Source of the DNA: Acholeplasma granularum ATCC 19168
Lineage (GTDB): Bacteria; Bacillota_I; Bacilli_A; Acholeplasmatales; Acholeplasmataceae
DNA: 64,000 nt
Assembly: GCF_000526235.1 (NCBI RefSeq)
Contig: NZ_JAFR01000012.1
Location: 1 to 64,000 of the forward strand
Reading direction: 5' to 3'
Both the position numbers and the translations under genes were made by a program. Below are positions 1 through 64,000 of the stretch, piece after piece. The stretch's first letter is position 1. The number at the start of each line of letters is the position of its first letter. The notes below the pieces were generated by a model. It did no database searches, was not told the DNA's origin, and saw only the letters and a program-made list of their open reading frames with translations.

Positions 1-798
1 TTAACTGGGTGTAGAATGGTACAAATGAATCCAGCACAATTCTTGCAAAATAATCATACATTTAGTGCATATAGTTTATTTGATGACAACATCAATCCGA
101 AGACAACATACGATCATTTGAAACGTGTTGGATCAACAAGTGATGATACATATACATATGAATCACTAATAGGGGATGAAAGATATCTTTTTACCACAAT
201 ACCAAGTATGAATGAAAATCCTATATTAAGTTATTTTAGAGTATCTTCTAATAATGATAATGGTTCATTATTAGGAATTGGTATTGGTGAACAAACAATT
301 GTACATAAAAATAATACTTTAGGAATTAGTAAAACATACAGTATTTATGAGTATTTAAAGGATGAAGGATTTGAATTTAACTTTGACTTTCCGGTAAAAC
401 ATTCAAACAATTTAGGGGATGATAAAATACTGTGGTTTTATCTAAAAAAAGATAATATATTTATTAATTATGCTGTACATACAGATAATTATTTAAAACT
501 ACATGCATATGAATTGGGTATAATCGATGAAAGTGTTTATGACAAATTATCAACTTATTATGAAGGTTATAACCTAATAATTGATTCTAATAATCATACA
601 TTAGTAAACACATATGAAACTGTTTATGCTGTAGGTGATTTTGTTAATATACTAATTGAAAAAAGTAATCAACTTGGTATAACTAAACTGTATGTAAATG
701 ATGTATACATCAAAGACTTTGAATATAATGGTTATTATTATGAAGCAAGCTTTTATATGTATACAGAAGATGTCGTAGTAAAGATAATTACTGAGTAA
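1..798 (+). CDS. Edge-truncated protein of unknown function, possible lipoprotein
   Basis: The frame is open from base 1, so the 5' end probably lies outside the window. The ATG at 16 has no ribosome binding site in front of it and is unlikely to be the true start. The first residues read L-T-G-C, which fits a lipobox, so the gene may encode a lipoprotein whose signal peptide is off the edge; it could equally be chance. The rest is rich in Asn, Tyr, Asp and aromatic residues, without membrane segments. The last 60 residues contain a pattern of the type Y-x-VGD-x-V-x-I followed by a short YVND segment and a closing V-V-V-K-I strand, suggesting a small beta-sandwich repeat. I do not recognise the family. 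It ends 99 bases before the next gene. Confidence 0.5.
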   Translation, partial: LTGCRMVQMNPAQFLQNNHTFSAYSLFDDNINPKTTYDHLKRVGSTSDDTYTYESLIGDERYLFTTIPSMNENPILSYFRVSSNNDNGSLLGIGIGEQTIVHKNNTLGISKTYSIYEYLKDEGFEFNFDFPVKHSNNLGDDKILWFYLKKDNIFINYAVHTDNYLKLHAYELGIIDESVYDKLSTYYEGYNLIIDSNNHTLVNTYETVYAVGDFVNILIEKSNQLGITKLYVNDVYIKDFEYNGYYYEASFYMYTEDVVVKIITE

Positions 799-896
799 AG
801 ATTACTATTACAGCCCATAATTATAGTAAACTAGAAACAAAACAAAATAAATTTTATATTAATATAATAAATATATAAAAATAATAGAGGATAAAT

Positions 897-1853
897 ATGA
901 AGAATATAATAACAATTTTAACAGTAGTACTTACACTTGTACTTTCCGTATTAGGTTTTTTCTTAGGAGGATTCAGCTTAACTGCGTTACAAAAAGAGAC
1001 GTTAAACATACTTATCATTGTATGTATGATAAGTATGGCATACTGTTTTATTGTAGGAGAAATTACAACCAATAATTCTCAAATGGATAAACTATGGTCT
1101 ATTTTACCTATTTTTTATGCATGGATTATTGCTATAAGAGGTGAAATGACGATACGTCTAATGGTTATGGCTGTATTAATTACTATTTGGGGTGTAAGAC
1201 TAACCATTAACTTTGGTAAAAAAGGTGCATATTCACTCAAGTTTTGGCAAGGTGAAGAAGATTACCGCTGGATCTATTTAAGAAAAGATCCGAAACTTAA
1301 TAAAAGATGGAAATGGGCATTATTTGATTTGCTATTTATTTCAGTATTTCAAAATGCTTTAGTACTTGCAATCTCACTACCAATGCTTGCTGTAATGGAT
1401 TCTAGCACTTCATTTAATATATTTGATATTTTAATTGCAGTTTTATTATTAGGCTTTATTATATTAGAGACAATTGCTGATAAACAGCAAATGTCTTTTC
1501 AAACAAAAAAATATAGTCTATTAAAGGAAAATAAAAAGTTAGAAGATCTACCAAGTCCTTATAATAAGGGGTTTAACACAACAGGATTATGGGGATTTTC
1601 TAGACATCCAAATTACTTTTCTGAACAATCTATTTGGGTTACATTATATTTATTTTGTATAAGTGCAGGTGTTGTAAGTTATTATTTCTTTAACTGGACA
1701 CTTATAGGATCTATGTTTTTAATTTTACTATTTTTAGGCAGTTCTCAATTTTCAGAAAGTATATCAAAAAAGAAATATCCAGAGTATAGCGATTATATTA
1801 ATCAAGTATCTAAATATGTTCCATTTAGAAAATATCGTGGCCCTAAAAATTAA
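897..1853 (+). CDS. DUF1295 / steroid 5-alpha-reductase-like integral membrane protein
   Basis: 318 residues with about seven hydrophobic segments. The C-terminal half carries the features of the DUF1295 (3-oxo-5-alpha-steroid 4-dehydrogenase-like) family: a W-x-x-R-L segment near residue 99, a long acidic-aromatic stretch (GEEDYRW), and near residue 235 the motif SRHPNYFSEQ, which in this family binds the cofactor-side ligand. Relatives include isoprenylcysteine methyltransferase-like and sterol-reductase-like enzymes of the membrane; the bacterial substrate is generally unknown. The start at 897 follows an AGAGG ribosome binding site. It is followed after 29 bases by an SRPBCC gene in the same direction, so the two are probably co-transcribed. 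The exact reaction cannot be deduced. Confidence 0.75.
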   Translation: MKNIITILTVVLTLVLSVLGFFLGGFSLTALQKETLNILIIVCMISMAYCFIVGEITTNNSQMDKLWSILPIFYAWIIAIRGEMTIRLMVMAVLITIWGVRLTINFGKKGAYSLKFWQGEEDYRWIYLRKDPKLNKRWKWALFDLLFISVFQNALVLAISLPMLAVMDSSTSFNIFDILIAVLLLGFIILETIADKQQMSFQTKKYSLLKENKKLEDLPSPYNKGFNTTGLWGFSRHPNYFSEQSIWVTLYLFCISAGVVSYYFFNWTLIGSMFLILLFLGSSQFSESISKKKYPEYSDYINQVSKYVPFRKYRGPKN

Positions 1854-1882
1854 ATCAATTATTTGATTTGAGGTATAAGTAT

Positions 1883-2251
1883 ATGAAATATATAGTTGAA
1901 GTTGAAATTAATGATATTTTATTAAATGTATGTTCATTATATTTAGATTATGATCAATTTTCTAATTGGCAAGAAGCTTACCTTGGTATGGAAACAATAT
2001 TTGGAATACCAGGTCAGACTGGCTATAAAGGTAAACTATTTTTTCAAGGAAATAACCAAAAAATGGAAATGATGGAAACAGTAGAGCTGAACCGGATGCC
2101 TGATTTAATTATTCAAATCTATGAAGTAAATAACGTTTGGAATCGCTGTATCAACCACTTTAAAACATTAAATGATAAGACGATATGGCAAATGGATGTA
2201 GAATTTAGATTTGATAAAGAGATTATGTACCTAAGAAAGCATTTATATTAA
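1883..2251 (+). CDS. SRPBCC-family (START-like) small protein, C-terminus apparently frameshifted
   Basis: About 122 residues. The pattern of an N-terminal VEVEIN strand, a glycine-rich turn and a later YEVNNVWNR segment with KT-x-W matches small SRPBCC (polyketide-cyclase-like) ligand-binding proteins. I place the start at ATG 1883 because GAGG lies at 1870-1873; an in-frame TTG at 1868 is upstream of that site and unlikely. The stop at 2249 seems premature: reading one frame back from about 2245 gives a further 20 codons to a TAA at 2308, ending FKRFVESKKLK, which is the kind of amphipathic helix that normally closes this fold. So either the protein lost its last helix or there is a sequencing or real single-base change. 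Function unknown. Confidence 0.6.
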   Translation: MKYIVEVEINDILLNVCSLYLDYDQFSNWQEAYLGMETIFGIPGQTGYKGKLFFQGNNQKMEMMETVELNRMPDLIIQIYEVNNVWNRCINHFKTLNDKTIWQMDVEFRFDKEIMYLRKHLY

Positions 2252-2333
2252 AAACTCGTTTAAGTATGGAAGCATTTAAAAGATTCGTTGAATCTAAAAA
2301 ACTTAAATAAAAAAATAATAGGAGGATTTATAT

Positions 2334-2765
2334 ATGGCCGAATTAAAGACTAAGGTACATGATGGTGATGTTTTTGATTTTATTTTAAACTTTTCAAACA
2401 CAAATCAAAAATATCTAGATAGTCTTGAACTTATAAAGATTATGGAAAAAATAACCGACCAACCACCAAAAATGTGGGGTGAGACGATGATTGGGTTTGG
2501 TAAATATCATTATAAATCCAGTCGAAGCAGCCAAGAAGGAGACTGGCCACTTATTGGCTTTTCACCTAGAAAGGCAAAGATAAGTCTATATATATTTACA
2601 GGACTTGAAGAACATGAATATCTACTTGAAGGTTTAGGTAAATTTACACGTGGTAAAGGTTGTATTTATATTAATAAACTCTCAGATGTAAATCTATTAA
2701 CACTTGAACAAATCATGCTAAAAACTATAGAATATTTAAAAGAAAAATATGAGGTTATATCATAA
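2334..2765 (+). CDS. DUF1801 (YdhG/YjbR-type) domain protein
   Basis: 143 residues, soluble. It shows the DUF1801 layout: an N-terminal helix, a 'MWGETMIGFGKYHYK' type strand near residue 50, the W-P-L-I-G-F-S-P-R-K core at about residue 72, and the Y-I-F-T-G strand before a GKGCIYI-x-KL-x-DV segment near 110. Proteins of this family are small alpha/beta proteins of unclear biochemical role, sometimes linked to iron handling. The start ATG at 2334 follows a strong AGGAGG at 2320-2326. It stands alone, followed by a hairpin at 2841. Confidence 0.8.
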   Translation: MAELKTKVHDGDVFDFILNFSNTNQKYLDSLELIKIMEKITDQPPKMWGETMIGFGKYHYKSSRSSQEGDWPLIGFSPRKAKISLYIFTGLEEHEYLLEGLGKFTRGKGCIYINKLSDVNLLTLEQIMLKTIEYLKEKYEVIS

Positions 2766-2840
2766 TATAGATATAGAAAGATTTATATGATGTTATATAT
2801 TATTTTGTTTATCTTAAAAAAATGATGTTTAATTTTATGA

Positions 2841-2880
2841 AAATATAAAGGGGGTATTTTTTTTCACCCCTTTTATATTT
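2841..2880 (+). terminator. AT-rich hairpin with GGGG/CCCC core
   Basis: An arm at 2841-2855 pairs with 2866-2880 through a G-run/C-run core, with a T-rich loop. It lies 75 bases after the DUF1801 stop and probably ends that transcript. The stem has no clean U-tract beyond it, so efficiency is uncertain. Confidence 0.5.
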
Positions 2881-2968
2881 ATTAAAAGTATGCTTTTAAT
2901 TCTAGTTCAAAGTATAATAAGGTATATGAAGTCTATAAAAATAAATAAAATTTAAAAAAGAGGATAAA

Positions 2969-4441
2969 ATGAGAAAAATTGCAATTGTTGGTGCAGGACC
3001 TGGTGGCCTTGCAGCTGGAATGATTTTATCAAAGATGGGCCATGATGTAACTATTTATGAAAAAGATGGTATCGTTGGGGGACGTTCTAAAGCACTAAAA
3101 TTAGGTGATTTTAGATTTGATGCAGGTCCAACCTTTTTGATGTATGTTGAGATTTTAGAAGAAGTATTTAAAAAATCTGGATATGACTTACATAAAGAGT
3201 TAAATTTATTACCTATTGATCCACTCTATAAATTAGTATTTCCTAAAGTAACATTTGAACCAACAAACGATAAACTAAATAACAAATCAATGTATGATGC
3301 ATATATTAAAGGTTTAGGTGATGCATATATAAAATGGTATGATGATCAAAAAAAGAAGTTTGATACAATTACTCCTTTATTACTTCGACCATTTGATAGT
3401 TTATTTGATTACCTAAAACCAGATACTTTAAGAGCAATACCCTCACTTCAACTATCAAAAACAGTCTATACATCTTTAAAAAAGATACATCCAAACCCTG
3501 AGTTTATACATTCACTTTCTTTTCAAGCTAAATACTTAGGTATGTCATCATACCAAGCACCTGCTGGTTTTACATTCCTACCATTTTTAGAACACGGCTT
3601 TGGTTTATATCATGTTAATGGTGGATTAAATATGATTAATGAAAAGATGGCAGAATTATTTGTTAAAAATGGTGGTAAATTAATTTTAAATGCACCAGTT
3701 GAAGAAATACTAGTTGAAAAGAAAATAGTTTATGGTCTTAAAGTTAAGGGTATAACAATGAAGTTTGATGATGTTGTTATAAATGCTGACTTTTCTTATG
3801 CAATGACAAAGTTAATTAATCCTAAACACTTAAAGAAATATAAACCAGAAAAGTTAGCCAAAAAGGATTACTCTATTTCTACAATGAACATATATTTAGC
3901 ACTTGATAAAGTATTTGATATTAAACACCATCAAGTTGTCTTTTCAAATGACTATGATTTATACCTACAAAAAATACTAAATAATGAATTTACAGATGAT
4001 CTAAGTTATTATATCCATAACCCATCTGTTATGGATGATACTATGGCACCAAAGGGTCAATCTGCGCTCTATATTTTAGCACCAGTGCCTAATTTAAGAA
4101 GTAAAGTTGATTTTGATACTTATAAACTTGAAGTAGAAGAAATGCTATATAAATCAATTAAAGAACGCCTAGGAATTGATTTAAAACCGCACATCATAGA
4201 CAAATTAATTATTACCCCTAAAGATTGGCAAGATGACTATAATGTCTATTTAGGTGCAGTATTTAACTTAAGTCATAAACTGTCTCAAATGATGCATTTT
4301 AGACCACATAATAAATTTGAAGAAATTAAAAATCTTTATTTAGTAGGTGGTGGTACACACCCTGGTAGTGGACTACCTACAATATATCAATCAGCTATTT
4401 TACTTAAATCTTTTATTAAACCGGCAGAAAAAAATAGTTAG
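2969..4441 (+). CDS. Phytoene/diapophytoene desaturase-like FAD oxidoreductase
   Basis: 490 residues, the usual length for the CrtI/CrtN group, which introduces double bonds into C40 or C30 carotenoid precursors. At the N-terminus is the FAD-binding motif GAGPGGLAAG (residues 7-16) followed by the acidic end of strand 2 (YEKDGIVGGRS). 'FDAGPTFL' near residue 50 is typical of the family. The C-terminal signature NLYLVGGGTHPGSGLP (about 448-465) closes the FAD site. ATG 2969 follows GAGG. A divergent squalene/phytoene-synthase-like gene lies at 49973 on the other strand, so the two steps may both be present in this genome, though they are 45 kb apart. Whether it acts on a C30 or C40 substrate cannot be told from sequence by eye. 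Confidence 0.85.
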   Translation: MRKIAIVGAGPGGLAAGMILSKMGHDVTIYEKDGIVGGRSKALKLGDFRFDAGPTFLMYVEILEEVFKKSGYDLHKELNLLPIDPLYKLVFPKVTFEPTNDKLNNKSMYDAYIKGLGDAYIKWYDDQKKKFDTITPLLLRPFDSLFDYLKPDTLRAIPSLQLSKTVYTSLKKIHPNPEFIHSLSFQAKYLGMSSYQAPAGFTFLPFLEHGFGLYHVNGGLNMINEKMAELFVKNGGKLILNAPVEEILVEKKIVYGLKVKGITMKFDDVVINADFSYAMTKLINPKHLKKYKPEKLAKKDYSISTMNIYLALDKVFDIKHHQVVFSNDYDLYLQKILNNEFTDDLSYYIHNPSVMDDTMAPKGQSALYILAPVPNLRSKVDFDTYKLEVEEMLYKSIKERLGIDLKPHIIDKLIITPKDWQDDYNVYLGAVFNLSHKLSQMMHFRPHNKFEEIKNLYLVGGGTHPGSGLPTIYQSAILLKSFIKPAEKNS

Positions 4442-4477
4442 ATATTTGGTAGATATCACATTTTTGATTTACAAGGC

Positions 4478-4505
4478 TTGACAACGTTTTTTATTTAATT
4501 ATAAT
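4478..4505 (+). promoter_or_regulatory. Housekeeping-type promoter of groESL
   Basis: TTGACA at 4478-4483 and TATAAT at 4500-4505 are separated by 16 bases, a near-ideal sigma-A promoter. The CIRCE-like element begins 11 bases after the -10 box, placing it at the expected transcription start. Confidence 0.8.
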
Positions 4506-4515
4506 AATAAATAGA

Positions 4516-4542
4516 TTGGCACTCAATTAAGTAGTGTGCCAG
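4516..4542 (+). promoter_or_regulatory. CIRCE-like HrcA operator, degenerate right arm
   Basis: The 27-base element has arms TTGGCACTC and GTGTGCCAG with a 9-base spacer. Against the CIRCE consensus (TTAGCACTC-N9-GAGTGCTAA) the left arm has one mismatch and the right arm three; one of the differences is the matched G/C pair that replaces A/T on both arms. It is positioned between the promoter and groS, as in HrcA-controlled chaperonin operons. No hrcA gene is in the window. Confidence 0.8.
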
Positions 4543-4558
4543 AAATGGAGGTGATATT

Positions 4559-4819
4559 GTGATTAGACCATTAGAAGACTATGTCGTTTTATCAGTTAAA
4601 AAAGAAGAAAAGACTACTGCGAGTGGTATTATCTTGGCAACTGAAGACAAAGACAAACCAGCCATGGGTAAAGTAATTTCAATAGGGCCAAAAGTTGAAA
4701 ATATTAAGGTAAATGATGAAGTTATTTATCAGTCTTATGCTGGAACTAAAGTCAAACTAGATGAGGTTGAATACTTATTAGTTCAATCAAAAAATATACT
4801 CGCAATCGTAGAAAAATAA
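4559..4819 (+). CDS. groS: Co-chaperonin GroES
   Basis: 86 residues, slightly shorter than the usual 94-97. The N-terminal IRPLEDYVVL strand is the standard GroES opening; a reduced mobile loop (KKEEKTTASGIIL) follows at residues 14-27; 'GKVISIGP' near residue 38 and the closing NILAIVEK strand are also typical. GroES caps GroEL during ATP-driven protein folding in the cytoplasm. The start is GTG at 4559, justified by the GGAGGTGAT site at 4547-4555. It is 25 bases upstream of groL and shares the CIRCE-controlled promoter. Confidence 0.93.
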   Translation: MIRPLEDYVVLSVKKEEKTTASGIILATEDKDKPAMGKVISIGPKVENIKVNDEVIYQSYAGTKVKLDEVEYLLVQSKNILAIVEK

Positions 4820-4844
4820 TTATTCATAAGGAGGTTACTATTAA

Positions 4845-6455
<1,611 letters not shown>

Positions 6456-6463
6456 AATATAAA

Positions 6464-6530
6464 ATAAAATACCCATTTAAGAAATATAATATCTTAAGAT
6501 GTTTATAATTCTTAAGGGTATTTTTTATTT
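6464..6530 (+). terminator. Terminator of groESL
   Basis: The arm AAATACCC...TTAAGAA at 6467-6483 pairs with TTCTTAAGGGTATTTT at 6509-6524, followed by a T-rich run. It is a long imperfect stem with an inner stem (atatc/gat). The remaining sequence to 6738 holds no gene; a TTGACA at 6683 may belong to the next gene but no well-spaced -10 box was found. Confidence 0.7.
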
Positions 6531-6738
6531 AGAAATTATTATATTTTATCGTATAGATGAAAATAATGATAAAATATTTATATACATACATAATAACTTA
6601 AGACACTTTATAGATAACCTTTAACATAGGTGGAATAAATAATGATTTTTCATAGGAAAATATTTTTAAATTATTTATATGATTGACAACTTTTTTAAGA
6701 TGTCTTTTTTTATAAAACAATCACTAGGGAGATAATAT

Positions 6739-8781
6739 ATGGGATTAACTATTGGATTAATAATTATTTTAATGATTGAAATTATCTTAATGCTAAGTGT
6801 CTATGTTATTAGTAAACACACACAAACCCTATTAAGTAAAAATACATTTATTAATATCATTCCGGTAACATTTATTATGTTTTTCTTATACATACTTGCA
6901 ATTACAAACAATCAAAATGACTTTAAAATTATTTATATTATTCAAAGTTTAGTAGCAAGTATCAAGACTTTTGCTTTTGAGGTGAACTCAGATTATGTTC
7001 TAAATTTACTAGAAGAAAATAGACTTTATGCGATAACTTTTTATATTGGCTATATACTTGCTATATTAACAATTATTGGATCTACCCTAGGTATTATAAA
7101 ATCATCGATTAAAAATCAAATTAAAGTTTTTATGCTTCAAAGAAAAGATGTAGATGTAATCTTAGGTGTTTCTAATACATCGCTTGAATATGCCAAAAAC
7201 AATCTTAAACAATCCATTATTTTATTAACTGATAATGAAAGTTATGAACAAATTCCTTTTTTAAGACAAACAGGTATTGCTTATATAAAATCTAATTTGT
7301 TACCAAAAGTTATATTAAAAAAATTAAATAGAAAAGTAAGATATAATTTAATCTCATTTGAAACAAATGAAACCAATTACCAAAAATTTATTAATCTATT
7401 AAGTGCTATAAATCACACGCATCATAATTTTTATCTATATTTAGAAGCTAACTATTATGATGTAGAAACGATACGCTCTGAAATTATTTTAAACACCACT
7501 AAAAATTTATATTGTTATATTAATGTATTTTCTAGACATCAAATGATTGCTAGAAAATTTATAACGGAAATTACGATACCTAAATTACTACCTGAATCCT
7601 TCATAAACCAAAACAGGTCCATTAAAAATGATAAAAATATTAATATTTTCTTTTTAGGATTTGGTAAAGTTAACCAAAGCCTATTTAAAAACTTTATTGA
7701 AAATAACCAACTTGTAACAACTATAAATAACGAACTTAAACCAAAATTAGTAAATTATTATATTGTTAATGATGATGAAAAATTTAAAAATAGAGATGAC
7801 TTTATTTTAAATGAAATAAGTAATTATAAAAAAGAATCATTAGATTTACCTGTACCAGATGATCTATGTAACTTTAAAATGATTACAGGCAATTTATATG
7901 ATATAAATACCATTAATGAAATAAAGAATTTAAGCAAAGATGAAAATGCATTTAATATCTTTATTGTAAGTTTTGGTACAGATCTTGAAAATATTGAATT
8001 ATCAAATTTTATTAAAAATAAATTTAATATTTCAAATTATTCTATTATATGTAGATCTAAATATATTGATATTAAAGATCATAATATTATTAAATTTGGT
8101 AGTGAAGATGAAACCATCACACACGAAAATATTACTAATAATGAACTTGATAGTCTAGCAATGAATCTATTTAATTCCTACAACAAGCTTTCTAAAACAA
8201 ATAAAGAAATCCAAACTAGTTTTCTAAAATTACCCAATATAGAATACTACTCTAACTATTCATCGGCATTAAACATTTATTATAAACTCCATCTACTAGG
8301 CCTTGATCTTACAAAGGATAATAAAATAGGCTTATCTAAAGATGAATTTATGAAAATTTATAGTGAAGGTACACCAAAAGTACTTAATTATGAAAGTTAC
8401 TTTATGACAAATCCAAGAAACGTCATATCTTACAGTGAAAAATTAAGATGGAATGCATATTACTTATTTAATGGATTTAAACAAATGAAGTTATCTGACA
8501 TTAAAATAAATCCATATACATTAGATTATCAAAGAAAAGATATAAAAAATAAAACTCATGCATGTTTAACATCTTATGAAGGCTTAGATAGGCTCCATAA
8601 AGAGGTTAAGGAAGTATTTAAAAAGTTAGGTAAGGAAGTTACACTAATGGATGTTGAAACCTATAAATATGACTATATGGCATTTGATGATCCAACTAAC
8701 AACTTATTTGATGTGTTAACTCATAACGGATATAAAATAATTAAAATTAAGAATGAAATAGGAGAAAGTAATCATGCATGA
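6739..8781 (+). CDS. Membrane protein with Rossmann/RCK-like core and C-terminal RyR-like domain
   Basis: 680 residues. Hydrophobic segments lie at about 1-25, 38-56 and 97-120; between the last two is a pore-helix-like amphipathic stretch (about 66-82). A first alpha/beta unit begins at VDVILGVSNTS (138) and a second nucleotide-binding-like unit at about 299 (IFFLGFGKVNQSLF), where the glycines resemble a TrkA-N/RCK motif. From about 565 to 672 the sequence resembles the prokaryotic RyR domain: KLRWNAYY, then KTHACLTSYEGL, then YDYMAFDDP and a final NGYKI. Such RyR ends are found on membrane nucleotide-binding proteins. The gene overlaps the TIR-methyltransferase gene by 8 bases, so translation is coupled. 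Plausible role: ligand-gated channel or membrane effector; inferred, not shown. Confidence 0.6.
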   Translation: MGLTIGLIIILMIEIILMLSVYVISKHTQTLLSKNTFINIIPVTFIMFFLYILAITNNQNDFKIIYIIQSLVASIKTFAFEVNSDYVLNLLEENRLYAITFYIGYILAILTIIGSTLGIIKSSIKNQIKVFMLQRKDVDVILGVSNTSLEYAKNNLKQSIILLTDNESYEQIPFLRQTGIAYIKSNLLPKVILKKLNRKVRYNLISFETNETNYQKFINLLSAINHTHHNFYLYLEANYYDVETIRSEIILNTTKNLYCYINVFSRHQMIARKFITEITIPKLLPESFINQNRSIKNDKNINIFFLGFGKVNQSLFKNFIENNQLVTTINNELKPKLVNYYIVNDDEKFKNRDDFILNEISNYKKESLDLPVPDDLCNFKMITGNLYDINTINEIKNLSKDENAFNIFIVSFGTDLENIELSNFIKNKFNISNYSIICRSKYIDIKDHNIIKFGSEDETITHENITNNELDSLAMNLFNSYNKLSKTNKEIQTSFLKLPNIEYYSNYSSALNIYYKLHLLGLDLTKDNKIGLSKDEFMKIYSEGTPKVLNYESYFMTNPRNVISYSEKLRWNAYYLFNGFKQMKLSDIKINPYTLDYQRKDIKNKTHACLTSYEGLDRLHKEVKEVFKKLGKEVTLMDVETYKYDYMAFDDPTNNLFDVLTHNGYKIIKIKNEIGESNHA

Positions 8782-10066
8782 TGTATTTATAAGCTATGAA
8801 AAAGAAACAAAAACAATTGCTGATAATATTGTTAATGTGTTTGAAAAAAATAGTATTAGATGTTGGTATGCACCTAGAGATGTTGAAGGTGAATATGCAC
8901 AATCAATTGTAACTGCAATTAATAAAACAAAAGTATTTATTATTGTTTTAAATGGAAAGTCTAGTCGTTCAAACCATGTATTAAATGAAGTTGAAACCGC
9001 ATATAAAGCAATGGATGAAAAAGGACTAGCAATACTACCATTTAAAGTATCTAATGAGTTATTATCTGATGCAATGACCTACTATATTAAGAGATTTCAT
9101 TGGGTGGATGCATCAAATCATGATTTAAATACTTCAATTCAAGAACTTTTGGATAAAACCAGAAATATATTAGGTATTAAAATAGAAGAAACCGCAAAAG
9201 AAAAGGAAAGAAAAGATAATAAGTATTTTGTATATGACGATGATTTTGAATTAGAACGATTAAGTGGTCAAAGAAGTTTACTTGAAAAAATGACTCATTC
9301 AACTTATAAATCTGTATACAGTAGATATGAAAAACCTTTAGTGTTAGATGTGGGTTCTAATGATGGCTATTTAACCCATAAAATACATCAAGAATCAAAC
9401 GCACGAGAAACAATTGGAATTGAATATGATAATTTAGCAGTTAATAAATCAAATGAAATCTATGGAAGTGAAAATTTAAAATTTTATGAATTTGATATAG
9501 AAGCTGATGACTTTAATCAAAATATAAAGATATTACTTACTAAACACAATATCGAAGGTTTCGATATCATTAATATTTCAATGGTTTTACTCCATTTGAA
9601 AAATCCATTTAAAATGTTAAAAGTCATAAGAAGGTATTTAAATAAAGGTGGAACAATCATTATTAGAGACATCGATGATGGCTTAAATTTAGCTTATCCT
9701 GATGAAAATGGATACTTTAAAAAAGCTATTGAAATAGTTTATAACAATCCAAGATGGGGCTACCGTTATAGTGGTAGAGAAGTTTATACGTATTTAAGCA
9801 GGCTAGGACTATCTGATATTAACCTAGAAACTTTAGGTATGCATACAATAAATATGGACTTCTATGAAAAAGAAGCACTTTTTCATACTTATTTTGGAGC
9901 TATCCTACATGATCTATATTACCTAAGAAAACATAGTCCAAGTGAGTCGGTAGAAAAGGAAATAGAATGGATGGAATCTCATATTGAAATACTTGAAGAA
10001 GACTTTCTTAAAAAAGATTTTATGTTCTTATTAGGATTTGTTGTATATACGGCTATAAATAATTAA
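8774..10066 (+). CDS. TIR domain fused to class I SAM-dependent methyltransferase
   Basis: 430 residues, soluble. Residues 1-130 form a TIR domain: FISYEKE at 5-11, CWYAPRDVEGE at 30-40, and SNHVLNEVE at 66-74, where E72 aligns with the catalytic glutamate of NAD-cleaving TIR domains. A charged linker (135-155) leads to a methyltransferase with motif I LVLDVGSNDGY (189-199), an acidic motif II (IGIEYDN, 214-220) and motif IV-like FDIINISMVLLHL near 272-285. The remaining helices form a C-terminal cap. AGGAGAA at 8760-8766 and the ATGCATGA overlap show coupling to the upstream membrane protein. TIR domains in bacteria commonly make or use NAD-derived signals in immunity; the methyltransferase substrate is unknown. 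The fusion is unusual. Confidence 0.8.
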   Translation: MHDVFISYEKETKTIADNIVNVFEKNSIRCWYAPRDVEGEYAQSIVTAINKTKVFIIVLNGKSSRSNHVLNEVETAYKAMDEKGLAILPFKVSNELLSDAMTYYIKRFHWVDASNHDLNTSIQELLDKTRNILGIKIEETAKEKERKDNKYFVYDDDFELERLSGQRSLLEKMTHSTYKSVYSRYEKPLVLDVGSNDGYLTHKIHQESNARETIGIEYDNLAVNKSNEIYGSENLKFYEFDIEADDFNQNIKILLTKHNIEGFDIINISMVLLHLKNPFKMLKVIRRYLNKGGTIIIRDIDDGLNLAYPDENGYFKKAIEIVYNNPRWGYRYSGREVYTYLSRLGLSDINLETLGMHTINMDFYEKEALFHTYFGAILHDLYYLRKHSPSESVEKEIEWMESHIEILEEDFLKKDFMFLLGFVVYTAINN

Positions 10067-10395
10067 CCTATAAAGGTAATGCTTCATTATGAAGTATGAA
10101 TAATAATTTCAGGTTTAATTACTATTGCATCAAATAGTATTGATAAGACGGTTACTAATAATTATTTTAAAATTGTATATCAAGTGCTTTGACATAAACA
10201 GAAATCACTACCACCTGGAAAGGTTGCAGTATATACATTTTTATATAATAATAGATTTTAAAATAGTACAGGCTAATATTAATAGTTCTGATACTTATTC
10301 AATTATTAAATAATAGTTATAATATGATAAAACAAGGTCTATTAAAAATAGATCTTTTTTATATATAACTTTGTATAAAGAAAGTTAAGCATTAG
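10067..10395. other. Non-coding stretch with possible gene remnants
   Basis: No convincing gene. A 62-codon open frame at 10125-10313 starts without a ribosome binding site and its composition is poor. In another frame, around 10155-10240, FKIVYQVL, a stop, and LPPGKVAVY can be read, which faintly resembles the N-terminal part of an alkyltransferase-like (MGMT/ATL) protein; this is weak. A terminator hairpin sits at 10334-10360. Confidence 0.4.
10334..10360 (+). terminator. Terminator hairpin
   Basis: AAGGTCTATT at 10334-10343 pairs with AATAGATC at 10347-10354, followed by T6. It would end transcription from the TIR operon before the PadR promoter. Confidence 0.75.
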
Positions 10396-10448
10396 TATTG
10401 TGTAATACACGGTACATGTGGTATTATAGTAGTGTGTATTACACAATA
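10396..10448 (+). promoter_or_regulatory. PadR-type promoter/operator with perfect 15-base inverted repeat
   Basis: TATTGTGTAATACAC (10396-10410) and its exact reverse complement (10434-10448) are separated by 23 bases. A -35-like TTGTGT (10398-10403) lies in the left arm and the -10 TATTAT at 10422-10427 sits between the arms, 18 bases away; the right arm covers the transcription start. Binding of a dimeric repressor to both arms would block this promoter, so autoregulation by the PadR protein immediately downstream is the simple reading. Confidence 0.75.
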
Positions 10449-10467
10449 TAAGAAGGAGGGGCATTGT

Positions 10468-10788
10468 TTGAACACCCAATTTAAAAAAGGTATCTTAGAT
10501 TTATGTATATTAAAAGTAGTTCAAAACAAAGAAATGTATGGATTTGAAATAATTGATAAGTTATCAAATATACTAGATATTAATGAAAATACGATTTATC
10601 CTATTTTAAGAAGACTAACTGAGCAAGAACTATTTACAACATATACAAAAGACAGTCCGCTTGGTGCACAAAGAAAGTATTATAAGATCACAAAAAAAGG
10701 TGAAGAAAAATTAAGCTCATATACAGATGAGTGGAATGAGTTTATTAAGAATGTAAATTTCATATTAGAGGGAAATGATAATGAATAA
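10468..10788 (+). CDS. PadR-family transcriptional regulator
   Basis: 106 residues from the TTG at 10468, chosen because AAGGAGGGG lies at 10453-10461 and because the sequence then begins MNTQFKKGILDLCIL, the standard PadR opening. The winged helix includes YGFEIIDKL (recognition region) and the basic ARRY-like wing 'GAQRKYYKIT'; a short C-terminal dimerisation helix follows. PadR proteins of this short type usually repress their own operon with an adjacent membrane or exporter gene. The gene ends inside the start region of the next gene (8-base overlap), and a perfect inverted repeat brackets the promoter, so autoregulation is likely. Confidence 0.9.
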   Translation: MNTQFKKGILDLCILKVVQNKEMYGFEIIDKLSNILDINENTIYPILRRLTEQELFTTYTKDSPLGAQRKYYKITKKGEEKLSSYTDEWNEFIKNVNFILEGNDNE

Positions 10789-11890
10789 GAAAAACTATTT
10801 AGAAGATATAAAAACTTATTTTATAGAAAAAGGTGTCATTGATAAAGATATTAAAAATATATTAGAAGATTATTCGGAACTTTATGATGAGGCAACAGAT
10901 TTAGGTCTAAGTCATGAAGAAGTTATTAAAAAACTAGGCAATCCTAAAGAAATTTATGAAGGTATTAAGGATACACTCAAATTTACAAATAATGAATTTA
11001 ATAGAGTTATTGGAATTATGCCTTTTATTTCTACTATATTATTTTTTATTTCAGGGTTTGCATTTAATGGTTGGACATATGCTTGGATTTTTTATTTACT
11101 TATTCCTGTTACAGCAATTATTTTAAATGTACGAGGAAGTGAAAAAATTATAGCTTTAAGTCCATTTGTTGCTGTTGTGTGTTTTTTCCTAACGGGGATT
11201 TTTTTAAACTTCTGGCATCCAGGATGGCTAATATTTTTAATTGTACCGATTACAGGAATTATATTTCATGTAAAAGGTAAGGAGAAGATAACGGCACTAT
11301 CACCATTTATATTAGCAATTATCTATATACTTATATCTACTTATGTAAGTAGTGAGTTCTACCTTTATGGTTGGGCGATATTTGCAATTATACCGGTTGT
11401 TGGAATTTTAACTAGGAAGTTAACTATAAAAGATTTAATCATGATAATCTTAATTCTATTAGCAACGGCATCTCATGTATTTTTATATTTTGAAAAAAAG
11501 GACTTAAATATTTCCTGGCTACCTTATCTTGTTCCATTTTTTATGGGAATATTACTAGGTTATGTACAAATAATAACTGGAGATAATATAAATATAAAAG
11601 ATAAAAAATGGCTTATTGTCGCAATATTAAGTATAGTAACTATATATTTAATTGTAAGTTTTTTAGTACCCAATGTATGGAAAATCAGCTGGCTTATACT
11701 ATTGTTAATACCTATAATAGCAATATATGATGAAATTAAATTTAAACACCCAGTAGCGTATACACCATTTATAGCGGTTACTATATTTATGCTATTAGGT
11801 ACATATTTACATATATGGGAATATGCATGGTTAGCATTTTTACTAATACCAATGACGGCAGTTATTACAGAAACTAAACAAACAAAATAA
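10781..11890 (+). CDS. HAAS (DUF1700-like) domain multi-spanning membrane protein
   Basis: 369 residues. I prefer ATG 10781 to ATG 10775 because the AGAGGG site at 10767-10772 is then 8 bases away. The first 65 residues form the HAAS-like helical domain (KKYLEDIK-type start, YDEATDLGLSHEEVIKKLGNPKEI), which in many Firmicutes partners the PadR protein encoded just upstream. The rest consists of about ten membrane segments arranged as internal repeats, each with an aromatic W-x-x-AW-x-x-FLLIP-x-x-AI pattern and short loops containing a KE-x-I-x-AL-x-PF motif. Function probably in sensing or membrane stress together with PadR. A terminator follows at 11916. Confidence 0.75.
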   Translation: MNKKNYLEDIKTYFIEKGVIDKDIKNILEDYSELYDEATDLGLSHEEVIKKLGNPKEIYEGIKDTLKFTNNEFNRVIGIMPFISTILFFISGFAFNGWTYAWIFYLLIPVTAIILNVRGSEKIIALSPFVAVVCFFLTGIFLNFWHPGWLIFLIVPITGIIFHVKGKEKITALSPFILAIIYILISTYVSSEFYLYGWAIFAIIPVVGILTRKLTIKDLIMIILILLATASHVFLYFEKKDLNISWLPYLVPFFMGILLGYVQIITGDNINIKDKKWLIVAILSIVTIYLIVSFLVPNVWKISWLILLLIPIIAIYDEIKFKHPVAYTPFIAVTIFMLLGTYLHIWEYAWLAFLLIPMTAVITETKQTK

Positions 11891-11915
11891 ATAATTAAAA
11901 TAGATTCAATATATT

Positions 11916-11950
11916 AAAATACTCATTTATTATAAATGGGTATTTTTTAT
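11916..11950 (+). terminator. Terminator after PadR/HAAS operon
   Basis: AAAATACTCATTTA (11916-11929) pairs with TAAATGGGTATTTT (11933-11946) including one T-G pair, followed by T-rich sequence. Confidence 0.75.
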
Positions 11951-12026
11951 GGATAAGATATTAATGATATAATTAAACATAATCGGTTAAATCTTATATT
12001 GTTAATATAATTAAAGGGGAAAATTC

Positions 12027-12935
12027 ATGATTTTATTAAACGACTTATTTTTATTTGATAATCTAATAAAACAGTATAAATCAAATAAAAGAATTAAATT
12101 AAGATTCAATACAAACTTCAAAGATAAGAAAAATCATTTTACATATGATTTTGTAGATATGTATACTTCAAAATCAAATGATTTTTTACCATATATACTA
12201 AGTATTGGTAGTGGTAAAAAAGCCAGAAATGATGAAAAAGATATTCAATTTCAATTTATTGAAGTAGAAGATCACCGTTGGTTATTTGTTGGTGCATATG
12301 AAATAATAGAACCCAAATCAAATATACACATCAATCAAAATGGTATAAGTTTTAATTATGCAAAAGCATTAAGGCTTTCAAATTACGATAAATTTATTGA
12401 CCGTGTGATTGTAGAGTGGATAAATAAACCTAGACAGTTTTTTTATGTGGATAAAGAAATCATTAATAATATAAAAATATCAGAAATATCAAGTAAACCT
12501 TACTTTGAAAGACAAATTAATTTTCCAGGGTATGAAAATTTATCAATGACTTATTATGATTTAAAGCAGCACTTAAACAATCAATCATTTATTGAACATT
12601 TATCTACTATTTATGCTGTCTATTTAATTACAGATATTAAAAAAGGAAAACTTTATGTTGGTGCAGCATATGGCCATGATGGTTTATATGGCAGATGGTC
12701 TACATATTTAAAAGAGGGTTATGATCGTAATGAACTTGAAGATAGTAAATATCCGAATGTAAAATTAAAAGAACTTGTTACTAAAGAAGGATTATCCTAT
12801 ATTCAAGATAATTTTAAATATACGATACTTGAAATATTTCCAAAAACAGAAATTGGTAAACAGCAAGCACTCTTAAGAGAAACATATTGGAAAGAAGTTT
12901 TCATGACAAAAACGTTTGGATATAATGCAAATTAA
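12027..12935 (+). CDS. GIY-YIG nuclease-domain protein
   Basis: 302 residues. The N-terminal ~185 residues are an uncharacterised alpha/beta domain containing FLPYILSIGSGKKARND and a later VEWINKPRQF segment. The C-terminal domain has the GIY-YIG landmarks: VYLI (GIY position) and LYVGAAYG (YIG position) at about 197-217, the catalytic arginine in GRWSTYL near 226, and the metal-binding glutamate in LRETYWKE near 287. This two-domain form is widespread in bacteria as a stand-alone protein and may act in DNA repair or defence; no restriction partner is adjacent. AAAGGGGA at 12013-12020 supports ATG 12027. It lies 35 bases before the UPF0316 gene, so the two may be co-transcribed. Confidence 0.8.
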   Translation: MILLNDLFLFDNLIKQYKSNKRIKLRFNTNFKDKKNHFTYDFVDMYTSKSNDFLPYILSIGSGKKARNDEKDIQFQFIEVEDHRWLFVGAYEIIEPKSNIHINQNGISFNYAKALRLSNYDKFIDRVIVEWINKPRQFFYVDKEIINNIKISEISSKPYFERQINFPGYENLSMTYYDLKQHLNNQSFIEHLSTIYAVYLITDIKKGKLYVGAAYGHDGLYGRWSTYLKEGYDRNELEDSKYPNVKLKELVTKEGLSYIQDNFKYTILEIFPKTEIGKQQALLRETYWKEVFMTKTFGYNAN

Positions 12936-12970
12936 ATTTTAAATAATTATTATAAGGAGTAGATAATAAC

Positions 12971-13534
12971 ATGATAGATTTTTTAATAGATTTTCTTACT
13001 GCAGCACCTTGGTATACAGTATTATTTGTTTTTGTTGCTAAAGTTATTGAGGTAACTTTATCAACAACAAGATTAATAATCGTTAATAGAGGTTTTAAAT
13101 TAGAAGGAGCAATCGTTTCCTTTATTGAAGTACTTATTTGGGTATTTGTAGCATCTCAAGTAGTAAATGATGTAAAAACAGCACCACTATTAGGCATAAT
13201 CTATGCATTTGGTTATGCTGTAGGTGTATTTGTAGGTTCGATTGTTGAAAATAAAATGGCTTTTGGTAAAGTTATGTTACATATTATATTACCTACAAAA
13301 AATGCTAAAGAAGTTGCAAAATACATAAGAGACCAAAAAATTGGTCTAACAACAATAGAAGCTAAAGGTATTAAAGATGATAAGTTGGTATTTATTACAT
13401 ATACCAACAGAAAGAATTTAAGTGAACTTATCTTAGGCATTGAATCAATTGAACCAGATGCTTTAATTGCTGAAAATGATGTTGTAAAACTTACAGGTGG
13501 CACTGTTCCAAAACGCCAAAGAATTGTAAAATAA
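12971..13534 (+). CDS. UPF0316 / DUF2179 membrane protein
   Basis: 187 residues. Three membrane segments (about 13-33, 43-63 and 70-92) with VIEVTLSTTRLIIVNRG between the first two are the signature of the UPF0316 family. The C-terminal ~80 residues form the small cytoplasmic DUF2179 domain (LTTIEAKGIKDDKLVFITYTNRK), ending with a basic tail. Function is not known; members occur widely in Firmicutes. AAGGAG at 12954-12959 sets the start. The gene is followed by a degenerate VOC gene. Confidence 0.88.
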   Translation: MIDFLIDFLTAAPWYTVLFVFVAKVIEVTLSTTRLIIVNRGFKLEGAIVSFIEVLIWVFVASQVVNDVKTAPLLGIIYAFGYAVGVFVGSIVENKMAFGKVMLHIILPTKNAKEVAKYIRDQKIGLTTIEAKGIKDDKLVFITYTNRKNLSELILGIESIEPDALIAENDVVKLTGGTVPKRQRIVK

Positions 13535-13562
13535 TATTTTTTTAATAATGCAGGTATAAAAT

Positions 13563-13831
13563 ATAGAATTATTTTCCCTTGATGAACTTGCTAAAGATAT
13601 AGATGAAACTAAATCTCCTATAATAACTCAGTCAGGTTTTAATGTATAACACGAGCTTGTAATATGAAAAATAAACATGAAGTTGATGATGTCATGAATT
13701 TAGTCAAAATGCTTGGAGGAGATGTTTTTAAAGAACCCAAGATGACTATTTGAGGCGGTTATAGTGGATATTTTAAAGATTTAGATGGATACTACCGGGA
13801 AGTTTCCCATGCTGACTTTTTTAAAAATTAG
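13563..13831 (+). pseudogene. Remnant of a VOC (glyoxalase/bleomycin-resistance-like) family gene
   Basis: Only the C-terminal part remains. From 13563 one frame reads IELFSLDELAKDI... to FNV and then meets TAA at 13647; a shift near 13646 restores ITRACNMKNKHEVDDVMNL, and from ATG 13664 the same frame runs to TAG 13829. In it the typical VOC block KEP-x-x-T-x-W-GGYSGYFKD-x-DGYY-x-EV is readable except that TGA (13751-13753) stands where the conserved Trp is expected. So there are at least two lesions (a frameshift and a nonsense change) and a missing N-terminal half. Because TGA is a stop in this genome, the gene is dead. No function is retained. Confidence 0.85.
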
Positions 13832-13884
13832 ATTCAAATGATATGTTGGTGATTAAGTAAATAATGATATATATAAAATGAAAT

Positions 13885-13920
13885 AAGTGAAGCATAAATG
13901 ATATGTTTCACTTCATTTTT
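13885..13920 (+). terminator. Hairpin terminator upstream of the MarR operon
   Basis: AAGTGAAGCATA (13885-13896) pairs with TATGTTTCACTT (13902-13913) with one G-T pair and a five-base loop, followed closely by T5. It ends the UPF0316/VOC-remnant transcript. Confidence 0.75.
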
Positions 13921-13970
13921 ATTTAATTATGGTAAATAAAATATTATTAACTTCTTTATAGGCAAATTTA

Positions 13971-14012
13971 TTGACAATATTTTTTTTAAATATATAATCA
14001 TTAGCATGCTAA
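13971..14012 (+). promoter_or_regulatory. MarR-type promoter with palindromic operator
   Basis: TTGACA at 13971-13976 and TATAAT at 13993-13998 are spaced by 16 bases. Two bases beyond lies the perfect 12-base palindrome TTAGCATGCTAA (14001-14012), at the transcription start. A MarR gene begins 22 bases downstream, so this is very likely its operator and it would control the exporter genes as well. Confidence 0.8.
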
Positions 14013-14033
14013 CTATAAGGGAGGGCACATTAC

Positions 14034-14462
14034 GTGAATATTGGACTTGAACTAAAAAGTGTAATGAACCTGATTGTGCGTTACACCCATAAATTATCTG
14101 AACTACAAAATATATCAATGCAACAAGCAGCTATTATCAAATATTTAATGCATCATCAAAATGAAGATATTAATTCAAAAGATTTAGAAATAGCATTTAG
14201 TATGCGTGGATCGACTTGTTCTAGAATGTTAACTACAATGGAACAAAATGATTTGATTATGCGTATAGATGATCAAAATGATTCAAGAAAAAAGATTATA
14301 AAGCCTACAGAAAAATCAATTCGATTTATCAGTAGTATTAAAGATAAATTTGATGAGATGGAAGAAAAAATCAAACAAAATATTACATTAGAAGATTTAG
14401 AAATATTTAAAAAAGTTATTGAACAAATCAAACAAAACATTACATTAGAAGATGAGGTATAA
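14034..14462 (+). CDS. MarR-family transcriptional regulator
   Basis: 142 residues from GTG 14034, preceded by GGGAGGG at 14019-14025. The winged helix-turn-helix is typical: QQAAIIKYLMHH, then INSKDLEIAFSMRGSTCSRML (recognition helix) and the wing DQNDSRKKIIKPT. The C-terminal dimerisation helix contains a direct repeat of IKQNITLED at about residues 113-121 and 131-139, also visible in DNA, an apparent recent duplication. The gene lies 3 bases ahead of two ABC exporter half-transporters and downstream of a palindromic operator, the standard layout of a ligand-released repressor of a drug exporter. Confidence 0.92.
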   Translation: MNIGLELKSVMNLIVRYTHKLSELQNISMQQAAIIKYLMHHQNEDINSKDLEIAFSMRGSTCSRMLTTMEQNDLIMRIDDQNDSRKKIIKPTEKSIRFISSIKDKFDEMEEKIKQNITLEDLEIFKKVIEQIKQNITLEDEV

Positions 14463-14465
14463 CAC

Positions 14466-16226
14466 ATGTTAAGAATACTTAAGTATATTAAGTTAAAAGA
14501 ATGGATTTGGATAATTATATCACTTGCACTCATTATGGGACAAGTTTATTTAGAATTAGAATTACCACAATATATGCTCAATATTTCAAGAATGGCGTTA
14601 GGTGATGATACCGTTATTTGGGATATCGTATTAGAAGGATTAAAGATGTTGGGACTTGCATTAGGAAGTTTAGCATCTGCAGTAGTTGTTGGACTAATAT
14701 TTGCACGTATATCATCCAGATTTGGTGCAAGACTACGATTTAATATATTTACGAAAACAACAGAATTTTCAATGGAAGAAATTAATAATTTTTCTACACC
14801 AAGTTTAATTACTCGTTCAACAAATGATATTAACCAAGTTCAAATGATTATTTCATTGGGTGCACAAATTATATTAAAAGCACCAATACTTGCAATTTGG
14901 AGTATTTATAAAATATCAGATTCTAGATGGGAATTTACCTTATCTACAATAATTGCTATATTTATTATTTCAATTGTTCTTATATTAATCATTTTCTTTG
15001 CAATGCCAAGATTCAAAAAAATACAAAAAAATACAGACGAACTCAATAAGCACTCTAGAGAAAACCTATCAGGCTTAAGAGTTATTAAAGCATACAATGC
15101 AGAAAAATTCCAAACAGGTAAAATCAATAGCATTAGTGATAACTTAATGAATGATTCTTTATTTGCTGGTCGTATTATGAGTTTAATGATGCCTACAATG
15201 ACTCTTGTTATGTCAGGTGTTGGTTTAGCTATTTACTGGATTGGTGGTAGTTTAATTGGAAATGTGACACTTGATTTAGCAAACCCACTAGTTGGACTTC
15301 TTGCTCGTATGGAAATATATGGACCAATGATTATTTTCTCACAATATGCAATGCAAGTAATTATGGCATTTATGATGCTAGTGATGATATTTGTTATTAT
15401 GCCTAGAGCTCAAGTATCTGCTAACCGTATATTAGATGTTTTAGAAACAAAAACAAAAATTATTGATGGTTATCAATCACTTGAAACAAAAGTAGAATCT
15501 TTAGAGTTTAAAAACGTATCATTTAAATACCCGGATGCATCTGATCTAGTATTAAAAAATATAAGTTTTAAAGCAAACAAAGGTGAAGTCGTTGCAATTA
15601 TTGGTGCAACCGGTGCAGGTAAATCAACACTCATTAACTTAATTCCAAGATTTTATGATGTAACTAAAGGTGAAATTAAAGTAAATAATGAAAACATTAA
15701 AAACTATATACAAAAAGATCTAAGACATAAAATTGGATACATTTCACAACAAGCATTTTTATTTAGTGGAACGATTCAAACAAATGTTAACTACGGAACA
15801 GATATATCTAAAAAATTAGATGATGCATTATATATTGCTCAAGCCAATGATTTTGTAAATACATTAGATGAAAAAGAAAAATCACGTGTATCACAAGCGG
15901 GTAAAAACTTTTCTGGTGGTCAAAAACAAAGAATTTCTATTGCACGTGCAATCCAAAAAGAATCAGATATCTTAATATTTGATGATAGTTTTTCAGCACT
16001 TGATTATCAAACAGACCGCAATTTAAGAAATGCATTAAAAACTAATTTAGATGAACATATCACTTTAATTGTTGCTCAAAGAATTGGAACAATTAAAAAC
16101 GCAGATTTAATTTTAGTCATTGATGAAGGTGAAATTGTTGGTCAAGGCACACATGAATATTTATTAAAAGAAAATGCAGTTTATAGAGAAATTGCATTAT
16201 CACAATTATCAGAGGAGGAAATTTAA
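14466..16226 (+). CDS. ABC exporter half-transporter with degenerate ATP site (heterodimer subunit 1)
   Basis: 586 residues: six membrane helices (about 15-315) followed by a nucleotide-binding domain. Walker A is GATGAGKST (near 379), the signature is FSGGQ, but Walker B reads ILIFDDS, with Asp in place of the catalytic Glu, and the switch histidine position is Gln (VAQRIGTI). Such changes mark the non-catalytic site of heterodimeric exporters of the BmrC/TM287 kind. Its partner starts one base after its stop codon. The pair is controlled by the MarR gene just upstream, so the likely substrate is a toxic amphiphile or drug, which the sequence does not identify. Confidence 0.9.
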   Translation: MLRILKYIKLKEWIWIIISLALIMGQVYLELELPQYMLNISRMALGDDTVIWDIVLEGLKMLGLALGSLASAVVVGLIFARISSRFGARLRFNIFTKTTEFSMEEINNFSTPSLITRSTNDINQVQMIISLGAQIILKAPILAIWSIYKISDSRWEFTLSTIIAIFIISIVLILIIFFAMPRFKKIQKNTDELNKHSRENLSGLRVIKAYNAEKFQTGKINSISDNLMNDSLFAGRIMSLMMPTMTLVMSGVGLAIYWIGGSLIGNVTLDLANPLVGLLARMEIYGPMIIFSQYAMQVIMAFMMLVMIFVIMPRAQVSANRILDVLETKTKIIDGYQSLETKVESLEFKNVSFKYPDASDLVLKNISFKANKGEVVAIIGATGAGKSTLINLIPRFYDVTKGEIKVNNENIKNYIQKDLRHKIGYISQQAFLFSGTIQTNVNYGTDISKKLDDALYIAQANDFVNTLDEKEKSRVSQAGKNFSGGQKQRISIARAIQKESDILIFDDSFSALDYQTDRNLRNALKTNLDEHITLIVAQRIGTIKNADLILVIDEGEIVGQGTHEYLLKENAVYREIALSQLSEEEI

Positions 16227-16227
16227 T

Positions 16228-18093
16228 ATGACAAAACATAAAGAAGAAAACACACAACTAAAAACTCCTCAAGGTAAAGGACCTAATCATGGAATCATGA
16301 TGGGTGGTGGATCTAAAGCAAAAGACTTTAAAAAATCATTTAAACAATTAATTTCATATGCAAAAACATATAAAGTATTAATTATTATGGCATTTATTAT
16401 GGCATTTGTTGGAACTATTCTTAATATTATAGGACCTGACTTTATTAAACAAATGACAAATGAAATTACAAAAGCAATTGATTTTAGACCTGATAAAGGT
16501 ATTTATCCATCTGAAACAATTAATTTAGGGTTAATTAACCGTTTAGGTATCATCTTAGTTGTGTTTTATAGTTTAGGATTTATCTTTAACTATGTACAAG
16601 GATTTATTTTAACGACAGTATCTCAAAGAATTTCTAATAAATTTAGAAAAGATATTGCGATAAAGATGAATAAAGTTCCATTTAAATATTATGATACAAC
16701 AAATATTGGTGATGTATTAAGCCGTATGACTAATGATGTGGATATGGTTGGACAAACCTATCAACAAAGCTTTGGTTCATTAGTAACTGCAATTACTATG
16801 TTTATTGGCTCCATTGTCATGATGTTTATAACAAACTGGATTTTAGCACTTACAGCAATTGCCTCATCACTACTTGGATTTATGGTTATGATGGTTTTTA
16901 TGATGCGTTCCCAAAAATATTTTAGAACTTATCAATCTAAACTTGGTGCAATTAATGGTCACATCGAAGAAATCTATACAGGGCATACAAACGTTAAAGC
17001 TTATAATGCTGAAAGTAAAGAAGTTCAAACATTTAATGAAATGAATGAAGATTTATATAAAAGTGGTTGGAAGTCACAATTTCTATCAGGCATTATGATG
17101 CCGATGATGGGTTTTGTAGGTAACTTAGGATATGTTGCAGTTATTATAGTTGGTGCACTATTAGTATCAAAAGGTAATCTTGAATTTGGTGTGATATTAG
17201 CATTCTTAATCTATGTTAGACTATTTACTCAACCCTTATCTACAATGGCTCAAGCAATGACATCACTTCAATCTGGTACAGCAGCAGCAGAACGTGTATT
17301 TGAATTCTTAGAAGAAAAAGAATTAGAAGATGAATCCTATAAAACTAAGACTTTAGACAATGTAAAAGGTGATGTTGAGTTTAAAAATGTTAAATTTGGA
17401 TATGAAGAAAATAATTTAATTATTAAAGACTTTTCAGCAAAAGTTAAAGCTGGTCAAAAGGTTGCTATTGTTGGACCAACAGGTGCCGGTAAAACAACAC
17501 TTGTTAACTTAATGATGCGCTTTTATGAGCTAAATAGTGGAAGTATATTAATTGATGGTACAGATATTAAAGAACTTACAAGAAAAAATGTACATAACTT
17601 ATTTGGTATGGTCTTACAAGATACTTGGTTATTTGAAGGAACAATTTATGATAACTTAGTTTTTACAAATACAAATATTACCATCAAAGAGGTAGAACAA
17701 ATTTGTAAAACTGTAGGTATTCACTTCTTTATTAATACACTGCCTGATAAATATCAAACAATACTAACTGATAAGGTAAACTTATCAGCTGGTCAAAAAC
17801 AATTACTAACAATTGCAAGAGCAATTATTCTTAATGCACCACTGTTAATATTTGATGAAGCAACATCTTCTATAGATACAAGAACAGAAGTATTAATCCA
17901 ACAAGCAATGGATAACTTAATGAAGGGTAGAACATCTTTTGTAATTGCACATAGACTATCTACAATTAAAAATGCAGACCTTATTTTAGTTATGGATAAA
18001 GGCGATATTGTTGAAAGTGGTACACATCAAGAACTACTTGAAAAAGATGGCTTTTACGCACAATTATATAACTCACAATTTGATCCATCATAA
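16228..18093 (+). CDS. ABC exporter half-transporter with consensus catalytic residues (heterodimer subunit 2)
   Basis: 621 residues from ATG 16228, which follows GAGGAGGAA; an upstream in-frame ATG would lie inside the previous gene. An N-terminal 45-residue basic, glycine-rich extension (GPNHGIMMGGGSK) precedes six membrane helices and a nucleotide-binding domain. Walker A GPTGAGKTT, Walker B LLIFDEATSS with the catalytic Glu, and H-loop AHRLSTIK are intact; the signature is LSAGQ instead of LSGGQ. In a heterodimer the intact Walker B/H-loop pairs with the partner's FSGGQ to make the working site, while LSAGQ faces the degenerate site, exactly the asymmetry seen in this exporter class. Confidence 0.92.
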   Translation: MTKHKEENTQLKTPQGKGPNHGIMMGGGSKAKDFKKSFKQLISYAKTYKVLIIMAFIMAFVGTILNIIGPDFIKQMTNEITKAIDFRPDKGIYPSETINLGLINRLGIILVVFYSLGFIFNYVQGFILTTVSQRISNKFRKDIAIKMNKVPFKYYDTTNIGDVLSRMTNDVDMVGQTYQQSFGSLVTAITMFIGSIVMMFITNWILALTAIASSLLGFMVMMVFMMRSQKYFRTYQSKLGAINGHIEEIYTGHTNVKAYNAESKEVQTFNEMNEDLYKSGWKSQFLSGIMMPMMGFVGNLGYVAVIIVGALLVSKGNLEFGVILAFLIYVRLFTQPLSTMAQAMTSLQSGTAAAERVFEFLEEKELEDESYKTKTLDNVKGDVEFKNVKFGYEENNLIIKDFSAKVKAGQKVAIVGPTGAGKTTLVNLMMRFYELNSGSILIDGTDIKELTRKNVHNLFGMVLQDTWLFEGTIYDNLVFTNTNITIKEVEQICKTVGIHFFINTLPDKYQTILTDKVNLSAGQKQLLTIARAIILNAPLLIFDEATSSIDTRTEVLIQQAMDNLMKGRTSFVIAHRLSTIKNADLILVMDKGDIVESGTHQELLEKDGFYAQLYNSQFDPS

Positions 18094-18097
18094 TATC

Positions 18098-18126
18098 AAG
18101 AATCAAGCGAAAGCTTGATTCTTTTT
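18098..18126 (+). terminator. Terminator after the MarR/ABC exporter operon
   Basis: A perfect 11-base stem, AAGAATCAAGC with its complement at 18113-18123, closed by a GAAA loop and followed by T-rich sequence. Confidence 0.9.
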
Positions 18127-18257
18127 AATTTAGATAAAGGTTCAATAGTAATTCTAGTAATTAAAAATTATTATGTTACAATAGTAATGTGAATATAACC
18201 TAAACTAATAAATATATAAAAATCAGTAATTTTTACAATAAAAATAGGGGTATAAAT

Positions 18258-18980
18258 ATGCTAGAAATTATAAATGTATCAAAAAGTTATGATGGCAAGA
18301 AAAATGCTGTAGATAATGTATCACTAACAATAAATAAAGGTGATATTTATGGATTTGTTGGTCATAACGGCGCAGGTAAGACAACACTACTAAAATCAAT
18401 TGTCGGATTAATAGATTTTGATTCGGGTGATATTTTAGTCAATGGTGTATCTGTAAAAAAAGATATAATGGGTGTTAAAAAACAAATTGCTTATGTACCT
18501 GATAATCCAGATGTATATGAAACGATGAAAGGTATTGAGTATTTAAACTTTATTGCAGATGCCTTTAAAGTTACTGAAGAAAGAAGAATCGAATTAATTA
18601 ATAAATATGCAAAACTATTTGGAATGGAAAATGTACTTACGCAAACTATTCAAGAATACTCACATGGTATGAAACAAAAAATAGTATTAATAAGTGCACT
18701 CATTCATGAACCAAAAGTATTACTTTTAGATGAACCATTCGTAGGACTAGATCCACAAGCAAGTTTCTTATTAAAAAATGAATTTAAAGCAATGTGTGAA
18801 AAAGGGAGTTCAATTTTCTTTTCAACCCACGTACTTGAAGTAGTTGAAAAATTGTGTAATAAGGTTGCTATTATTAAAAACGGAAAAATCGTAGAATCAG
18901 GTTTAACTGAAAAAATCATTTCCAATAAATCACTTGAAACAATATTCATGGAACTGGAAAAAGAATATGATGTATCTTAA
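18258..18980 (+). CDS. ABC transporter ATP-binding protein (ABC-2/Ecs type)
   Basis: 240 residues. Walker A is GHNGAGKTT (about 36-44), the signature is YSHGMKQK near 139, Walker B LLLDEPFVGLD near 157 and the switch histidine STHV near 192. The acidic C-terminal tail is short. The sequence is of the group that powers ABC-2 type exporters. It overlaps the permease gene at 18967 by about 14 bases, so the two are translated together. Substrate unknown. The start follows AGGGG at 18246-18250. Confidence 0.9.
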   Translation: MLEIINVSKSYDGKKNAVDNVSLTINKGDIYGFVGHNGAGKTTLLKSIVGLIDFDSGDILVNGVSVKKDIMGVKKQIAYVPDNPDVYETMKGIEYLNFIADAFKVTEERRIELINKYAKLFGMENVLTQTIQEYSHGMKQKIVLISALIHEPKVLLLDEPFVGLDPQASFLLKNEFKAMCEKGSSIFFSTHVLEVVEKLCNKVAIIKNGKIVESGLTEKIISNKSLETIFMELEKEYDVS

Positions 18981-20538
18981 GCTATTAAAAATATACTTTA
19001 AAAACGCACTACTTAAAAATTCATTTTCTAATACAAAAACAAAGAAGATATTATTTGCATTCCTACTTGTTTATGTAGGTGTTGCAGTATTTAGTAGTTT
19101 AGGGCTCACATTTTATACCCTAGCAGATACTTTAAATAAAGTTGGTCAAATTGATACACTCATCATATTTTTAGGTGTATATAGTTTAATTGTGCCACTA
19201 GTCATGACAATGTTTAGAACTAGTGGGACACTGTTTTTCTATAAAGACTTTTCCATTGTAGGACCACTTCCTATAAGAAGCAGAACAATCTTCTTAGCGA
19301 AACTTACAATCATGATGCTCTTTATATATATAGGCTCATTAGTATTTATTATTCCTATTTGTTCAATTTATTTTTACTTTGCTGGATTTAATATAATTAA
19401 GTTAATTATCATGATTATTGGCCTTATTTTCTTACCACTTATCCCTGTAATATTCATGACATTTATATCATTTATAATTGGTTATATTTCCATTAAAACA
19501 AAACTTACATCTATTTTTCAAACAGTAGTAACACTTGCTTTAATTATAGGAGTTATGATACTACAATTTAGCATGTCTACAAGCAATGAAAACCCATTAG
19601 GTGGACAAGTTAATATCATGACATTTATAACCCAATATTATTACCCACTTAAATGGTTTACAAACTCTATTGTAAATTTTGATATCTTAAACTTAATATA
19701 TTTAATGTTATCTAGTTTAATTATCTTTGTTTTATCAGTTTTTATATTTGAAAAAATATCATTAAAAATTAATAAGACAACAATAAAAAGATTAAACTTT
19801 AAAAAAGGAAAAACAGTTATTAAATTTAGGCCAATACTAGTTTCATTAATTGGTAAAGAAATAAATAAGTTCTTTAGTATTCCAATTTATATGATCAACG
19901 TAGGATTTGGATTACTATTAATGCTTATTGGAGCACTTGCAAGTATATACTTTAAAAGCGATATACTACCAATCATTCACGAATTAGAATTTAATATCGT
20001 ACCAATACTTAGTGTAACAATTGGGTTTATGGTTGTACTTACCTATACTCCTGCAGTATCCTTATCACTTGAAGGTAAGAATTTATGGATTATAAAAAGT
20101 TTACCCATTTCACCTAAATTAATTATGTTATCAAAAGTTTTATTTAATTTAATACTCATCATACCAATTAGTATCATAAGTATTTTATTATTTGGAATCG
20201 CATTTAATTTAAATATTATTGAAGTATTACTTATTATTTATTATATTGTTAGCTTATCAGTTTTATCATCACATCTAAATGGTATATTCAATTTATTATT
20301 TCCAAAGTTTAATTATGAAAATGAAGCACTCGTTGTTAAACAAAGTGTAAGTGCAATGCTTGCAACATTTGGCGGTATGGCACTTATTGTTACAAGTATA
20401 GGTATATATTATTTATTAAATAATTATATGCATAGTAATCTTAATGTATTTATTATTGGGTCATTAAATATAATATTATCAAGTTTAGTTATGGCTTATT
20501 TATATAAGAGTGCAGATAAACATTTCAATAAATTTTAA
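18967..20538 (+). CDS. ABC-2 type exporter permease
   Basis: About 524 residues from ATG 18967 (ATG 18970 is as good); the frame is open further upstream but only inside the preceding gene. Roughly eleven hydrophobic segments are arranged as two halves, with a cytoplasmic stretch near residues 110-120 (KDFSIVGPLPIRSRTIFLAK) and its repeat near 380 (GKNLWIIKSLPISPKLIMLSK). These 'LPI-S-x-x-x-x-x-K' loops are coupling segments typical of the large putative ABC-2 permeases found in Firmicutes. Together with the upstream ATPase it should form one exporter. Substrate unknown. Confidence 0.8.
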   Translation: MMYLKLLKIYFKNALLKNSFSNTKTKKILFAFLLVYVGVAVFSSLGLTFYTLADTLNKVGQIDTLIIFLGVYSLIVPLVMTMFRTSGTLFFYKDFSIVGPLPIRSRTIFLAKLTIMMLFIYIGSLVFIIPICSIYFYFAGFNIIKLIIMIIGLIFLPLIPVIFMTFISFIIGYISIKTKLTSIFQTVVTLALIIGVMILQFSMSTSNENPLGGQVNIMTFITQYYYPLKWFTNSIVNFDILNLIYLMLSSLIIFVLSVFIFEKISLKINKTTIKRLNFKKGKTVIKFRPILVSLIGKEINKFFSIPIYMINVGFGLLLMLIGALASIYFKSDILPIIHELEFNIVPILSVTIGFMVVLTYTPAVSLSLEGKNLWIIKSLPISPKLIMLSKVLFNLILIIPISIISILLFGIAFNLNIIEVLLIIYYIVSLSVLSSHLNGIFNLLFPKFNYENEALVVKQSVSAMLATFGGMALIVTSIGIYYLLNNYMHSNLNVFIIGSLNIILSSLVMAYLYKSADKHFNKF

Positions 20539-20596
20539 AAGTATTATAAAGCCTTTATAAGGCAATTATAGAAAACAATCATGGGAGGCTTATATC

Positions 20597-21028
20597 ATGG
20601 ATATTAAAGCGTTAAATAAAAGAATTTCAAATAGACTAGGTATTGAAGAATTAGAGTTTAAATTTGAAGATATAAAAGAAGATAGCTTACTATATCTTAA
20701 AGAAAACTATATTGGTATTAATAAAAAATATGAAAATAATTATCTAGAATCTGCAAAATGTTTAGCGCACGAATATCGCCATGCATTTCAAATATTTTAT
20801 ATAAATATCTATCAAAATGAAAGATCAAATGATTGGAGAAAAGATTTTTCTAAATTAAATGAAACATTATCTGAAACTGATTATATTGAACTTGAAATAG
20901 AATTAGATGCATATGCATTTACTAAGTATTATTTAGAAAAGTTTGAAAATTTAAGTGTCACTCATCCAAACAAATCATATGAAAAATTAATTATTAATTA
21001 TATATTAAGAAACTCTGAAATATTTTAA
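20597..21028 (+). CDS. Small HExxH putative zinc metallopeptidase
   Basis: 143 residues, soluble, without signal peptide. Residues 58-62 read HEYRH, an HExxH zinc motif, set in a helix 'AKCLAHEYRHAFQIFY'. Forty residues later ELEIELDAYAF provides a candidate third ligand (E102 or D104) followed by the D-A-Y-A-F helix common to ImmA-like and related small gluzincin/metalloprotease families. It stands alone between the ABC exporter and a lipoprotein, with a GGGAGG site at 20582. A cytoplasmic peptidase is the likely role; its target (perhaps a regulator) is not known and no adjacent repressor gene is present. Confidence 0.6.
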   Translation: MDIKALNKRISNRLGIEELEFKFEDIKEDSLLYLKENYIGINKKYENNYLESAKCLAHEYRHAFQIFYINIYQNERSNDWRKDFSKLNETLSETDYIELEIELDAYAFTKYYLEKFENLSVTHPNKSYEKLIINYILRNSEIF

Positions 21029-21035
21029 GCAATTT

Positions 21036-21070
21036 AGGTAAACAATTTATATTTGTTTACCTTTTATTTT
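21036..21070 (+). terminator. Hairpin terminator
   Basis: AGGTAAACAA (21036-21045) pairs with TTGTTTACCT (21052-21061), followed by TTTTATTTT. Confidence 0.85.
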
Positions 21071-21153
21071 GAAAAAATAATATATCTAGTTATAATATAT
21101 GTATATACAACCTAACATTATAAAAATCTATATTTTAAAAAAGGAAAATAATT

Positions 21154-23886
21154 ATGAATAAATATATAAGCATTCTAATCATTATGCTACTTAGTATTTA
21201 TCTTGTATCCTGTACAGATAATATACTCATTGATGATGAAGTACCTGACATTATAGATACTCCAAAACCAAATCCAAAGGAAGTGGAAATATCTATAGCA
21301 GGAAGTGATGTAAAAGTTACAATGGATCCAGCACTGTATTTATCTAATCACATTGAATATATAGATACTTCAAATAAAATCGTATTATACACACCTAGAT
21401 GGCATTATGAAAAAACTAATAGGTTAGAGGATGCAACAGAATATGTAGCAATCATTAATACCAAAGGTTTATATACGATTACAGAAATTAATAATTTAGG
21501 TAATCAAGAAATACCACTAAATGGCATCATCATATCTGTACCTAATAATATGGAAAAGGTCTTTAATATAGGAGATGAAATTAATCAAAAATCTGTAAAA
21601 ATTGAAAATTTTTCATATGCTATTAAGACCAATAAAGGTGTTAGGTTAGCACTTGATGATATCAATTCTAAAGATAGCTATAGAAGGTTTATATATTATA
21701 ATTATTTATATGGTAAAAACACCCAAACCTTAAAAACAAATACCAGTGAATTAATCATTCATTATGACCAAAAATTAGAATCATTTAAAATCAGTCAAAA
21801 ATCAAATGAAGGAAATAATGACATTCCTTTAGATGGATTTGTTATATCAACAAATGGTGAACCAAATAAATCCTTACTTCTAAATAATCTATTATTTGAT
21901 GAAAATGATTTAATAGAACTTATTAATTTTGATTTTATTAACTTAGAAGAAACATATACACATCCTTTTAATGGCATTGGTGGATTAAGATTAACAGACT
22001 ATATATTAGTATATGAATCCCCAAGTAAATCAAGTAACCAAAATATTTATGGATATGAAGCTGCAGTAAATAAAGACGGTATTGTTGTTGAAAAAAATGT
22101 ATTAGTTGATATTCCTGAAGGCGGGTTTGTTTTATCAGGTCATGGTATAAATCGTACCTTTATTATGAATGAAATAAAATTGGGTTCTAAAATTACTTAT
22201 GATAATCATACTAAAAAAATAACCATAAATAACCATTTAATTAATCAAGCAATGTTTGAATTAAATACTTCTTATTTAAAATCAAAAAATGAAGTAGATG
22301 AAGCATTAACTAATTATTATGATGTCAATGATATAGAAAATTCTAAGAGTGAGTTAAGTATAATTGAAGATAGTATTAAAATACTTAATGAGTTATCAAT
22401 AGAATTAAATAATACATATGATCCAGGTAAAGTAATTTTATTTAATCAACATAAAAACAATATTATGCCACTTTTTAATCAAGTATATTTAAATACACGT
22501 GTTTCAAGAAAAATTGAAACACGTGGTATTTGGCATAGGCCAAATGAGCTGAATTTAGATGAGGTAAAATCATTACTAGATACATTAGAAAATTTGAATT
22601 TTACAGACATTTACCTAGAGACTTTTTGGAATGGTTATGTGGTATATAAGTCTAGTATTGCACCATACCATGTGATGTTTAATGAAAGTGATTTTGGTCC
22701 TTATAATGATTATTTAGATGCGTTTTTAAGTGAAGCCAAATTACGAAACATTCATGTTCATGCATGGGTAGAAAACTTTTTTGTAGGGACAGTTAATCAA
22801 CATAGTAATCTTTGGGAAAAATATAGTTATTGGCGTAATAAAGATATATTAGGTAATGAAGTAGTTACTAATAAACCAGGTGGTGAAGAAGAAGGGTTTT
22901 TATTCTTTGATCCGGCCAATAATGAAGCACGTGAATTTATTATAAATATTTATAAAGAAATCGTAAACTTTGATATTAAAGGTTTACAACTAGACTATAT
23001 TAGATATCCATCTGGAAATGATTATGTTGTTTATAGTACAGGATATACAGAAACTGCAATGAATGAATTTAAGATATTATATAATTATACGGGTAATTTA
23101 GTAATGGATGTTCAAACAAATAAAGAACTATATAATCAATGGAATTTATATCGTCAAAATAAAATCAATACATTTGTTGAAAGAATCTATAATGAGATTA
23201 AGCCACTAAAAAATGATTTAATGTTATCGATTGCTGTAGGACCAAATGCAGTTGATGCTAAAACCAATTTAATGCAAGATTGGGAAACTTGGGTTACAAA
23301 TGGATATATCGATGCAGTTTTACCTATGGCTTATGTTAACGATGAGGCAACATTAGAATCAATTATCATAGATTTAAATAAAATTACTAAAGATTTATCT
23401 TATAGTTTTGTTGGTATAGCACCTACATATTACAATTTACCAGATATTTATAATGCAACCTACATGGATAGAATTAACTACAACAATTCACACGGACATG
23501 CAATTTTTGCATCTCACAATATAATTAATAATGAAAATGTAAAATCAATAATAATAAACGGACTATATAAAAATAAAGCTATATCAATTACTGATTCAAT
23601 TCATGAGATACTTAAAGTATTTGTAGACGATATTAAACATAAGTTTACAAATATCTATATTCCAAATGATTTATCTACCAAAACTAAATATAATATCTTA
23701 GTTAATAAATTAAATGATTTAAGTACTAAAACATATGATTCAAAACAAGATCAAGAAATCTTATTAAATAGTCTAGTAACTATAAAATTAGAACTAAATG
23801 AATATGTCGATCAAAAAGCTTATAACAACTTAAACAATTATTTTAATTATTTTATTAATATAATAGAGATTAAAACCACAAGATAA
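21154..23886 (+). CDS. Lipoprotein with C-terminal GHL10/DUF187 (YngK-like) glycosyl-hydrolase-like domain
   Basis: 910 residues. The signal peptide has a membrane stretch and the lipobox LVSC (Cys 20). Residues 30-370 hold three similar beta-rich units with the recurring motif I-P-x-x-G-F-V-I-S or 'PLNGIIIS' and FNIGDEI, probably substrate-binding or stalk repeats. From about residue 455 a TIM-barrel begins: RGIWHRPNELNLDEV, YLETFWNGYVVY, HAWVENFF, then GLQLDYIRYP (near 610) and VLPMAYVND (near 723), all typical of the GHL10 family, which is thought to hydrolyse surface glycans. It lies directly upstream of an LtaS-like gene, fitting a role in the cell envelope. The acidic residues of the active site are not assigned. 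Confidence 0.8.
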   Translation: MNKYISILIIMLLSIYLVSCTDNILIDDEVPDIIDTPKPNPKEVEISIAGSDVKVTMDPALYLSNHIEYIDTSNKIVLYTPRWHYEKTNRLEDATEYVAIINTKGLYTITEINNLGNQEIPLNGIIISVPNNMEKVFNIGDEINQKSVKIENFSYAIKTNKGVRLALDDINSKDSYRRFIYYNYLYGKNTQTLKTNTSELIIHYDQKLESFKISQKSNEGNNDIPLDGFVISTNGEPNKSLLLNNLLFDENDLIELINFDFINLEETYTHPFNGIGGLRLTDYILVYESPSKSSNQNIYGYEAAVNKDGIVVEKNVLVDIPEGGFVLSGHGINRTFIMNEIKLGSKITYDNHTKKITINNHLINQAMFELNTSYLKSKNEVDEALTNYYDVNDIENSKSELSIIEDSIKILNELSIELNNTYDPGKVILFNQHKNNIMPLFNQVYLNTRVSRKIETRGIWHRPNELNLDEVKSLLDTLENLNFTDIYLETFWNGYVVYKSSIAPYHVMFNESDFGPYNDYLDAFLSEAKLRNIHVHAWVENFFVGTVNQHSNLWEKYSYWRNKDILGNEVVTNKPGGEEEGFLFFDPANNEAREFIINIYKEIVNFDIKGLQLDYIRYPSGNDYVVYSTGYTETAMNEFKILYNYTGNLVMDVQTNKELYNQWNLYRQNKINTFVERIYNEIKPLKNDLMLSIAVGPNAVDAKTNLMQDWETWVTNGYIDAVLPMAYVNDEATLESIIIDLNKITKDLSYSFVGIAPTYYNLPDIYNATYMDRINYNNSHGHAIFASHNIINNENVKSIIINGLYKNKAISITDSIHEILKVFVDDIKHKFTNIYIPNDLSTKTKYNILVNKLNDLSTKTYDSKQDQEILLNSLVTIKLELNEYVDQKAYNNLNNYFNYFINIIEIKTTR

Positions 23887-24004
23887 ATTAAAAAACCAAT
23901 AAAAAAGATATCAAATATTGAACTTATTTGATTTATTAAGATATAATAAACACATAATTGATTTTATAATTATAAGAAGCATCTACATAAAGGGAATAAT
24001 AAAA

Positions 24005-26119
24005 GTGACAAAAGAAACCAAGAAAACATTATTAGTTATATTCATATTTTATGTAACTAATATCATAAATACATATTTTGTAACGACAGCCGTATTAAAT
24101 AGATATTTAATCGCTTTTAGACGTAGTCCAATGATAGAACTAAATTCTATATTGGGTAATTTTGCAGCACTCACCATACTTCTAATTACAGGATTTATAA
24201 TATTTAAAACCAGAAAAAGTCGACTACTTTATATGTTTTGGTTAACTTTTGGGTTAAATGTAGGTATATTTTCTATAGGTATATTTACTAAATATTATCA
24301 AACAATGTTTTCAATTTATGAAATGACACTTTTTTATAACCCAGCACTTGATCTAGCAGGTTCTATATTTATAGAAGCACTAAGAGAAATTATTGTCTAT
24401 TACCGTATACTGGTTTTTATACCAACTATAATCATGGGAATAATATATTTATACGTCAAACAACAACATAAACCACAAAAAGAATTATTTGTAAGAAAAC
24501 ATCAATTAAAACATGGACCAATGCTACCAGTGATGGTACTTATTATGGGCTTTATACTTTCTCTTACAACTTTAGGTGTTGTAAAAGTATCTATGGAATC
24601 TAAATGGCCCGTGAATGCTGAAAGATCTTTATATGGTGTGCAGTCAGCAGGTTTATATAATTATTATTTAGGTGAGTTTATTGGTATTAACTTACTTGAA
24701 TCAACTAAAGAAGAACAAATAGACTTAAGCATATATGATGAATATAATAAAAATAAAGATAGTTATACCAATTTATATGGTCAAACATATCATAATAAGC
24801 TACAATTTAAAGATGCATCAACTGTCGAAACACCTTTATTAAATAATGAAAATGATTTACTAAACGGGTTATTTAAAGATAAAAATATAGTTATTGTTCA
24901 TATTGAAACATTTAATCATTTTCTACTTGAAGAAGATAATCCATATTTCGATGAAAACTACTTAAAACATTTAAAAATGATTATGAGTGAATCCTACGTA
25001 CTGGATAACTTTTATGCAAATGTAGGTTTAGGAAATTCATCAGATGCTGAATTTTCTGTAATGACTGGGTTATATCCTAGAGGTGATACCACCATTTATT
25101 GGAACTATAATGACGTTGAATATGAATTTGATGCGCTACCTAAATTATTTAAAGGCTATGATGCTACATCACTTCATGGTGATGTACCAATATTTTATAA
25201 TCGTCAAAAGGTTCATGAAAATATGTTTGAATTTAACCGCTATATTTATTATGATGTTGAAAATCCAACATCATCAAATAATAATGCAGTTTCTAGATTT
25301 CCTAACTATCTTGAAAAAACCGATGAGAAAAGCCCATGGATCAGTGACTTATCCTTACTAGATTGGGTATTAGATGAAGCAAATAGAATATCACAAAATA
25401 ACCAAAACTATTTACTTTATCCAATAATGATTCAACCACATACACCTTATGCATATGATCCATACATCAATGAACCACAATTTAGTTTTGATGATTTAAA
25501 TGTGGATCAAACAACATTAAAATTATTAAATTATGAGACTTATGTAGATTCATTTTATGAAAAATTTATAGCATTAACAAAACAATTAGAAAATACAGTT
25601 TATGTATTTTATGGAGATCATGGTTCCGGTATTCCAAAAGTGGATTTAGAAACTATTTTAGATCGTAGCCTAAGCCCATTAGAATACCGAAATGAAATGT
25701 TAAAAACAACAGCATTTATCTATGCACCAGATGATAATGATAAAGATTCTTTAGTTCCTAGAGGATTATTAAAAGGTAAACAAAATCGCTTACGTAGTCA
25801 AGTCGATTTATATAGAACAATTGTTGAGCTCTTTGGTGTAACTACAAATCAGTATTATTATGGAGTAAATGCTTTATCAAATGAAAATACATATTCAATA
25901 GATACTAGAACATTTGATATTATTACAGATGATTATTATATATTATCTAAACATATAGCAACTGATGGCACACCAACCTTTGATAATGTACTATATTTCA
26001 AAAATGAAAATGATATACTTAAACCACCTTATGAACTCTATGAATATGTATCTATTTTTAAAAATAGAATGGATAAAATGATCACACAAAATCTTCAACA
26101 ATATTTACTAAATACATAA
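24005..26119 (+). CDS. LTA synthase/sulfatase-family membrane phosphotransferase (LtaS-like)
   Basis: 704 residues from GTG 24005, supported by AGGGA at 23991-23995; the open frame upstream to 23918 lacks a good site. Five membrane helices (about 8-190 of this frame) precede an extracellular alkaline-phosphatase-fold domain. Metal ligands are visible: VHIETFNHF (Glu) near residue 273, NSSDAEF with the nucleophile position, and YGDHGSG (Asp-His) near 536. The nucleophile is Ser rather than the Thr of Staphylococcus LtaS (N-S-S-D-A-E). The enzyme class transfers glycerol-phosphate or similar groups from lipid donors onto outer-surface glycolipids. In a wall-less organism a lipoglycan or phosphoglycolipid is the likely product, an inference. 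Confidence 0.85.
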   Translation: MTKETKKTLLVIFIFYVTNIINTYFVTTAVLNRYLIAFRRSPMIELNSILGNFAALTILLITGFIIFKTRKSRLLYMFWLTFGLNVGIFSIGIFTKYYQTMFSIYEMTLFYNPALDLAGSIFIEALREIIVYYRILVFIPTIIMGIIYLYVKQQHKPQKELFVRKHQLKHGPMLPVMVLIMGFILSLTTLGVVKVSMESKWPVNAERSLYGVQSAGLYNYYLGEFIGINLLESTKEEQIDLSIYDEYNKNKDSYTNLYGQTYHNKLQFKDASTVETPLLNNENDLLNGLFKDKNIVIVHIETFNHFLLEEDNPYFDENYLKHLKMIMSESYVLDNFYANVGLGNSSDAEFSVMTGLYPRGDTTIYWNYNDVEYEFDALPKLFKGYDATSLHGDVPIFYNRQKVHENMFEFNRYIYYDVENPTSSNNNAVSRFPNYLEKTDEKSPWISDLSLLDWVLDEANRISQNNQNYLLYPIMIQPHTPYAYDPYINEPQFSFDDLNVDQTTLKLLNYETYVDSFYEKFIALTKQLENTVYVFYGDHGSGIPKVDLETILDRSLSPLEYRNEMLKTTAFIYAPDDNDKDSLVPRGLLKGKQNRLRSQVDLYRTIVELFGVTTNQYYYGVNALSNENTYSIDTRTFDIITDDYYILSKHIATDGTPTFDNVLYFKNENDILKPPYELYEYVSIFKNRMDKMITQNLQQYLLNT

Positions 26120-26127
26120 CACTTATA

Positions 26128-26170
26128 ACAATCCAGTTAAGTTCTAATTTACTGGATTGTTTTTATTTTA
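26128..26170 (+). terminator. Terminator after the LtaS-like gene
   Basis: A perfect 10-base stem (ACAATCCAGT at 26128-26137 with its complement at 26151-26160) is followed by TTTTATTTTA. Confidence 0.9.
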
Positions 26171-26275
26171 ATTATTCATCAAAGATTCAAATATAAAAGT
26201 AAAGTTCAAGTTAAGTACAAACAGTATGTATAATTAATAAAAATTACTTTATAATGTGAGTAAGGGGGAATTCAT

Positions 26276-27574
26276 ATGCCAGAGATTATTGACAACATAA
26301 AAGTTGCAGAAAAGATTAAAAAATTATTAAAAGAAAACCAAATGACACAGGATGATTTAGCAAATAAACTATCTATTACTAAATCAGCTGTTTCACAAAA
26401 CTTAAGAGGTAAATCTACATTTGATATACAAAATCTAATTTTAATTGCTCAAATGTTTAATATGAGTTTAGATGAACTATTAAGTTTAGAAGACGAAACA
26501 TCACCTAATTTTTCTGAATACCAAAAGGTTGTTTCAAAAGGAATGGATGCATTCAAAGGTCATGATCCAAAAAACCTAAATATTAAAACACCTGATATTT
26601 ATGGTAAGGTTTTAATTGATTATATTATTGAACAAAAAGAATTTAACATGTTTAAGTATTTAAATGATGAAAAAGTAGAATTTGTTGAAACTTATTATCA
26701 TAGACAATTAGAAATATACTTAAAAATAATTATCTTTATGTTAGAAAACAATTTAGGTGATATCCATCATTATGTACTACTTTATCAAAAACTAGAAGGT
26801 TCATTTAAAATTAAAAATGAATTACTAGAAAAAATGGTTTGGGGACTTTTAGATATGCCTCAAAACAATTATATGATGAGCAATTTATATACTCAAAAGC
26901 CCAACTTAAAAGAACGCTTTAAATTTATTAAAGAACCAAAGATTAATAGAGTTATATCAAAAAATGACTTGCTTGAAATGATTTCAAAATATAAATTAAA
27001 AAACATCTTAAACCAAATTATTCATAACCTTCTTGTTATGGAAGATTTAAAAGATGTTGTAACAATATTTTCAAAATATAGTTATATTGAAGGTATAACT
27101 ATATTTATAAACCATTTTATTAAAGAAAAACTACCTTGGCTAAAAAAGGTCTCATTAGATGTTCAAAAACTATATTTGATGATTTTAGAGTTAAATAATT
27201 TAGACCTGATTTTACTTTTTGCACAAAAATCAATATATACGGATTTAACAGTCATCATAAAAAAATTAATTCAACAAGGACAAGTAACCTTTGCATTAGA
27301 ACTTATAAATGAGTTTGAAGAAGAATTAGTATATAAAGAAATAGCACTTACTGCAATCAATAATAATCAAATAGATTTCTTAGAAAACATACTTCCTAAA
27401 TTAAAAAATGATGATTTAAATTATTTATTTTCTCAAGTTAAAGATAAAAACATTAATATGCTTATATTCTTAATTAAAAACGGGGCTAAGGTAGAAGAGA
27501 AATATTATAATTTTGATACCTTTAAAAAGATTAATTTAATATTTGAAGAAGTGATTAAAAAAGGGGATAAATAA
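26276..27574 (+). CDS. XRE-family HTH protein with long helical C-terminal region
   Basis: 432 residues. Residues 8-68 form a Cro/C1-type helix-turn-helix (QMTQDDLANKLSITKSAVSQNLRGKS). The following 360 residues are almost entirely helical, lack transmembrane segments, and show helical-repeat-like spacing in the second half (LNNLDLILLFAQKS, NQIDFLENIL, KNINMLIFLIKNGAKVEE), the last reading like an ankyrin-type turn. AAGGGGG at 26262-26268 sets ATG 26276. Its stop overlaps the start of a small membrane gene (TAATG), so the two work together: a DNA-binding regulator with a membrane partner. The signal is unknown. Confidence 0.75.
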   Translation: MPEIIDNIKVAEKIKKLLKENQMTQDDLANKLSITKSAVSQNLRGKSTFDIQNLILIAQMFNMSLDELLSLEDETSPNFSEYQKVVSKGMDAFKGHDPKNLNIKTPDIYGKVLIDYIIEQKEFNMFKYLNDEKVEFVETYYHRQLEIYLKIIIFMLENNLGDIHHYVLLYQKLEGSFKIKNELLEKMVWGLLDMPQNNYMMSNLYTQKPNLKERFKFIKEPKINRVISKNDLLEMISKYKLKNILNQIIHNLLVMEDLKDVVTIFSKYSYIEGITIFINHFIKEKLPWLKKVSLDVQKLYLMILELNNLDLILLFAQKSIYTDLTVIIKKLIQQGQVTFALELINEFEEELVYKEIALTAINNNQIDFLENILPKLKNDDLNYLFSQVKDKNINMLIFLIKNGAKVEEKYYNFDTFKKINLIFEEVIKKGDK

Positions 27575-28239
27575 TGAATGATTTTATTATTAACAATATA
27601 GAAACTATTACAGTTATAGGTTTTATATTTACTTTTATATTTTTGATAGTCATAATAAGTTTAATTAGATATTTATATGAACTCTTTACAGAAAATAAAT
27701 TTATTATTGTTGCATCATCTAACATCGTATCAGGTGAGCTAGAAAAGCAGTTTATGGTAAGAATATTTAATAAAAATATGAATGATATTCGAATATCTAG
27801 CCTAGGTTTTTCTTATAAAGAAAATAATATTGATTTTTTTAATCAATATTTAGAAGACAACAAGCTAAGTAATAATCATAAAGTTGTTGTCTTATCAAGA
27901 GATTATATTACTTTAAATATTCATACCAATAAACTTAAAAATGTCATATTAGATATTAATAAAGGAAAAATGAAGGTTTCTAAGCTCGATGTTTATGTAA
28001 CAGATGCCCTTGGTATAACTACTAAAATAAAAGCTAAAGAAATAAGAAAAATTATTTTGCGTATGATAAAAGAATCTCATAAATTAAAACAAATAGAACT
28101 AAAAATTGAAAAAGATAAACTTAAAAAAGAAAATAAAACAGAAAAACAAAGAAATAAAATAGAAAAAAAGATAATTAGAAAAGAAAAATTATCTAAAGTT
28201 ATATTTAAACTAAAAAATTTATTTAAATCCAAAAAGTAA
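27574..28239 (+). CDS. Single-pass membrane protein with basic coiled-coil tail, unknown function
   Basis: 221 residues. One hydrophobic segment at about 12-36 anchors the protein; a small beta-rich domain follows (IIVASSNIVSGELEKQFMVRIFNKN, about 46-150), and the last 60 residues are a lysine/glutamate-rich coiled coil that ends KLKNLFKSKK. The start ATG overlaps the TAA of the XRE gene, so its synthesis is coupled to that regulator. No family recognised. It could hold the regulator at the membrane or respond to a surface signal; that is speculation from context. Confidence 0.65.
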   Translation: MNDFIINNIETITVIGFIFTFIFLIVIISLIRYLYELFTENKFIIVASSNIVSGELEKQFMVRIFNKNMNDIRISSLGFSYKENNIDFFNQYLEDNKLSNNHKVVVLSRDYITLNIHTNKLKNVILDINKGKMKVSKLDVYVTDALGITTKIKAKEIRKIILRMIKESHKLKQIELKIEKDKLKKENKTEKQRNKIEKKIIRKEKLSKVIFKLKNLFKSKK

Positions 28240-28330
28240 TCAAGTTTAAGTCTATAAATAACCTCTAAACTATAAAAGTGATAAAATAAAGGTGTCATAT
28301 AAGATAATTATATGAAAGGAGATTAAATAT

Positions 28331-29533
28331 ATGAAAAAATTATTTAGTACCATTATTTTGATGTTTCTACTTGTTTTAGTAGGATGTACAAATTCAAACA
28401 ATGAATTACCTGATCTTAAAAATGATGATAAAGTAGAAATGACCTCTGAACAAAAACTTACATTTTTACAATCAGTTATGAATTTAGGCGAAGCTACATC
28501 AAAAAACTTTAGATTAGATACATTTATCAATGCTGAATATGCAGTAACGTCTAATTTAGAATATGAATCAGTAAACACGATGATGCAATCAAACATGACA
28601 CAATCAGTGTCTATTGATTTTGATGCTACTAATTATATAGAAGTGGGTGAAAGTCATTTAGATACATATATGTATGCTAAATTAAACAAGTTAGATTTAA
28701 ATGTATTAAGTGCAGAAAATTCTACAACCACTATATATAATGATGCAACAACAAATAATAATACTTATACATTAGACTTCTCTTTAACAGACTCATTTTT
28801 CTTAACAAAAAGTGATTATGCATATTATTATTTAAATGGTAGTCGTAATGTTGAGGTTAAAGAAAATAATGTAGTCCTCGAAGATGAATCATCTAATAAA
28901 AACTATGTAGAAATAAAAGAAAAATCATTAGAAAACAGAATAACAGAGTTAATTTATCAAGAAATTATTCAAAAGTTAGATGAATTTCAATCTATGTTAG
29001 AAGTAGATATAAATTTAGAAATGACTCCTGATGAAAGAACTAAAGCATTAGAGGCTTTAGATAATTATGTATCTATTTATTCAGAAGGTACAACACATAC
29101 AGTTAGGTTCTTAATTACAACTCAAATGGTATCCGATTTAATTGATCAAACATTTGATATGCTTATACTAGAACTTGAAGATGGTTTAACATTAGAAAAG
29201 GCTACAGCCTTAAAAACAACAATTAAACAAGCGATCAAATCATTTGATTTTGACTTTAGAATCGTTTTAAAAGGTGAGCTTGAAGGCCAAAAACAAATCA
29301 GTCAAATCATGTTAATGGTAAAAGGTGATTTTAGTGGCTTTACACTGGATATGAAAGATTTTGATGAAATGAGTTTACCGGTTGTTTTAAATGTCACAGT
29401 AAAATTGAATAAATTAGGTTTTATTCTTGATTATGATGCTGATAAATTAACCTTACCAACAGCTGAAGAACTAAATGATTTTACAGAAGTTGAAAAAGCA
29501 ATAATCTCAGAGGATATGGACTTTGGTTTTTAA
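28331..29533 (+). CDS. Lipoprotein of unknown function
   Basis: 400 residues. The signal peptide ends at lipobox LVGC (Cys 19). The mature part is hydrophilic, with strands such as 'MMQSNMTQSVSIDFDATNYIEVG' broken by turns and a central helix near residues 195-225, then a C-terminal half resembling the first in strand pattern (GDFSGFTLDMKDFDEM). A fold like the LppX/LprG or DUF6612 lipid-carrier group is conceivable but not demonstrated. AAAGGAGA at 28316-28322 supports ATG 28331. It has its own terminator and appears monocistronic. Confidence 0.7.
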   Translation: MKKLFSTIILMFLLVLVGCTNSNNELPDLKNDDKVEMTSEQKLTFLQSVMNLGEATSKNFRLDTFINAEYAVTSNLEYESVNTMMQSNMTQSVSIDFDATNYIEVGESHLDTYMYAKLNKLDLNVLSAENSTTTIYNDATTNNNTYTLDFSLTDSFFLTKSDYAYYYLNGSRNVEVKENNVVLEDESSNKNYVEIKEKSLENRITELIYQEIIQKLDEFQSMLEVDINLEMTPDERTKALEALDNYVSIYSEGTTHTVRFLITTQMVSDLIDQTFDMLILELEDGLTLEKATALKTTIKQAIKSFDFDFRIVLKGELEGQKQISQIMLMVKGDFSGFTLDMKDFDEMSLPVVLNVTVKLNKLGFILDYDADKLTLPTAEELNDFTEVEKAIISEDMDFGF

Positions 29534-29566
29534 ACCCGTAACAAATAATTAAATAACTAAAAAAAT

Positions 29567-29608
29567 AATCCCCTTTTAAAAATTATTAAATTTTAAAGGG
29601 GATTTTTC
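29567..29608 (+). terminator. Terminator after the lipoprotein gene
   Basis: AATCCCCTTTTAAAA pairs with TTTTAAAGGGGATT at 29591-29604, followed by T-rich sequence. Confidence 0.9.
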
Positions 29609-29632
29609 TTTATTGATTCTCATATAGATTTA

Positions 29633-29669
29633 TGTTAACATCTAGACTATATAGTGAAGGATGTTAGCA
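29633..29669 (+). promoter_or_regulatory. Inverted repeat enclosing the asnA ribosome binding site
   Basis: TGTTAACATC (29633-29642) can pair with GATGTTAGCA (29660-29669), one mismatch. The right arm holds the last bases of the GAAGGATG ribosome binding site just before ATG 29671. Folding could hide the site and lower asnA translation; no riboswitch class is recognised. Confidence 0.35.
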
Positions 29670-29670
29670 T

Positions 29671-30672
29671 ATGTCAAAAACAATTGTACCCCAAGATTAT
29701 GTGTCAAAATTAAACTTATACGACACGCAAACAGCTATTGGATTTATTAAAAATGAATTTCAAGTAGAACTTTCTAAGGCTCTTAATTTAAAGCGTGTAT
29801 CAGCACCACTTTTTGTCTTATCTGAAACAGGATTAAATGATGGACTAAATGGTGAAAAACCCGTATCTTTTTTAGTGCCTAGCCTAGATAAACATGCAGA
29901 AATTGTACATTCTTTAGCTAAGTGGAAACGCATGGCACTATATAACTATGATTTTTATGTAGGTAATGGCTTATATACAGATATGAATGCTGTTAGAAAA
30001 GAAGAAATATTAGATAATATTCATTCAATCTATGTTGATCAATGGGATTGGGAAAAAGTTATTGATGAATCTATGCGTACGCTTGATTATTTAAAAAACA
30101 CTGTTAAAGATATTGTTAAAGCAATCCATTTAACATCTAGTGCAGTTATAGAAAAATATCCATCAATTACATATCATGCCCCAAGTGAGGTTTTCTTTAT
30201 AACAAGTCAAGAACTAGAAAACCTATATCCTACATTAGATAGTAAACAAAGAGAATACGAAATTACAAAAGACAAAGGTGTTGTATTTATTATTGGTATA
30301 GGTAATTTATTAAATTCTAATTTACCACATGATAATCGTGCACCAGATTATGATGATTGGTCTTTAAATGGTGATTTACTATATTATCATAAAACACTGG
30401 ATATGGCAGTTGAAATTTCAAGTATGGGTATTCGTGTTAACCATGAAAGCTTATATAATCAACTTGAAAATAAATCCCGTTTAGAAGATTTAAAGTACCC
30501 TTATCATCAAATGATTATAAATAAAGAATTACCACTTACTATTGGTGGTGGTATTGGCCAAAGTAGACTTTGTCTAATACTCTTGGAAAAAGCACATATT
30601 GGTGAGGTTCAAGCATCCATTTGGGATGAAGAAACCATCAATGCATGTAGAAATAAAATTACATTGATCTAA
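29671..30672 (+). CDS. asnA: Aspartate-ammonia ligase (asparagine synthetase A)
   Basis: 333 residues, the normal length. AsnA makes asparagine from aspartate, ammonia and ATP in the cytoplasm. Recognisable blocks: VSAPLFVLSETGLNDGLNG near residues 43-61 (substrate-binding loop), 'VHSLAKWKRMALYNYDF' near 87, and YVDQWDWEKVI near 126; the C-terminal class-II aminoacyl-tRNA-synthetase-like fold ends with LPLTIGGGIGQSRLC. The gene stands alone with a convergent terminator after it. Confidence 0.95.
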   Translation: MSKTIVPQDYVSKLNLYDTQTAIGFIKNEFQVELSKALNLKRVSAPLFVLSETGLNDGLNGEKPVSFLVPSLDKHAEIVHSLAKWKRMALYNYDFYVGNGLYTDMNAVRKEEILDNIHSIYVDQWDWEKVIDESMRTLDYLKNTVKDIVKAIHLTSSAVIEKYPSITYHAPSEVFFITSQELENLYPTLDSKQREYEITKDKGVVFIIGIGNLLNSNLPHDNRAPDYDDWSLNGDLLYYHKTLDMAVEISSMGIRVNHESLYNQLENKSRLEDLKYPYHQMIINKELPLTIGGGIGQSRLCLILLEKAHIGEVQASIWDEETINACRNKITLI

Positions 30673-30673
30673 T

Positions 30674-30697
30674 AAAAAAGCACTTTCGTGCTTTTTT
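30674..30697. terminator. Bidirectional terminator between asnA and the opposite-strand membrane gene
   Basis: AAAAAAGCAC (30674-30683), loop TTTC, then GTGC followed by T6. The A and T runs on the two sides allow it to work in both directions; the downstream gene's stop codon overlaps its right edge. Confidence 0.85.
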
Positions 30698-31070
30698 ATT
30701 TATTAAGTCTCATCGCATAAAGATATAAAATTCCATTTAAAATAAATAATATATCATAGACAATAAAGAAGTTTAAGTATGGAATATTTAAATCATTTAA
30801 ACTATAAAGTATATAAAATATAAAAAATATTTGGGGAACAAAATAAAGCAATGACATTTTAAAACTTGTAGAAGGATATAATTTTGGTGCTTTATATTGA
30901 AAAATAGATATAAAGATAAGTAATACATGATAAATTAACCAATATATATAATTATTTAACCCTCTAAGTTGATCACCTATGATAATTAAATAGATAAAAA
31001 ATGAAGTAAATAACAACATAAGAAAGATATTGTAAAATACGCCGATTAAATATAATTGTTTTTTATGCAT
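30696..31070 (-). CDS. Small four-helix membrane protein, unknown
   Basis: 124 residues with four hydrophobic segments and short loops, no recognised motif beyond a pair of basic ends. AAAGGA lies 7 bases before the start ATG at 31070 on the minus strand. It is transcribed in the same direction as the TetR gene 53 bases upstream of it, but a hairpin (31093-31118) separates them, so it may be read only in part with tetR. Confidence 0.55.
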   Translation of the reverse strand: MHKKQLYLIGVFYNIFLMLLFTSFFIYLIIIGDQLRGLNNYIYWLIYHVLLIFISIFQYKAPKLYPSTSFKMSLLYFVPQIFFIFYILYSLNDLNIPYLNFFIVYDILFILNGILYLYAMRLNK

Positions 31071-31086
31071 AAAAAATCCTTTCTAA

Positions 31087-31120
31087 TAAAACAACCTTCA
31101 TTTTAAAAAATGAAGGTTAT
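31087..31120 (-). terminator. Terminator of the TetR gene
   Basis: AACCTTCATT (31093-31102) pairs with AATGAAGGTT (31109-31118); on the minus strand the stem is followed by GTTTTATT. Confidence 0.7.
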
Positions 31121-31123
31121 AAA

Positions 31124-31714
31124 TTAAGCAATATTAAAATAGTCCATAAATAAATTGATATGATTTCTAAATAAATTCTCATAATTTACTAAAAATCCAT
31201 CAGGCTTATCACTTAAAAATTTCTCATAGAAGTGATAGACGAAGAATGAATGATACATTTTTGCTGCAAGCATTGGATCATCTTTTCTCATCTTACCTTT
31301 TTCCATTAAAGTTTTAAAGTAATAATTAAAAGATGTTCTTGGTTTTTGAATAAATTCAGTATGTAACAAATGTCTTAATCGTTCAATTTGAAATTGAAGA
31401 GGCATGATGAGTTTTGTTAATTGATTGATTTTTTGTCGTTCGAAAAAGTTATTTGTTTCAATTGATAAGTTTAAAAAGAATTCTCTTGGACTTAAATCAA
31501 GGCGTTTATATAAAGGATATACATATTGTTTAAGATCGGCTATTAAATCATATGCAATATCCATTAAAATATCTTCTTTAGATTTATAGTGATTATAAAT
31601 AGAAGAAGCCTTAATACCAACACTTTTAGCTAAATCACGCATACCTAATTCATGATAACCATGAATAGAGAAAAGTTCTATAGCACTTTGATAAATTTTT
31701 TCTTTAGTTGTCAT
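31124..31714 (-). CDS. TetR-family transcriptional regulator
   Basis: 196 residues. The N-terminal helix-turn-helix is canonical: KIYQSAIELFSIHGYHELGMRDLAKSV followed by GIKASSIYNHYKSKEDIL. The ligand-binding half is helical with several aromatic residues. AGGAGGATATGC gives a strong start site. Its promoter (on the minus strand) has the -35 and -10 boxes straddling an inverted repeat, typical of autoregulation. The target is probably itself and perhaps the S41-type lipoprotein gene that starts in the opposite direction at 31857. Confidence 0.92.
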   Translation of the reverse strand: MTTKEKIYQSAIELFSIHGYHELGMRDLAKSVGIKASSIYNHYKSKEDILMDIAYDLIADLKQYVYPLYKRLDLSPREFFLNLSIETNNFFERQKINQLTKLIMPLQFQIERLRHLLHTEFIQKPRTSFNYYFKTLMEKGKMRKDDPMLAAKMYHSFFVYHFYEKFLSDKPDGFLVNYENLFRNHINLFMDYFNIA

Positions 31715-31751
31715 GCATATCCTCCTTGTTTACTAACGTTGTTATAGTTTA

Positions 31752-31780
31752 ATTGTAACCACTGTTAGGTGGTTTGTCAA
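31752..31780 (-). promoter_or_regulatory. TetR promoter with operator in the spacer
   Basis: On the minus strand, TTGACA (31775-31780) and TACAAT (31752-31757) are separated by 17 bases. The spacer carries the inverted repeat AACCAC-N6-GTGGTT (31757-31774), so a bound repressor would sit between the boxes. CTAAC and GTTAG further along the leader may be a second half-site pair. Confidence 0.7.
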
Positions 31781-31856
31781 TTAATAGAACCCGTAATAAA
31801 ATAAATAATATGGTAAGATATTTATAAATTAAAGAATACGGAAAAAATATAAGTGA

Positions 31857-34454
31857 ATGAAAAGAATAATACATAGTTTTTTAATCGTTTTTTTACTCAT
31901 CATTATGAGTGCATGTGAAGATACTCAAATGAACGGTAAGTATACTGTCAAGTTTAATACCAACGGTGGTAATAAAATAAATAATATTTATATCTTAAAA
32001 GGAGAATTTTTAGATCTGCCAGATGATCCTATAAAGAAGGGTTATATTTTTGTTTATTGGTATGAAGATTTAGAATCAGTAAAATATGAAAACAATTTAC
32101 CAATTACAAAAAATATAACTTTAAATGCCTTATGGGAAAAAGAGGCTGATGCAAATGAGACTACACAGATAAAAGCTAAAATTAATGAAGATATCATACA
32201 TATAGAAAAAAATTTATTAGTGAAAAATAATCAACTAAATATCGTTGATAAAGGACCTATTAATAACTCAGATATTACATGGATAAATAACCATCCTTTT
32301 ATATCTAGTAGTGGAACTGTATTAAATTTAATACCTGAATTTAGTATGGATTCAAATGCAACCATTAAAGCTAGATTTAGATTAGATGGTGTAATAGTGG
32401 ATCATACCTTTAATATTGAGTTAAATGATTTTGAAGAAGTTACGATATCTAATTTTAAAAACATTCCATTTTATAATCAAACTGATGAATATCAAGTAAG
32501 GGATTCTAATATTAATTTATATTATGCGGAAAAAGGTTATGTACCATATGTTAAAGTTATTGATTTTATGAATTTATTAGAAGGGTTTATCGATTCAAAT
32601 ATAGACATAAATTATCTTAAAGATGAGCACACACTTTATATGTCATATAATTATTATGATAGTTCAAATGGTGTGAATTATGAACTTGGTTTAGAAATAG
32701 ATAGTCTATATAATAAGATTAAACCTACAGATTCATCGTTTTTTTGGGGTTATGTCAAAAATACGACCACAAATTACTCTAGACACATAAATGATGATAA
32801 AAACAATCCTTTAGCGTATTTAAGTGAAGGTAAAGAACTTTTGTATGATTTAAATAAATATAATTTAGATATTGTATCTTATGAAGGTGACATATTATTA
32901 CCTTACTATATAGCAAATCAATTATTTGCAGGTTCAAGTTACTATAATGTTTATTATAATGTGGATGCCTTATATGGAATTTATGCATTACCTAGTGAAG
33001 ATAGTCAAGCTTATGAAATTATAAAGACATCTTCAAAAAATAATAACAAAATACCTTCTGATTTAATAGTTCATAATTTTAATAGCCTAGCCTTTTTTAT
33101 GGATCATTTCTACGGATTAAAAGATATAAAAGAAATTCATTCATTTTATACCTATTTATTAGAGGATACAGATAACTTACTTTCAAATAATCCACTTAAA
33201 CAAGAATTAGGAATTTTTCGACTAATTGTAGATAAAATTGATGAACCACATACCAGTTATGGATATCCAGGTTATTATAATGATTTAAATTATTATGGAC
33301 CTACGATAAACGATATAAATGATTTTGGACCAAGGCTAAAATCTTGGTATATCGACGGATTGTATCAAACAGATATGGCGATTGCTAATAAATGGAACAT
33401 TACACCTAGTTATAACTGGAGTGCAAGTGATCCTAAAAGACAAAAATACTTCTTTTTAGATAATTTAAAGACAAGTGTAGTGTTATCTTTAGATGCGTTT
33501 GCAACAGCAGATATTATAGAAGATAGTTTTTGGAAAGATGATATCATAAAAGATGTTCTTAAGACCCAGGATCAATTATTTCCAAATCTAGAAAATGGGA
33601 GTAAATATTTTTATTATAATATGTCTAATAAGAATGAAAATATTTTAGAGATATTAATAAAAGATGTAAGTGAGTCCACATACATAAATTATCAAGAAAG
33701 TTTAAAATCAAATGGTTTTGAAACAAAATTAAATACTTTATCAAAAGTTAGAGAAACATCGACTCATATATATTATATAAATAGTAGTTATGATAAAGAC
33801 TTTGGTGCTGTATCTATAAGCATGAGTGTAAAGGAACTTCCTAATAATAGTGAACCGGTATTTATAAACGATCCACTTGGATTAATAAATTTAGATAGTG
33901 CCGTATTTATGGAGTTTTATATGGAAAAAATTATAAAGTTATCAGCTAACCTTAAAAACATCATATTAGATGTTACATGGAACACCGGTGGTAATGCAGG
34001 TGCTTTATACAGGGTTGTAGGATTTATAACAAATGAAAGTTTTTCTCTATCAAGTATAAGTGCGGATACCTTGGTTTATCAAACGGATTATATTTATATT
34101 GATGGTACACCAAATTATAGCAACCTAAATTGGGGACTCTTAACATCAAAAACATCTTTTTCTGCTGCTAATAGTTTAGCAACAATTTTCCTAGAGAATA
34201 ACTTAGGTCCAATTATTGGTATTCAGTCAGGTGGTGGGGCATCAAGTATTACACCAATACTATTACCAATAGGTACTGCATTTACAATGTCATCTAATTA
34301 TGTAACTGCTTATAGAATAGGTAGTAATACATTAATAGATCCATATGTATATCACCATAATGAATTTGGTATTGAACCAACTAACCCACTTGATATTTCA
34401 AAACTATATGATAATCGTTCCTTATTAAATATAATGAATGAGTATTACAAATAA
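31857..34454 (+). CDS. Lipoprotein with InlB-type repeat and C-terminal S41-like peptidase domain
   Basis: 865 residues. The signal peptide ends in lipobox MSAC (Cys 20). Residues 28-95 form a Listeria-Bacteroides (InlB B) repeat: VKFNTNGGNKINN ... LPDDPIKKGYIFVYWY ... ITLNALWEKE. A central region without recognised motifs follows. The C-terminal 190 residues read like an S41 (tail-specific) peptidase: LKNIILDVTWNTGGNAGA, then TSKTSFSAANSLA with the candidate nucleophile Ser, then IGIQSGGGASS. The Lys of the S41A dyad is not seen at the usual place. The start has only a weak site upstream, so an alternative start is possible. Located extracellularly as a lipid-anchored protein; substrate unknown. 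Confidence 0.75.
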   Translation: MKRIIHSFLIVFLLIIMSACEDTQMNGKYTVKFNTNGGNKINNIYILKGEFLDLPDDPIKKGYIFVYWYEDLESVKYENNLPITKNITLNALWEKEADANETTQIKAKINEDIIHIEKNLLVKNNQLNIVDKGPINNSDITWINNHPFISSSGTVLNLIPEFSMDSNATIKARFRLDGVIVDHTFNIELNDFEEVTISNFKNIPFYNQTDEYQVRDSNINLYYAEKGYVPYVKVIDFMNLLEGFIDSNIDINYLKDEHTLYMSYNYYDSSNGVNYELGLEIDSLYNKIKPTDSSFFWGYVKNTTTNYSRHINDDKNNPLAYLSEGKELLYDLNKYNLDIVSYEGDILLPYYIANQLFAGSSYYNVYYNVDALYGIYALPSEDSQAYEIIKTSSKNNNKIPSDLIVHNFNSLAFFMDHFYGLKDIKEIHSFYTYLLEDTDNLLSNNPLKQELGIFRLIVDKIDEPHTSYGYPGYYNDLNYYGPTINDINDFGPRLKSWYIDGLYQTDMAIANKWNITPSYNWSASDPKRQKYFFLDNLKTSVVLSLDAFATADIIEDSFWKDDIIKDVLKTQDQLFPNLENGSKYFYYNMSNKNENILEILIKDVSESTYINYQESLKSNGFETKLNTLSKVRETSTHIYYINSSYDKDFGAVSISMSVKELPNNSEPVFINDPLGLINLDSAVFMEFYMEKIIKLSANLKNIILDVTWNTGGNAGALYRVVGFITNESFSLSSISADTLVYQTDYIYIDGTPNYSNLNWGLLTSKTSFSAANSLATIFLENNLGPIIGIQSGGGASSITPILLPIGTAFTMSSNYVTAYRIGSNTLIDPYVYHHNEFGIEPTNPLDISKLYDNRSLLNIMNEYYK

Positions 34455-34488
34455 ACATTAATAACTCAAACTAAATAATCAAATCAAG

Positions 34489-34521
34489 GTAAAGTCCATA
34501 ATTTTATGGATTTTACTTTTT
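34489..34521 (+). terminator. Terminator after the S41-type lipoprotein gene
   Basis: GTAAAGTCCATA (34489-34500) pairs with TATGGATTTTAC (34505-34516), one G-T pair, followed by T5. Confidence 0.85.
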
Positions 34522-34815
34522 AATTAAGTATAAATGTTATTAAAACTTGTTTAAAAAAGAAAAACTAATAAATGTTAAATCATTTAATTAAACTTAAAAT
34601 ATACAGTTTTATAAAAAAGATTAATAAAATAACCTTTTATGACAAAAAGGTACAAAAAACCTCGTATTTTGACAAATTATAAAATAATATGAAACAAAAT
34701 AAAACGTTTTCATCATAAAAAACACGATTTTTATTGACATAAATGACAAAAACAATTAAACTAGTTGACAAACCATAAATTATGGGTTTGAAAAGAGAAA
34801 AAGAGGAGAGAGAAA
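34522..34815 (+). promoter_or_regulatory. Upstream region of the oligopeptide-binding gene
   Basis: No gene is present. The stretch is extremely AT-rich with several GACAAA-type words (near 34640, 34671, 34736, 34744 and 34767). Two TTGACA boxes (34734-34739 and 34765-34770) are possible -35 elements but neither has a good -10 at the right distance. A cre-like ATAAAACGTTTTCA at 34699-34712 lacks the TG at its left edge. A small hairpin (CAAACCATAA with its complement, 34769-34791) lies just before the GAGGAGAG ribosome site. Confidence 0.4.
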
Positions 34816-37800
34816 ATGAAAGTTTCCAAGAAATTATTCGGCGTGCTTACATTACTACTATTTGCAGTATTATTAGTAGCTTGTACGCCAGATGAAAAAG
34901 ATCCAGATCCAGAACGTAACATTCCTACATTTTCAGGTGTTGGCCCTGTCACACTTGTAGTGGGTGATGAATTTAATGCGCTAGCTGGTGTTGGAGCAAA
35001 AGATCATGATGGTAAGGACTTAACTTCAAGTATTACTGTCACTGAAAATAATGTAGATACAGATGTAGCAGGAAATTATAGTGTTAAATATTCAGTAACT
35101 GACTCTGAAAATTTAACTGCAACAGCAACAAGAGCTGTTACAGTTAATGCTCAGGCTAATCTTTATGCAAATGGTTCATTTAACTACCGTTTTGCAGATT
35201 CTGAATTAAGACATACATTCTTTGCAGCAGCTGAAGGATATCTATTAAATAACGTAGCTGGTGGTGTTCCGCTATTTATTAACTCTGGTTCATCTATTTA
35301 TAGTTCAAGAGTTAGTTTACCTGTCACTAAATATGTTCCGGTTATGGGATGGGGTTCAGCATTTGGTACATTAACAGCAGATGACTCAACGGTAACATTC
35401 TCTGGTGGTAAAACTGGGGTTGCAGGTGAGCGTACTTACAGAGCAGCATTTAGTTCAAACCCAACAACATTTAACCAATGGTTATCTGATGACTCAGTAA
35501 GTAGTGATGCAGCAGCATACATGTTAGACTCATTATATGCATTCTTATTTAATGATGATAAAACTGCATACGTAGTTAAAGAATCTATGGCGGCTGCTAT
35601 GCCTACACCAGTTGAACCTGAAACTTTAGATTCAGGTTTAGTGGTATCAAACAAATGGGTGGTACCTGTTAAAGAAGGTCTAAAATGGGGCTTCCATCCA
35701 CAAACTAATGTAACTGGTTTAGCAACTGATATTACAGCAAAAGACTTTGTAGATACATTTAGATTTGCACTTGATAATGGTTGGTTTAGAGCGATTGCTG
35801 GTGGTTCACACTTCTGGGCAACATCAAATAACGTTGTAGGGTCTCAAGCATATCGTAACTTTGTTAGTTCAAACCCAAATGCAACTCAAGCTCAAAAAGA
35901 TGCAGAATGGGATAAAGTTGGATTTAAAGTTGTTAATGGTAACTCAATTGAATTTACATTCGCTTCTGACTTATCAGAGTGGAACTTAGTTTACTGGTTA
36001 TCATCAAACACAATGACACCTGTCCATTTAGGTTTATTAGATAGAGAAGGTATTGCAAACTATGGTAGAACTCCACAACAAATGGCGTTTACAGGTCCTT
36101 ACTACCTATCTAACTTTGAAGCTGATAAAGCTTTAGAATACAAGAAGAATCCAAACTTCCACACTCCAGATTTATATAAATATGATGGCTACTATTTCAT
36201 AATTATTGAAAGAGCAGAAATTATCTTTGCTGAATTTGAAGCTGGTAACCTAGACTCTGCAGGTATTCCTTTAACAAAATTTGAACAATACAAATCACAC
36301 CCGGGATTAAGACGTAGCCCTGGTGCAACAACATTTAGAATGACTATTAACGGTTTTGGAACAAAAGAAGCGCTACAAGAAACATTCCCAGATACAGAAT
36401 GGACTCCAGAACCAATTTTAGCTAACGTAAACATGAAACGTGCATTATATTATGCGGTTGACCGTAAAACATTAGCTTGGGATATCTTAAAAACATCTGA
36501 CCCAGGTCAATTCTTATTCTCTGATGCTTACTTAGTAGATCCACTAACTGGTACGGCATTTAGACAAACACCTCAAGGTCAAGCATTAGCAGCCAACCTA
36601 AGTCCTGAGACTTATGGATTTAACCCGGATGCAGCGACAGCTTACTTCAAAACAGCAGTAGCTGAATCGATTGCAGCAGGCGTACTACAACCAGGTACAG
36701 CAGCAAATCCAAGAGTTATTGAACTTGACTTATCAATTCAAGCAGCATCAACATCTCAAGCTCAAATGGCCGAGTTTTTAAAGAATTCAATTGAATCTTT
36801 ATTAGTTGATACAGTAAATCATATTAAATTTGATATTACAATTGACCCAGTAACATTCCCAGATAACTATTATGCTAGAGGTTTAATCGGAAGATTTGAC
36901 TTAGCTACTGGTGGTATTAGTGGTTCAACATTAGATGCAGCAAGCTTCCTAGAAGTATTTACATCAGATAATCGTGGTGGATTTACATTAGACTGGGGCT
37001 TTGATACATCAATTGCTAATATTCCTGTTACATATACAACACCGACTGGTGAAGAACGTGTAAATGAAATCTGGTCATTTGATGCAATTACTGCAGTTTT
37101 AAATGGACCTGTTACAGTTGTTGATGGTGTTGAAGTATTAGACACAGTTGCAATTAAAGCAGTAACAGATGCAATTGCAGCTTTACCAACAGTTGCAAAT
37201 TATGTACATGCTACAGATGCAGATGCAGTTGATGCAGCATACACATTATATGCTGGTCTATTACCAAGAGCTCAAGCTCAAGTAGAAGGCGTTGATAAAC
37301 TATTTGCATTATTAGATGCATATGATGCAGCAGAAGCGGCAGCTCAACTTGCAGATGCAGTAGAACTATTAGAAGATATTAATAGTGAATCAACAAGTGC
37401 TGAAGTAGCAGCAGCATTAAAAGCTTACCAAGGTTTAAGTGCTTCTCTTAAAGCACAAGTAGCAGCAACATTAGTTGCAGAACTTGCTACACAATATGCA
37501 GTATCTGTAAATGCAGCAATCGATGCAATCCCTACAGTAGTTACAACTGCTAAAGCAGATCAAGACTCAATTGCAGCAGCTAACACAGCATACAATAATC
37601 TTAAAGCCTTAGTAACAGCTGAAAGATTAGCTGAATTAGTATTACCAGCTGACTATGCAGTGATTACAGATGCATTAAATGAGTCAAGAGTATTAAAAGT
37701 TGTTGAAGCAATCGATGCATTAGTAGCATCTATTGGAGAACGTGCAGTAGTTCTAACAGACCGCTATGCAATCCAAGATGTAAGAACAGCATACAATGCA

Positions 37801-38157
37801 TTAAAGACTCAAGCATTAGACTTACAACCTGAAGTTACAAATGCAAACGAACTATTTGCTCTTGAAGCAGAAGTTAAACCATTTGTAGACAATGAACAAG
37901 CTTACCTATGGACATTAACTGTTGCATCATTACCAGATAGTAATGACATCAGAACATCTCATAAAGTTCAAGTTGAAATTGCAATTAAAGCATACAATGC
38001 ATTAAGCAATGAAGCTAAACTATTAGTTGGTACTGAACCAGAAGCGTTTGATGTACCTGAAACTCTAGTAGTGCTTGAAGATATTATTGATGCATTAGAA
38101 TCATCAGGTGTTGAAGGATTAGTTGAAATTGTTCCTGCAACACAACCGGCTGCTTAA
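34816..38157 (+). CDS. oppA: Oligopeptide ABC transporter substrate-binding lipoprotein, with Ig-like domain and C-terminal helical repeats
   Basis: 1113 residues, about twice the usual size. Lipobox LVAC gives Cys 23. Residues about 38-112 are a bacterial Ig-like domain (VGDEFNALAGVGAKDHDGKD ... YSVTDSENLTATA). Residues about 115-760 match the extracellular solute-binding protein family 5 (peptide/nickel binding): GLKWGFHP, 'TAKDFVDTFRFAL', YWLSSNTMTPVH, MKRALYYAVDRK. The last 330 residues are an alanine-rich set of helical repeats of the form D-A-I-A-x-LP ... A-Y-x-x-L, known from Firmicute surface proteins. Codon use with few rare codons suggests high expression. It is the first gene of oppABCDF; a hairpin at 38204 separates it from oppB. 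Confidence 0.88.
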   Translation: MKVSKKLFGVLTLLLFAVLLVACTPDEKDPDPERNIPTFSGVGPVTLVVGDEFNALAGVGAKDHDGKDLTSSITVTENNVDTDVAGNYSVKYSVTDSENLTATATRAVTVNAQANLYANGSFNYRFADSELRHTFFAAAEGYLLNNVAGGVPLFINSGSSIYSSRVSLPVTKYVPVMGWGSAFGTLTADDSTVTFSGGKTGVAGERTYRAAFSSNPTTFNQWLSDDSVSSDAAAYMLDSLYAFLFNDDKTAYVVKESMAAAMPTPVEPETLDSGLVVSNKWVVPVKEGLKWGFHPQTNVTGLATDITAKDFVDTFRFALDNGWFRAIAGGSHFWATSNNVVGSQAYRNFVSSNPNATQAQKDAEWDKVGFKVVNGNSIEFTFASDLSEWNLVYWLSSNTMTPVHLGLLDREGIANYGRTPQQMAFTGPYYLSNFEADKALEYKKNPNFHTPDLYKYDGYYFIIIERAEIIFAEFEAGNLDSAGIPLTKFEQYKSHPGLRRSPGATTFRMTINGFGTKEALQETFPDTEWTPEPILANVNMKRALYYAVDRKTLAWDILKTSDPGQFLFSDAYLVDPLTGTAFRQTPQGQALAANLSPETYGFNPDAATAYFKTAVAESIAAGVLQPGTAANPRVIELDLSIQAASTSQAQMAEFLKNSIESLLVDTVNHIKFDITIDPVTFPDNYYARGLIGRFDLATGGISGSTLDAASFLEVFTSDNRGGFTLDWGFDTSIANIPVTYTTPTGEERVNEIWSFDAITAVLNGPVTVVDGVEVLDTVAIKAVTDAIAALPTVANYVHATDADAVDAAYTLYAGLLPRAQAQVEGVDKLFALLDAYDAAEAAAQLADAVELLEDINSESTSAEVAAALKAYQGLSASLKAQVAATLVAELATQYAVSVNAAIDAIPTVVTTAKADQDSIAAANTAYNNLKALVTAERLAELVLPADYAVITDALNESRVLKVVEAIDALVASIGERAVVLTDRYAIQDVRTAYNALKTQALDLQPEVTNANELFALEAEVKPFVDNEQAYLWTLTVASLPDSNDIRTSHKVQVEIAIKAYNALSNEAKLLVGTEPEAFDVPETLVVLEDIIDALESSGVEGLVEIVPATQPAA

Positions 38158-38203
38158 TTAGTAATTTTTAAGCACAAAATTTTCACAAAAAATTAATTAA
38201 AAT

Positions 38204-38254
38204 TTGAAACGTAAACAAACCACAAAAAAACTGTGGTTTGTTTACATGTTTCAA
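38204..38254 (+). promoter_or_regulatory. Long intercistronic hairpin after oppA
   Basis: TTGAAAC...TAAACAAACCACA pairs with TGTGGTTTGTTTA...GTTTCAA, about 20 base pairs with one small internal loop. There is no U-run beyond it, so it is more likely an mRNA-stabilising or partial-stop structure that lets oppA outnumber the permease messages. Confidence 0.55.
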
Positions 38255-38271
38255 TAAAGGCATTTGAACAA

Positions 38272-38317
38272 TATAAATTAGGTAAAAAGATTATATATTT
38301 TTTTATCTAATTTATAT
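38272..38317 (+). promoter_or_regulatory. Second AT-rich hairpin before oppB
   Basis: TATAAATTA and TAAAAA on the left pair with TTTTTTA and TAATTTATA on the right through a G-C and a G-U pair, forming about 17 base pairs around a short loop. Its right arm includes a T7 run. It lies 20 bases before the oppB ribosome site and may further lower read-through. Confidence 0.35.
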
Positions 38318-38340
38318 AGATTCTGAGAGGAAATAATAAT

Positions 38341-39414
38341 ATGTTAAAATACGTTTTAGTTAGGATTGGCTGGATTTTTATAATTTTATACATCATTTTA
38401 AGTATGAACTTTATATTATTAAAACTAGCTCCATCCTATCCACCAGCAGATAAAGATCAAAGAGATATATATTATGCACGTCAAGTACTTGATGGCTATA
38501 TGACCATGGACATAATTACAGATCAAGCGACGATCAATGAATATAAAGCTGGAAATTTTGATAGAAACTCAAAATATTACTACCAAATCGAAGATGATCA
38601 GGTAAATATTTATATACCTGTACCAATTTCAATTCAGTATTTCAAATGGTTAGAAAATGTTTTAACCAAATGGGACTGGGGAGTTTCTACAAGAATTGAA
38701 GTCAACGCGCCAGCCTTTGATGTATTAAAATCAAGAATACCTGTGACGCTAAGACTGAATTTTATTGCTTTATTTGTATATATACCGATTGGCTTCCTTT
38801 TTGGTATTGTTGCAGCATTAAAAAGCAATACTGCCATCGACAACATTATATCCTTCTTCGTAATGATATTTATTTCAGTGCCGAGTTTCGTCTTAATGAT
38901 GCTTTTACTGTTGCTTTTTGGTTATGCACTTGGTTGGGTACCAACACAGTTTCCGGCATCAAATATCAATGATCTAGGGTTGCAAATTAGAGGATTAATT
39001 TTACCGGTACTGGGTTTATCATTTGGTTCTATTGCAGGTTTAACAAGACTTACAAGAGCCGAATTAAAAGAGGTTCTAACTTCAGAGTTTTTACTTTTAG
39101 CTAGAACAAAAGGATTAACAAAAAATCAATCAGTCATTCGTCATGGTATGAGAAACTCTATGGTTCCACTTGTACCGAGTATTATTGGTTCATTTGTTGG
39201 TTTATTAAGTGGTTCAGTAATTATTGAACAAATATATGGTATTCCAGGTACAGGTAGAATATTCATTCGTGCAATGGCAAGTGGAAACTATGATTATAAC
39301 GTTTTACTTACAGTAACAGCGTTTTATACAATTATTAGTTTATTAGCTATTTTATTAGTGGACCTATCATATGGAATTGTTGACCCAAGAATTAGAATGG
39401 GGGCTAGAAAATAA
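38341..39414 (+). CDS. oppB: Oligopeptide ABC transporter permease (OppB type)
   Basis: 357 residues, about 50 more than usual. One N-terminal membrane helix is followed by an extracellular segment of about 110 residues, enlarged compared with OppB, then five helices. The EAA-type coupling loop lies near 240-260 (RAELKEVLTSEFLLLARTKGLT), followed by 'IRHGMRNSMVPLVP', and the helix with SGSVIIEQIYGIPGTGR is the family signature near 300. GAGAGGAAA precedes the ATG. Its stop overlaps the oppC start, so the two are coupled. Confidence 0.9.
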   Translation: MLKYVLVRIGWIFIILYIILSMNFILLKLAPSYPPADKDQRDIYYARQVLDGYMTMDIITDQATINEYKAGNFDRNSKYYYQIEDDQVNIYIPVPISIQYFKWLENVLTKWDWGVSTRIEVNAPAFDVLKSRIPVTLRLNFIALFVYIPIGFLFGIVAALKSNTAIDNIISFFVMIFISVPSFVLMMLLLLLFGYALGWVPTQFPASNINDLGLQIRGLILPVLGLSFGSIAGLTRLTRAELKEVLTSEFLLLARTKGLTKNQSVIRHGMRNSMVPLVPSIIGSFVGLLSGSVIIEQIYGIPGTGRIFIRAMASGNYDYNVLLTVTAFYTIISLLAILLVDLSYGIVDPRIRMGARK

Positions 39415-41264
39415 TGCAAAACAATAAAGATTCATTTAAGTTTATTGGTAAAGATAGACGCGTTTATGATCAACCGATTGAAGGTAAACCAATTGGATAT
39501 TTTCAAGATGCAATGATACGTTTTAGAAAAAATAAAGCAAACGTAACAGCAGCAATTATTTTAGCTATTCTTGTTTTACTATCAATATTTGTACCTATTG
39601 TTACAAATAAAAACTATACAGTGATTGAAGAACAATTAACATACTTACCTCCAAGAATTCCTATTTTAGAAAAATTTGGTATTTTTAATGGTAATAGTAA
39701 CGTTGTTTTAAAACCTGTGAATCTAGATACTATTGATCCTGAAACAAATTTAGGTATACCTGATGATTATGATATGAATTATATCGTTCCAGGTACACTA
39801 AAGAATTATTATGCACCATCACTAGATACAGGTCCTACTAGTTTAGGTGGAGAAGTTATCTTTAGAATGAGTGGTAATGCAACAAATTATACACTTCAAA
39901 CACCAACTGTTTATCAATTTGAAAACGGTACTGAAGTGACAATTAATGTTGATGAGCTAGAAAACGCTGAAGGTGCTACTTTTAGATTATATATTATCTT
40001 AAGAAACCAAGTTCACTTAGTTGGTGAAATCACAGAAGTAGGTGAACATACATTTACTGTATCAGGTATTTTAGGTTCAGGGCGAGTAAACAGTGAATTA
40101 TTTCTTGATATTCAATCAGAAAATAAAAACGCTGGAATAGTTGTATCTGAATTAAAAGCAATTAAAAATTCAGAAGAAATGTTTAATTTAAAAGCATATG
40201 ATTTATTTAGTGGTTTTTCAATTGTTGCTGAAACAGGCGGCGGTGGTAATATATTAAGAATTAACAACGAAACTTTATATGCAGCATTTGAATATCGTGC
40301 ATATGAGGCTTTATTCTCATCTAGAGTAATTACAATCGGTGGAAATGAATATAATGATTTACTAACAAAAAACCCTGACATGACTCCTCAAGCAGATCCG
40401 AATAATCCAGGACAATTAATTTTCCCTGAGGGTTATGTACTTAAACGTATGATTTCAACATCAAGTGTTGTAAACCCAGATACTCAAGAAGTATATTCAA
40501 CTTATACTGTTGAAGTAGACTATGCTAAATATATGGGATATAGTAGCATACCATACTTCCTATTTGGAACAGATGCATCAGGTAAAGACCTTTTTGCATT
40601 AACATGGGTAGGACTTAGAACATCATTAATTATTGGTATCATCGTATCATTTATTAACATCACATTTGGTGTTGTTTATGGTGCAATATCTGGTTATTAT
40701 GGTGGAAAAATTGACATTGTAATGGAAAGAATTACTGAAGTTGTAGGTAGAATTCCTTGGTTAGTAACATTAAGTATTGTAACAGCTCTAATTGGAACAA
40801 GTGTAATTTCATTGATCCTAATATTAATCATATCAGGATGGATTGGGGTAGCAAGCGTCACACGAACCCAGTTTTATCGATATAAAAATCGTGAATATGT
40901 ATTAGCATCAAGAACAATGGGTGCGAGAGATGCCCGATTAATCTTTAGACATATATTACCTAATGGTGTTGGTACAATCATTACATCAAGTATATTAATG
41001 ATACCTGGAGTAATATTTTCTGAGGCATCTATTTCATATTTAGGTTTTGGTATTGGTCATGGTTCGGTTATTGATTTCTTTGGATTAAAATTATCAGGTG
41101 TTTCACTTGGTGTATTATTATCTGATGGACAAACTGCACTTATGGACTTCCCACACTTAACTATCTATCCAGCAATTGTTGTATCTATCCTTATGATTAC
41201 ATTTAATATGTTTGGTAATGGATTAAGAGATGCATTTAATCCATCATTAAGAGGTGTAGAATAA
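39414..41264 (+). CDS. oppC: Oligopeptide ABC transporter permease (OppC type) with large extracellular insert
   Basis: 616 residues, nearly twice a normal OppC. After a cytoplasmic N-terminus and membrane helix 1 (about 42-64) comes an extracellular segment of about 310 residues (roughly 65-375) rich in Gly, Thr and beta-strand pattern, before the family's FGTDASGKDLFALTWVGLRTSLI block near 383. The EAA loop appears as REYVLASRTMGARDARLIFRHILPN near 499-523, and AISYLGFGI-type sequence closes the fold. The insert looks like a separate folded domain facing outwards, perhaps touching the enlarged OppA. Overlaps neighbours by one base on each side. Confidence 0.88.
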   Translation: MQNNKDSFKFIGKDRRVYDQPIEGKPIGYFQDAMIRFRKNKANVTAAIILAILVLLSIFVPIVTNKNYTVIEEQLTYLPPRIPILEKFGIFNGNSNVVLKPVNLDTIDPETNLGIPDDYDMNYIVPGTLKNYYAPSLDTGPTSLGGEVIFRMSGNATNYTLQTPTVYQFENGTEVTINVDELENAEGATFRLYIILRNQVHLVGEITEVGEHTFTVSGILGSGRVNSELFLDIQSENKNAGIVVSELKAIKNSEEMFNLKAYDLFSGFSIVAETGGGGNILRINNETLYAAFEYRAYEALFSSRVITIGGNEYNDLLTKNPDMTPQADPNNPGQLIFPEGYVLKRMISTSSVVNPDTQEVYSTYTVEVDYAKYMGYSSIPYFLFGTDASGKDLFALTWVGLRTSLIIGIIVSFINITFGVVYGAISGYYGGKIDIVMERITEVVGRIPWLVTLSIVTALIGTSVISLILILIISGWIGVASVTRTQFYRYKNREYVLASRTMGARDARLIFRHILPNGVGTIITSSILMIPGVIFSEASISYLGFGIGHGSVIDFFGLKLSGVSLGVLLSDGQTALMDFPHLTIYPAIVVSILMITFNMFGNGLRDAFNPSLRGVE

Positions 41265-42772
41265 TGGCTAAAAAAGTAATGGAAGTCAAAGACTTAACAA
41301 TTTCATTTAAAACCAATCAAGGTTTTGTTAGAGCCGTTAGAGGCATTAATTTTGATTTATTTGAAGGAGAAACACTAGCTATTGTTGGTGAATCAGGTTC
41401 AGGTAAGTCTGTTTCAACGAGAGCAATTATGGGTATTTTAGCTGGTAATGGTGTCATCGATAAAGGTCAAATCCTTTATGAAGGTGAAGACTTAACAACT
41501 ATTGGCGAAGAAGATTTCCATAAATTACGTGGTAAAAAATTAGGTATGATTTTCCAAGATCCGATGTCTAGTTTAAACCCGATTATGAAAATAGGTCGTC
41601 AAATTACTGAGGCAATGTTACTAAATGGTCACCATTTAAAAAACATGAAAAAAGATTTAGTACATGCTGAAAGAGTTGCAATCTTAAACGTTAAAAAACA
41701 AGTCAAAAAAATACAAAAAAACTATGATGCTCAAAAATTAGAAATTAACAAAGAAATAAGTGAACTTAAAAAGGATAAAGAAACTGATAACACAGCAAAA
41801 ATATCTTCTTTAAAAGAAAAACTAAGTACACTTAAAGTTAATAAAAATTCTGAAATCAAAGAAAACTTAAAACAAATCAAACCCTTAGTTAAAGCATATA
41901 AAGCTAAATCAAAAGAAGCTGATTTAGAAGTTAAAACATTTTGGAATAATGAAAAAGAAAAATCTAATAAAATTGTAGAAGATTTACTTTTAAAACTTGA
42001 AGGTTTAAATAAAGAAACTGAACAAGCAAAAATCTTAGATCTTAAAAATCAAATTAGTGATGAAAAAGAAAGACTAAGAAGAGTTAAAAGAGTAACTAAA
42101 AAAGAAGCTTTTGAACGTGCAATTAGAATTGTTAAAGAAGTTGGTATTGATAATCCTGAAAAGAGATTAAAACAATATCCATTCCAATTATCAGGTGGTA
42201 TGCGTCAAAGAATCGTTATTGCCATTGCATTAACTGCTGACCCTGAAATACTAATTTGTGATGAGCCAACAACAGCACTTGACGTTACAATCCAAGCTCA
42301 AATCTTAGAGTTAATTAATAAAATTAAAAAAGAACGTAGTTTAACAGTCATATTTATTACACACGATTTAGGTGTTGTTGCAAATATTGCTGACCGTATT
42401 GCTGTAATGTATGCTGGTAAAATTGTTGAATATGGAACCAATGAAGAAGTGTTTTATAATCCAAAACATCCATATACATGGGCACTACTTTCATCAATGC
42501 CTGATTTAAACTCTAAAGAACGTTTAGTTGCTATTCCAGGAACACCTCCAGATATGTTATATCCACCTAAGGGTGATGCGTTTGCATATCGTAGTGAGTT
42601 TGCACTTGAAATCGACTTTGTTGAAGAACCACCGTTCTTTAAAATTTCTGATACACACTATGCAGCAAGCTGGTTACTACATGAAAATGCACCAAAAGTT
42701 GATAAACCTGAGGCAATTACTAATAGAATTAATGACTTTAAAAAGAGAATTCAACAGGAGGCTAAAAAATGA
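41264..42772 (+). CDS. oppD: Oligopeptide ABC transporter ATPase (OppD type) with coiled-coil insert
   Basis: 502 residues against about 330-350 for OppD. Walker A GESGSGKS near 42-50, Q-loop IFQDPMSSLNP near 96, signature LSGGM near 308, Walker B ILICDEPTTALD near 330 and switch H in THDLGV are all intact. Between residues about 135 and 285, inside the helical subdomain, lies an inserted Lys/Glu-rich coiled coil with no hydrophobic segment. The normal subdomain sequence resumes at KEAFERAIRIVKEVGI. The C-terminal region is the usual oligopeptide-transport extension (PKHPYTWALLSSMP). Ends 3 bases into the next gene. Confidence 0.9.
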   Translation: MAKKVMEVKDLTISFKTNQGFVRAVRGINFDLFEGETLAIVGESGSGKSVSTRAIMGILAGNGVIDKGQILYEGEDLTTIGEEDFHKLRGKKLGMIFQDPMSSLNPIMKIGRQITEAMLLNGHHLKNMKKDLVHAERVAILNVKKQVKKIQKNYDAQKLEINKEISELKKDKETDNTAKISSLKEKLSTLKVNKNSEIKENLKQIKPLVKAYKAKSKEADLEVKTFWNNEKEKSNKIVEDLLLKLEGLNKETEQAKILDLKNQISDEKERLRRVKRVTKKEAFERAIRIVKEVGIDNPEKRLKQYPFQLSGGMRQRIVIAIALTADPEILICDEPTTALDVTIQAQILELINKIKKERSLTVIFITHDLGVVANIADRIAVMYAGKIVEYGTNEEVFYNPKHPYTWALLSSMPDLNSKERLVAIPGTPPDMLYPPKGDAFAYRSEFALEIDFVEEPPFFKISDTHYAASWLLHENAPKVDKPEAITNRINDFKKRIQQEAKK

Positions 42773-43866
42773 GTGATGTTATTTTAAAAGTAGATAATCT
42801 AAAACAACACTTCAAAATTGGTCCTAAAATGGTATTAAAAGCTGTTGATGGAATTTCTTTTGAAGTTAAAAAGGGTGAGGTTTTCTCACTAGTCGGTGAA
42901 TCTGGTTGTGGTAAAACAACAACAGGTCGCTCACTGATTAATTTATATGAAATTACTGATGGAAATGTTTATTTTAAAGATCAACTCATTTCAGCAGGTA
43001 ATCAATCAAACTTAGAAAAAATCAAATCATTAAAATCATTATATAAAAATGAAATTAATAAAATTAAAGAATCAGACGCATCAGAAAAGGAAGAAAAAAT
43101 CGCTGCACTTAAATTAGAACGTAATGAAAAAATAAAAGCAATACGTGCTGAGATAAGATCTGGTCATAAATCAAATAATAACCGTGATAAAGACTTAATG
43201 AAAAAAATGCAAATGATCTTCCAAGATCCAATTGCATCGTTAAATCCTAGAATGACTGTTAAAGAAATCATTGCAGAAGGATTAAGAATAGACGGTGAAA
43301 AAGATAAAGACGTCATTACAAAAAAAGTAAATGATGCATTAAACCGTGTAGGTTTACTACCAGAACATGCAAACCGCTATCCACATGAATTTAGCGGTGG
43401 ACAACGTCAAAGAATCGGTATTGCTCGTGCTTTAATTGTAGAACCAGATTTTATTATTGCTGACGAGCCAATTAGTGCTTTAGATATTTCTATTCAAGCT
43501 CAAGTCATTAACTTACTTAATGACTTAAGAGATGAATTAGGTATTACAATTTTATTTATTGCTCATGACCTATCCGTTGTTAAATACTTTAGTGATAGAG
43601 TTGCAGTTATGTATGCTGGTAAGATTGTTGAAATGGGTGATAAATCTGAGATTTTTGATAATCCATTACATCCATACACAAAATCATTATTATCAGCAAT
43701 TCCAGTACCAGACCCACTATATGAAAAAACAAAAGGTAAACGTTTAGTTTATAATCCTGCAGTTCATGATTATAGTGTGGATAAGCCTAAAATGGTTCAA
43801 ATAAAAGAAAATCATTTCATCTATGCGAATGAACAAGAATTAGAACAATATCGTAAGATGATTTAA
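42769..43866 (+). CDS. oppF: Oligopeptide ABC transporter ATPase (OppF type) with short charged insert
   Basis: 365 residues, about 45 longer than usual. Walker A GESGCGKTT near 44-52, Q-loop IFQDPIASLNPRM near 149, signature FSGGQRQR near 209, Walker B FIIADEPISALD near 231 and the switch histidine AHDLSV are intact. Between Walker A and Q-loop (about 83-140) is a Lys/Glu-rich helical insert resembling a smaller version of the one in OppD. The C-terminal HPYTKSLLSAIP block is typical of the family. GGAGG precedes the ATG. Final gene of the opp set. Confidence 0.9.
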   Translation: MSDVILKVDNLKQHFKIGPKMVLKAVDGISFEVKKGEVFSLVGESGCGKTTTGRSLINLYEITDGNVYFKDQLISAGNQSNLEKIKSLKSLYKNEINKIKESDASEKEEKIAALKLERNEKIKAIRAEIRSGHKSNNNRDKDLMKKMQMIFQDPIASLNPRMTVKEIIAEGLRIDGEKDKDVITKKVNDALNRVGLLPEHANRYPHEFSGGQRQRIGIARALIVEPDFIIADEPISALDISIQAQVINLLNDLRDELGITILFIAHDLSVVKYFSDRVAVMYAGKIVEMGDKSEIFDNPLHPYTKSLLSAIPVPDPLYEKTKGKRLVYNPAVHDYSVDKPKMVQIKENHFIYANEQELEQYRKMI

Positions 43867-43870
43867 TCAT

Positions 43871-44239
43871 ATGTTAAATATTATTAAGAAAACACTTGTT
43901 ATCTTTGCAATTTATTTAGCAGTAACATTTGGATTTCACTACCTATTTTATAAATTTAATTTTGCTTTAGAAAATTTATCTAATACATTCTTTTATGTAG
44001 GTATTGTTTCCTTCTTTGCTGGATTAATTGCAGTAACTAATGCACAAAATGTTTTTATCGGTTTTAGATATTTCATTGTTCAAAGGTTTCAAAAAAAAGA
44101 TAACCCAGATCGCTTAAGCTATTCAGAATACAAAGATGAAAAAATTAATACAAAATTTACTTATGTAAGTGTTGTAATATTATTAGTCGGTTTAGCATAT
44201 GTTATCACTTCTGTTATATTAGGGTTAATATGGTTATAG
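43871..44239 (+). CDS. DUF3899-like membrane protein
   Basis: 122 residues with three membrane segments (about 7-27, 38-58 and 95-118) separated by a positively charged loop containing RFQKKDNPDRLSYSEYKDEKI. The length and layout match the small DUF3899 group in Firmicutes, whose role is unknown. It starts only 4 bases after oppF, so it belongs to the opp transcript, and is followed by a strong terminator. Confidence 0.6.
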   Translation: MLNIIKKTLVIFAIYLAVTFGFHYLFYKFNFALENLSNTFFYVGIVSFFAGLIAVTNAQNVFIGFRYFIVQRFQKKDNPDRLSYSEYKDEKINTKFTYVSVVILLVGLAYVITSVILGLIWL

Positions 44240-44244
44240 TTTAT

Positions 44245-44275
44245 AAGTCCAGCAAATAAATGCTGGACTTTTTTT
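44245..44275 (+). terminator. Terminator of the opp operon
   Basis: AAGTCCAGCA (44245-44254) pairs with TGCTGGACTT (44261-44270), followed by T5. Confidence 0.92.
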
Positions 44276-44277
44276 AA

Positions 44278-44310
44278 TATAAAAAAGTCCACCTAAATAA
44301 AGGTGAACTT
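44278..44310 (-). terminator. Terminator of the convergent membrane-protein gene
   Basis: AAGTCCACCT (44285-44294) pairs with AGGTGAACTT (44301-44310), one mismatch; on the minus strand it runs into a T-run formed by the A-run at 44281. Confidence 0.8.
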
Positions 44311-44315
44311 ATAAA

Positions 44316-45041
44316 TTATTTAATCATACTTTTAATCTCATCAATAGCATGATTATAATATCTATTAGGTGTATATGATTTGTTTTCTATGTAGTAAACT
44401 TGTTTTTCTTTTTCAAAATAAGATAGATTTATTGATACTATATTTTCATTTCCTTTTCTTATCCAAAATACTTTTTCAGTTTGACTCATAGCTATTTCAT
44501 CTATTTGATTAAATGATTTAACATGGATAAAGACGCGTTGACGATATTTTTCTTTTTTCCTTAATTCGTCTTCTAAACTGTTAATTTGATTTACAATTAA
44601 AGGACTATCATAATTAATTTTAGGGTCATGAATCAATATAAGAAGAGATAATGTTTTTCCACTTTTATTTTTACCAGATAATTTATTTATACGATAGTAG
44701 TAAGATATATTTGTAAAATCTTTATAACGTTTAAACCCTTTTTGGGTGATATCGAAAATCCATTCTTTTGTAAGTAGTGGTTTCCCTATTGAATATGGCT
44801 CTATCTTGTTTTTTAATAACAAATAGTGCTGTTCCAAATATATTTCTTGACCCAGGCGATATTTAAAACTATTCATTAATAATAAACCAACAATTAAAAC
44901 TAAAAATATGTATAATATTTGGTAATCACCAAAATCATTAATAAGTACTAATATTAATCCAACAACTGATAATAAAGCACTTAATAAGGTTAATATAAAG
45001 AATAACAGTTTCTTTTTTGAGGGTATTTTCAACTTTTTCAC
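44316..45041 (-). CDS. Two-helix membrane protein of unknown function
   Basis: 241 residues. Two hydrophobic segments at about 11-33 and 40-60 form a hairpin anchor; the remaining 180 residues are a soluble alpha/beta domain with many lysines and tyrosines, possibly cytoplasmic. A strand near residue 147 (LLILIHDPKI) and a later VFIHVKSF strand suggest an alpha/beta sheet. No family recognised. AAAGGATG lies 5 bases from the ATG at 45041. It is convergent with the opp operon and stands alone. Confidence 0.55.
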   Translation of the reverse strand: MKKLKIPSKKKLLFFILTLLSALLSVVGLILVLINDFGDYQILYIFLVLIVGLLLMNSFKYRLGQEIYLEQHYLLLKNKIEPYSIGKPLLTKEWIFDITQKGFKRYKDFTNISYYYRINKLSGKNKSGKTLSLLILIHDPKINYDSPLIVNQINSLEDELRKKEKYRQRVFIHVKSFNQIDEIAMSQTEKVFWIRKGNENIVSINLSYFEKEKQVYYIENKSYTPNRYYNHAIDEIKSMIK

Positions 45042-45167
45042 ATCCTTTAATACATTATAACACTACAATATTAAGATAACTAGTCTATGTTGCAATACGT
45101 TTAGAAATTAAAGTAAATTGTTGTATAATAAAAAGGATGTTAAGCATAATTAGGAGGCAAAAAAATC

Positions 45168-45941
45168 ATGTCAACATTATCAATTGTAGATCTTCATGTA
45201 GAAATTGAAGGTAAAGAAATCTTAAAAGGTGTGAACCTTGAAGTAAAAACAGGCGAAGTTCATGCGATCATGGGACCAAACGGTACAGGTAAATCGACAC
45301 TGGCTTCTGCTTTAATGGGTCACCCAAAATATGAAGTTACAAAGGGAAGTGCAAGTTTGGATGATGCAAACTTACTTGATCTTGAAGTAGATGAACGTGC
45401 AAGAGAAGGCTTATTTTTAGCGATGCAATACCCACAAGAAGTAAGTGGTGTTACAAACTCTGATTTCATGCGTTCTGCACTTAAAGCAGTAACTGGTAAG
45501 GATGTACCTTTAATTAAGTTCATTATGGATTATGAACAAAATGCAACCGATTTAAAAATGAGAGAGGACTTACCACATAGATATTTAAACGAAGGTTTTT
45601 CAGGTGGAGAAAGAAAAAGAAATGAAATTCTTCAACTTAAAACATTAAAACCTAAAATAGCTATTTTAGATGAAATAGATTCAGGATTAGATATTGATGC
45701 ATTACGTATTGTTGGTGAAAACGTTAATAATATGATTTCAGATGATTTTGGATGTATATTAATTACACACTACCAAAGAATTTTAGATTATATTAAACCA
45801 ACCCACGTTCATATTATGATTGATGGAAAAATTGTATTAACTGGTGGTAGCGATTTAATTGAAAAAATTGATCAATCAGGTTATGAATGGGTAAAAGAAG
45901 AATTAGGCATTGATTTTGAAGTTGGTAAAGAATCATTATGA
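45168..45941 (+). CDS. sufC: SUF Fe-S assembly ATPase SufC
   Basis: 257 residues. SufC is the ATPase of the SufBCD scaffold that builds Fe-S clusters. Walker A GPNGTGKST near 37-45, signature FSGGERKR near 144, Walker B AILDEIDSGLD near 165 and TH-Y-x-R-I-L switch region, all as in SufC, with the usual 'DEIDSGLDIDAL' sequence. AGGAGG at 45152 precedes the ATG. A TATAAT at 45124-45129 gives a plausible promoter for the operon, though its -35 (TTAGAA) is poor. It overlaps sufD by 4 bases (ATGA). Confidence 0.95.
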   Translation: MSTLSIVDLHVEIEGKEILKGVNLEVKTGEVHAIMGPNGTGKSTLASALMGHPKYEVTKGSASLDDANLLDLEVDERAREGLFLAMQYPQEVSGVTNSDFMRSALKAVTGKDVPLIKFIMDYEQNATDLKMREDLPHRYLNEGFSGGERKRNEILQLKTLKPKIAILDEIDSGLDIDALRIVGENVNNMISDDFGCILITHYQRILDYIKPTHVHIMIDGKIVLTGGSDLIEKIDQSGYEWVKEELGIDFEVGKESL

Positions 45942-46810
45942 GCATCATTAATTTAAATAATAATGAGCTACTATCACTACCAGCTGGTGTAACATATAAT
46001 GATGGTACACTCAAACTTTTAAAAAAACATTTATTTAATGATACATTAACAATACAATTAACAAATAGACAACTTACTAACCTAAAAGTAATTGTTGATC
46101 AAAGTGTCAATGCAAAAATTATTTTAGAACTAAAAGATGATAATTATGAAGATGTAATTTATGATATATTTTTAGAAACAAAAGAAAATAGTCAAGTTAA
46201 ATTTTTATTATTAACAGAATTAAAATCAAAGCATGCAAAACTAAATTTTAAATCTTCTAGTTTAAATGATTCTAATATGGAATTTATTGCAGGATTTATT
46301 AGTAATGTAATGGATGCAAAACTTTACTTAGATTTAAATGGTAAAGGTGCAAACCTAAAGGTACGTACTATTGCTGTATCTAGTAAAGACCATGTACAAT
46401 CACTTGATGTACATATGACGCATTATGCACCGTATACATCTGCTGAAATGACAAACATTGGTATTGCAGGAGAAAATGGTGTTATTAAAATCAATGGTGT
46501 TGGACAAATTGAACAAGGTATGAATGGTTCGGCAGCTTTCCAAACACTAAAAGGTATCATTACAAATGATAAAGCTCAAATCGATGTCAATCCAATATTA
46601 ATTATTGATGAACACGATGTGACAGCAGGTCATGCTGCAACCGTTGGTAAAATGGAAGAAGAAGTTTTATTTTATTTAAGAAGCCGTGGAATTTCTTTAA
46701 TGGATGCTCAAAGACTTATTATTAATGGATTACTACAACCAGTCATCGATGAAATAGATGATGAACAAATAAAAGAAAACGTAATAAAGATAATTAACGA
46801 AAGAATATAA
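45938..46810 (+). CDS. sufD: SUF Fe-S assembly scaffold SufD (SufB/SufD family)
   Basis: 290 residues, shorter than typical SufD (about 420), because the N-terminal helical part is reduced. The beta-helix core is clear: strands ending in TNRQLTNLKVIVD, the block ANLKVRTIAVSSKDHVQSLDVHMTH, then GQIEQGMNGSAAFQTLKGIITND, DVNPILIIDEHDVTAGHAATVGKMEEE and a C-terminal helix with LRSRGISLMDAQRLIINGLLQP. The conserved His in 'HAATVG' is present. Start ATG 45938 overlaps the sufC stop. Acts with SufB and SufC. Confidence 0.88.
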   Translation: MSIINLNNNELLSLPAGVTYNDGTLKLLKKHLFNDTLTIQLTNRQLTNLKVIVDQSVNAKIILELKDDNYEDVIYDIFLETKENSQVKFLLLTELKSKHAKLNFKSSSLNDSNMEFIAGFISNVMDAKLYLDLNGKGANLKVRTIAVSSKDHVQSLDVHMTHYAPYTSAEMTNIGIAGENGVIKINGVGQIEQGMNGSAAFQTLKGIITNDKAQIDVNPILIIDEHDVTAGHAATVGKMEEEVLFYLRSRGISLMDAQRLIINGLLQPVIDEIDDEQIKENVIKIINERI

Positions 46811-46814
46811 GTAT

Positions 46815-48017
46815 ATGATTGATGTAAAAAGAATTAGAGAACAATTTCCGATATATAAAAAATATCCTAATCTTAGGTTTTTTGATTCTGGAGCATCCGC
46901 ACTGGTTCATGAAAATGTAATCAAAAAAATGTCTGATTATATGTCATATAATGGAACCAACGTTCACCGTGGTGTTTATAGTCTTGCTTATGAAGCAACA
47001 AATTTATATGAAAATGCTAGAGGCGTTATTGCTAAATTTATAAATGCTAAAGAAAATCAAATTATATTCACAAAATCTACAACACATAGTTTAAATATGC
47101 TAGCAACAAGTTTTAAATCTATATTAGAACCTGGAGATGAAATCATCATCTCTGAATTAGAACATCATTCAAATTTATTACCATGGTTAAATATAGCAGA
47201 TGAACTTAAATTAGTTGTTAGATTTATACCACTTGAGAACGGACTAATTACAATACCCAATTTTAAAAGTGTGTTAACTACAAAAACAAAATTAGTCGTT
47301 ACACATCATATGTCAAATGTTATAGGTTATGTTACCCCTATTAAAGAAATGGTTAAATTAGCTAAATTATATGGAGCATACGTTATTTTAGATGCTGCTC
47401 AATCTATACTCCATATAAAAACAGATATTCAAGACTTAAATATTGATGCACTAGCATTTAGTGGCCATAAGTTATATGGACCAAATGGTGTTGGCATACT
47501 TTATTTAAATGATCATCTATCAGAGATTTTACCTCCTGCTGAATTTGGTGGTGAAATGGTTGATACTGTTAATTTAGATGGTTCTACTTGGAAAACTGTA
47601 CCTTATAAATTTGAATCAGGTACACCCCCAATTGCTGAAGCCATTGGACTTGCAGAAGCTATTAATTTTATAAATGACGTGGGTATAGATAATATTCATG
47701 AACATGAACTAAATTTAAGAAATTATTGCATAAAAGCATTAGAAAATGAAAAGGGTATTACGATATTTAACAAAGCACATGATTCAACAATCATCTCATT
47801 TAATATTGATGGTATACACCCACATGACACAGCAAGTTTTTTAGATCAACAAGGCGTATGTGTGAGAGCAGGACATCATTGTAACCAATTAACAATGAGA
47901 TATTTAAAACAAGATGCAACAGTTCGTGCATCAATTGCAATTTATAATTCAATAGAAGATTGTGATATATTAATTAACGCAATTAAAGAAACAAGAGACT
48001 TCTTTACAAGTCTTTAA
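46815..48017 (+). CDS. sufS: Cysteine desulfurase SufS
   Basis: 400 residues. This PLP enzyme removes sulfur from cysteine and passes it to SufU. The PLP lysine lies in SGHKLYGPNGVG near 216-227; the catalytic cysteine loop is GVCVRAGHHCNQ near 349-360; 'THHMSNVIGYVTP' near 158 and the FGGEMVDTV block near 244 are typical of group II desulfurases. It starts 4 bases after sufD. ThiI at 58821 is another possible recipient of its sulfur. Confidence 0.94.
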   Translation: MIDVKRIREQFPIYKKYPNLRFFDSGASALVHENVIKKMSDYMSYNGTNVHRGVYSLAYEATNLYENARGVIAKFINAKENQIIFTKSTTHSLNMLATSFKSILEPGDEIIISELEHHSNLLPWLNIADELKLVVRFIPLENGLITIPNFKSVLTTKTKLVVTHHMSNVIGYVTPIKEMVKLAKLYGAYVILDAAQSILHIKTDIQDLNIDALAFSGHKLYGPNGVGILYLNDHLSEILPPAEFGGEMVDTVNLDGSTWKTVPYKFESGTPPIAEAIGLAEAINFINDVGIDNIHEHELNLRNYCIKALENEKGITIFNKAHDSTIISFNIDGIHPHDTASFLDQQGVCVRAGHHCNQLTMRYLKQDATVRASIAIYNSIEDCDILINAIKETRDFFTSL

Positions 48018-48030
48018 GAAAGGAATTTAC

Positions 48031-48468
48031 ATGGACTTAAAAACTTTATACCGATCAGTTATTATGGATCATTATAAAAATCCTAAAAATAAAGGTTTAA
48101 TCAATGATGAAAACTATCTGACCGTCCATTTAAATAATCCAACATGTGGAGATGACATAATTGTCCAACTACTTGTAAAAGATGAAAAGATTATAGATTT
48201 AAGACATCAGGGTAAAGGTTGCAGCATCTGTTGTGCAGCAGCATCTGTTGCCTCTGAATTATTAAAAAACAAAAGTATTGAAGAAGCCCTAAATCTAACT
48301 CAAAACTACTATGATCTATTAATGGGAAAAGAGTTATTAAATAAAAATATATTAGAAGATGCTTTAGCATTTGAAGGCGTTGGACAATTTCCAGCTAGAA
48401 TTAAATGTGCAACACTTGCATTTAAAGCATATGAAAAAGGTTTAGATCCTTTGAAAGGAGATAATTAA
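48031..48468 (+). CDS. sufU: Sulfur-transfer protein SufU
   Basis: 145 residues. The three zinc-binding cysteines and the aspartate are visible: NPTCGDDI near 37-44, [10 protein letters not shown] near 63-72 and RIKCATLA near 125-132. The extra Cys in 'SICC' is notable. SufU accepts persulfide sulfur from SufS and is found with sufCDSUB in Firmicutes. The start follows AAAGGAA. The next gene, sufB, starts 1 base after the stop. Confidence 0.93.
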
Positions 48469-48469
48469 A

Positions 48470-49879
48470 ATGGATGATACAAAAAGTAAAATAGATAATA
48501 TCGTAGGTGAGTATCAGTACGGCTTTAGAACAGATGCAACACCAATCATGGATACTGGAAAAGGTATTAATGAAGCGATTGTTAGACAAATATCAAAAAT
48601 AAAAAATGAACCAGAATGGATGACGAATTATCGTTTAGAAAGTTATAAAAACTTCGTTGAGATTCCAAATCCAAATTGGGGACCAGATTTAAGTTTTATT
48701 GATTTCCAAGAGTTTACATACTTTATTAAATCGACTGATAAAGCCATGAATTCTTGGGATGACGTACCTGAAAAAATTAAAGAAACATTTGAACGTTTAG
48801 GTATTCCACAAGCAGAAAGAAACTACCTGGCAGGTGTTTCTACTCAGTTTGAATCAGAGGTTGTGTATCACAGTTCAAAAGAAGAGTTAGAAAAATTAGG
48901 TGTAATTTATGTGGATACTGATACCGCAGTTAAAAAATACCCTGAACTTGTTAAAGAATATTTTGGTACAGTTGTAAGTAATAAAGATAATAAATATGCT
49001 GCATTAAATGCTGCAGTATGGTCAGGTGGCTCATTTATTTATGTACCAAAAGGTGTAAGAGTTGAAAAACCTCTACAATCATACTTTAGAATTAACTCAG
49101 ATCAAATGGGACAATTTGAACGTACTTTAATTATTGTAGATGAAGGTGCATATGTTAACTATGTTGAAGGATGTACCGCACCAATTTATCAAAAAGATTC
49201 ACTTCATGTTGCAACTGTTGAAGTTATTGTAAAAAAAGATGCAACCTGCCGTTATACTACAATCCAAAACTGGTCGACAAATGTCATAAACTTAGTAACT
49301 AAACGTGCACATGTTTATGAAAATGGTCATATGGAATGGATTGATGGAAACATTGGCTCAAATGTTAATATGAAATACCCATCTTGTATATTATTAGGTG
49401 AACATGCAAAAGGTACAACAATTTCAATTGCGTTTGCAGGTAAAAACCAGTGGCAAGATGCAGGTGCACGTATGATACATGTGGCTCCAAATACAACATC
49501 TAATATTATTTCTAAATCAATTTCACGTGGTGGCGGAAAGGTTAACTACCGTGGGAAAGTATCCTTTGGTAAAAACGCTAAAGGTTCAAAATCAAATATT
49601 GAATGTGATACCATCATTTTAGATGGCCTATCTACATCAGATACTATCCCTATTAATGTGATTAAAAACTCAGATGTGTTTTTACAACATGAAGCAACCG
49701 TATCTAAAATATCTGAAGAACAATTATTTTATTTAATGAGTCGTGGTCTTTCTGAAGAGGAAGCTACAGAAATGATTGTTATGGGATTTATTGAACCATT
49801 TTCAAAAGAACTACCAATGGAATATGCAGTTGAATTAAATCAACTCATTAAACTTGAAATGGAAGGCTCAATCGGTTAA
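48470..49879 (+). CDS. sufB: SUF Fe-S assembly scaffold SufB
   Basis: 469 residues, full length. Landmarks: [20 protein letters not shown] near 117, [22 protein letters not shown] near 183, the [23 protein letters not shown] block, and near the C-terminus the cluster/His region [19 protein letters not shown] followed by [20 protein letters not shown]. SufB holds the nascent Fe-S cluster. AAAGGAGA precedes the ATG. A terminator hairpin at 49911 closes the operon. Confidence 0.95.
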
Positions 49880-49910
49880 TTTTAAACATATTAATCAAAT
49901 ATGAAATATA

Positions 49911-49960
49911 AAAAAAGACGAATATTCAACCTATAAGTGTTAAAAATGTTCGTCTTTTTT
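49911..49960. terminator. Terminator of the suf operon
   Basis: AAAAAAGACGAA (49911-49922) pairs with TTCGTCTTTTTT (49949-49960). The A-run and T-run on the two sides may also serve the convergent gene at 49973. Confidence 0.8.
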
Positions 49961-49972
49961 ATAATAAAAATT

Positions 49973-50677
49973 TTAGTTACTAAGTGAAATTAAGAAATTT
50001 CTTCTTTCGTTTAAACGACTAATGATGTCGTTTATATATAATTTGATTAACTCTATTTCATGAGGTAAAAAAGTAATTATTAGTGGTTTAATAAGGTTAA
50101 TTTCTGTTCTAACTTTAAAATGAATATACTCCCATAAACCAATATATTTATCATTTTTTAAAAATGACTTATTTAAAGAAATCTCCACATTAAAATCAAA
50201 TAATAACTGCTCTGGATAATTTATTTTAGATTGACTATTTAGTTTTTCGTCATTTAATAATATATCACTTAAAATATCAATAATTCCTAAACTGCTAATA
50301 ATATTTAGATGATTTTTAGCTAATTTGTCAGTAATTAAAAATAGAAAAGAAAACTTGGATTGAAGTTTGGCATAGGTTATAAGATTGTCATAACTTTTTA
50401 AACTAAATTGATCAAAATAATTAATTTTATAATCTAAAAAAACACCTAACCAAGAAATATTAATCTCTTTAAATAAAAGATGATATTTTTGAAGTTTTTT
50501 AAATAACTTTTGATCAGAAGTATATCCATTATGATATGCTAGTAAATATTTTTTGTAGGTATGTAGTGCCTCGATATTTGGAGCATCATCAATATATTTT
50601 AAATGTTGATATACAATTTGATATAAGTTTTTTAAATTTTTATCCTTAATTATATTAAATTCTTCTATTTGATGCAT
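49973..50677 (-). CDS. Divergent squalene/phytoene-synthase-family protein with degenerate Asp motifs
   Basis: 234 residues, shorter than the usual 280-300. The order of blocks follows CrtM/CrtB: LKYIDDAPN (28-34) at the first Asp-rich site, a helix 'SYDNLITYAKLQSKFSFLFL' (95-114), then ISSLGIIDILSDILLND (127-143) at the second Asp-rich site, INYPEQLLFDFNVE (152-165) and DKYIGLWEY (176-184). The expected DDxxD becomes DDxxN and DxxxD becomes DxxxN, so the enzyme may have low or no prenyl-synthase activity, or a different one. If active it would make a C30 or C40 precursor for the desaturase at 2969. Start is ATG 50677 with GAGG 13 bases before. Confidence 0.55.
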   Translation of the reverse strand: MHQIEEFNIIKDKNLKNLYQIVYQHLKYIDDAPNIEALHTYKKYLLAYHNGYTSDQKLFKKLQKYHLLFKEINISWLGVFLDYKINYFDQFSLKSYDNLITYAKLQSKFSFLFLITDKLAKNHLNIISSLGIIDILSDILLNDEKLNSQSKINYPEQLLFDFNVEISLNKSFLKNDKYIGLWEYIHFKVRTEINLIKPLIITFLPHEIELIKLYINDIISRLNERRNFLISLSN

Positions 50678-50700
50678 AATTGGAAAACCTCATATTTTTA

Positions 50701-50739
50701 CTTTCAACATTCATTATAACATCATATAATGATTGAAAG
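50701..50739. promoter_or_regulatory. Symmetrical divergent promoter region
   Basis: CTTTCAA (50701-50707) mirrors TTGAAAG (50733-50739) and TCATTATA (50711-50718) mirrors TATAATGA (50725-50732). The inner arms contain the -10 box TATAAT of the rightward gene (50725-50730) and that of the leftward gene (50713-50718, minus strand), only six bases apart. RNA polymerase cannot use both at once. Confidence 0.6.
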
Positions 50740-50750
50740 GAGTGAGTGGT

Positions 50751-51152
50751 TTGATTTATTATATTAAAAATGAACAGGATGGCGCATATGTTTATCCAAA
50801 TAGAAGAATATCAGGTTATAGTGCTCTAACAGTCATAAAAAAGTTATGTTTAAAACATCTAACAACCTTAGAAGGATATATAAAATCAGTTAAACCAATT
50901 ATTGATGATAAATATAAAATACCTGTCGTGTTAAGTCATAAATATGCATTTTTTTCAACAAAATCAATGAGAGATTATGACTCGATTTGGATCAACTATA
51001 TGGCGATAAAAGAAATCGTTTATTTAGATAAAAACATCCTATTTATATTTGATGAAAAATATCAACTAAGTATTAAATTATCCACAAAAAGTTATCAAAA
51101 GTTAGTAAGAATAATAATCATTATATTAAAATATAAGAAAAGTTTAGAATGA
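50751..51152 (+). CDS. ComK-like competence transcription factor family protein
   Basis: 133 residues from TTG 50751 (AAAGGAGT at 50735-50742). ComK activates competence genes in Bacillus. The central block matches that family: KKLCLKHLTTLEGYIKSVK (about 25-43, where ComK has C-x-x-x-x-x-T-x-x-G-R-K-x-x), then IPVVLSHKYAFFSTKSMRDYDSIWINY (about 53-80), whose 'FF-TxSx-x-x-YD-IWINY' motif is the ComK signature. The long C-terminal tail of Bacillus ComK is absent; a short basic C-terminal stretch remains. It overlaps the promoter of the divergent prenyl-synthase-like gene. Competence is unknown in such organisms; other roles are possible. Confidence 0.7.
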   Translation: MIYYIKNEQDGAYVYPNRRISGYSALTVIKKLCLKHLTTLEGYIKSVKPIIDDKYKIPVVLSHKYAFFSTKSMRDYDSIWINYMAIKEIVYLDKNILFIFDEKYQLSIKLSTKSYQKLVRIIIIILKYKKSLE

Positions 51153-51241
51153 ATACACTTTCACATGAAAACAATGGAAACACTATTTAGTTCATGGTAT
51201 AATATGAAATGGTTAAACGATAATAAATAAGGAGACACAAA

Positions 51242-52441
51242 ATGGCTAAAAAAACGATAAAAGATGTAAATTTACAAAATAAAAAAACACTTATAAGAGT
51301 TGACTTCAATGTGCCTTTGAACAAAGATGGTTCAATTTCTGATGATACAAGAATTACTGCTGCATTACCTACAATAGAATATGCAATCAGTAATGGTGCA
51401 AAATTAATTTTATTCTCCCACTTAGGACGTATTAAGACTGAGGCTGATAAAGCAACAAACTCACTAAGACCAGTTGCACAAAGATTATCAGAATTAATTA
51501 ATAAACCAGTAACATTTATTCCTGAAACTAGAGGACAAGCTCTAGAAGATGCTGTAAACAAATTAAATGCTGGTGATGTATTAATGTTTGAAAACACTAG
51601 ATTTGAAGACCTAGATGGTAATAAAGAATCTAAAAACAATCCAGAATTAGGTAAATACTGGGCTTCTTTAGGAGAAGTATTTGTTAATGATGCATTTGGT
51701 ACTGCACATAGAGCACATGCATCAAATGTAGGTATTTCAAATAATATGGATGTTTCTGTTGCAGGTTTATTACTTGAAAAAGAAATTAACTTTATTGGTG
51801 GCGCACTAGAAAATCCTAAACGCCCATTTGTTGCAATCTTAGGTGGTGCTAAAGTATCTGATAAAATTGAAGTGATTAAAAACTTACTAAAAGTTGCTGA
51901 TAAAGTATTAATAGGTGGCGGTATGGCATTTACTTTCTTAAAAGCTCAAGGCTTTGAAGTTGGTAAATCATTAGTTGAGTTAGATAAGGTTGATTTAGCT
52001 AAGGAATTATTAGAATTAGCAAATGGTAAAATTGAATTAGGATCTGATGTTGTTACAGGTAAAGCATTTGATGCAAATACTGAGACAAATGTTAGAACAT
52101 TTGATGCAATTCCAGAAGATGAAATGGGACTTGATATTGGACCTAAAACAGTTGAAAGATTTAAAGAAATTATCGAATCAGCTAAAACAGTTGTATGGAA
52201 TGGACCTCAAGGTGTATTTGAAATGGAAGCATTCGCAAACGGTACATTAGAGATTACAAAAGCATTAGCAAACCTAAACGGTAAAGCAATTACTATTGTT
52301 GGTGGTGGAGATTCTGCAGCTGCAGTAGCGAAATTTGGTCTTGAAGATAAATTCAGTCATATTTCTACAGGTGGCGGTGCATCACTAGAATACTTAGAAG
52401 GTAAAGTATTACCTGGAGTAGAATTGGTAGACGAAAAATAA
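51242..52441 (+). CDS. pgk: Phosphoglycerate kinase
   Basis: 399 residues. Transfers phosphate from 1,3-bisphosphoglycerate to ADP in glycolysis. N-terminal [12 protein letters not shown] at 19-30 (substrate arginine), LILFSHLGR near 54, 'RAHASNVGI' near 160, the hinge, GGAKVSDKI near 202, and the C-terminal nucleotide block [13 protein letters not shown] near 356 and [13 protein letters not shown] near 375. AAGGAGA precedes the ATG. Its stop shares bases with the start of the next gene, forming an operon with an XRE-cupin regulator, an HPr-like gene and tpiA. Confidence 0.96.
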
Positions 52442-52989
52442 TGATTGACATCGGCAAGAAAATCAGAGCACTCAGACTTGGTAACAACCTGACTCAAGAA
52501 GAACTTGCTAATCGTTTAGAACTCACAAAGGGATATATTTCACAATTAGAAAACAACCTCACTTCTCCATCTATTCAGACACTCTTTGCATTACTTGAAG
52601 TATTAGGGGTTGAGACACACGAGTTTTTCTCTAAACCTGAAGGCGAAGATGCTAAAATTGTATTTACCAAAGAAGACTTTTATGAAAAAGAAAATCCGGA
52701 TTTAGGTTCAACTATTTCTTGGATTGTTCCAAATGCATTAAAATATGAAATGGAACCAATTATTATAGAGATTATGCCGGGTGGCCAATCAACAATTGAT
52801 GATTCACATCCAGGCGAAGAATTTGGTTATGTACTTGAGGGACAAGTTACCCTTGTATTAAATAAAACTAGACACATCGTAAAAAAAGGTGAAACCTTTT
52901 ATTACATGGCTAATAAAGAACATTACTTACAAAACTTAGGAAATAGTGTTGCAAGGATACTTTGGATATCCACACCACCAATGTTTTAA
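52441..52989 (+). CDS. XRE-family regulator with C-terminal cupin domain
   Basis: 182 residues. Residues 1-62 are a Cro/C1 helix-turn-helix (NLTQEELANRLELTKGYISQLE). A linker leads to a cupin barrel at about 105-178: PGGQSTIDDSHPGEEFGYVLEGQVTLVL, with a histidine and Glu at the usual metal or ligand sites, and GETFYYMANKEHYLQNLG. This architecture is common in regulators that bind a small ligand (for example PuuR or MqsA-like relatives). It is translationally coupled to pgk, so it could sense a glycolytic or nutritional metabolite; target unknown. Confidence 0.88.
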   Translation: MIDIGKKIRALRLGNNLTQEELANRLELTKGYISQLENNLTSPSIQTLFALLEVLGVETHEFFSKPEGEDAKIVFTKEDFYEKENPDLGSTISWIVPNALKYEMEPIIIEIMPGGQSTIDDSHPGEEFGYVLEGQVTLVLNKTRHIVKKGETFYYMANKEHYLQNLGNSVARILWISTPPMF

Positions 52990-53007
52990 ATAAAGGAGAA
53001 GATAGAT

Positions 53008-53253
53008 ATGGAAAAAGAAATTATCATAGGTTCAACCGCTGGTTTACATGCAACCTTAGCGGCAAAAGTAGTTCAAACAGCATCTAAATATGCTGTAGAT
53101 ATTAAATTATATTACAAAGACAAGACTGTTGACTTAAAATCTATATTAGGATTAATGAGTTTAGCAGTACCTAAAGGAGAAAACGTTAAGATTGTAGCAT
53201 CAGGACCTCATGCCGAAGAAGCAATCAAAGACATTTCTTCAATCTTAGGATAA
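53008..53253 (+). CDS. ptsH: HPr-like protein with altered active-site motif
   Basis: 81 residues with the HPr open-faced sandwich pattern. The active-site His 14 is present in GLHATLAAKV, but the usual Arg-Pro after it (HARPA) is Thr-Leu. The regulatory Ser is kept: DLKSILGLMSLAVPKGENV (Ser 45). The Arg is important for phosphotransfer in normal HPr, so either activity is low or the protein is regulatory (like Crh, which lacks the His). It lies between the XRE-cupin gene and tpiA, and has AAGGAGA in front. I give the symbol for the family; a PTS role is unproven. Confidence 0.72.
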   Translation: MEKEIIIGSTAGLHATLAAKVVQTASKYAVDIKLYYKDKTVDLKSILGLMSLAVPKGENVKIVASGPHAEEAIKDISSILG

Positions 53254-53258
53254 TATAA

Positions 53259-54023
53259 ATGCATAAAAGAGTACCTGTAATTGCTGCAAACTGGAAAATG
53301 TTTAAAACTAAAGATGAGGCTTTAGAATTTATCTTTGCAGTCAATGGTCATATGCCATCAACAGATCAAGTTGAATCAATTATTTGTGCACCAGCAATTT
53401 TATTAAATCTATTAGTAAAACGTGAAGGAGAAAATTTACGTATTGCTGCACAAAATATGCACTATAAAGATGAAGGTGCCTTCACAGGTGAAAACTCACC
53501 TGCTCAAGTAAAAACTGCTGGCGCTGAATATATTTTAATTGGACACTCAGAACGTCGTAATATATTTAACGAAACTGATGAAGAAGTTAATTTAAAAATG
53601 CATGCTGCATTTAAATATGATTTAGCACCAATTTTATGTATTGGTGAAGAATTAGATGTTAGAGAATCTAATCAAACTAAACAAGTATTAGATAATCAAC
53701 TTGAAATCGCATTTAAAAATGTGACTAAAGAACAAGCACTTAAAACAATTGTTGCTTATGAACCGGTTTGGGCAATTGGTACAGGTAAAACTGCAACCCC
53801 TCAAATGGCAAATGAAACAATTAAAGATGTTAGAAGTAAATTGGCTCATTTATATGGTAATGAAGTTGCAATGCAAATTCGTATACTTTATGGTGGTTCT
53901 GTTAAAACTGATAACATAGAAGCATTATTAGAAGAATCAGACATTGATGGTGCATTAATCGGTGGTGCTGCACTTGATCATAATAACTTCTTAAAATTTG
54001 TTGAAGCAGCTAAAAATAAATAA
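53259..54023 (+). CDS. tpiA: Triosephosphate isomerase
   Basis: 254 residues. Interconverts glyceraldehyde-3-phosphate and dihydroxyacetone phosphate. N-terminal AANWKMFKT (Asn-Lys), GHSERR near 95 with the catalytic His, AYEPVWAIGTGKTA near 166 with the catalytic Glu and flexible lid, and GGSVK near 210 and GGAALD near 230 form the phosphate site. Starts 5 bases after the HPr-like gene. Closes the pgk-tpiA operon, with a terminator at 54044. Confidence 0.96.
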   Translation: MHKRVPVIAANWKMFKTKDEALEFIFAVNGHMPSTDQVESIICAPAILLNLLVKREGENLRIAAQNMHYKDEGAFTGENSPAQVKTAGAEYILIGHSERRNIFNETDEEVNLKMHAAFKYDLAPILCIGEELDVRESNQTKQVLDNQLEIAFKNVTKEQALKTIVAYEPVWAIGTGKTATPQMANETIKDVRSKLAHLYGNEVAMQIRILYGGSVKTDNIEALLEESDIDGALIGGAALDHNNFLKFVEAAKNK

Positions 54024-54043
54024 AATATATAAGTTTTTAATAT

Positions 54044-54073
54044 AGAAGTCTAGACCATTAGGCTTCTTTTTTA
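54044..54073 (+). terminator. Terminator of the pgk-tpiA operon
   Basis: AGAAGTCTA (54044-54052) pairs with TAGGCTTCT (54059-54067), one T-G pair, followed by T6. Confidence 0.85.
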
Positions 54074-54209
54074 TACAAATATCAAAAAAAATATATTTTA
54101 AAATATATTTAATAACTTTTTAATTTTGTATAATGCAATCATTTTATGATGTACCTTGTTTGTTTTATTTTAGATGGTATAATGTGATTTGAAGGGTGGA
54201 TGGTTAAAA

Positions 54210-55118
54210 ATGTATATTGTTAAAAATGAACATGAAAACGTACAATTTAATAATAAGATCGAAGCAATCAAATATGCATTAACTAAAAATAATTCAAAAG
54301 TTTTTCACTTAGATGAACCTATATTTGATACCTCAATAGATACTAATAAAATATATTTTAATAACGAAGAATTTGTAATTGATACAAAGCATAAAAGATA
54401 TAAAAATATACCAATTAAATATTATGACAAATTAAATAAAACAAATGACTTGGAGTACCACAGTGGTGCATATAATTATCTATATTCAAAACCAGGTTAT
54501 GAGACAATAAGTGTGGATATATCGCTTGTAGAAGCAATTTATAAACCAAGTCAAAATTCAACAAAGTATCAAGGATATATATTAGTAAATCATCAATCAA
54601 CAGATCAACTAGATGTAGGATTAAGTATATTTTATGAAAATGATGAAGTCTTTTTAAAACCATTTTACTATTATATGGGAGGTGGACATCCAAAAGATTT
54701 TTTTGTAGATAACATAATTATATCTAAGTTTAATAAGGTGGATCATAATACATTTAAAGGTTTTGATAAATTAACTATCGAATTGACAAAAAGAACTTCT
54801 GGTTGGTGTTTTAAGATTATTAATAAAAATACAAATCATATTTATTTAAAAATGCTAGACTATCCTAATGCCCATACATTAAAAGATATAAATAGATTTT
54901 TAATTGGCGTAAGTTTAGTACCAGTTAAAGACCTACTTTGGGATCCCTTATGTAAAGCAGAACTTTCAAATGTCATATTTGAAAATGTAGTAATGAATCA
55001 TAAAGATGAACTATATCCTTTAAGCTCCACTATGGAAATAGGTTATAGTCAAGGACATCCTTTTGCCACGTATGAAATAATGCAAAAAGTATTTAAATTT
55101 ACAACAAAATATATATAA
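54210..55118 (+). CDS. Uncharacterised soluble protein
   Basis: 302 residues from ATG 54210; a TTG upstream at 54189 is in frame but the AAGGGTGG site (54192-54199) serves 54210. No signal peptide or membrane segment. The sequence is rich in Asn, Lys and aromatic residues, with strand-like segments and glycine turns (YMGGGHPKDFF near 168; MEIGYSQGHPFATYE near 281) that suggest a beta-sandwich, possibly concanavalin-like. I do not recognise the family. It stands alone between terminators. Confidence 0.6.
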   Translation: MYIVKNEHENVQFNNKIEAIKYALTKNNSKVFHLDEPIFDTSIDTNKIYFNNEEFVIDTKHKRYKNIPIKYYDKLNKTNDLEYHSGAYNYLYSKPGYETISVDISLVEAIYKPSQNSTKYQGYILVNHQSTDQLDVGLSIFYENDEVFLKPFYYYMGGGHPKDFFVDNIIISKFNKVDHNTFKGFDKLTIELTKRTSGWCFKIINKNTNHIYLKMLDYPNAHTLKDINRFLIGVSLVPVKDLLWDPLCKAELSNVIFENVVMNHKDELYPLSSTMEIGYSQGHPFATYEIMQKVFKFTTKYI

Positions 55119-55120
55119 TA

Positions 55121-55147
55121 AAAGTAGTGCTTAAGGCACTATTTTTT
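55121..55147 (+). terminator. Terminator after the uncharacterised gene
   Basis: TAGTGC and GCACTA flank a short TTAAG loop (about 55123-55140), followed by T6. Confidence 0.75.
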
Positions 55148-55238
55148 ATAGTAAATTTTATATAAAAACTACTTTTTAGGTAAATCTATGATTTTTCACT
55201 TATTTTAAAAATCTTATCGAGTCAAAATGCAAATGGGA

Positions 55239-55266
55239 TTTTCAAATATACCCCCGGTGGTATAAT
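55239..55266 (+). promoter_or_regulatory. Promoter with CsoR/CstR-type operator
   Basis: TTTTCA (55239-55244) and TATAAT (55261-55266) are spaced by 16 bases. Between them and overlapping the -10 box is ATACC-N6-GGTAT (55248-55263) with a run of five Cs, the layout of operators bound by the CsoR/CstR/RcnR family (copper, persulfide or nickel sensors). This G+C-rich block stands out in otherwise AT-rich DNA. No such regulator gene is in the window. Confidence 0.65.
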
Positions 55267-55295
55267 GAAAATAATCAAATAAGGAGATTTCACAC

Positions 55296-55778
55296 ATGAT
55301 AAAGAAAGCATTTGAATTACAAAAAACTAAAAAATACATTATACAAGGATCGATTTTTCTAACACTTTTTTTAGTAATTTATTTTTTAATTGATTATTTG
55401 AATATGTCTTATGTTGAAATGAGTCAAACATTTGGAACTTATTTAGTTGTTATTAATATTGTTTTAAATATTGTTATGGCACTATTAAGCACACTTATGA
55501 TGAACTTATCCACAGCTATGGTTGAAATTAAAGGAAGAGAATCAAAAGCATCTAGCTTTGGATTTCTATCAATATTATTTGGAATACTCACATATGGCTG
55601 TACAGGATGTGTGATTGCATTCTTCTCATCAATTGGCATTGCATTTAGTGTGATTGCATTACCACTTGCAGGATTTCCTTATAAGATAATTTCACTGGCT
55701 TTAATTTTAATTGGATTGTTCTTTATACTTAGAGAAATAAAAGTTGGTGTATGTAAAATAAAACCACTAAAGGATTAG
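55296..55778 (+). CDS. Small membrane protein with intramembrane CxxC, redox operon
   Basis: 160 residues with four hydrophobic segments (about 17-35, 48-70, 87-112 and 128-147). At the end of the third is GCTGC (Cys 102 and Cys 105), a CxxC pair inside or at the edge of the membrane, followed by a helix 'SSIGIAFSVIALPLAGFPYKIISLALIL'. Cys 152 lies in the cytoplasmic tail (VGVCKIK). It could pass electrons or metal across the membrane. The two following genes encode thiol redox proteins and the promoter carries a CsoR/CstR-type operator, so a role in disulfide, copper or persulfide handling is likely. No family name assigned. Confidence 0.65.
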   Translation: MIKKAFELQKTKKYIIQGSIFLTLFLVIYFLIDYLNMSYVEMSQTFGTYLVVINIVLNIVMALLSTLMMNLSTAMVEIKGRESKASSFGFLSILFGILTYGCTGCVIAFFSSIGIAFSVIALPLAGFPYKIISLALILIGLFFILREIKVGVCKIKPLKD

Positions 55779-55783
55779 ATAAT

Positions 55784-56752
55784 ATGTTTAATTTTAATAT
55801 GAATATAAGTAATAATGATACTGTTTTTGATAAAAACACATTATATGATTTTTTAATTGTAGGTGGTGGACCAGCGGGGTTAAATGCCAGTATCTATGCC
55901 CATCGACTAGGTTTAGTAACGGGAATTGTTACTAATGATATTGGTGGTCAACTACTAAATACAACAGATGTTGATAACTATTTAGGCCTACCAAATTATA
56001 CTGGTGAATCACTATCTCACTCATTTTTAGGACATGTTAAACAATTTAAAATTCCCATACTTGAAAAAGCATGGGTAAATTCAATTACCAAATTAGATAA
56101 TAAATTTAGATTGACTCTAAATACAAATGAAGTAATTCATTCAAAAACTATTTTACTTGCAACAGGCGGACATCCTAAAAAATTAGGTATCAAGGGTGAA
56201 GAATTACTTTCATCTAAAGGTGTTTCTTATTGTGCAATCTGTGATGCACCATTTTTTAAAGATAAGGAAGTGGTTGTTGCAGGTGGTGGTAATAGTGCCC
56301 TTGAATCTGCGCTAGATCTAGCGGTGTGGGCAAAAAAAGTAACCATTATTCAAAGATCAAAATTTCGAGCAGATAAAGTATTAATTGATAAAATTAATAA
56401 TAATCCTAAAATAAGTTATTTATTAGATACTCAAATACTTGAAATTCATGGGAAGTTAAAAGTAGAAAGTTTGACAATACTCGATAAAAAAACAAATGAA
56501 ACTTCCAATTTTAAAACAGACGGATTATTTGTCTCCATCGGAACAACGCCAAATACACAATATGTAAAACATTTAGTTGCATTAAATGAACATAATGAAG
56601 TAATTGTAAATGCAAACCAAGAAACAAATATCGCTGGCATTTATGCAGCTGGTGATATGACAAATCAAATACATAAACAAATAATTATATCAGCAGCGGA
56701 AGGTGCAAAAGCTGCAATTTATGCAAATCATTACCTAAAGGTTAATAAATAA
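55784..56752 (+). CDS. Thioredoxin-reductase-like FAD oxidoreductase
   Basis: 322 residues. FAD site VGGGPAGLNASIYAHR near 26-41; redox-active CAIC (Cys 150 and 153) in the usual position YCAICDAPFF; nucleotide site AGGGNSALE near 166-174; and the GIYAAGDMT block near 291. In place of the NADPH-specific HRR-x-x-x-R pattern is QRSKFR (190-195), so cofactor preference may differ from standard TrxB. A 20-residue N-terminal extension (FNFNMNISNND) is unusual. It starts 5 bases after the membrane protein and 11 bases before the tandem thioredoxin-fold gene, its likely partner. Confidence 0.88.
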   Translation: MFNFNMNISNNDTVFDKNTLYDFLIVGGGPAGLNASIYAHRLGLVTGIVTNDIGGQLLNTTDVDNYLGLPNYTGESLSHSFLGHVKQFKIPILEKAWVNSITKLDNKFRLTLNTNEVIHSKTILLATGGHPKKLGIKGEELLSSKGVSYCAICDAPFFKDKEVVVAGGGNSALESALDLAVWAKKVTIIQRSKFRADKVLIDKINNNPKISYLLDTQILEIHGKLKVESLTILDKKTNETSNFKTDGLFVSIGTTPNTQYVKHLVALNEHNEVIVNANQETNIAGIYAAGDMTNQIHKQIIISAAEGAKAAIYANHYLKVNK

Positions 56753-56763
56753 GGAGAAAAACA

Positions 56764-57408
56764 ATGAATAAACTATTAAACCAAGATGTAGCAAATCAAA
56801 TTAAAGAAGTACTAAAAATGATGGAAAATGATATTACAGTAATATTTTTTGGTACGAATAAAGCTTGTGAAATGTGTGAGCCGACAGCACAACTTCTAAA
56901 TGAAGTCAAAGTATTAAACCCTAAAATCACATTGCTTGAAAGAACATTAGAAGACGATGCAGTAGAAGCATCTAAATATGGTGTAACCTATGCACCAACA
57001 TTTGTAATTTTAGATCAAAATAAAAACTTTAAAAGATTTAGATTTAACGGCATACCTGCTGGACATGAAATTAATTCACTTATATCATCACTTATCGATA
57101 GTTCAACAACAAAACCATTCTTTGATCAAAAAGTAATGGATAGAATTGCAAAAATTGATAAAAATGTAAACATTAAAGTTTTTGTGACATTAGGGTGTCC
57201 ACATTGTCCTGGTGCTGTTACAAATGCATTTAGGCTTGCAATGACAAATTCTAATATAGAAGCAGAAGCATATGAGGCTCAAACATTTTATGAATTATCA
57301 GAAAAGTATAATGTAAGCAGTGTGCCTAAAATCATTATTAATGATAAATATGAGTTTTTAGGTAATCAACCAATTGAAACATTCTTAAATGAAATTGATA
57401 AATTATAG
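56764..57408 (+). CDS. Tandem thioredoxin-fold protein (PDO-type disulfide oxidoreductase)
   Basis: 214 residues, two thioredoxin folds. The first has CEMC (Cys 35 and 38) and the cis-Pro in YAPTFVIL (78); the second has CPHC (Cys 145 and 148) and the cis-Pro in SVPKIII. This matches the protein disulfide oxidoreductases of archaea and some bacteria, which reduce or shuffle disulfides using a thioredoxin reductase. AAGGAGA precedes the ATG. It is the third gene of the redox operon, and a shared terminator follows. Confidence 0.87.
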   Translation: MNKLLNQDVANQIKEVLKMMENDITVIFFGTNKACEMCEPTAQLLNEVKVLNPKITLLERTLEDDAVEASKYGVTYAPTFVILDQNKNFKRFRFNGIPAGHEINSLISSLIDSSTTKPFFDQKVMDRIAKIDKNVNIKVFVTLGCPHCPGAVTNAFRLAMTNSNIEAEAYEAQTFYELSEKYNVSSVPKIIINDKYEFLGNQPIETFLNEIDKL

Positions 57409-57412
57409 AAAT

Positions 57413-57443
57413 AAAAAAAGGACTTTTTAAAGTCCTTTTTCTT
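57413..57443. terminator. Convergent terminator between the redox operon and rpsD
   Basis: AAAAAGGACTTT (57415-57426), loop TT, AAAGTCCTTTTT (57429-57440). It can act in both directions. Confidence 0.88.
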
Positions 57444-57451
57444 TTTAGGTT

Positions 57452-58048
57452 TTATCTATTGTAGAATTCAACGATTAATTGTTCATTGATATCAAATAAG
57501 AATTCGTTTCTTTCTGGTAGTCTTGAGAAAGTACCAACGCCATTAGCGTCTAATGCAACATAATCAACATGTGCAAATTGAGCTTCTAAAGCTTCTTTTA
57601 CAATGCTTAAGTTTTTGCTTCTTTCTTTAAGAGCTATAGTTTGACCTGGATTTAATCTGTATGATGGAATATCAACTTTCTTACCATCAACTAAGATATG
57701 ACCGTGGTTAACAAGTTGTCTTGCTTGAGCTCTTGTTCTTGCAAAACCTAAACGATAAACAACGTTATCTAATCTAGATTCTAAAAGTTTTAAGAAGTTC
57801 TCACCTTGCTTACCTTGCATTTTTGAAGCTTCAACGAAAGTTTTTTTGAATTGCTTTTCGCTTACTCCATATACAAAACGCACCTTTTGTTTTTCTTGTA
57901 ACTGAATACCGTAGTCTGATAATTTGCTACGACGTTGTCCATGTTGTCCTGGTGCATAAGGTCTTTTCTTTAATTCCTTACCAGTTTCTGAAACTGAATA
58001 TCCTAAGCGTCTAGACACTTTCCAAGTAGATCCTGTAAAACGTGACAT
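57452..58048 (-). CDS. rpsD: 30S ribosomal protein S4
   Basis: 198 residues from the ATG at 58048 (minus strand), chosen because AAAGGAGGTAA lies directly before it; the frame is open to 58087 but that is leader. [18 protein letters not shown] and the S4 RNA-binding domain [26 protein letters not shown] (about 91-116) are typical. The N-terminal zinc cysteines of some S4 are absent, as in most Firmicutes. S4 binds 16S rRNA early in assembly and often controls its own mRNA. It has its own promoter and a structured leader. Confidence 0.96.
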
Positions 58049-58208
58049 ATAGAATTTACCTCCTTTTATTATTTTTTGGGTAAACACACCTCAATATTTT
58101 TATATAATCCGCAAATTCCTTTTCACCTTCAAGCAGAAGAAGATTACTTAGTTCATCCATATAATGTAGGGATATTTATAAACGTATTTATGGCCTGCTT
58201 TTGACCGC
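58049..58208 (-). promoter_or_regulatory. Leader of rpsD, candidate S4 autoregulatory RNA
   Basis: The 160-base leader between the promoter and the AUG contains possible pairings such as AAGCAG with CTGCTT (minus strand, near 58195 and 58128). A leader this long before rpsD is where S4-binding structures occur in Firmicutes. The fold was not computed, so this is a candidate only. Confidence 0.4.
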
Positions 58209-58214
58209 TTACTT

Positions 58215-58243
58215 ATTTTATATTAAAGGTGCATTAAAGTCAA
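58215..58243 (-). promoter_or_regulatory. Promoter of rpsD
   Basis: On the minus strand, TTGACT (58238-58243) and TAAAAT (58215-58220) are spaced by 17 bases. The -35 box lies inside the end of the upstream gene, and start of transcription near 58208 leaves a 160-base leader. Confidence 0.7.
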
Positions 58244-58682
58244 TATACTTTTCAATTAATGCCGCGAATTGTCGTAAAAATTGGACTAGTTTATCATCAA
58301 ATCTATTTTCTATTGGACTATCAAAATCAAATATAGCATAAATTTCTTTACCATTTCTAATTGGTATAACAACCTCACTCATTGAGTTTGCATCACACAT
58401 AATATGATTTTCAATTTCATGTACGTTTTTAACAACAATCACTTCATTATTTACATAGCTTGTTCCTACAACACCTTTACCGGGTAAAATCTTATTACAA
58501 GCCACTTTACCTTGGAATGGTCCAAGTGTTAATACACCGTTATTATATAAATAAAAACCAACCCAATTTAAATCATTAATATGATCGTTAATAAATGCTG
58601 TTGCATTACTTAATAATGATAAATTATTTGGTTCATCTTTTAATAAAGCATTTGCGCTTTCAATTAATATATCATAGTTCAT
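58218..58682 (-). CDS. GAF-domain protein of the free methionine-(R)-sulfoxide reductase family
   Basis: 154 residues, one GAF domain. LNWVGFYLYNNGVLTLGPFQGKVACNKILPGKGVVGTSY (about 38-76), then VHEIENHIMCDANSMSEVVIPI (about 88-109), then FDFDSPIENRFD (about 118-129), are the blocks of fRMsr (YtsP/YebR-like), which repairs free oxidised methionine. The Cys in VACNK and the catalytic Cys in HIMCD are present, but the middle cysteine is replaced by Val (GKGVVG instead of GKGVCG). Reading on the minus strand, its end holds the rpsD -35 box. GAAAGGAAA precedes the ATG. Confidence 0.85.
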   Translation of the reverse strand: MNYDILIESANALLKDEPNNLSLLSNATAFINDHINDLNWVGFYLYNNGVLTLGPFQGKVACNKILPGKGVVGTSYVNNEVIVVKNVHEIENHIMCDANSMSEVVIPIRNGKEIYAIFDFDSPIENRFDDKLVQFLRQFAALIEKYIDFNAPLI

Positions 58683-58820
58683 TTAAGCAAATTTCCTTTC
58701 AAATAAATAGTTAATTAATTATATCATTATTTACCATACATCCAGTTTAGATGCTAAATTGTAGAATATAACCCTTAATTTCATGATGAATGAATGGTAT
58801 AATAATAAATGGTGATAATT

Positions 58821-60062
58821 ATGGAAAAAGCAATTTTAATTCGCTTTGGTGATTTAGTCTTAAAGGGTAGAAATAAACCTCTATTCATTACACAAATTAA
58901 AAGACTATTAAGAGAAAAATTAAGAGATTTAAATATTAAATACGAATATCAACATGATAGAATATTTATCCATTTTATGGAAAAAGATAAAGATTTGGTG
59001 ATTAAACAATTAGGATATGTATCTGGGATACATTCTTTTTCATATATATATAAAACAACCAAAGATTTAGATGATATTGCAAAACTAGCAATTGAGGTTG
59101 TAAAAACGGAAGTTAAACTACCTACAACTTTTAAAATAGAAACAAAGCGTACAGATAAAAACTATCCGCTACAATCGCTTCAAATATCTCAGGAGGTAGC
59201 AAAACGTATTTTACCTGAGTTTGAAGGTATTAAAGTTGAGGTAAAAAAACCAGAAACGGTACTTAATATTGAAGTTAGACATGACGCATGTTATATCTAT
59301 GTAGGTAAAATACCAGGTCTTGGTGGTTATCCAATTGGTTTAGGTGGTAAATCACTTGTGATGTTATCAGGAGGTATTGATTCACCTGTTGCAGCATATT
59401 TAATGATGAAACAAGGTATAGAAGTGGAATTATTTCATTTTGAATCCACTCCATTAACTCCTTTAGAGTCTGTTCAAAAGGTGATTGAAATATCTAAAAA
59501 GTTAGCTTATTTTATGCCTAAAACTAAAATAAAACTACACTTAGTTCCTTTTACTAAAATACATGAGGAAATATTAAGATCTGTTCAAGATTCACATTTA
59601 ATAACTATTATGCGTCGCATGTTTTACAGACTTGCTGAAAAATATGCAAACTTAAATGGTTTAGATGCTTTAATTAATGGTGAATCTGTAGGACAGGTAG
59701 CAAGTCAAACACTTAGTAGTATTAAAGTTGTTGAAAATGTTACAAATATACCTATATTAAGGCCGGTAATTACAAACGATAAACAAGAAATCATTGAAAT
59801 ATCTAAAAAAATTGATACATACGATATATCAATTCTTCCATTTAATGATTGTTGTTCAGTTTACGTTCCAAGAAATCCTGTAACAAATCCTACAATTAAG
59901 CAATCATTAATTGAAGAAAGTAAATTTGAATTTAATGAAATGCTTGATGAAGCAATAAAAAATATTCAAACAATAATAATAGAACCAACAACTGATTTTG
60001 AAATAGCACTTTATGGTTTTGATGTAGAAAGTGCGCTAAAAAATTATACAGAAGGTAAATAA
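58821..60062 (+). CDS. thiI: tRNA 4-thiouridine synthase ThiI
   Basis: 413 residues from ATG 58821 (a GGTGAT site lies 5 bases before; ATG 58809 overlaps it). ThiI adds sulfur to uridine 8 of tRNA. The N-terminal NFLD plus THUMP region (about 55-165) includes FKIETKRTDKNYP; the PP-loop ATP pyrophosphatase has MLSGGIDSPVAAYL near 185-198; and near 340 NDCCSVYVPRNPVTNP provides the sulfur-carrying Cys. No rhodanese domain is present, as in Bacillus ThiI. It shares a one-base overlap with the next gene. Confidence 0.93.
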   Translation: MEKAILIRFGDLVLKGRNKPLFITQIKRLLREKLRDLNIKYEYQHDRIFIHFMEKDKDLVIKQLGYVSGIHSFSYIYKTTKDLDDIAKLAIEVVKTEVKLPTTFKIETKRTDKNYPLQSLQISQEVAKRILPEFEGIKVEVKKPETVLNIEVRHDACYIYVGKIPGLGGYPIGLGGKSLVMLSGGIDSPVAAYLMMKQGIEVELFHFESTPLTPLESVQKVIEISKKLAYFMPKTKIKLHLVPFTKIHEEILRSVQDSHLITIMRRMFYRLAEKYANLNGLDALINGESVGQVASQTLSSIKVVENVTNIPILRPVITNDKQEIIEISKKIDTYDISILPFNDCCSVYVPRNPVTNPTIKQSLIEESKFEFNEMLDEAIKNIQTIIIEPTTDFEIALYGFDVESALKNYTEGK

Positions 60063-60763
60063 TGATTGAATCTAAAGACAACAAAAAATTTAAAGAGTGG
60101 ATGAAACTAAAATTAAAAAAACATCGTGATTTAACAAATCAGTTTTTAGTTTTTGGTAATACACTAGTTGATCTTGCATTAAAAAATGATTTAGTCATTG
60201 AAATTGTTACTTCAAACCCGGAAATTGATGGCACACAAATTCATCCAAAATTAATGAAGGAACTGAATTTAACTCAAACTCCTTATGATGTAATGGCAAT
60301 TTGTAGAAAAAAGCAAAATCCAATATCATCTCAAAACATACTTGTTTTAGATGATATCCAAAATCCTGATAATTTAGGTGCTCTTTTAAGGAGTGCACTT
60401 GCTTTTGGGTTTAGGCATGTTGTTTTATCAGAAAAAAGTGCAGATCTTTATAATGATAAAACAATTCGTGCATCCAGTGGTGCTTTATTTGAATTATTTG
60501 TTGAACGAAAAAATATTGTTGACTTTATCTTAAGAAAAAAAGAAGATAACTATCAAGCATTTGGTGCTGATGCCCATGAATCAAACCTAAAACCTATAAA
60601 AGGAAACCCTTATATATTAGTACTAGGTAATGAAGGACATGGATTGTCAAATGAGGTTAGTCATATCTTAGATGGTAAAATAAAAATAGAAACCCAAAAT
60701 GTAGAAAGCCTAAATGTTGCTGTTGCTGGATCCATATTAATGTATGAATGGAGTAGAAGATGA
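60062..60763 (+). CDS. TrmH/SpoU-family RNA 2'-O-methyltransferase
   Basis: 233 residues. The SPOUT signature motifs are clear: motif 1 LDDIQNPDNLGALLRSALAFG near 97-117, motif 2 LVLGNEGHGLSNE near 188-200 and motif 3 SLNVAVAGSILMYEW near 216-230. An N-terminal L30-like substrate-binding part is present. The members methylate ribose in rRNA or tRNA; which nucleotide cannot be read. Coupled by overlaps to thiI and to the TIM-barrel gene. Confidence 0.92.
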   Translation: MIESKDNKKFKEWMKLKLKKHRDLTNQFLVFGNTLVDLALKNDLVIEIVTSNPEIDGTQIHPKLMKELNLTQTPYDVMAICRKKQNPISSQNILVLDDIQNPDNLGALLRSALAFGFRHVVLSEKSADLYNDKTIRASSGALFELFVERKNIVDFILRKKEDNYQAFGADAHESNLKPIKGNPYILVLGNEGHGLSNEVSHILDGKIKIETQNVESLNVAVAGSILMYEWSRR

Positions 60764-61656
60764 AACCTATTATTAGTAGTTTTGTTGATTATGATCATGC
60801 TTCAATAGATGAACAATTAAAAATCATTCATGATGCGTCCATTAATTATGCAATAATCAGAAGAATTGATGGTAAAAAGTTTTACCAACTTGATGATGAT
60901 ACACTTACACTACTAAAAGAAAAGTTTCAAGAAATACCTATTATTGCAGTTGACCCATTATTAGAATCATTTGATATGAAAAAAATAGAGGAAATTACAT
61001 ACTACAATAATCTACTAGAAAGTCTTGCTAAAAAGGTTTCTAACTTAAAAAGTAAATACTTTATATATACAATTCCTAAATTTGATGAAACGATTAAACC
61101 ATATAACAAGGTTATTGAAACTGTTAAGAAACATCTTTCAATTATAAAGAAAGAAAAACTTAAAGTCTTAATTAAATTTGATGATAATCATACACCTAAA
61201 ATGTACCGATATATTTTAGATAATGTTCCTAACAAAAATGTTGAAATCATTTTTGATTATGTGTATTTATATAAACTAAAAGAAGCTGAAGTTACAGCCT
61301 ATAGAATTTTACGACATAAAATTGGTATGGTAATTATGGATGATATCGATCGAATGCTTAGTGGTAGAATACTTGGAAGTGGCGATGATATTGATGTTAA
61401 AGGCATTGCTAAACGTTTAATAAAAATGAAATATGATGGTTATATTGTTTTGGATTCAAGCATTATTGAATTAGTGCATAAACCTAAAGGACAATCATGG
61501 TTTAATAAACTAGTAAGCAAAAATAAAAAACATGAATATAAAATATATGAAGATTATATTCAAAGATATCAAAACACAGATACTTATTTTATGATACGTA
61601 TTCAATTGGCAGTATTATATTTAATGTTTTATAATAAAAAAATATCAATTATGTAA
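60760..61656 (+). CDS. TIM-barrel protein of the sugar-phosphate isomerase/epimerase-like type
   Basis: 298 residues, overlapping the preceding methyltransferase gene by 4 bases (ATGA). The pattern of strands and helices suits a xylose-isomerase-like barrel: YAIIRRIDGKKFYQL near 30, IPIIAVDPLL near 66, VLIKFDDN near 133, VEIIFDYVYLY near 164, and near 205 GSGDDIDVKGIAKRLIKMKYDGYIVLDSS, the stretch that usually closes the metal site. Metal ligands are not fully identified, so activity is uncertain. The sequence has many lysines and no membrane segment. Substrate unknown; the operon with tRNA/rRNA modification genes gives no obvious clue. Confidence 0.6.
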   Translation: MKPIISSFVDYDHASIDEQLKIIHDASINYAIIRRIDGKKFYQLDDDTLTLLKEKFQEIPIIAVDPLLESFDMKKIEEITYYNNLLESLAKKVSNLKSKYFIYTIPKFDETIKPYNKVIETVKKHLSIIKKEKLKVLIKFDDNHTPKMYRYILDNVPNKNVEIIFDYVYLYKLKEAEVTAYRILRHKIGMVIMDDIDRMLSGRILGSGDDIDVKGIAKRLIKMKYDGYIVLDSSIIELVHKPKGQSWFNKLVSKNKKHEYKIYEDYIQRYQNTDTYFMIRIQLAVLYLMFYNKKISIM

Positions 61657-61681
61657 AAAAAAAGGCCATAAAGCCTTTTTG
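61657..61681. terminator. Convergent terminator between the TIM-barrel gene and def
   Basis: AAAAAGGC (61659-61666), loop CATAAA, GCCTTTTT (61673-61680). A-run and T-run allow both directions. Confidence 0.85.
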
Positions 61682-61682
61682 A

Positions 61683-62258
61683 TTAATCTTCTTCTGATTC
61701 ATCCATCTCAAATAATGGAAATGCATTTGGTAGTTGTGGATAAAGTTTTGATGTAAACATTACACCATTTAGGTGATCAAACTCATGTTGAAAAACTATT
61801 GCAGGATACCCTTCTAATGTAATTTCTAAAGGTTTTGCAGAATTAGTTTCTAAATCTAAGTGATAACCTTTAACTTTAATTGCATAATATCTTGGTGTTA
61901 AACCCGAAGTTTCTCTATCAACAGATAAACATCCTTCACCACCTGGTAAATAAGTTTCTTCCTTAGATGAAGCAGTAATTTCTGGATTAATCATAATATA
62001 TGAAAAAAGTTTCCCATCAAAGTCTTGAACATGCATAGCAAACATACGTTTTAATACATTGATTTGCGGTGCAGCAAGTCCAACACTTGGTCGCAGTTTA
62101 TATTTTTGGACCAATTCATCATTTTGACTATTTATAACATACTCAAGTAAATCTTTTCCTAGTTTAATATCACCTTCAGAAAGTGGAAGTAAGCAAGGAT
62201 TTGATGGAGTTGTTAAAGTGGGATGGCCCTCTCTTATAATGTGTTGCATGCGTATCAT
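61683..62258 (-). CDS. def: Peptide deformylase
   Basis: 191 residues. Removes the formyl group from N-terminal methionine of new proteins. All three motifs are visible: GLAAPQI near 59-65 (motif I), EGCLSVDR near 108-115 with the metal Cys (motif II) and QHEFDHLNG near 156-164 with the metal His residues (motif III). The loop lengths between them match the longer type found in Firmicutes. On the minus strand, AGAGGTGA lies 11 bases before the ATG at 62258; a second ATG is 9 bases downstream. Confidence 0.94.
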   Translation of the reverse strand: MIRMQHIIREGHPTLTTPSNPCLLPLSEGDIKLGKDLLEYVINSQNDELVQKYKLRPSVGLAAPQINVLKRMFAMHVQDFDGKLFSYIMINPEITASSKEETYLPGGEGCLSVDRETSGLTPRYYAIKVKGYHLDLETNSAKPLEITLEGYPAIVFQHEFDHLNGVMFTSKLYPQLPNAFPLFEMDESEED

Positions 62259-62303
62259 AAATAAAATTCACCTCTTTAAATAATTATATCATAAGGATGA
62301 CAT

Positions 62304-62999
62304 ATGAGATTAGATAAATTTTTATCCAACTTAAAACTTGGAAGTAGAAAAGATGTAAAGTTTATGGTTAAAAATGGGGATGTTACTTTAAATGGTAACC
62401 CTGTATATCAATATGATATGAAAATAGACCCGAACTATGATAAAATATGCGTTAAAGGTGAACATCTTTACTATAAAGATGATATCATCTTAGCTTTTTA
62501 TAAACCTGTGAATTATTTATCAAGTAATAAAGATAATATACATCCTGTTTTATTTGATTTAATAAAAAGTCCATATGACAGGTTAGACCTAAAAATAGCT
62601 GGTAGACTGGATCTAGACAGTGAAGGATTAATGATTTTATCAAATAATGGTCAAATTATTCATGAAATTACACACCCTAAAAAGAAAGTTATTAAAGTCT
62701 ATGAAGCAACGCTAGATAAAATATTAAATCTAGAAGATGCAAATAAACTACTTTTAGGTGTTGAATTAATTAATACAGATGGTAGCACATATTTTGCACA
62801 AGCACTTAATCTAACTACAATGGATAGTGTTGCAACAATTTCAATTGATGAAGGTAAATTTCATCAGGTAAAAAAAATGTTTAAAAAAATTGGTTATGAA
62901 GTAATCAATCTAAAAAGAATTCAAATTGGTGCACTAAAATTAAACTTAGAGCCCGGAAAATATCAAGAGATCTCAATTGATGATATATTTGGAAGGTAG
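62304..62999 (+). CDS. rsuA: Pseudouridine synthase of the RsuA type
   Basis: 231 residues. An N-terminal S4-like RNA-binding domain (RLDKFLSNLKLGSRKDVKFMVKNGDVTLNG) precedes the catalytic domain with the conserved Asp in LKIAGRLDLDSEGLMILSNNG near 98-116. The C-terminal block YEATLDKI, DEGKFHQVKKMF and IQIGALKLN are typical. The RsuA family makes the pseudouridine at 16S position 516; family members RluB/RluE act on 23S rRNA, so the target is not certain. Ends 4 bases before the UPF0298 gene. Confidence 0.85.
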   Translation: MRLDKFLSNLKLGSRKDVKFMVKNGDVTLNGNPVYQYDMKIDPNYDKICVKGEHLYYKDDIILAFYKPVNYLSSNKDNIHPVLFDLIKSPYDRLDLKIAGRLDLDSEGLMILSNNGQIIHEITHPKKKVIKVYEATLDKILNLEDANKLLLGVELINTDGSTYFAQALNLTTMDSVATISIDEGKFHQVKKMFKKIGYEVINLKRIQIGALKLNLEPGKYQEISIDDIFGR

Positions 63000-63003
63000 A
63001 TTT

Positions 63004-63237
63004 ATGGAAATACAAAGAGTAGCCTATATAGTAGATTTTAAAGGCAAAGAAGTACCTAAAAAATTAAGCAAAATGGATGTAAATTTAGCATATGTGTCTA
63101 AAAAAGGAAACTATGCAGTTGTTTACTTTGATAAAAATAAGGGAGAAAAAATGTTAACTTCTCACTTAAAAAACGTCAAAGGCTTTATTCGCATCTATCC
63201 ATCTCTTACTTTTAATGAAGAAGCAAACATTTCTTAA
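63004..63237 (+). CDS. UPF0298 / DUF2129 (YlbG-like) protein
   Basis: 77 residues from ATG 63004, justified by GGAAGG at 62990-62995. An in-frame ATG at 62977 lies within the rsuA gene. The sequence has the YlbG pattern: IVDFKGKEVPKKLSKMDVNLAYVSKKGNYAVVYFDKNKG followed by SHLKNVKGFIRIYPSL. It is a small ferredoxin-like-fold protein of unknown function. Confidence 0.75.
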   Translation: MEIQRVAYIVDFKGKEVPKKLSKMDVNLAYVSKKGNYAVVYFDKNKGEKMLTSHLKNVKGFIRIYPSLTFNEEANIS

Positions 63238-63256
63238 TGGTGTTAACTAAAAATAC

Positions 63257-63284
63257 TTGACACCTTAAAATAATGTGATACAAT
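63257..63284 (+). promoter_or_regulatory. Promoter of the rpsP operon
   Basis: TTGACA (63257-63262) and TACAAT (63279-63284) are spaced by 16 bases, 35 bases before the rpsP start. Ribosome site AAGGAGAAA lies at 63305-63313. Confidence 0.8.
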
Positions 63285-63319
63285 AATACAGGACAAAAAG
63301 AATTAAGGAGAAAACAAAT

Positions 63320-63562
63320 ATGGCAGTTAAATTACGTTTACAACGTTTTGGTAATCATAAAAGACCATTCTACAGAATTGTTGCAGCAGATTCAAAAGCA
63401 CCAAGAGATGGTAGATTCTTAGATATTATAGGAACTTATGAACCAATCAAAGGAACAGTTGATGTGAATAGTGACAAAGTTGTTGCTTGGTTAAACAACG
63501 GTGCACAACCAACAGATACAGTTAAAAGTTTATTCAAAAAGTTTAATGTAGTAAATAAATAA
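63320..63562 (+). CDS. rpsP: 30S ribosomal protein S16
   Basis: 80 residues, the short Firmicute form. [33 protein letters not shown] and the following GTYEPIKG are the S16 signatures. S16 is an early assembly protein of the 30S subunit. First gene of the rpsP-khpA-rimM operon. Confidence 0.97.
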
Positions 63563-63583
63563 TTATAAAAGGGGGTCATACAT

Positions 63584-63832
63584 ATGGCAGTCGATTTTGC
63601 AAAGTTAATCAAACAAATAGTAACGCCATTAGTGGTTTCCCCAGATGATGTTTCCGTTAAAGTTTTATCTGAGGATAATCAACTTGTACATATACAATTG
63701 TTAGTCAATAACCAAGATCTTGGAAGAGTCATTGGTAAAGGTGGAAAAATTGCATCAGCAATACGTACAATTGTTTATGCGGGTGCTTCAAAAGCTGGAA
63801 AACGCGTGCACTTAGATATTGACGCATATTAA
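63584..63832 (+). CDS. khpA: KH-domain RNA-binding protein KhpA (YlqC-like)
   Basis: 82 residues: a single KH domain with the GxxG loop in VIGKGGKIASAIRTIV near 49-64. It binds RNA and, in relatives, works with KhpB. Located between rpsP and rimM, its conserved place in Firmicutes. GGGGGTCA at 63570-63577 precedes the ATG. Confidence 0.92.
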   Translation: MAVDFAKLIKQIVTPLVVSPDDVSVKVLSEDNQLVHIQLLVNNQDLGRVIGKGGKIASAIRTIVYAGASKAGKRVHLDIDAY

Positions 63833-63836
63833 TTAG

Positions 63837-64000
63837 ATGTTATATTTAATTGGTAAAATCGTTAGCACCCATGGCATTAAGGGTGAAGTTAAAGTTCAAT
63901 CAATTACTGATTTTAATAGATTTTTTGTAGGTAGTAAGGTAATTATTAACCAACAAGAAATGACTATCAAAACAGTTAGAAGACAACAAGACTTATATTT
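63837..64000 (+). CDS. rimM: RimM, 5' portion only
   Basis: The frame beginning with ATG 63837, 4 bases after khpA, reads MLYLIGKIVSTHGIKGEVKV and continues open to the window end (55 codons). GKIVSTHGIKGEVKV is the standard start of the 16S rRNA processing protein RimM, which helps mature the 30S head next to S19. The C-terminal PRC-barrel part lies outside. The usual neighbours trmD and rplS would follow. Confidence 0.93.
   Translation, partial: MLYLIGKIVSTHGIKGEVKVQSITDFNRFFVGSKVIINQQEMTIKTVRRQQDLY

Follow-up and report, generated by a model that had tools for sequence, protein, structure and literature searches.

The described systems closest to the one reported here are ComK and the K-state of Bacillus subtilis, the sigma-H factors of Staphylococcus aureus and Lactobacillus sakei together with streptococcal ComX, and, for control of translation, gene e of phage T4. 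In several non-sporulating Bacillota, competence (com) genes are under sigma-H factors; a gene at the sigH locus activates them in S. aureus and L. sakei, and S. aureus sigH is itself a poorly conserved gene within a conserved neighbourhood (PMC3486894, PMC3364868). ComK paralogues and SigH coexist in S. aureus (PMC3486894, PMC3364868, PMC12491500). The com promoters of Bacillus coagulans are mostly without proper K-boxes (PMC3536758). Longer transcripts of phage T4 gene e have their ribosome site shut away in a helix, the 5' strand of which holds the late promoter (PMC3014915). For Acholeplasmataceae, a survey of 2018 reported the loss of ComEC-type (Competence-domain) proteins (PMC6299819), and our literature search found no paper naming both ComK and Acholeplasma. 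Here, we describe, in an Acholeplasma genome, a ComK homologue together with com genes that share one unusual promoter; these findings point to the persistence of a slimmed-down programme of natural DNA uptake in a group believed not to have one.

The window, i.e. the whole stretch of DNA analysed (64,000 nt), had been the subject of a sequence-only reading that proposed a ComK-like regulator with a short tail in a probable Mollicute. The genus is indeed Acholeplasma, and the open reading frame (ORF) and its upstream elements are as follows:

50751..51152 (+): comK homologue, with a TTG start at 50751 and a stop at 51150-51152; 133 aa, ORF intact
50736..50742 (+): Shine-Dalgarno sequence of comK, AAAGGAG, from sequence
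50725..50730 (+): TATAAT, probable sigma-A -10 element of comK, from sequence; congeneric comK upstreams are similar
50713..50718 (-): divergent TATAAT, probable -10 element of a 234 aa gene, from sequence

Judged by its sequence, the ORF is a genuine ComK homologue: the motif quoted in that reading, FFSTKSMRDYDSIWINY, is present, and the match to PF06338 (ComK) reaches 43.4 bits (E 3.9e-11), nearly twice the curated Pfam cut-off of 22.3, which bears out the proposed family. ORF residues 23-130 align with model positions 38-149 of 152, i.e. the tail is truly short, as had been said, yet the Pfam domain is covered nearly to its end. This ORF is the only PF06338 match in its own 1.45 Mb genome, and B. 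subtilis the sole match among 14 control genomes; in NCBIfam, no model matched it at E 0.01 or better. AlphaFold2, run with 14 sequences, predicts one domain with confidence (mean pLDDT 93.0, pTM 0.87). Sequence search found no solved structures of ComK relatives, and the best match of the model in the PDB, a LytTR DNA-binding domain (E 0.16), is not significant and was rejected as a fold relative.

Late competence genes, to which the sequence-only reading had tied its ComK claim, are present elsewhere in the genome as comEA-comEC-holA and recA. The comEA-comEC pair occupies G000:C6:209242-211690, with comEC (G000:C6:209696-211672; E 1.6e-191 with a family-specific profile made from seven sequences of the family) directly after comEA, and recA lies downstream of comEC in the order comEA-comEC-holA-exonuclease-rpsT(-)-pgsA-recA, the gene names being assigned partly by sequence similarity. 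The position of comEC between comEA and holA is conserved. The ComEA protein has an SLBB plus HhH architecture (HHH_3, 9e-17; SLBB, 2e-11; both above cut-offs), and its best NCBIfam match is NF045978 (MAG0490 family), at 67.5 bits below the cut-off of 98. ComEC has a metallo-beta-lactamase domain and scores 109 bits with TIGR00361, below the cut-off of 190. PF03772 is above cut-off in half of the family genomes and was not detected by Pfam in this ComEC; to read that miss as proof of absence is overturned by the family-specific profile, which finds the gene. Divergence of ComEC probably hid it from the 2018 survey (PMC6299819).

Two further components named in the sequence-only reading, comG and dprA, did not turn up in this genome. 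No ComG-type ATPase or platform protein (T2SSE PF00437, T2SSF PF00482) is above cut-off in it or in G003-G006, and DprA is absent from 87/88 family genomes, this one included; transformation of the known type is therefore incomplete. The sole DprA among the 88 (L071, G018:C43:14385-14876; E 1.2e-35) is possibly acquired or contaminating. Separately, clusters resembling those for Type IV pili, with PilB, PilC, a prepilin peptidase-like protein and N-methylation prepilins, occur in wall-less genomes at G002:C1:28000-46000 (L072), G021:C1 (L074), G031:C31 (L083) and G001:C16; PilB/PilC clusters are found in genera g9 and g10, in two Acholeplasma (G001, G002) and in a few others. Such a pilus was considered as the uptake pilus and rejected, the clusters being absent from the genome under study and the cluster upstreams lacking the com motif.

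A two-block motif upstream of comEA was found by expectation maximization (EM) with no prior input, scoring 868 compared with 527-578 in five shuffled sets. In its refined form, this com promoter reads AAAGTMAA-N12/13-nCTANTATA and ends directly before the Shine-Dalgarno sequence. When 521 gene upstreams in the studied loci were scored with a position weight matrix (PWM), 25 of the 26 scores of at least 16 belonged to comEA or recA; since the matrix was trained on comEA only, with recA left out, the recA sites (seven genomes) are independent support. The predicted transcription start at comEA lies just 3' of CTANTATA, ~6 nt after CTANTAT. Exact-pattern matches were listed in 25 genomes, and 40 further regions were read. 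Counts across genomes only modestly exceed the reversed control, and in the genome under study barely so (5 vs 4); the specificity of the promoter comes from position and orthology, not from raw counts. In 21 of the 40 regions, the site directly precedes a called ORF, and all 21 fall in five gene families, each with the exact pattern before the ORF start:

RadC: 3 sites
ComF-like zinc-finger protein, then hpf: 5 sites
UvrD-like helicase: 2 sites
Ig-like surface proteins: 7 sites
~206 aa secreted protein (s206): 4 sites

Three more sites, at which ORF starts were misplaced, belong to the Ig-like and s206 families; most of the remaining matches lie within genes or precede genes that are unrelated and in part resemble those of mobile elements. 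The com sites of the genome under study stand before the following:

comEA and recA, at the locus given above
G000:C6:247120-248661: Ig-like protein
G000:C6:257982-258602: 206 aa protein

A further sequence with a motif score, AAAGTAAAACACTTTCAT, upstream of pgk in g9/g10, lies ~70 nt from the start and has a poor -10; it was set aside. The ComF-like and HPF genes are adjacent in the other genomes read, and in one (L216:1475-2401) a single reading frame joins the ComF-like zinc-finger protein to HPF, the ribosome hibernation factor.

The composition of this regulon bears on its purpose. In other Firmicutes, the competent state brings with it the induction of both radC and recA. Together with the UvrD-like helicase, they would also suit a programme of DNA repair or of DNA as a nutrient, in which imported strands are degraded or used in repair and not recombined, and to which the failure to find DprA, or ComG-type pilus genes in this genome, lends weight; on the other side, ComEA and ComEC are import proteins, recA is co-regulated with them, and a protein not recognized as such could replace DprA, so that we regard this reading as rather unlikely. 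A reduced competence programme is the preferred reading.

The com promoter is not a K-box. The K-boxes that the sequence-only reading had proposed to look for show no enrichment upstream of 32 regulon genes, where AT-boxes average 0.75 per sequence (0.98 in shuffled sequences). Nor is comK itself a member of the com regulon, because the 64,000-nt window contains no com site beyond chance; the PWM gave no above-threshold site upstream of comK.

At comEA and most other targets, recA excepted, the spacer that separates the two blocks of the promoter acts as an anti-Shine-Dalgarno arm, base-pairing with the Shine-Dalgarno sequence before the start codon. The comEA hairpins fold with a mean z of -2.6 (n=43 sites), and in 48/67 non-recA sites at least 4/5 of the Shine-Dalgarno sequence pairs with bases upstream. 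Arms in their own context are more stable than swapped arms (-10.54 vs -7.19 kcal/mol; z -12.2, 0/2000 permutations), and they co-vary both at comEA alone (z -10.1) and at the other genes (z -5.9), values that sequence relatedness inflates somewhat. No co-variation is seen at recA (z +1.4) or at 208 ordinary genes with a Shine-Dalgarno sequence (z -0.2; 16% paired vs 66%), and these recA and control genes were drawn from the same genomes. In the genome under study, the hairpins amount to -19.5 kcal/mol at comEA, -15.7 at the Ig-like gene, -5.5 at s206 and -3.1 at recA. Because the arms co-vary at com targets and not at recA or controls, transcripts that read through from upstream should not be translatable, and those from the dedicated promoter should be open to translation: a transcript from the predicted com start is predicted to lack the left hairpin arm.

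The sigma complement of com-positive genomes consists of RpoD, varied ECF factors and one diverged sigma of ~167 aa, which in the genome under study (G000:C14:52672-53178) lies between rlmB and rpmG-secE-nusG. In 13/13 genomes read, an rlmB-like gene is directly upstream and nusG downstream of it; rpmG and secE stand between sigma and nusG in most of them and are uncalled in a few. All 13 members have Sigma-70 region 2 (PF04542; here 28.6 bits vs a cut-off of 24). Of the specific NCBIfam models, those for SigH match it best, at 56.6 bits vs an equivalog cut-off of 212, for which reason we call the factor sigH-like and not SigH; among solved structures, a sigma-H is the best relative (1.6e-9). 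This sigH-locus sigma tracks the com genes and is the best candidate reader of the com promoter. ECF sigmas with anti-sigma-like neighbours were considered for the same role and rejected; they are present, but varied and lineage-specific. These ECF sigmas are flanked by one or two related anti-sigma-like proteins (L260, L263, L265, L267, L278 and others), which are membrane or secreted, rich in D/E/T repeats and found in many genera.

The com promoter might instead be a sigma-A promoter activated at AAAGTMAA by ComK or another factor, the sigH-locus sigma being unrelated. TANTAT is one step from TATAAT, the spacing is ~17 bp, and G019 and G036 have comEC with no sigH-like gene detected; but G019 is 90% and G036 81% complete, the spacing is strict, the -35 and -10 are distinct, and a number of non-sporulating Bacillota have their com genes controlled by sigma-H factors (PMC3486894, PMC3364868). 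We consider this alternative unlikely and retain the sigH-like factor as the candidate.

The sequence-only reading had left a choice between a competence-like state and a rewired regulator. Late competence genes under a shared promoter are present, but with no K-box enrichment and neither DprA nor a ComG-type ATPase/platform found in this genome, the arrangement does not reproduce that of Bacillus. It is better described as ‘rewired’: the com promoters look sigma-specific, and the candidate is the sigma of the sigH locus.

The neighbours of comK in the window are the following:

49973..50677 (-): divergent 234 aa gene; orthologues in L078, L088, L089 and L090 only
51242..52441 (+): pgk, next to comK on its 3' side without exception (46/46 loci)
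52441..54023 (+): conserved block after pgk, i.e. HTH-cupin regulator, HPr-like protein and triosephosphate isomerase, from ORFs and Pfam (HTH-cupin)

The 234 aa gene has no family match in Pfam or NCBIfam and stands beside comK in the genus Acholeplasma only; the two facing -10 elements form a palindrome at 50712-50731 (CATTATA-N6-TATAATG). In every one of the 46 loci having pgk on the contig, it is on the same strand, 60-129 nt 3' of comK, and the synteny of the block after pgk is kept in nine other genomes. ComK is evolving much faster than its neighbours, with 30-64% identity to the protein of the window, compared with about 70-90% or more for them. In 38/47 loci (L002-L027 and others), the comK start codon follows an intrinsic-terminator-like hairpin at a distance of 12-21 nt, the loci without it being those of Acholeplasma and truncated contigs; outside Acholeplasma, comK may therefore rely on read-through or on a promoter within the ABC ATPase gene that precedes it. 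In those genomes, the second gene upstream of comK encodes a ~190 aa protein (L084:7807-8382, L079, L080, L085) with a PucR-type HTH (PF13556, tested in L084), a possible carbon-state regulator.

The family sample of 88 genomes comprises 59 outside genus g11 and 29 within it; the latter are of 0.3-0.9 Mb, and we take them to be phytoplasmas or phytoplasma-like. Outside g11, comK is found in 51/59 genomes, comEC in 57/59 (family-specific profile) and the sigH-like gene in 54/59 (E < 1e-20), never without comEC; each is found in 0/29 within g11, a co-loss that may be a single event because the genomes are phylogenetically non-independent. In seven genomes, comEC is present without a detected comK, and several of the genomes without comK are incomplete assemblies. 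That ComK has been rewired elsewhere, e.g. linking the glycolytic or phosphotransferase state to expression, with com genes on sigma alone and co-occurrence a matter of shared phytoplasma loss, would suit its constant place beside pgk and near HPr and tpiA, com promoters without K-boxes, the seven genomes just mentioned and its rapid divergence, but we find it unlikely given that the known role of ComK in Bacilli is in late com genes, that the 29 reduced genomes lack comK, comEA-comEC and the sigH-like gene alike and that several comK-negative genomes are incomplete. We think it likely that ComK has been kept vertically in Acholeplasma and most non-phytoplasma relatives as part of a reduced competence (DNA-uptake) programme, and we hold in the same measure that ComK, the com genes, the sigH-like factor, the shared promoter and the hairpins together constitute that programme, of which the genes, promoter, hairpins and co-occurrence can be read directly in the genomes.

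How such a programme would run can be sketched, and here our confidence stands at an even balance: an inducible, pilus-free, DprA-free uptake state in free-living wall-less bacteria, served by the sigH-like factor and ComK and with a lock of the T4 gene e type on nearly every regulon gene. Some signal would raise ComK and/or the sigH-like factor, ComK acting before or alongside the sigH-like factor to help turn the state on, as in staphylococci, in which both kinds of regulator occur; the sigH-like factor would then fire the com promoters. The hairpin would block translation of read-through transcripts until the dedicated promoter inside it fires, and the unlocked mRNAs would yield ComEA, ComEC, surface proteins and recombination proteins, whereas recA, required at all times, would be exempt from the lock. 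Surface proteins or ComEA would bind DNA (at a guess, candidates for DNA capture are the Ig-like and 206 aa proteins, both secreted), ComEC would import it, and the imported DNA would serve transformation, repair or nutrition. A pseudopilus would not be needed because the cells have no wall. ComK's place is the weakest link of the scheme, because K-box-like sites are not enriched and the comK promoter looks like one for sigma-A. According to one paper, actinobacterial L-forms take up DNA independently of comEA/comEC (PMC9500057), so uptake by wall-less cells need not use these genes; that they do something here is argued by the conservation of their regulation.

If the regulon works, tractable wall-less bacteria could reveal which competence parts are needed only for crossing the wall, a natural route of gene transfer in the Acholeplasma group would be indicated, and there would be an example of a bacterial regulon built on translation locks. 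Promoter and hairpin allow precise and cheap tests.

Compared with ComK and the K-state of B. subtilis, the Acholeplasma system has in common a ComK family protein and the late genes comEA-comEC and recA, and also the order of comEC and then holA. It differs in a shorter ComK, in the fixed place of comK beside pgk, in com promoters that look sigma-specific and are not enriched in K-boxes, and in the absence of DprA and, in the genome under study, of ComG-type genes. Its ComEA has the Mollicute ComEA model (NF045978) as best NCBIfam match, yet below cut-off (67.5 vs 98). With the sigma-H of S. aureus and L. sakei and with streptococcal ComX, it shares a fast-diverging, com-linked sigma at a conserved sigH locus, and so far as this candidate goes the resemblance is greater to Staphylococcus and Lactobacillus than to B. 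subtilis; unlike those systems, it has a new promoter sequence, no walled envelope and a sigma far below SigH equivalog cut-offs, whose control of com genes is putative. With T4 gene e, it shares a Shine-Dalgarno sequence sequestered in read-through RNA and a dedicated transcript, here predicted, without the 5' strand of the helix; in the Acholeplasma family, by contrast, the lock recurs in six or more gene families of a regulon and across many genera, its arms co-vary, and the regulated sigma would be cellular.
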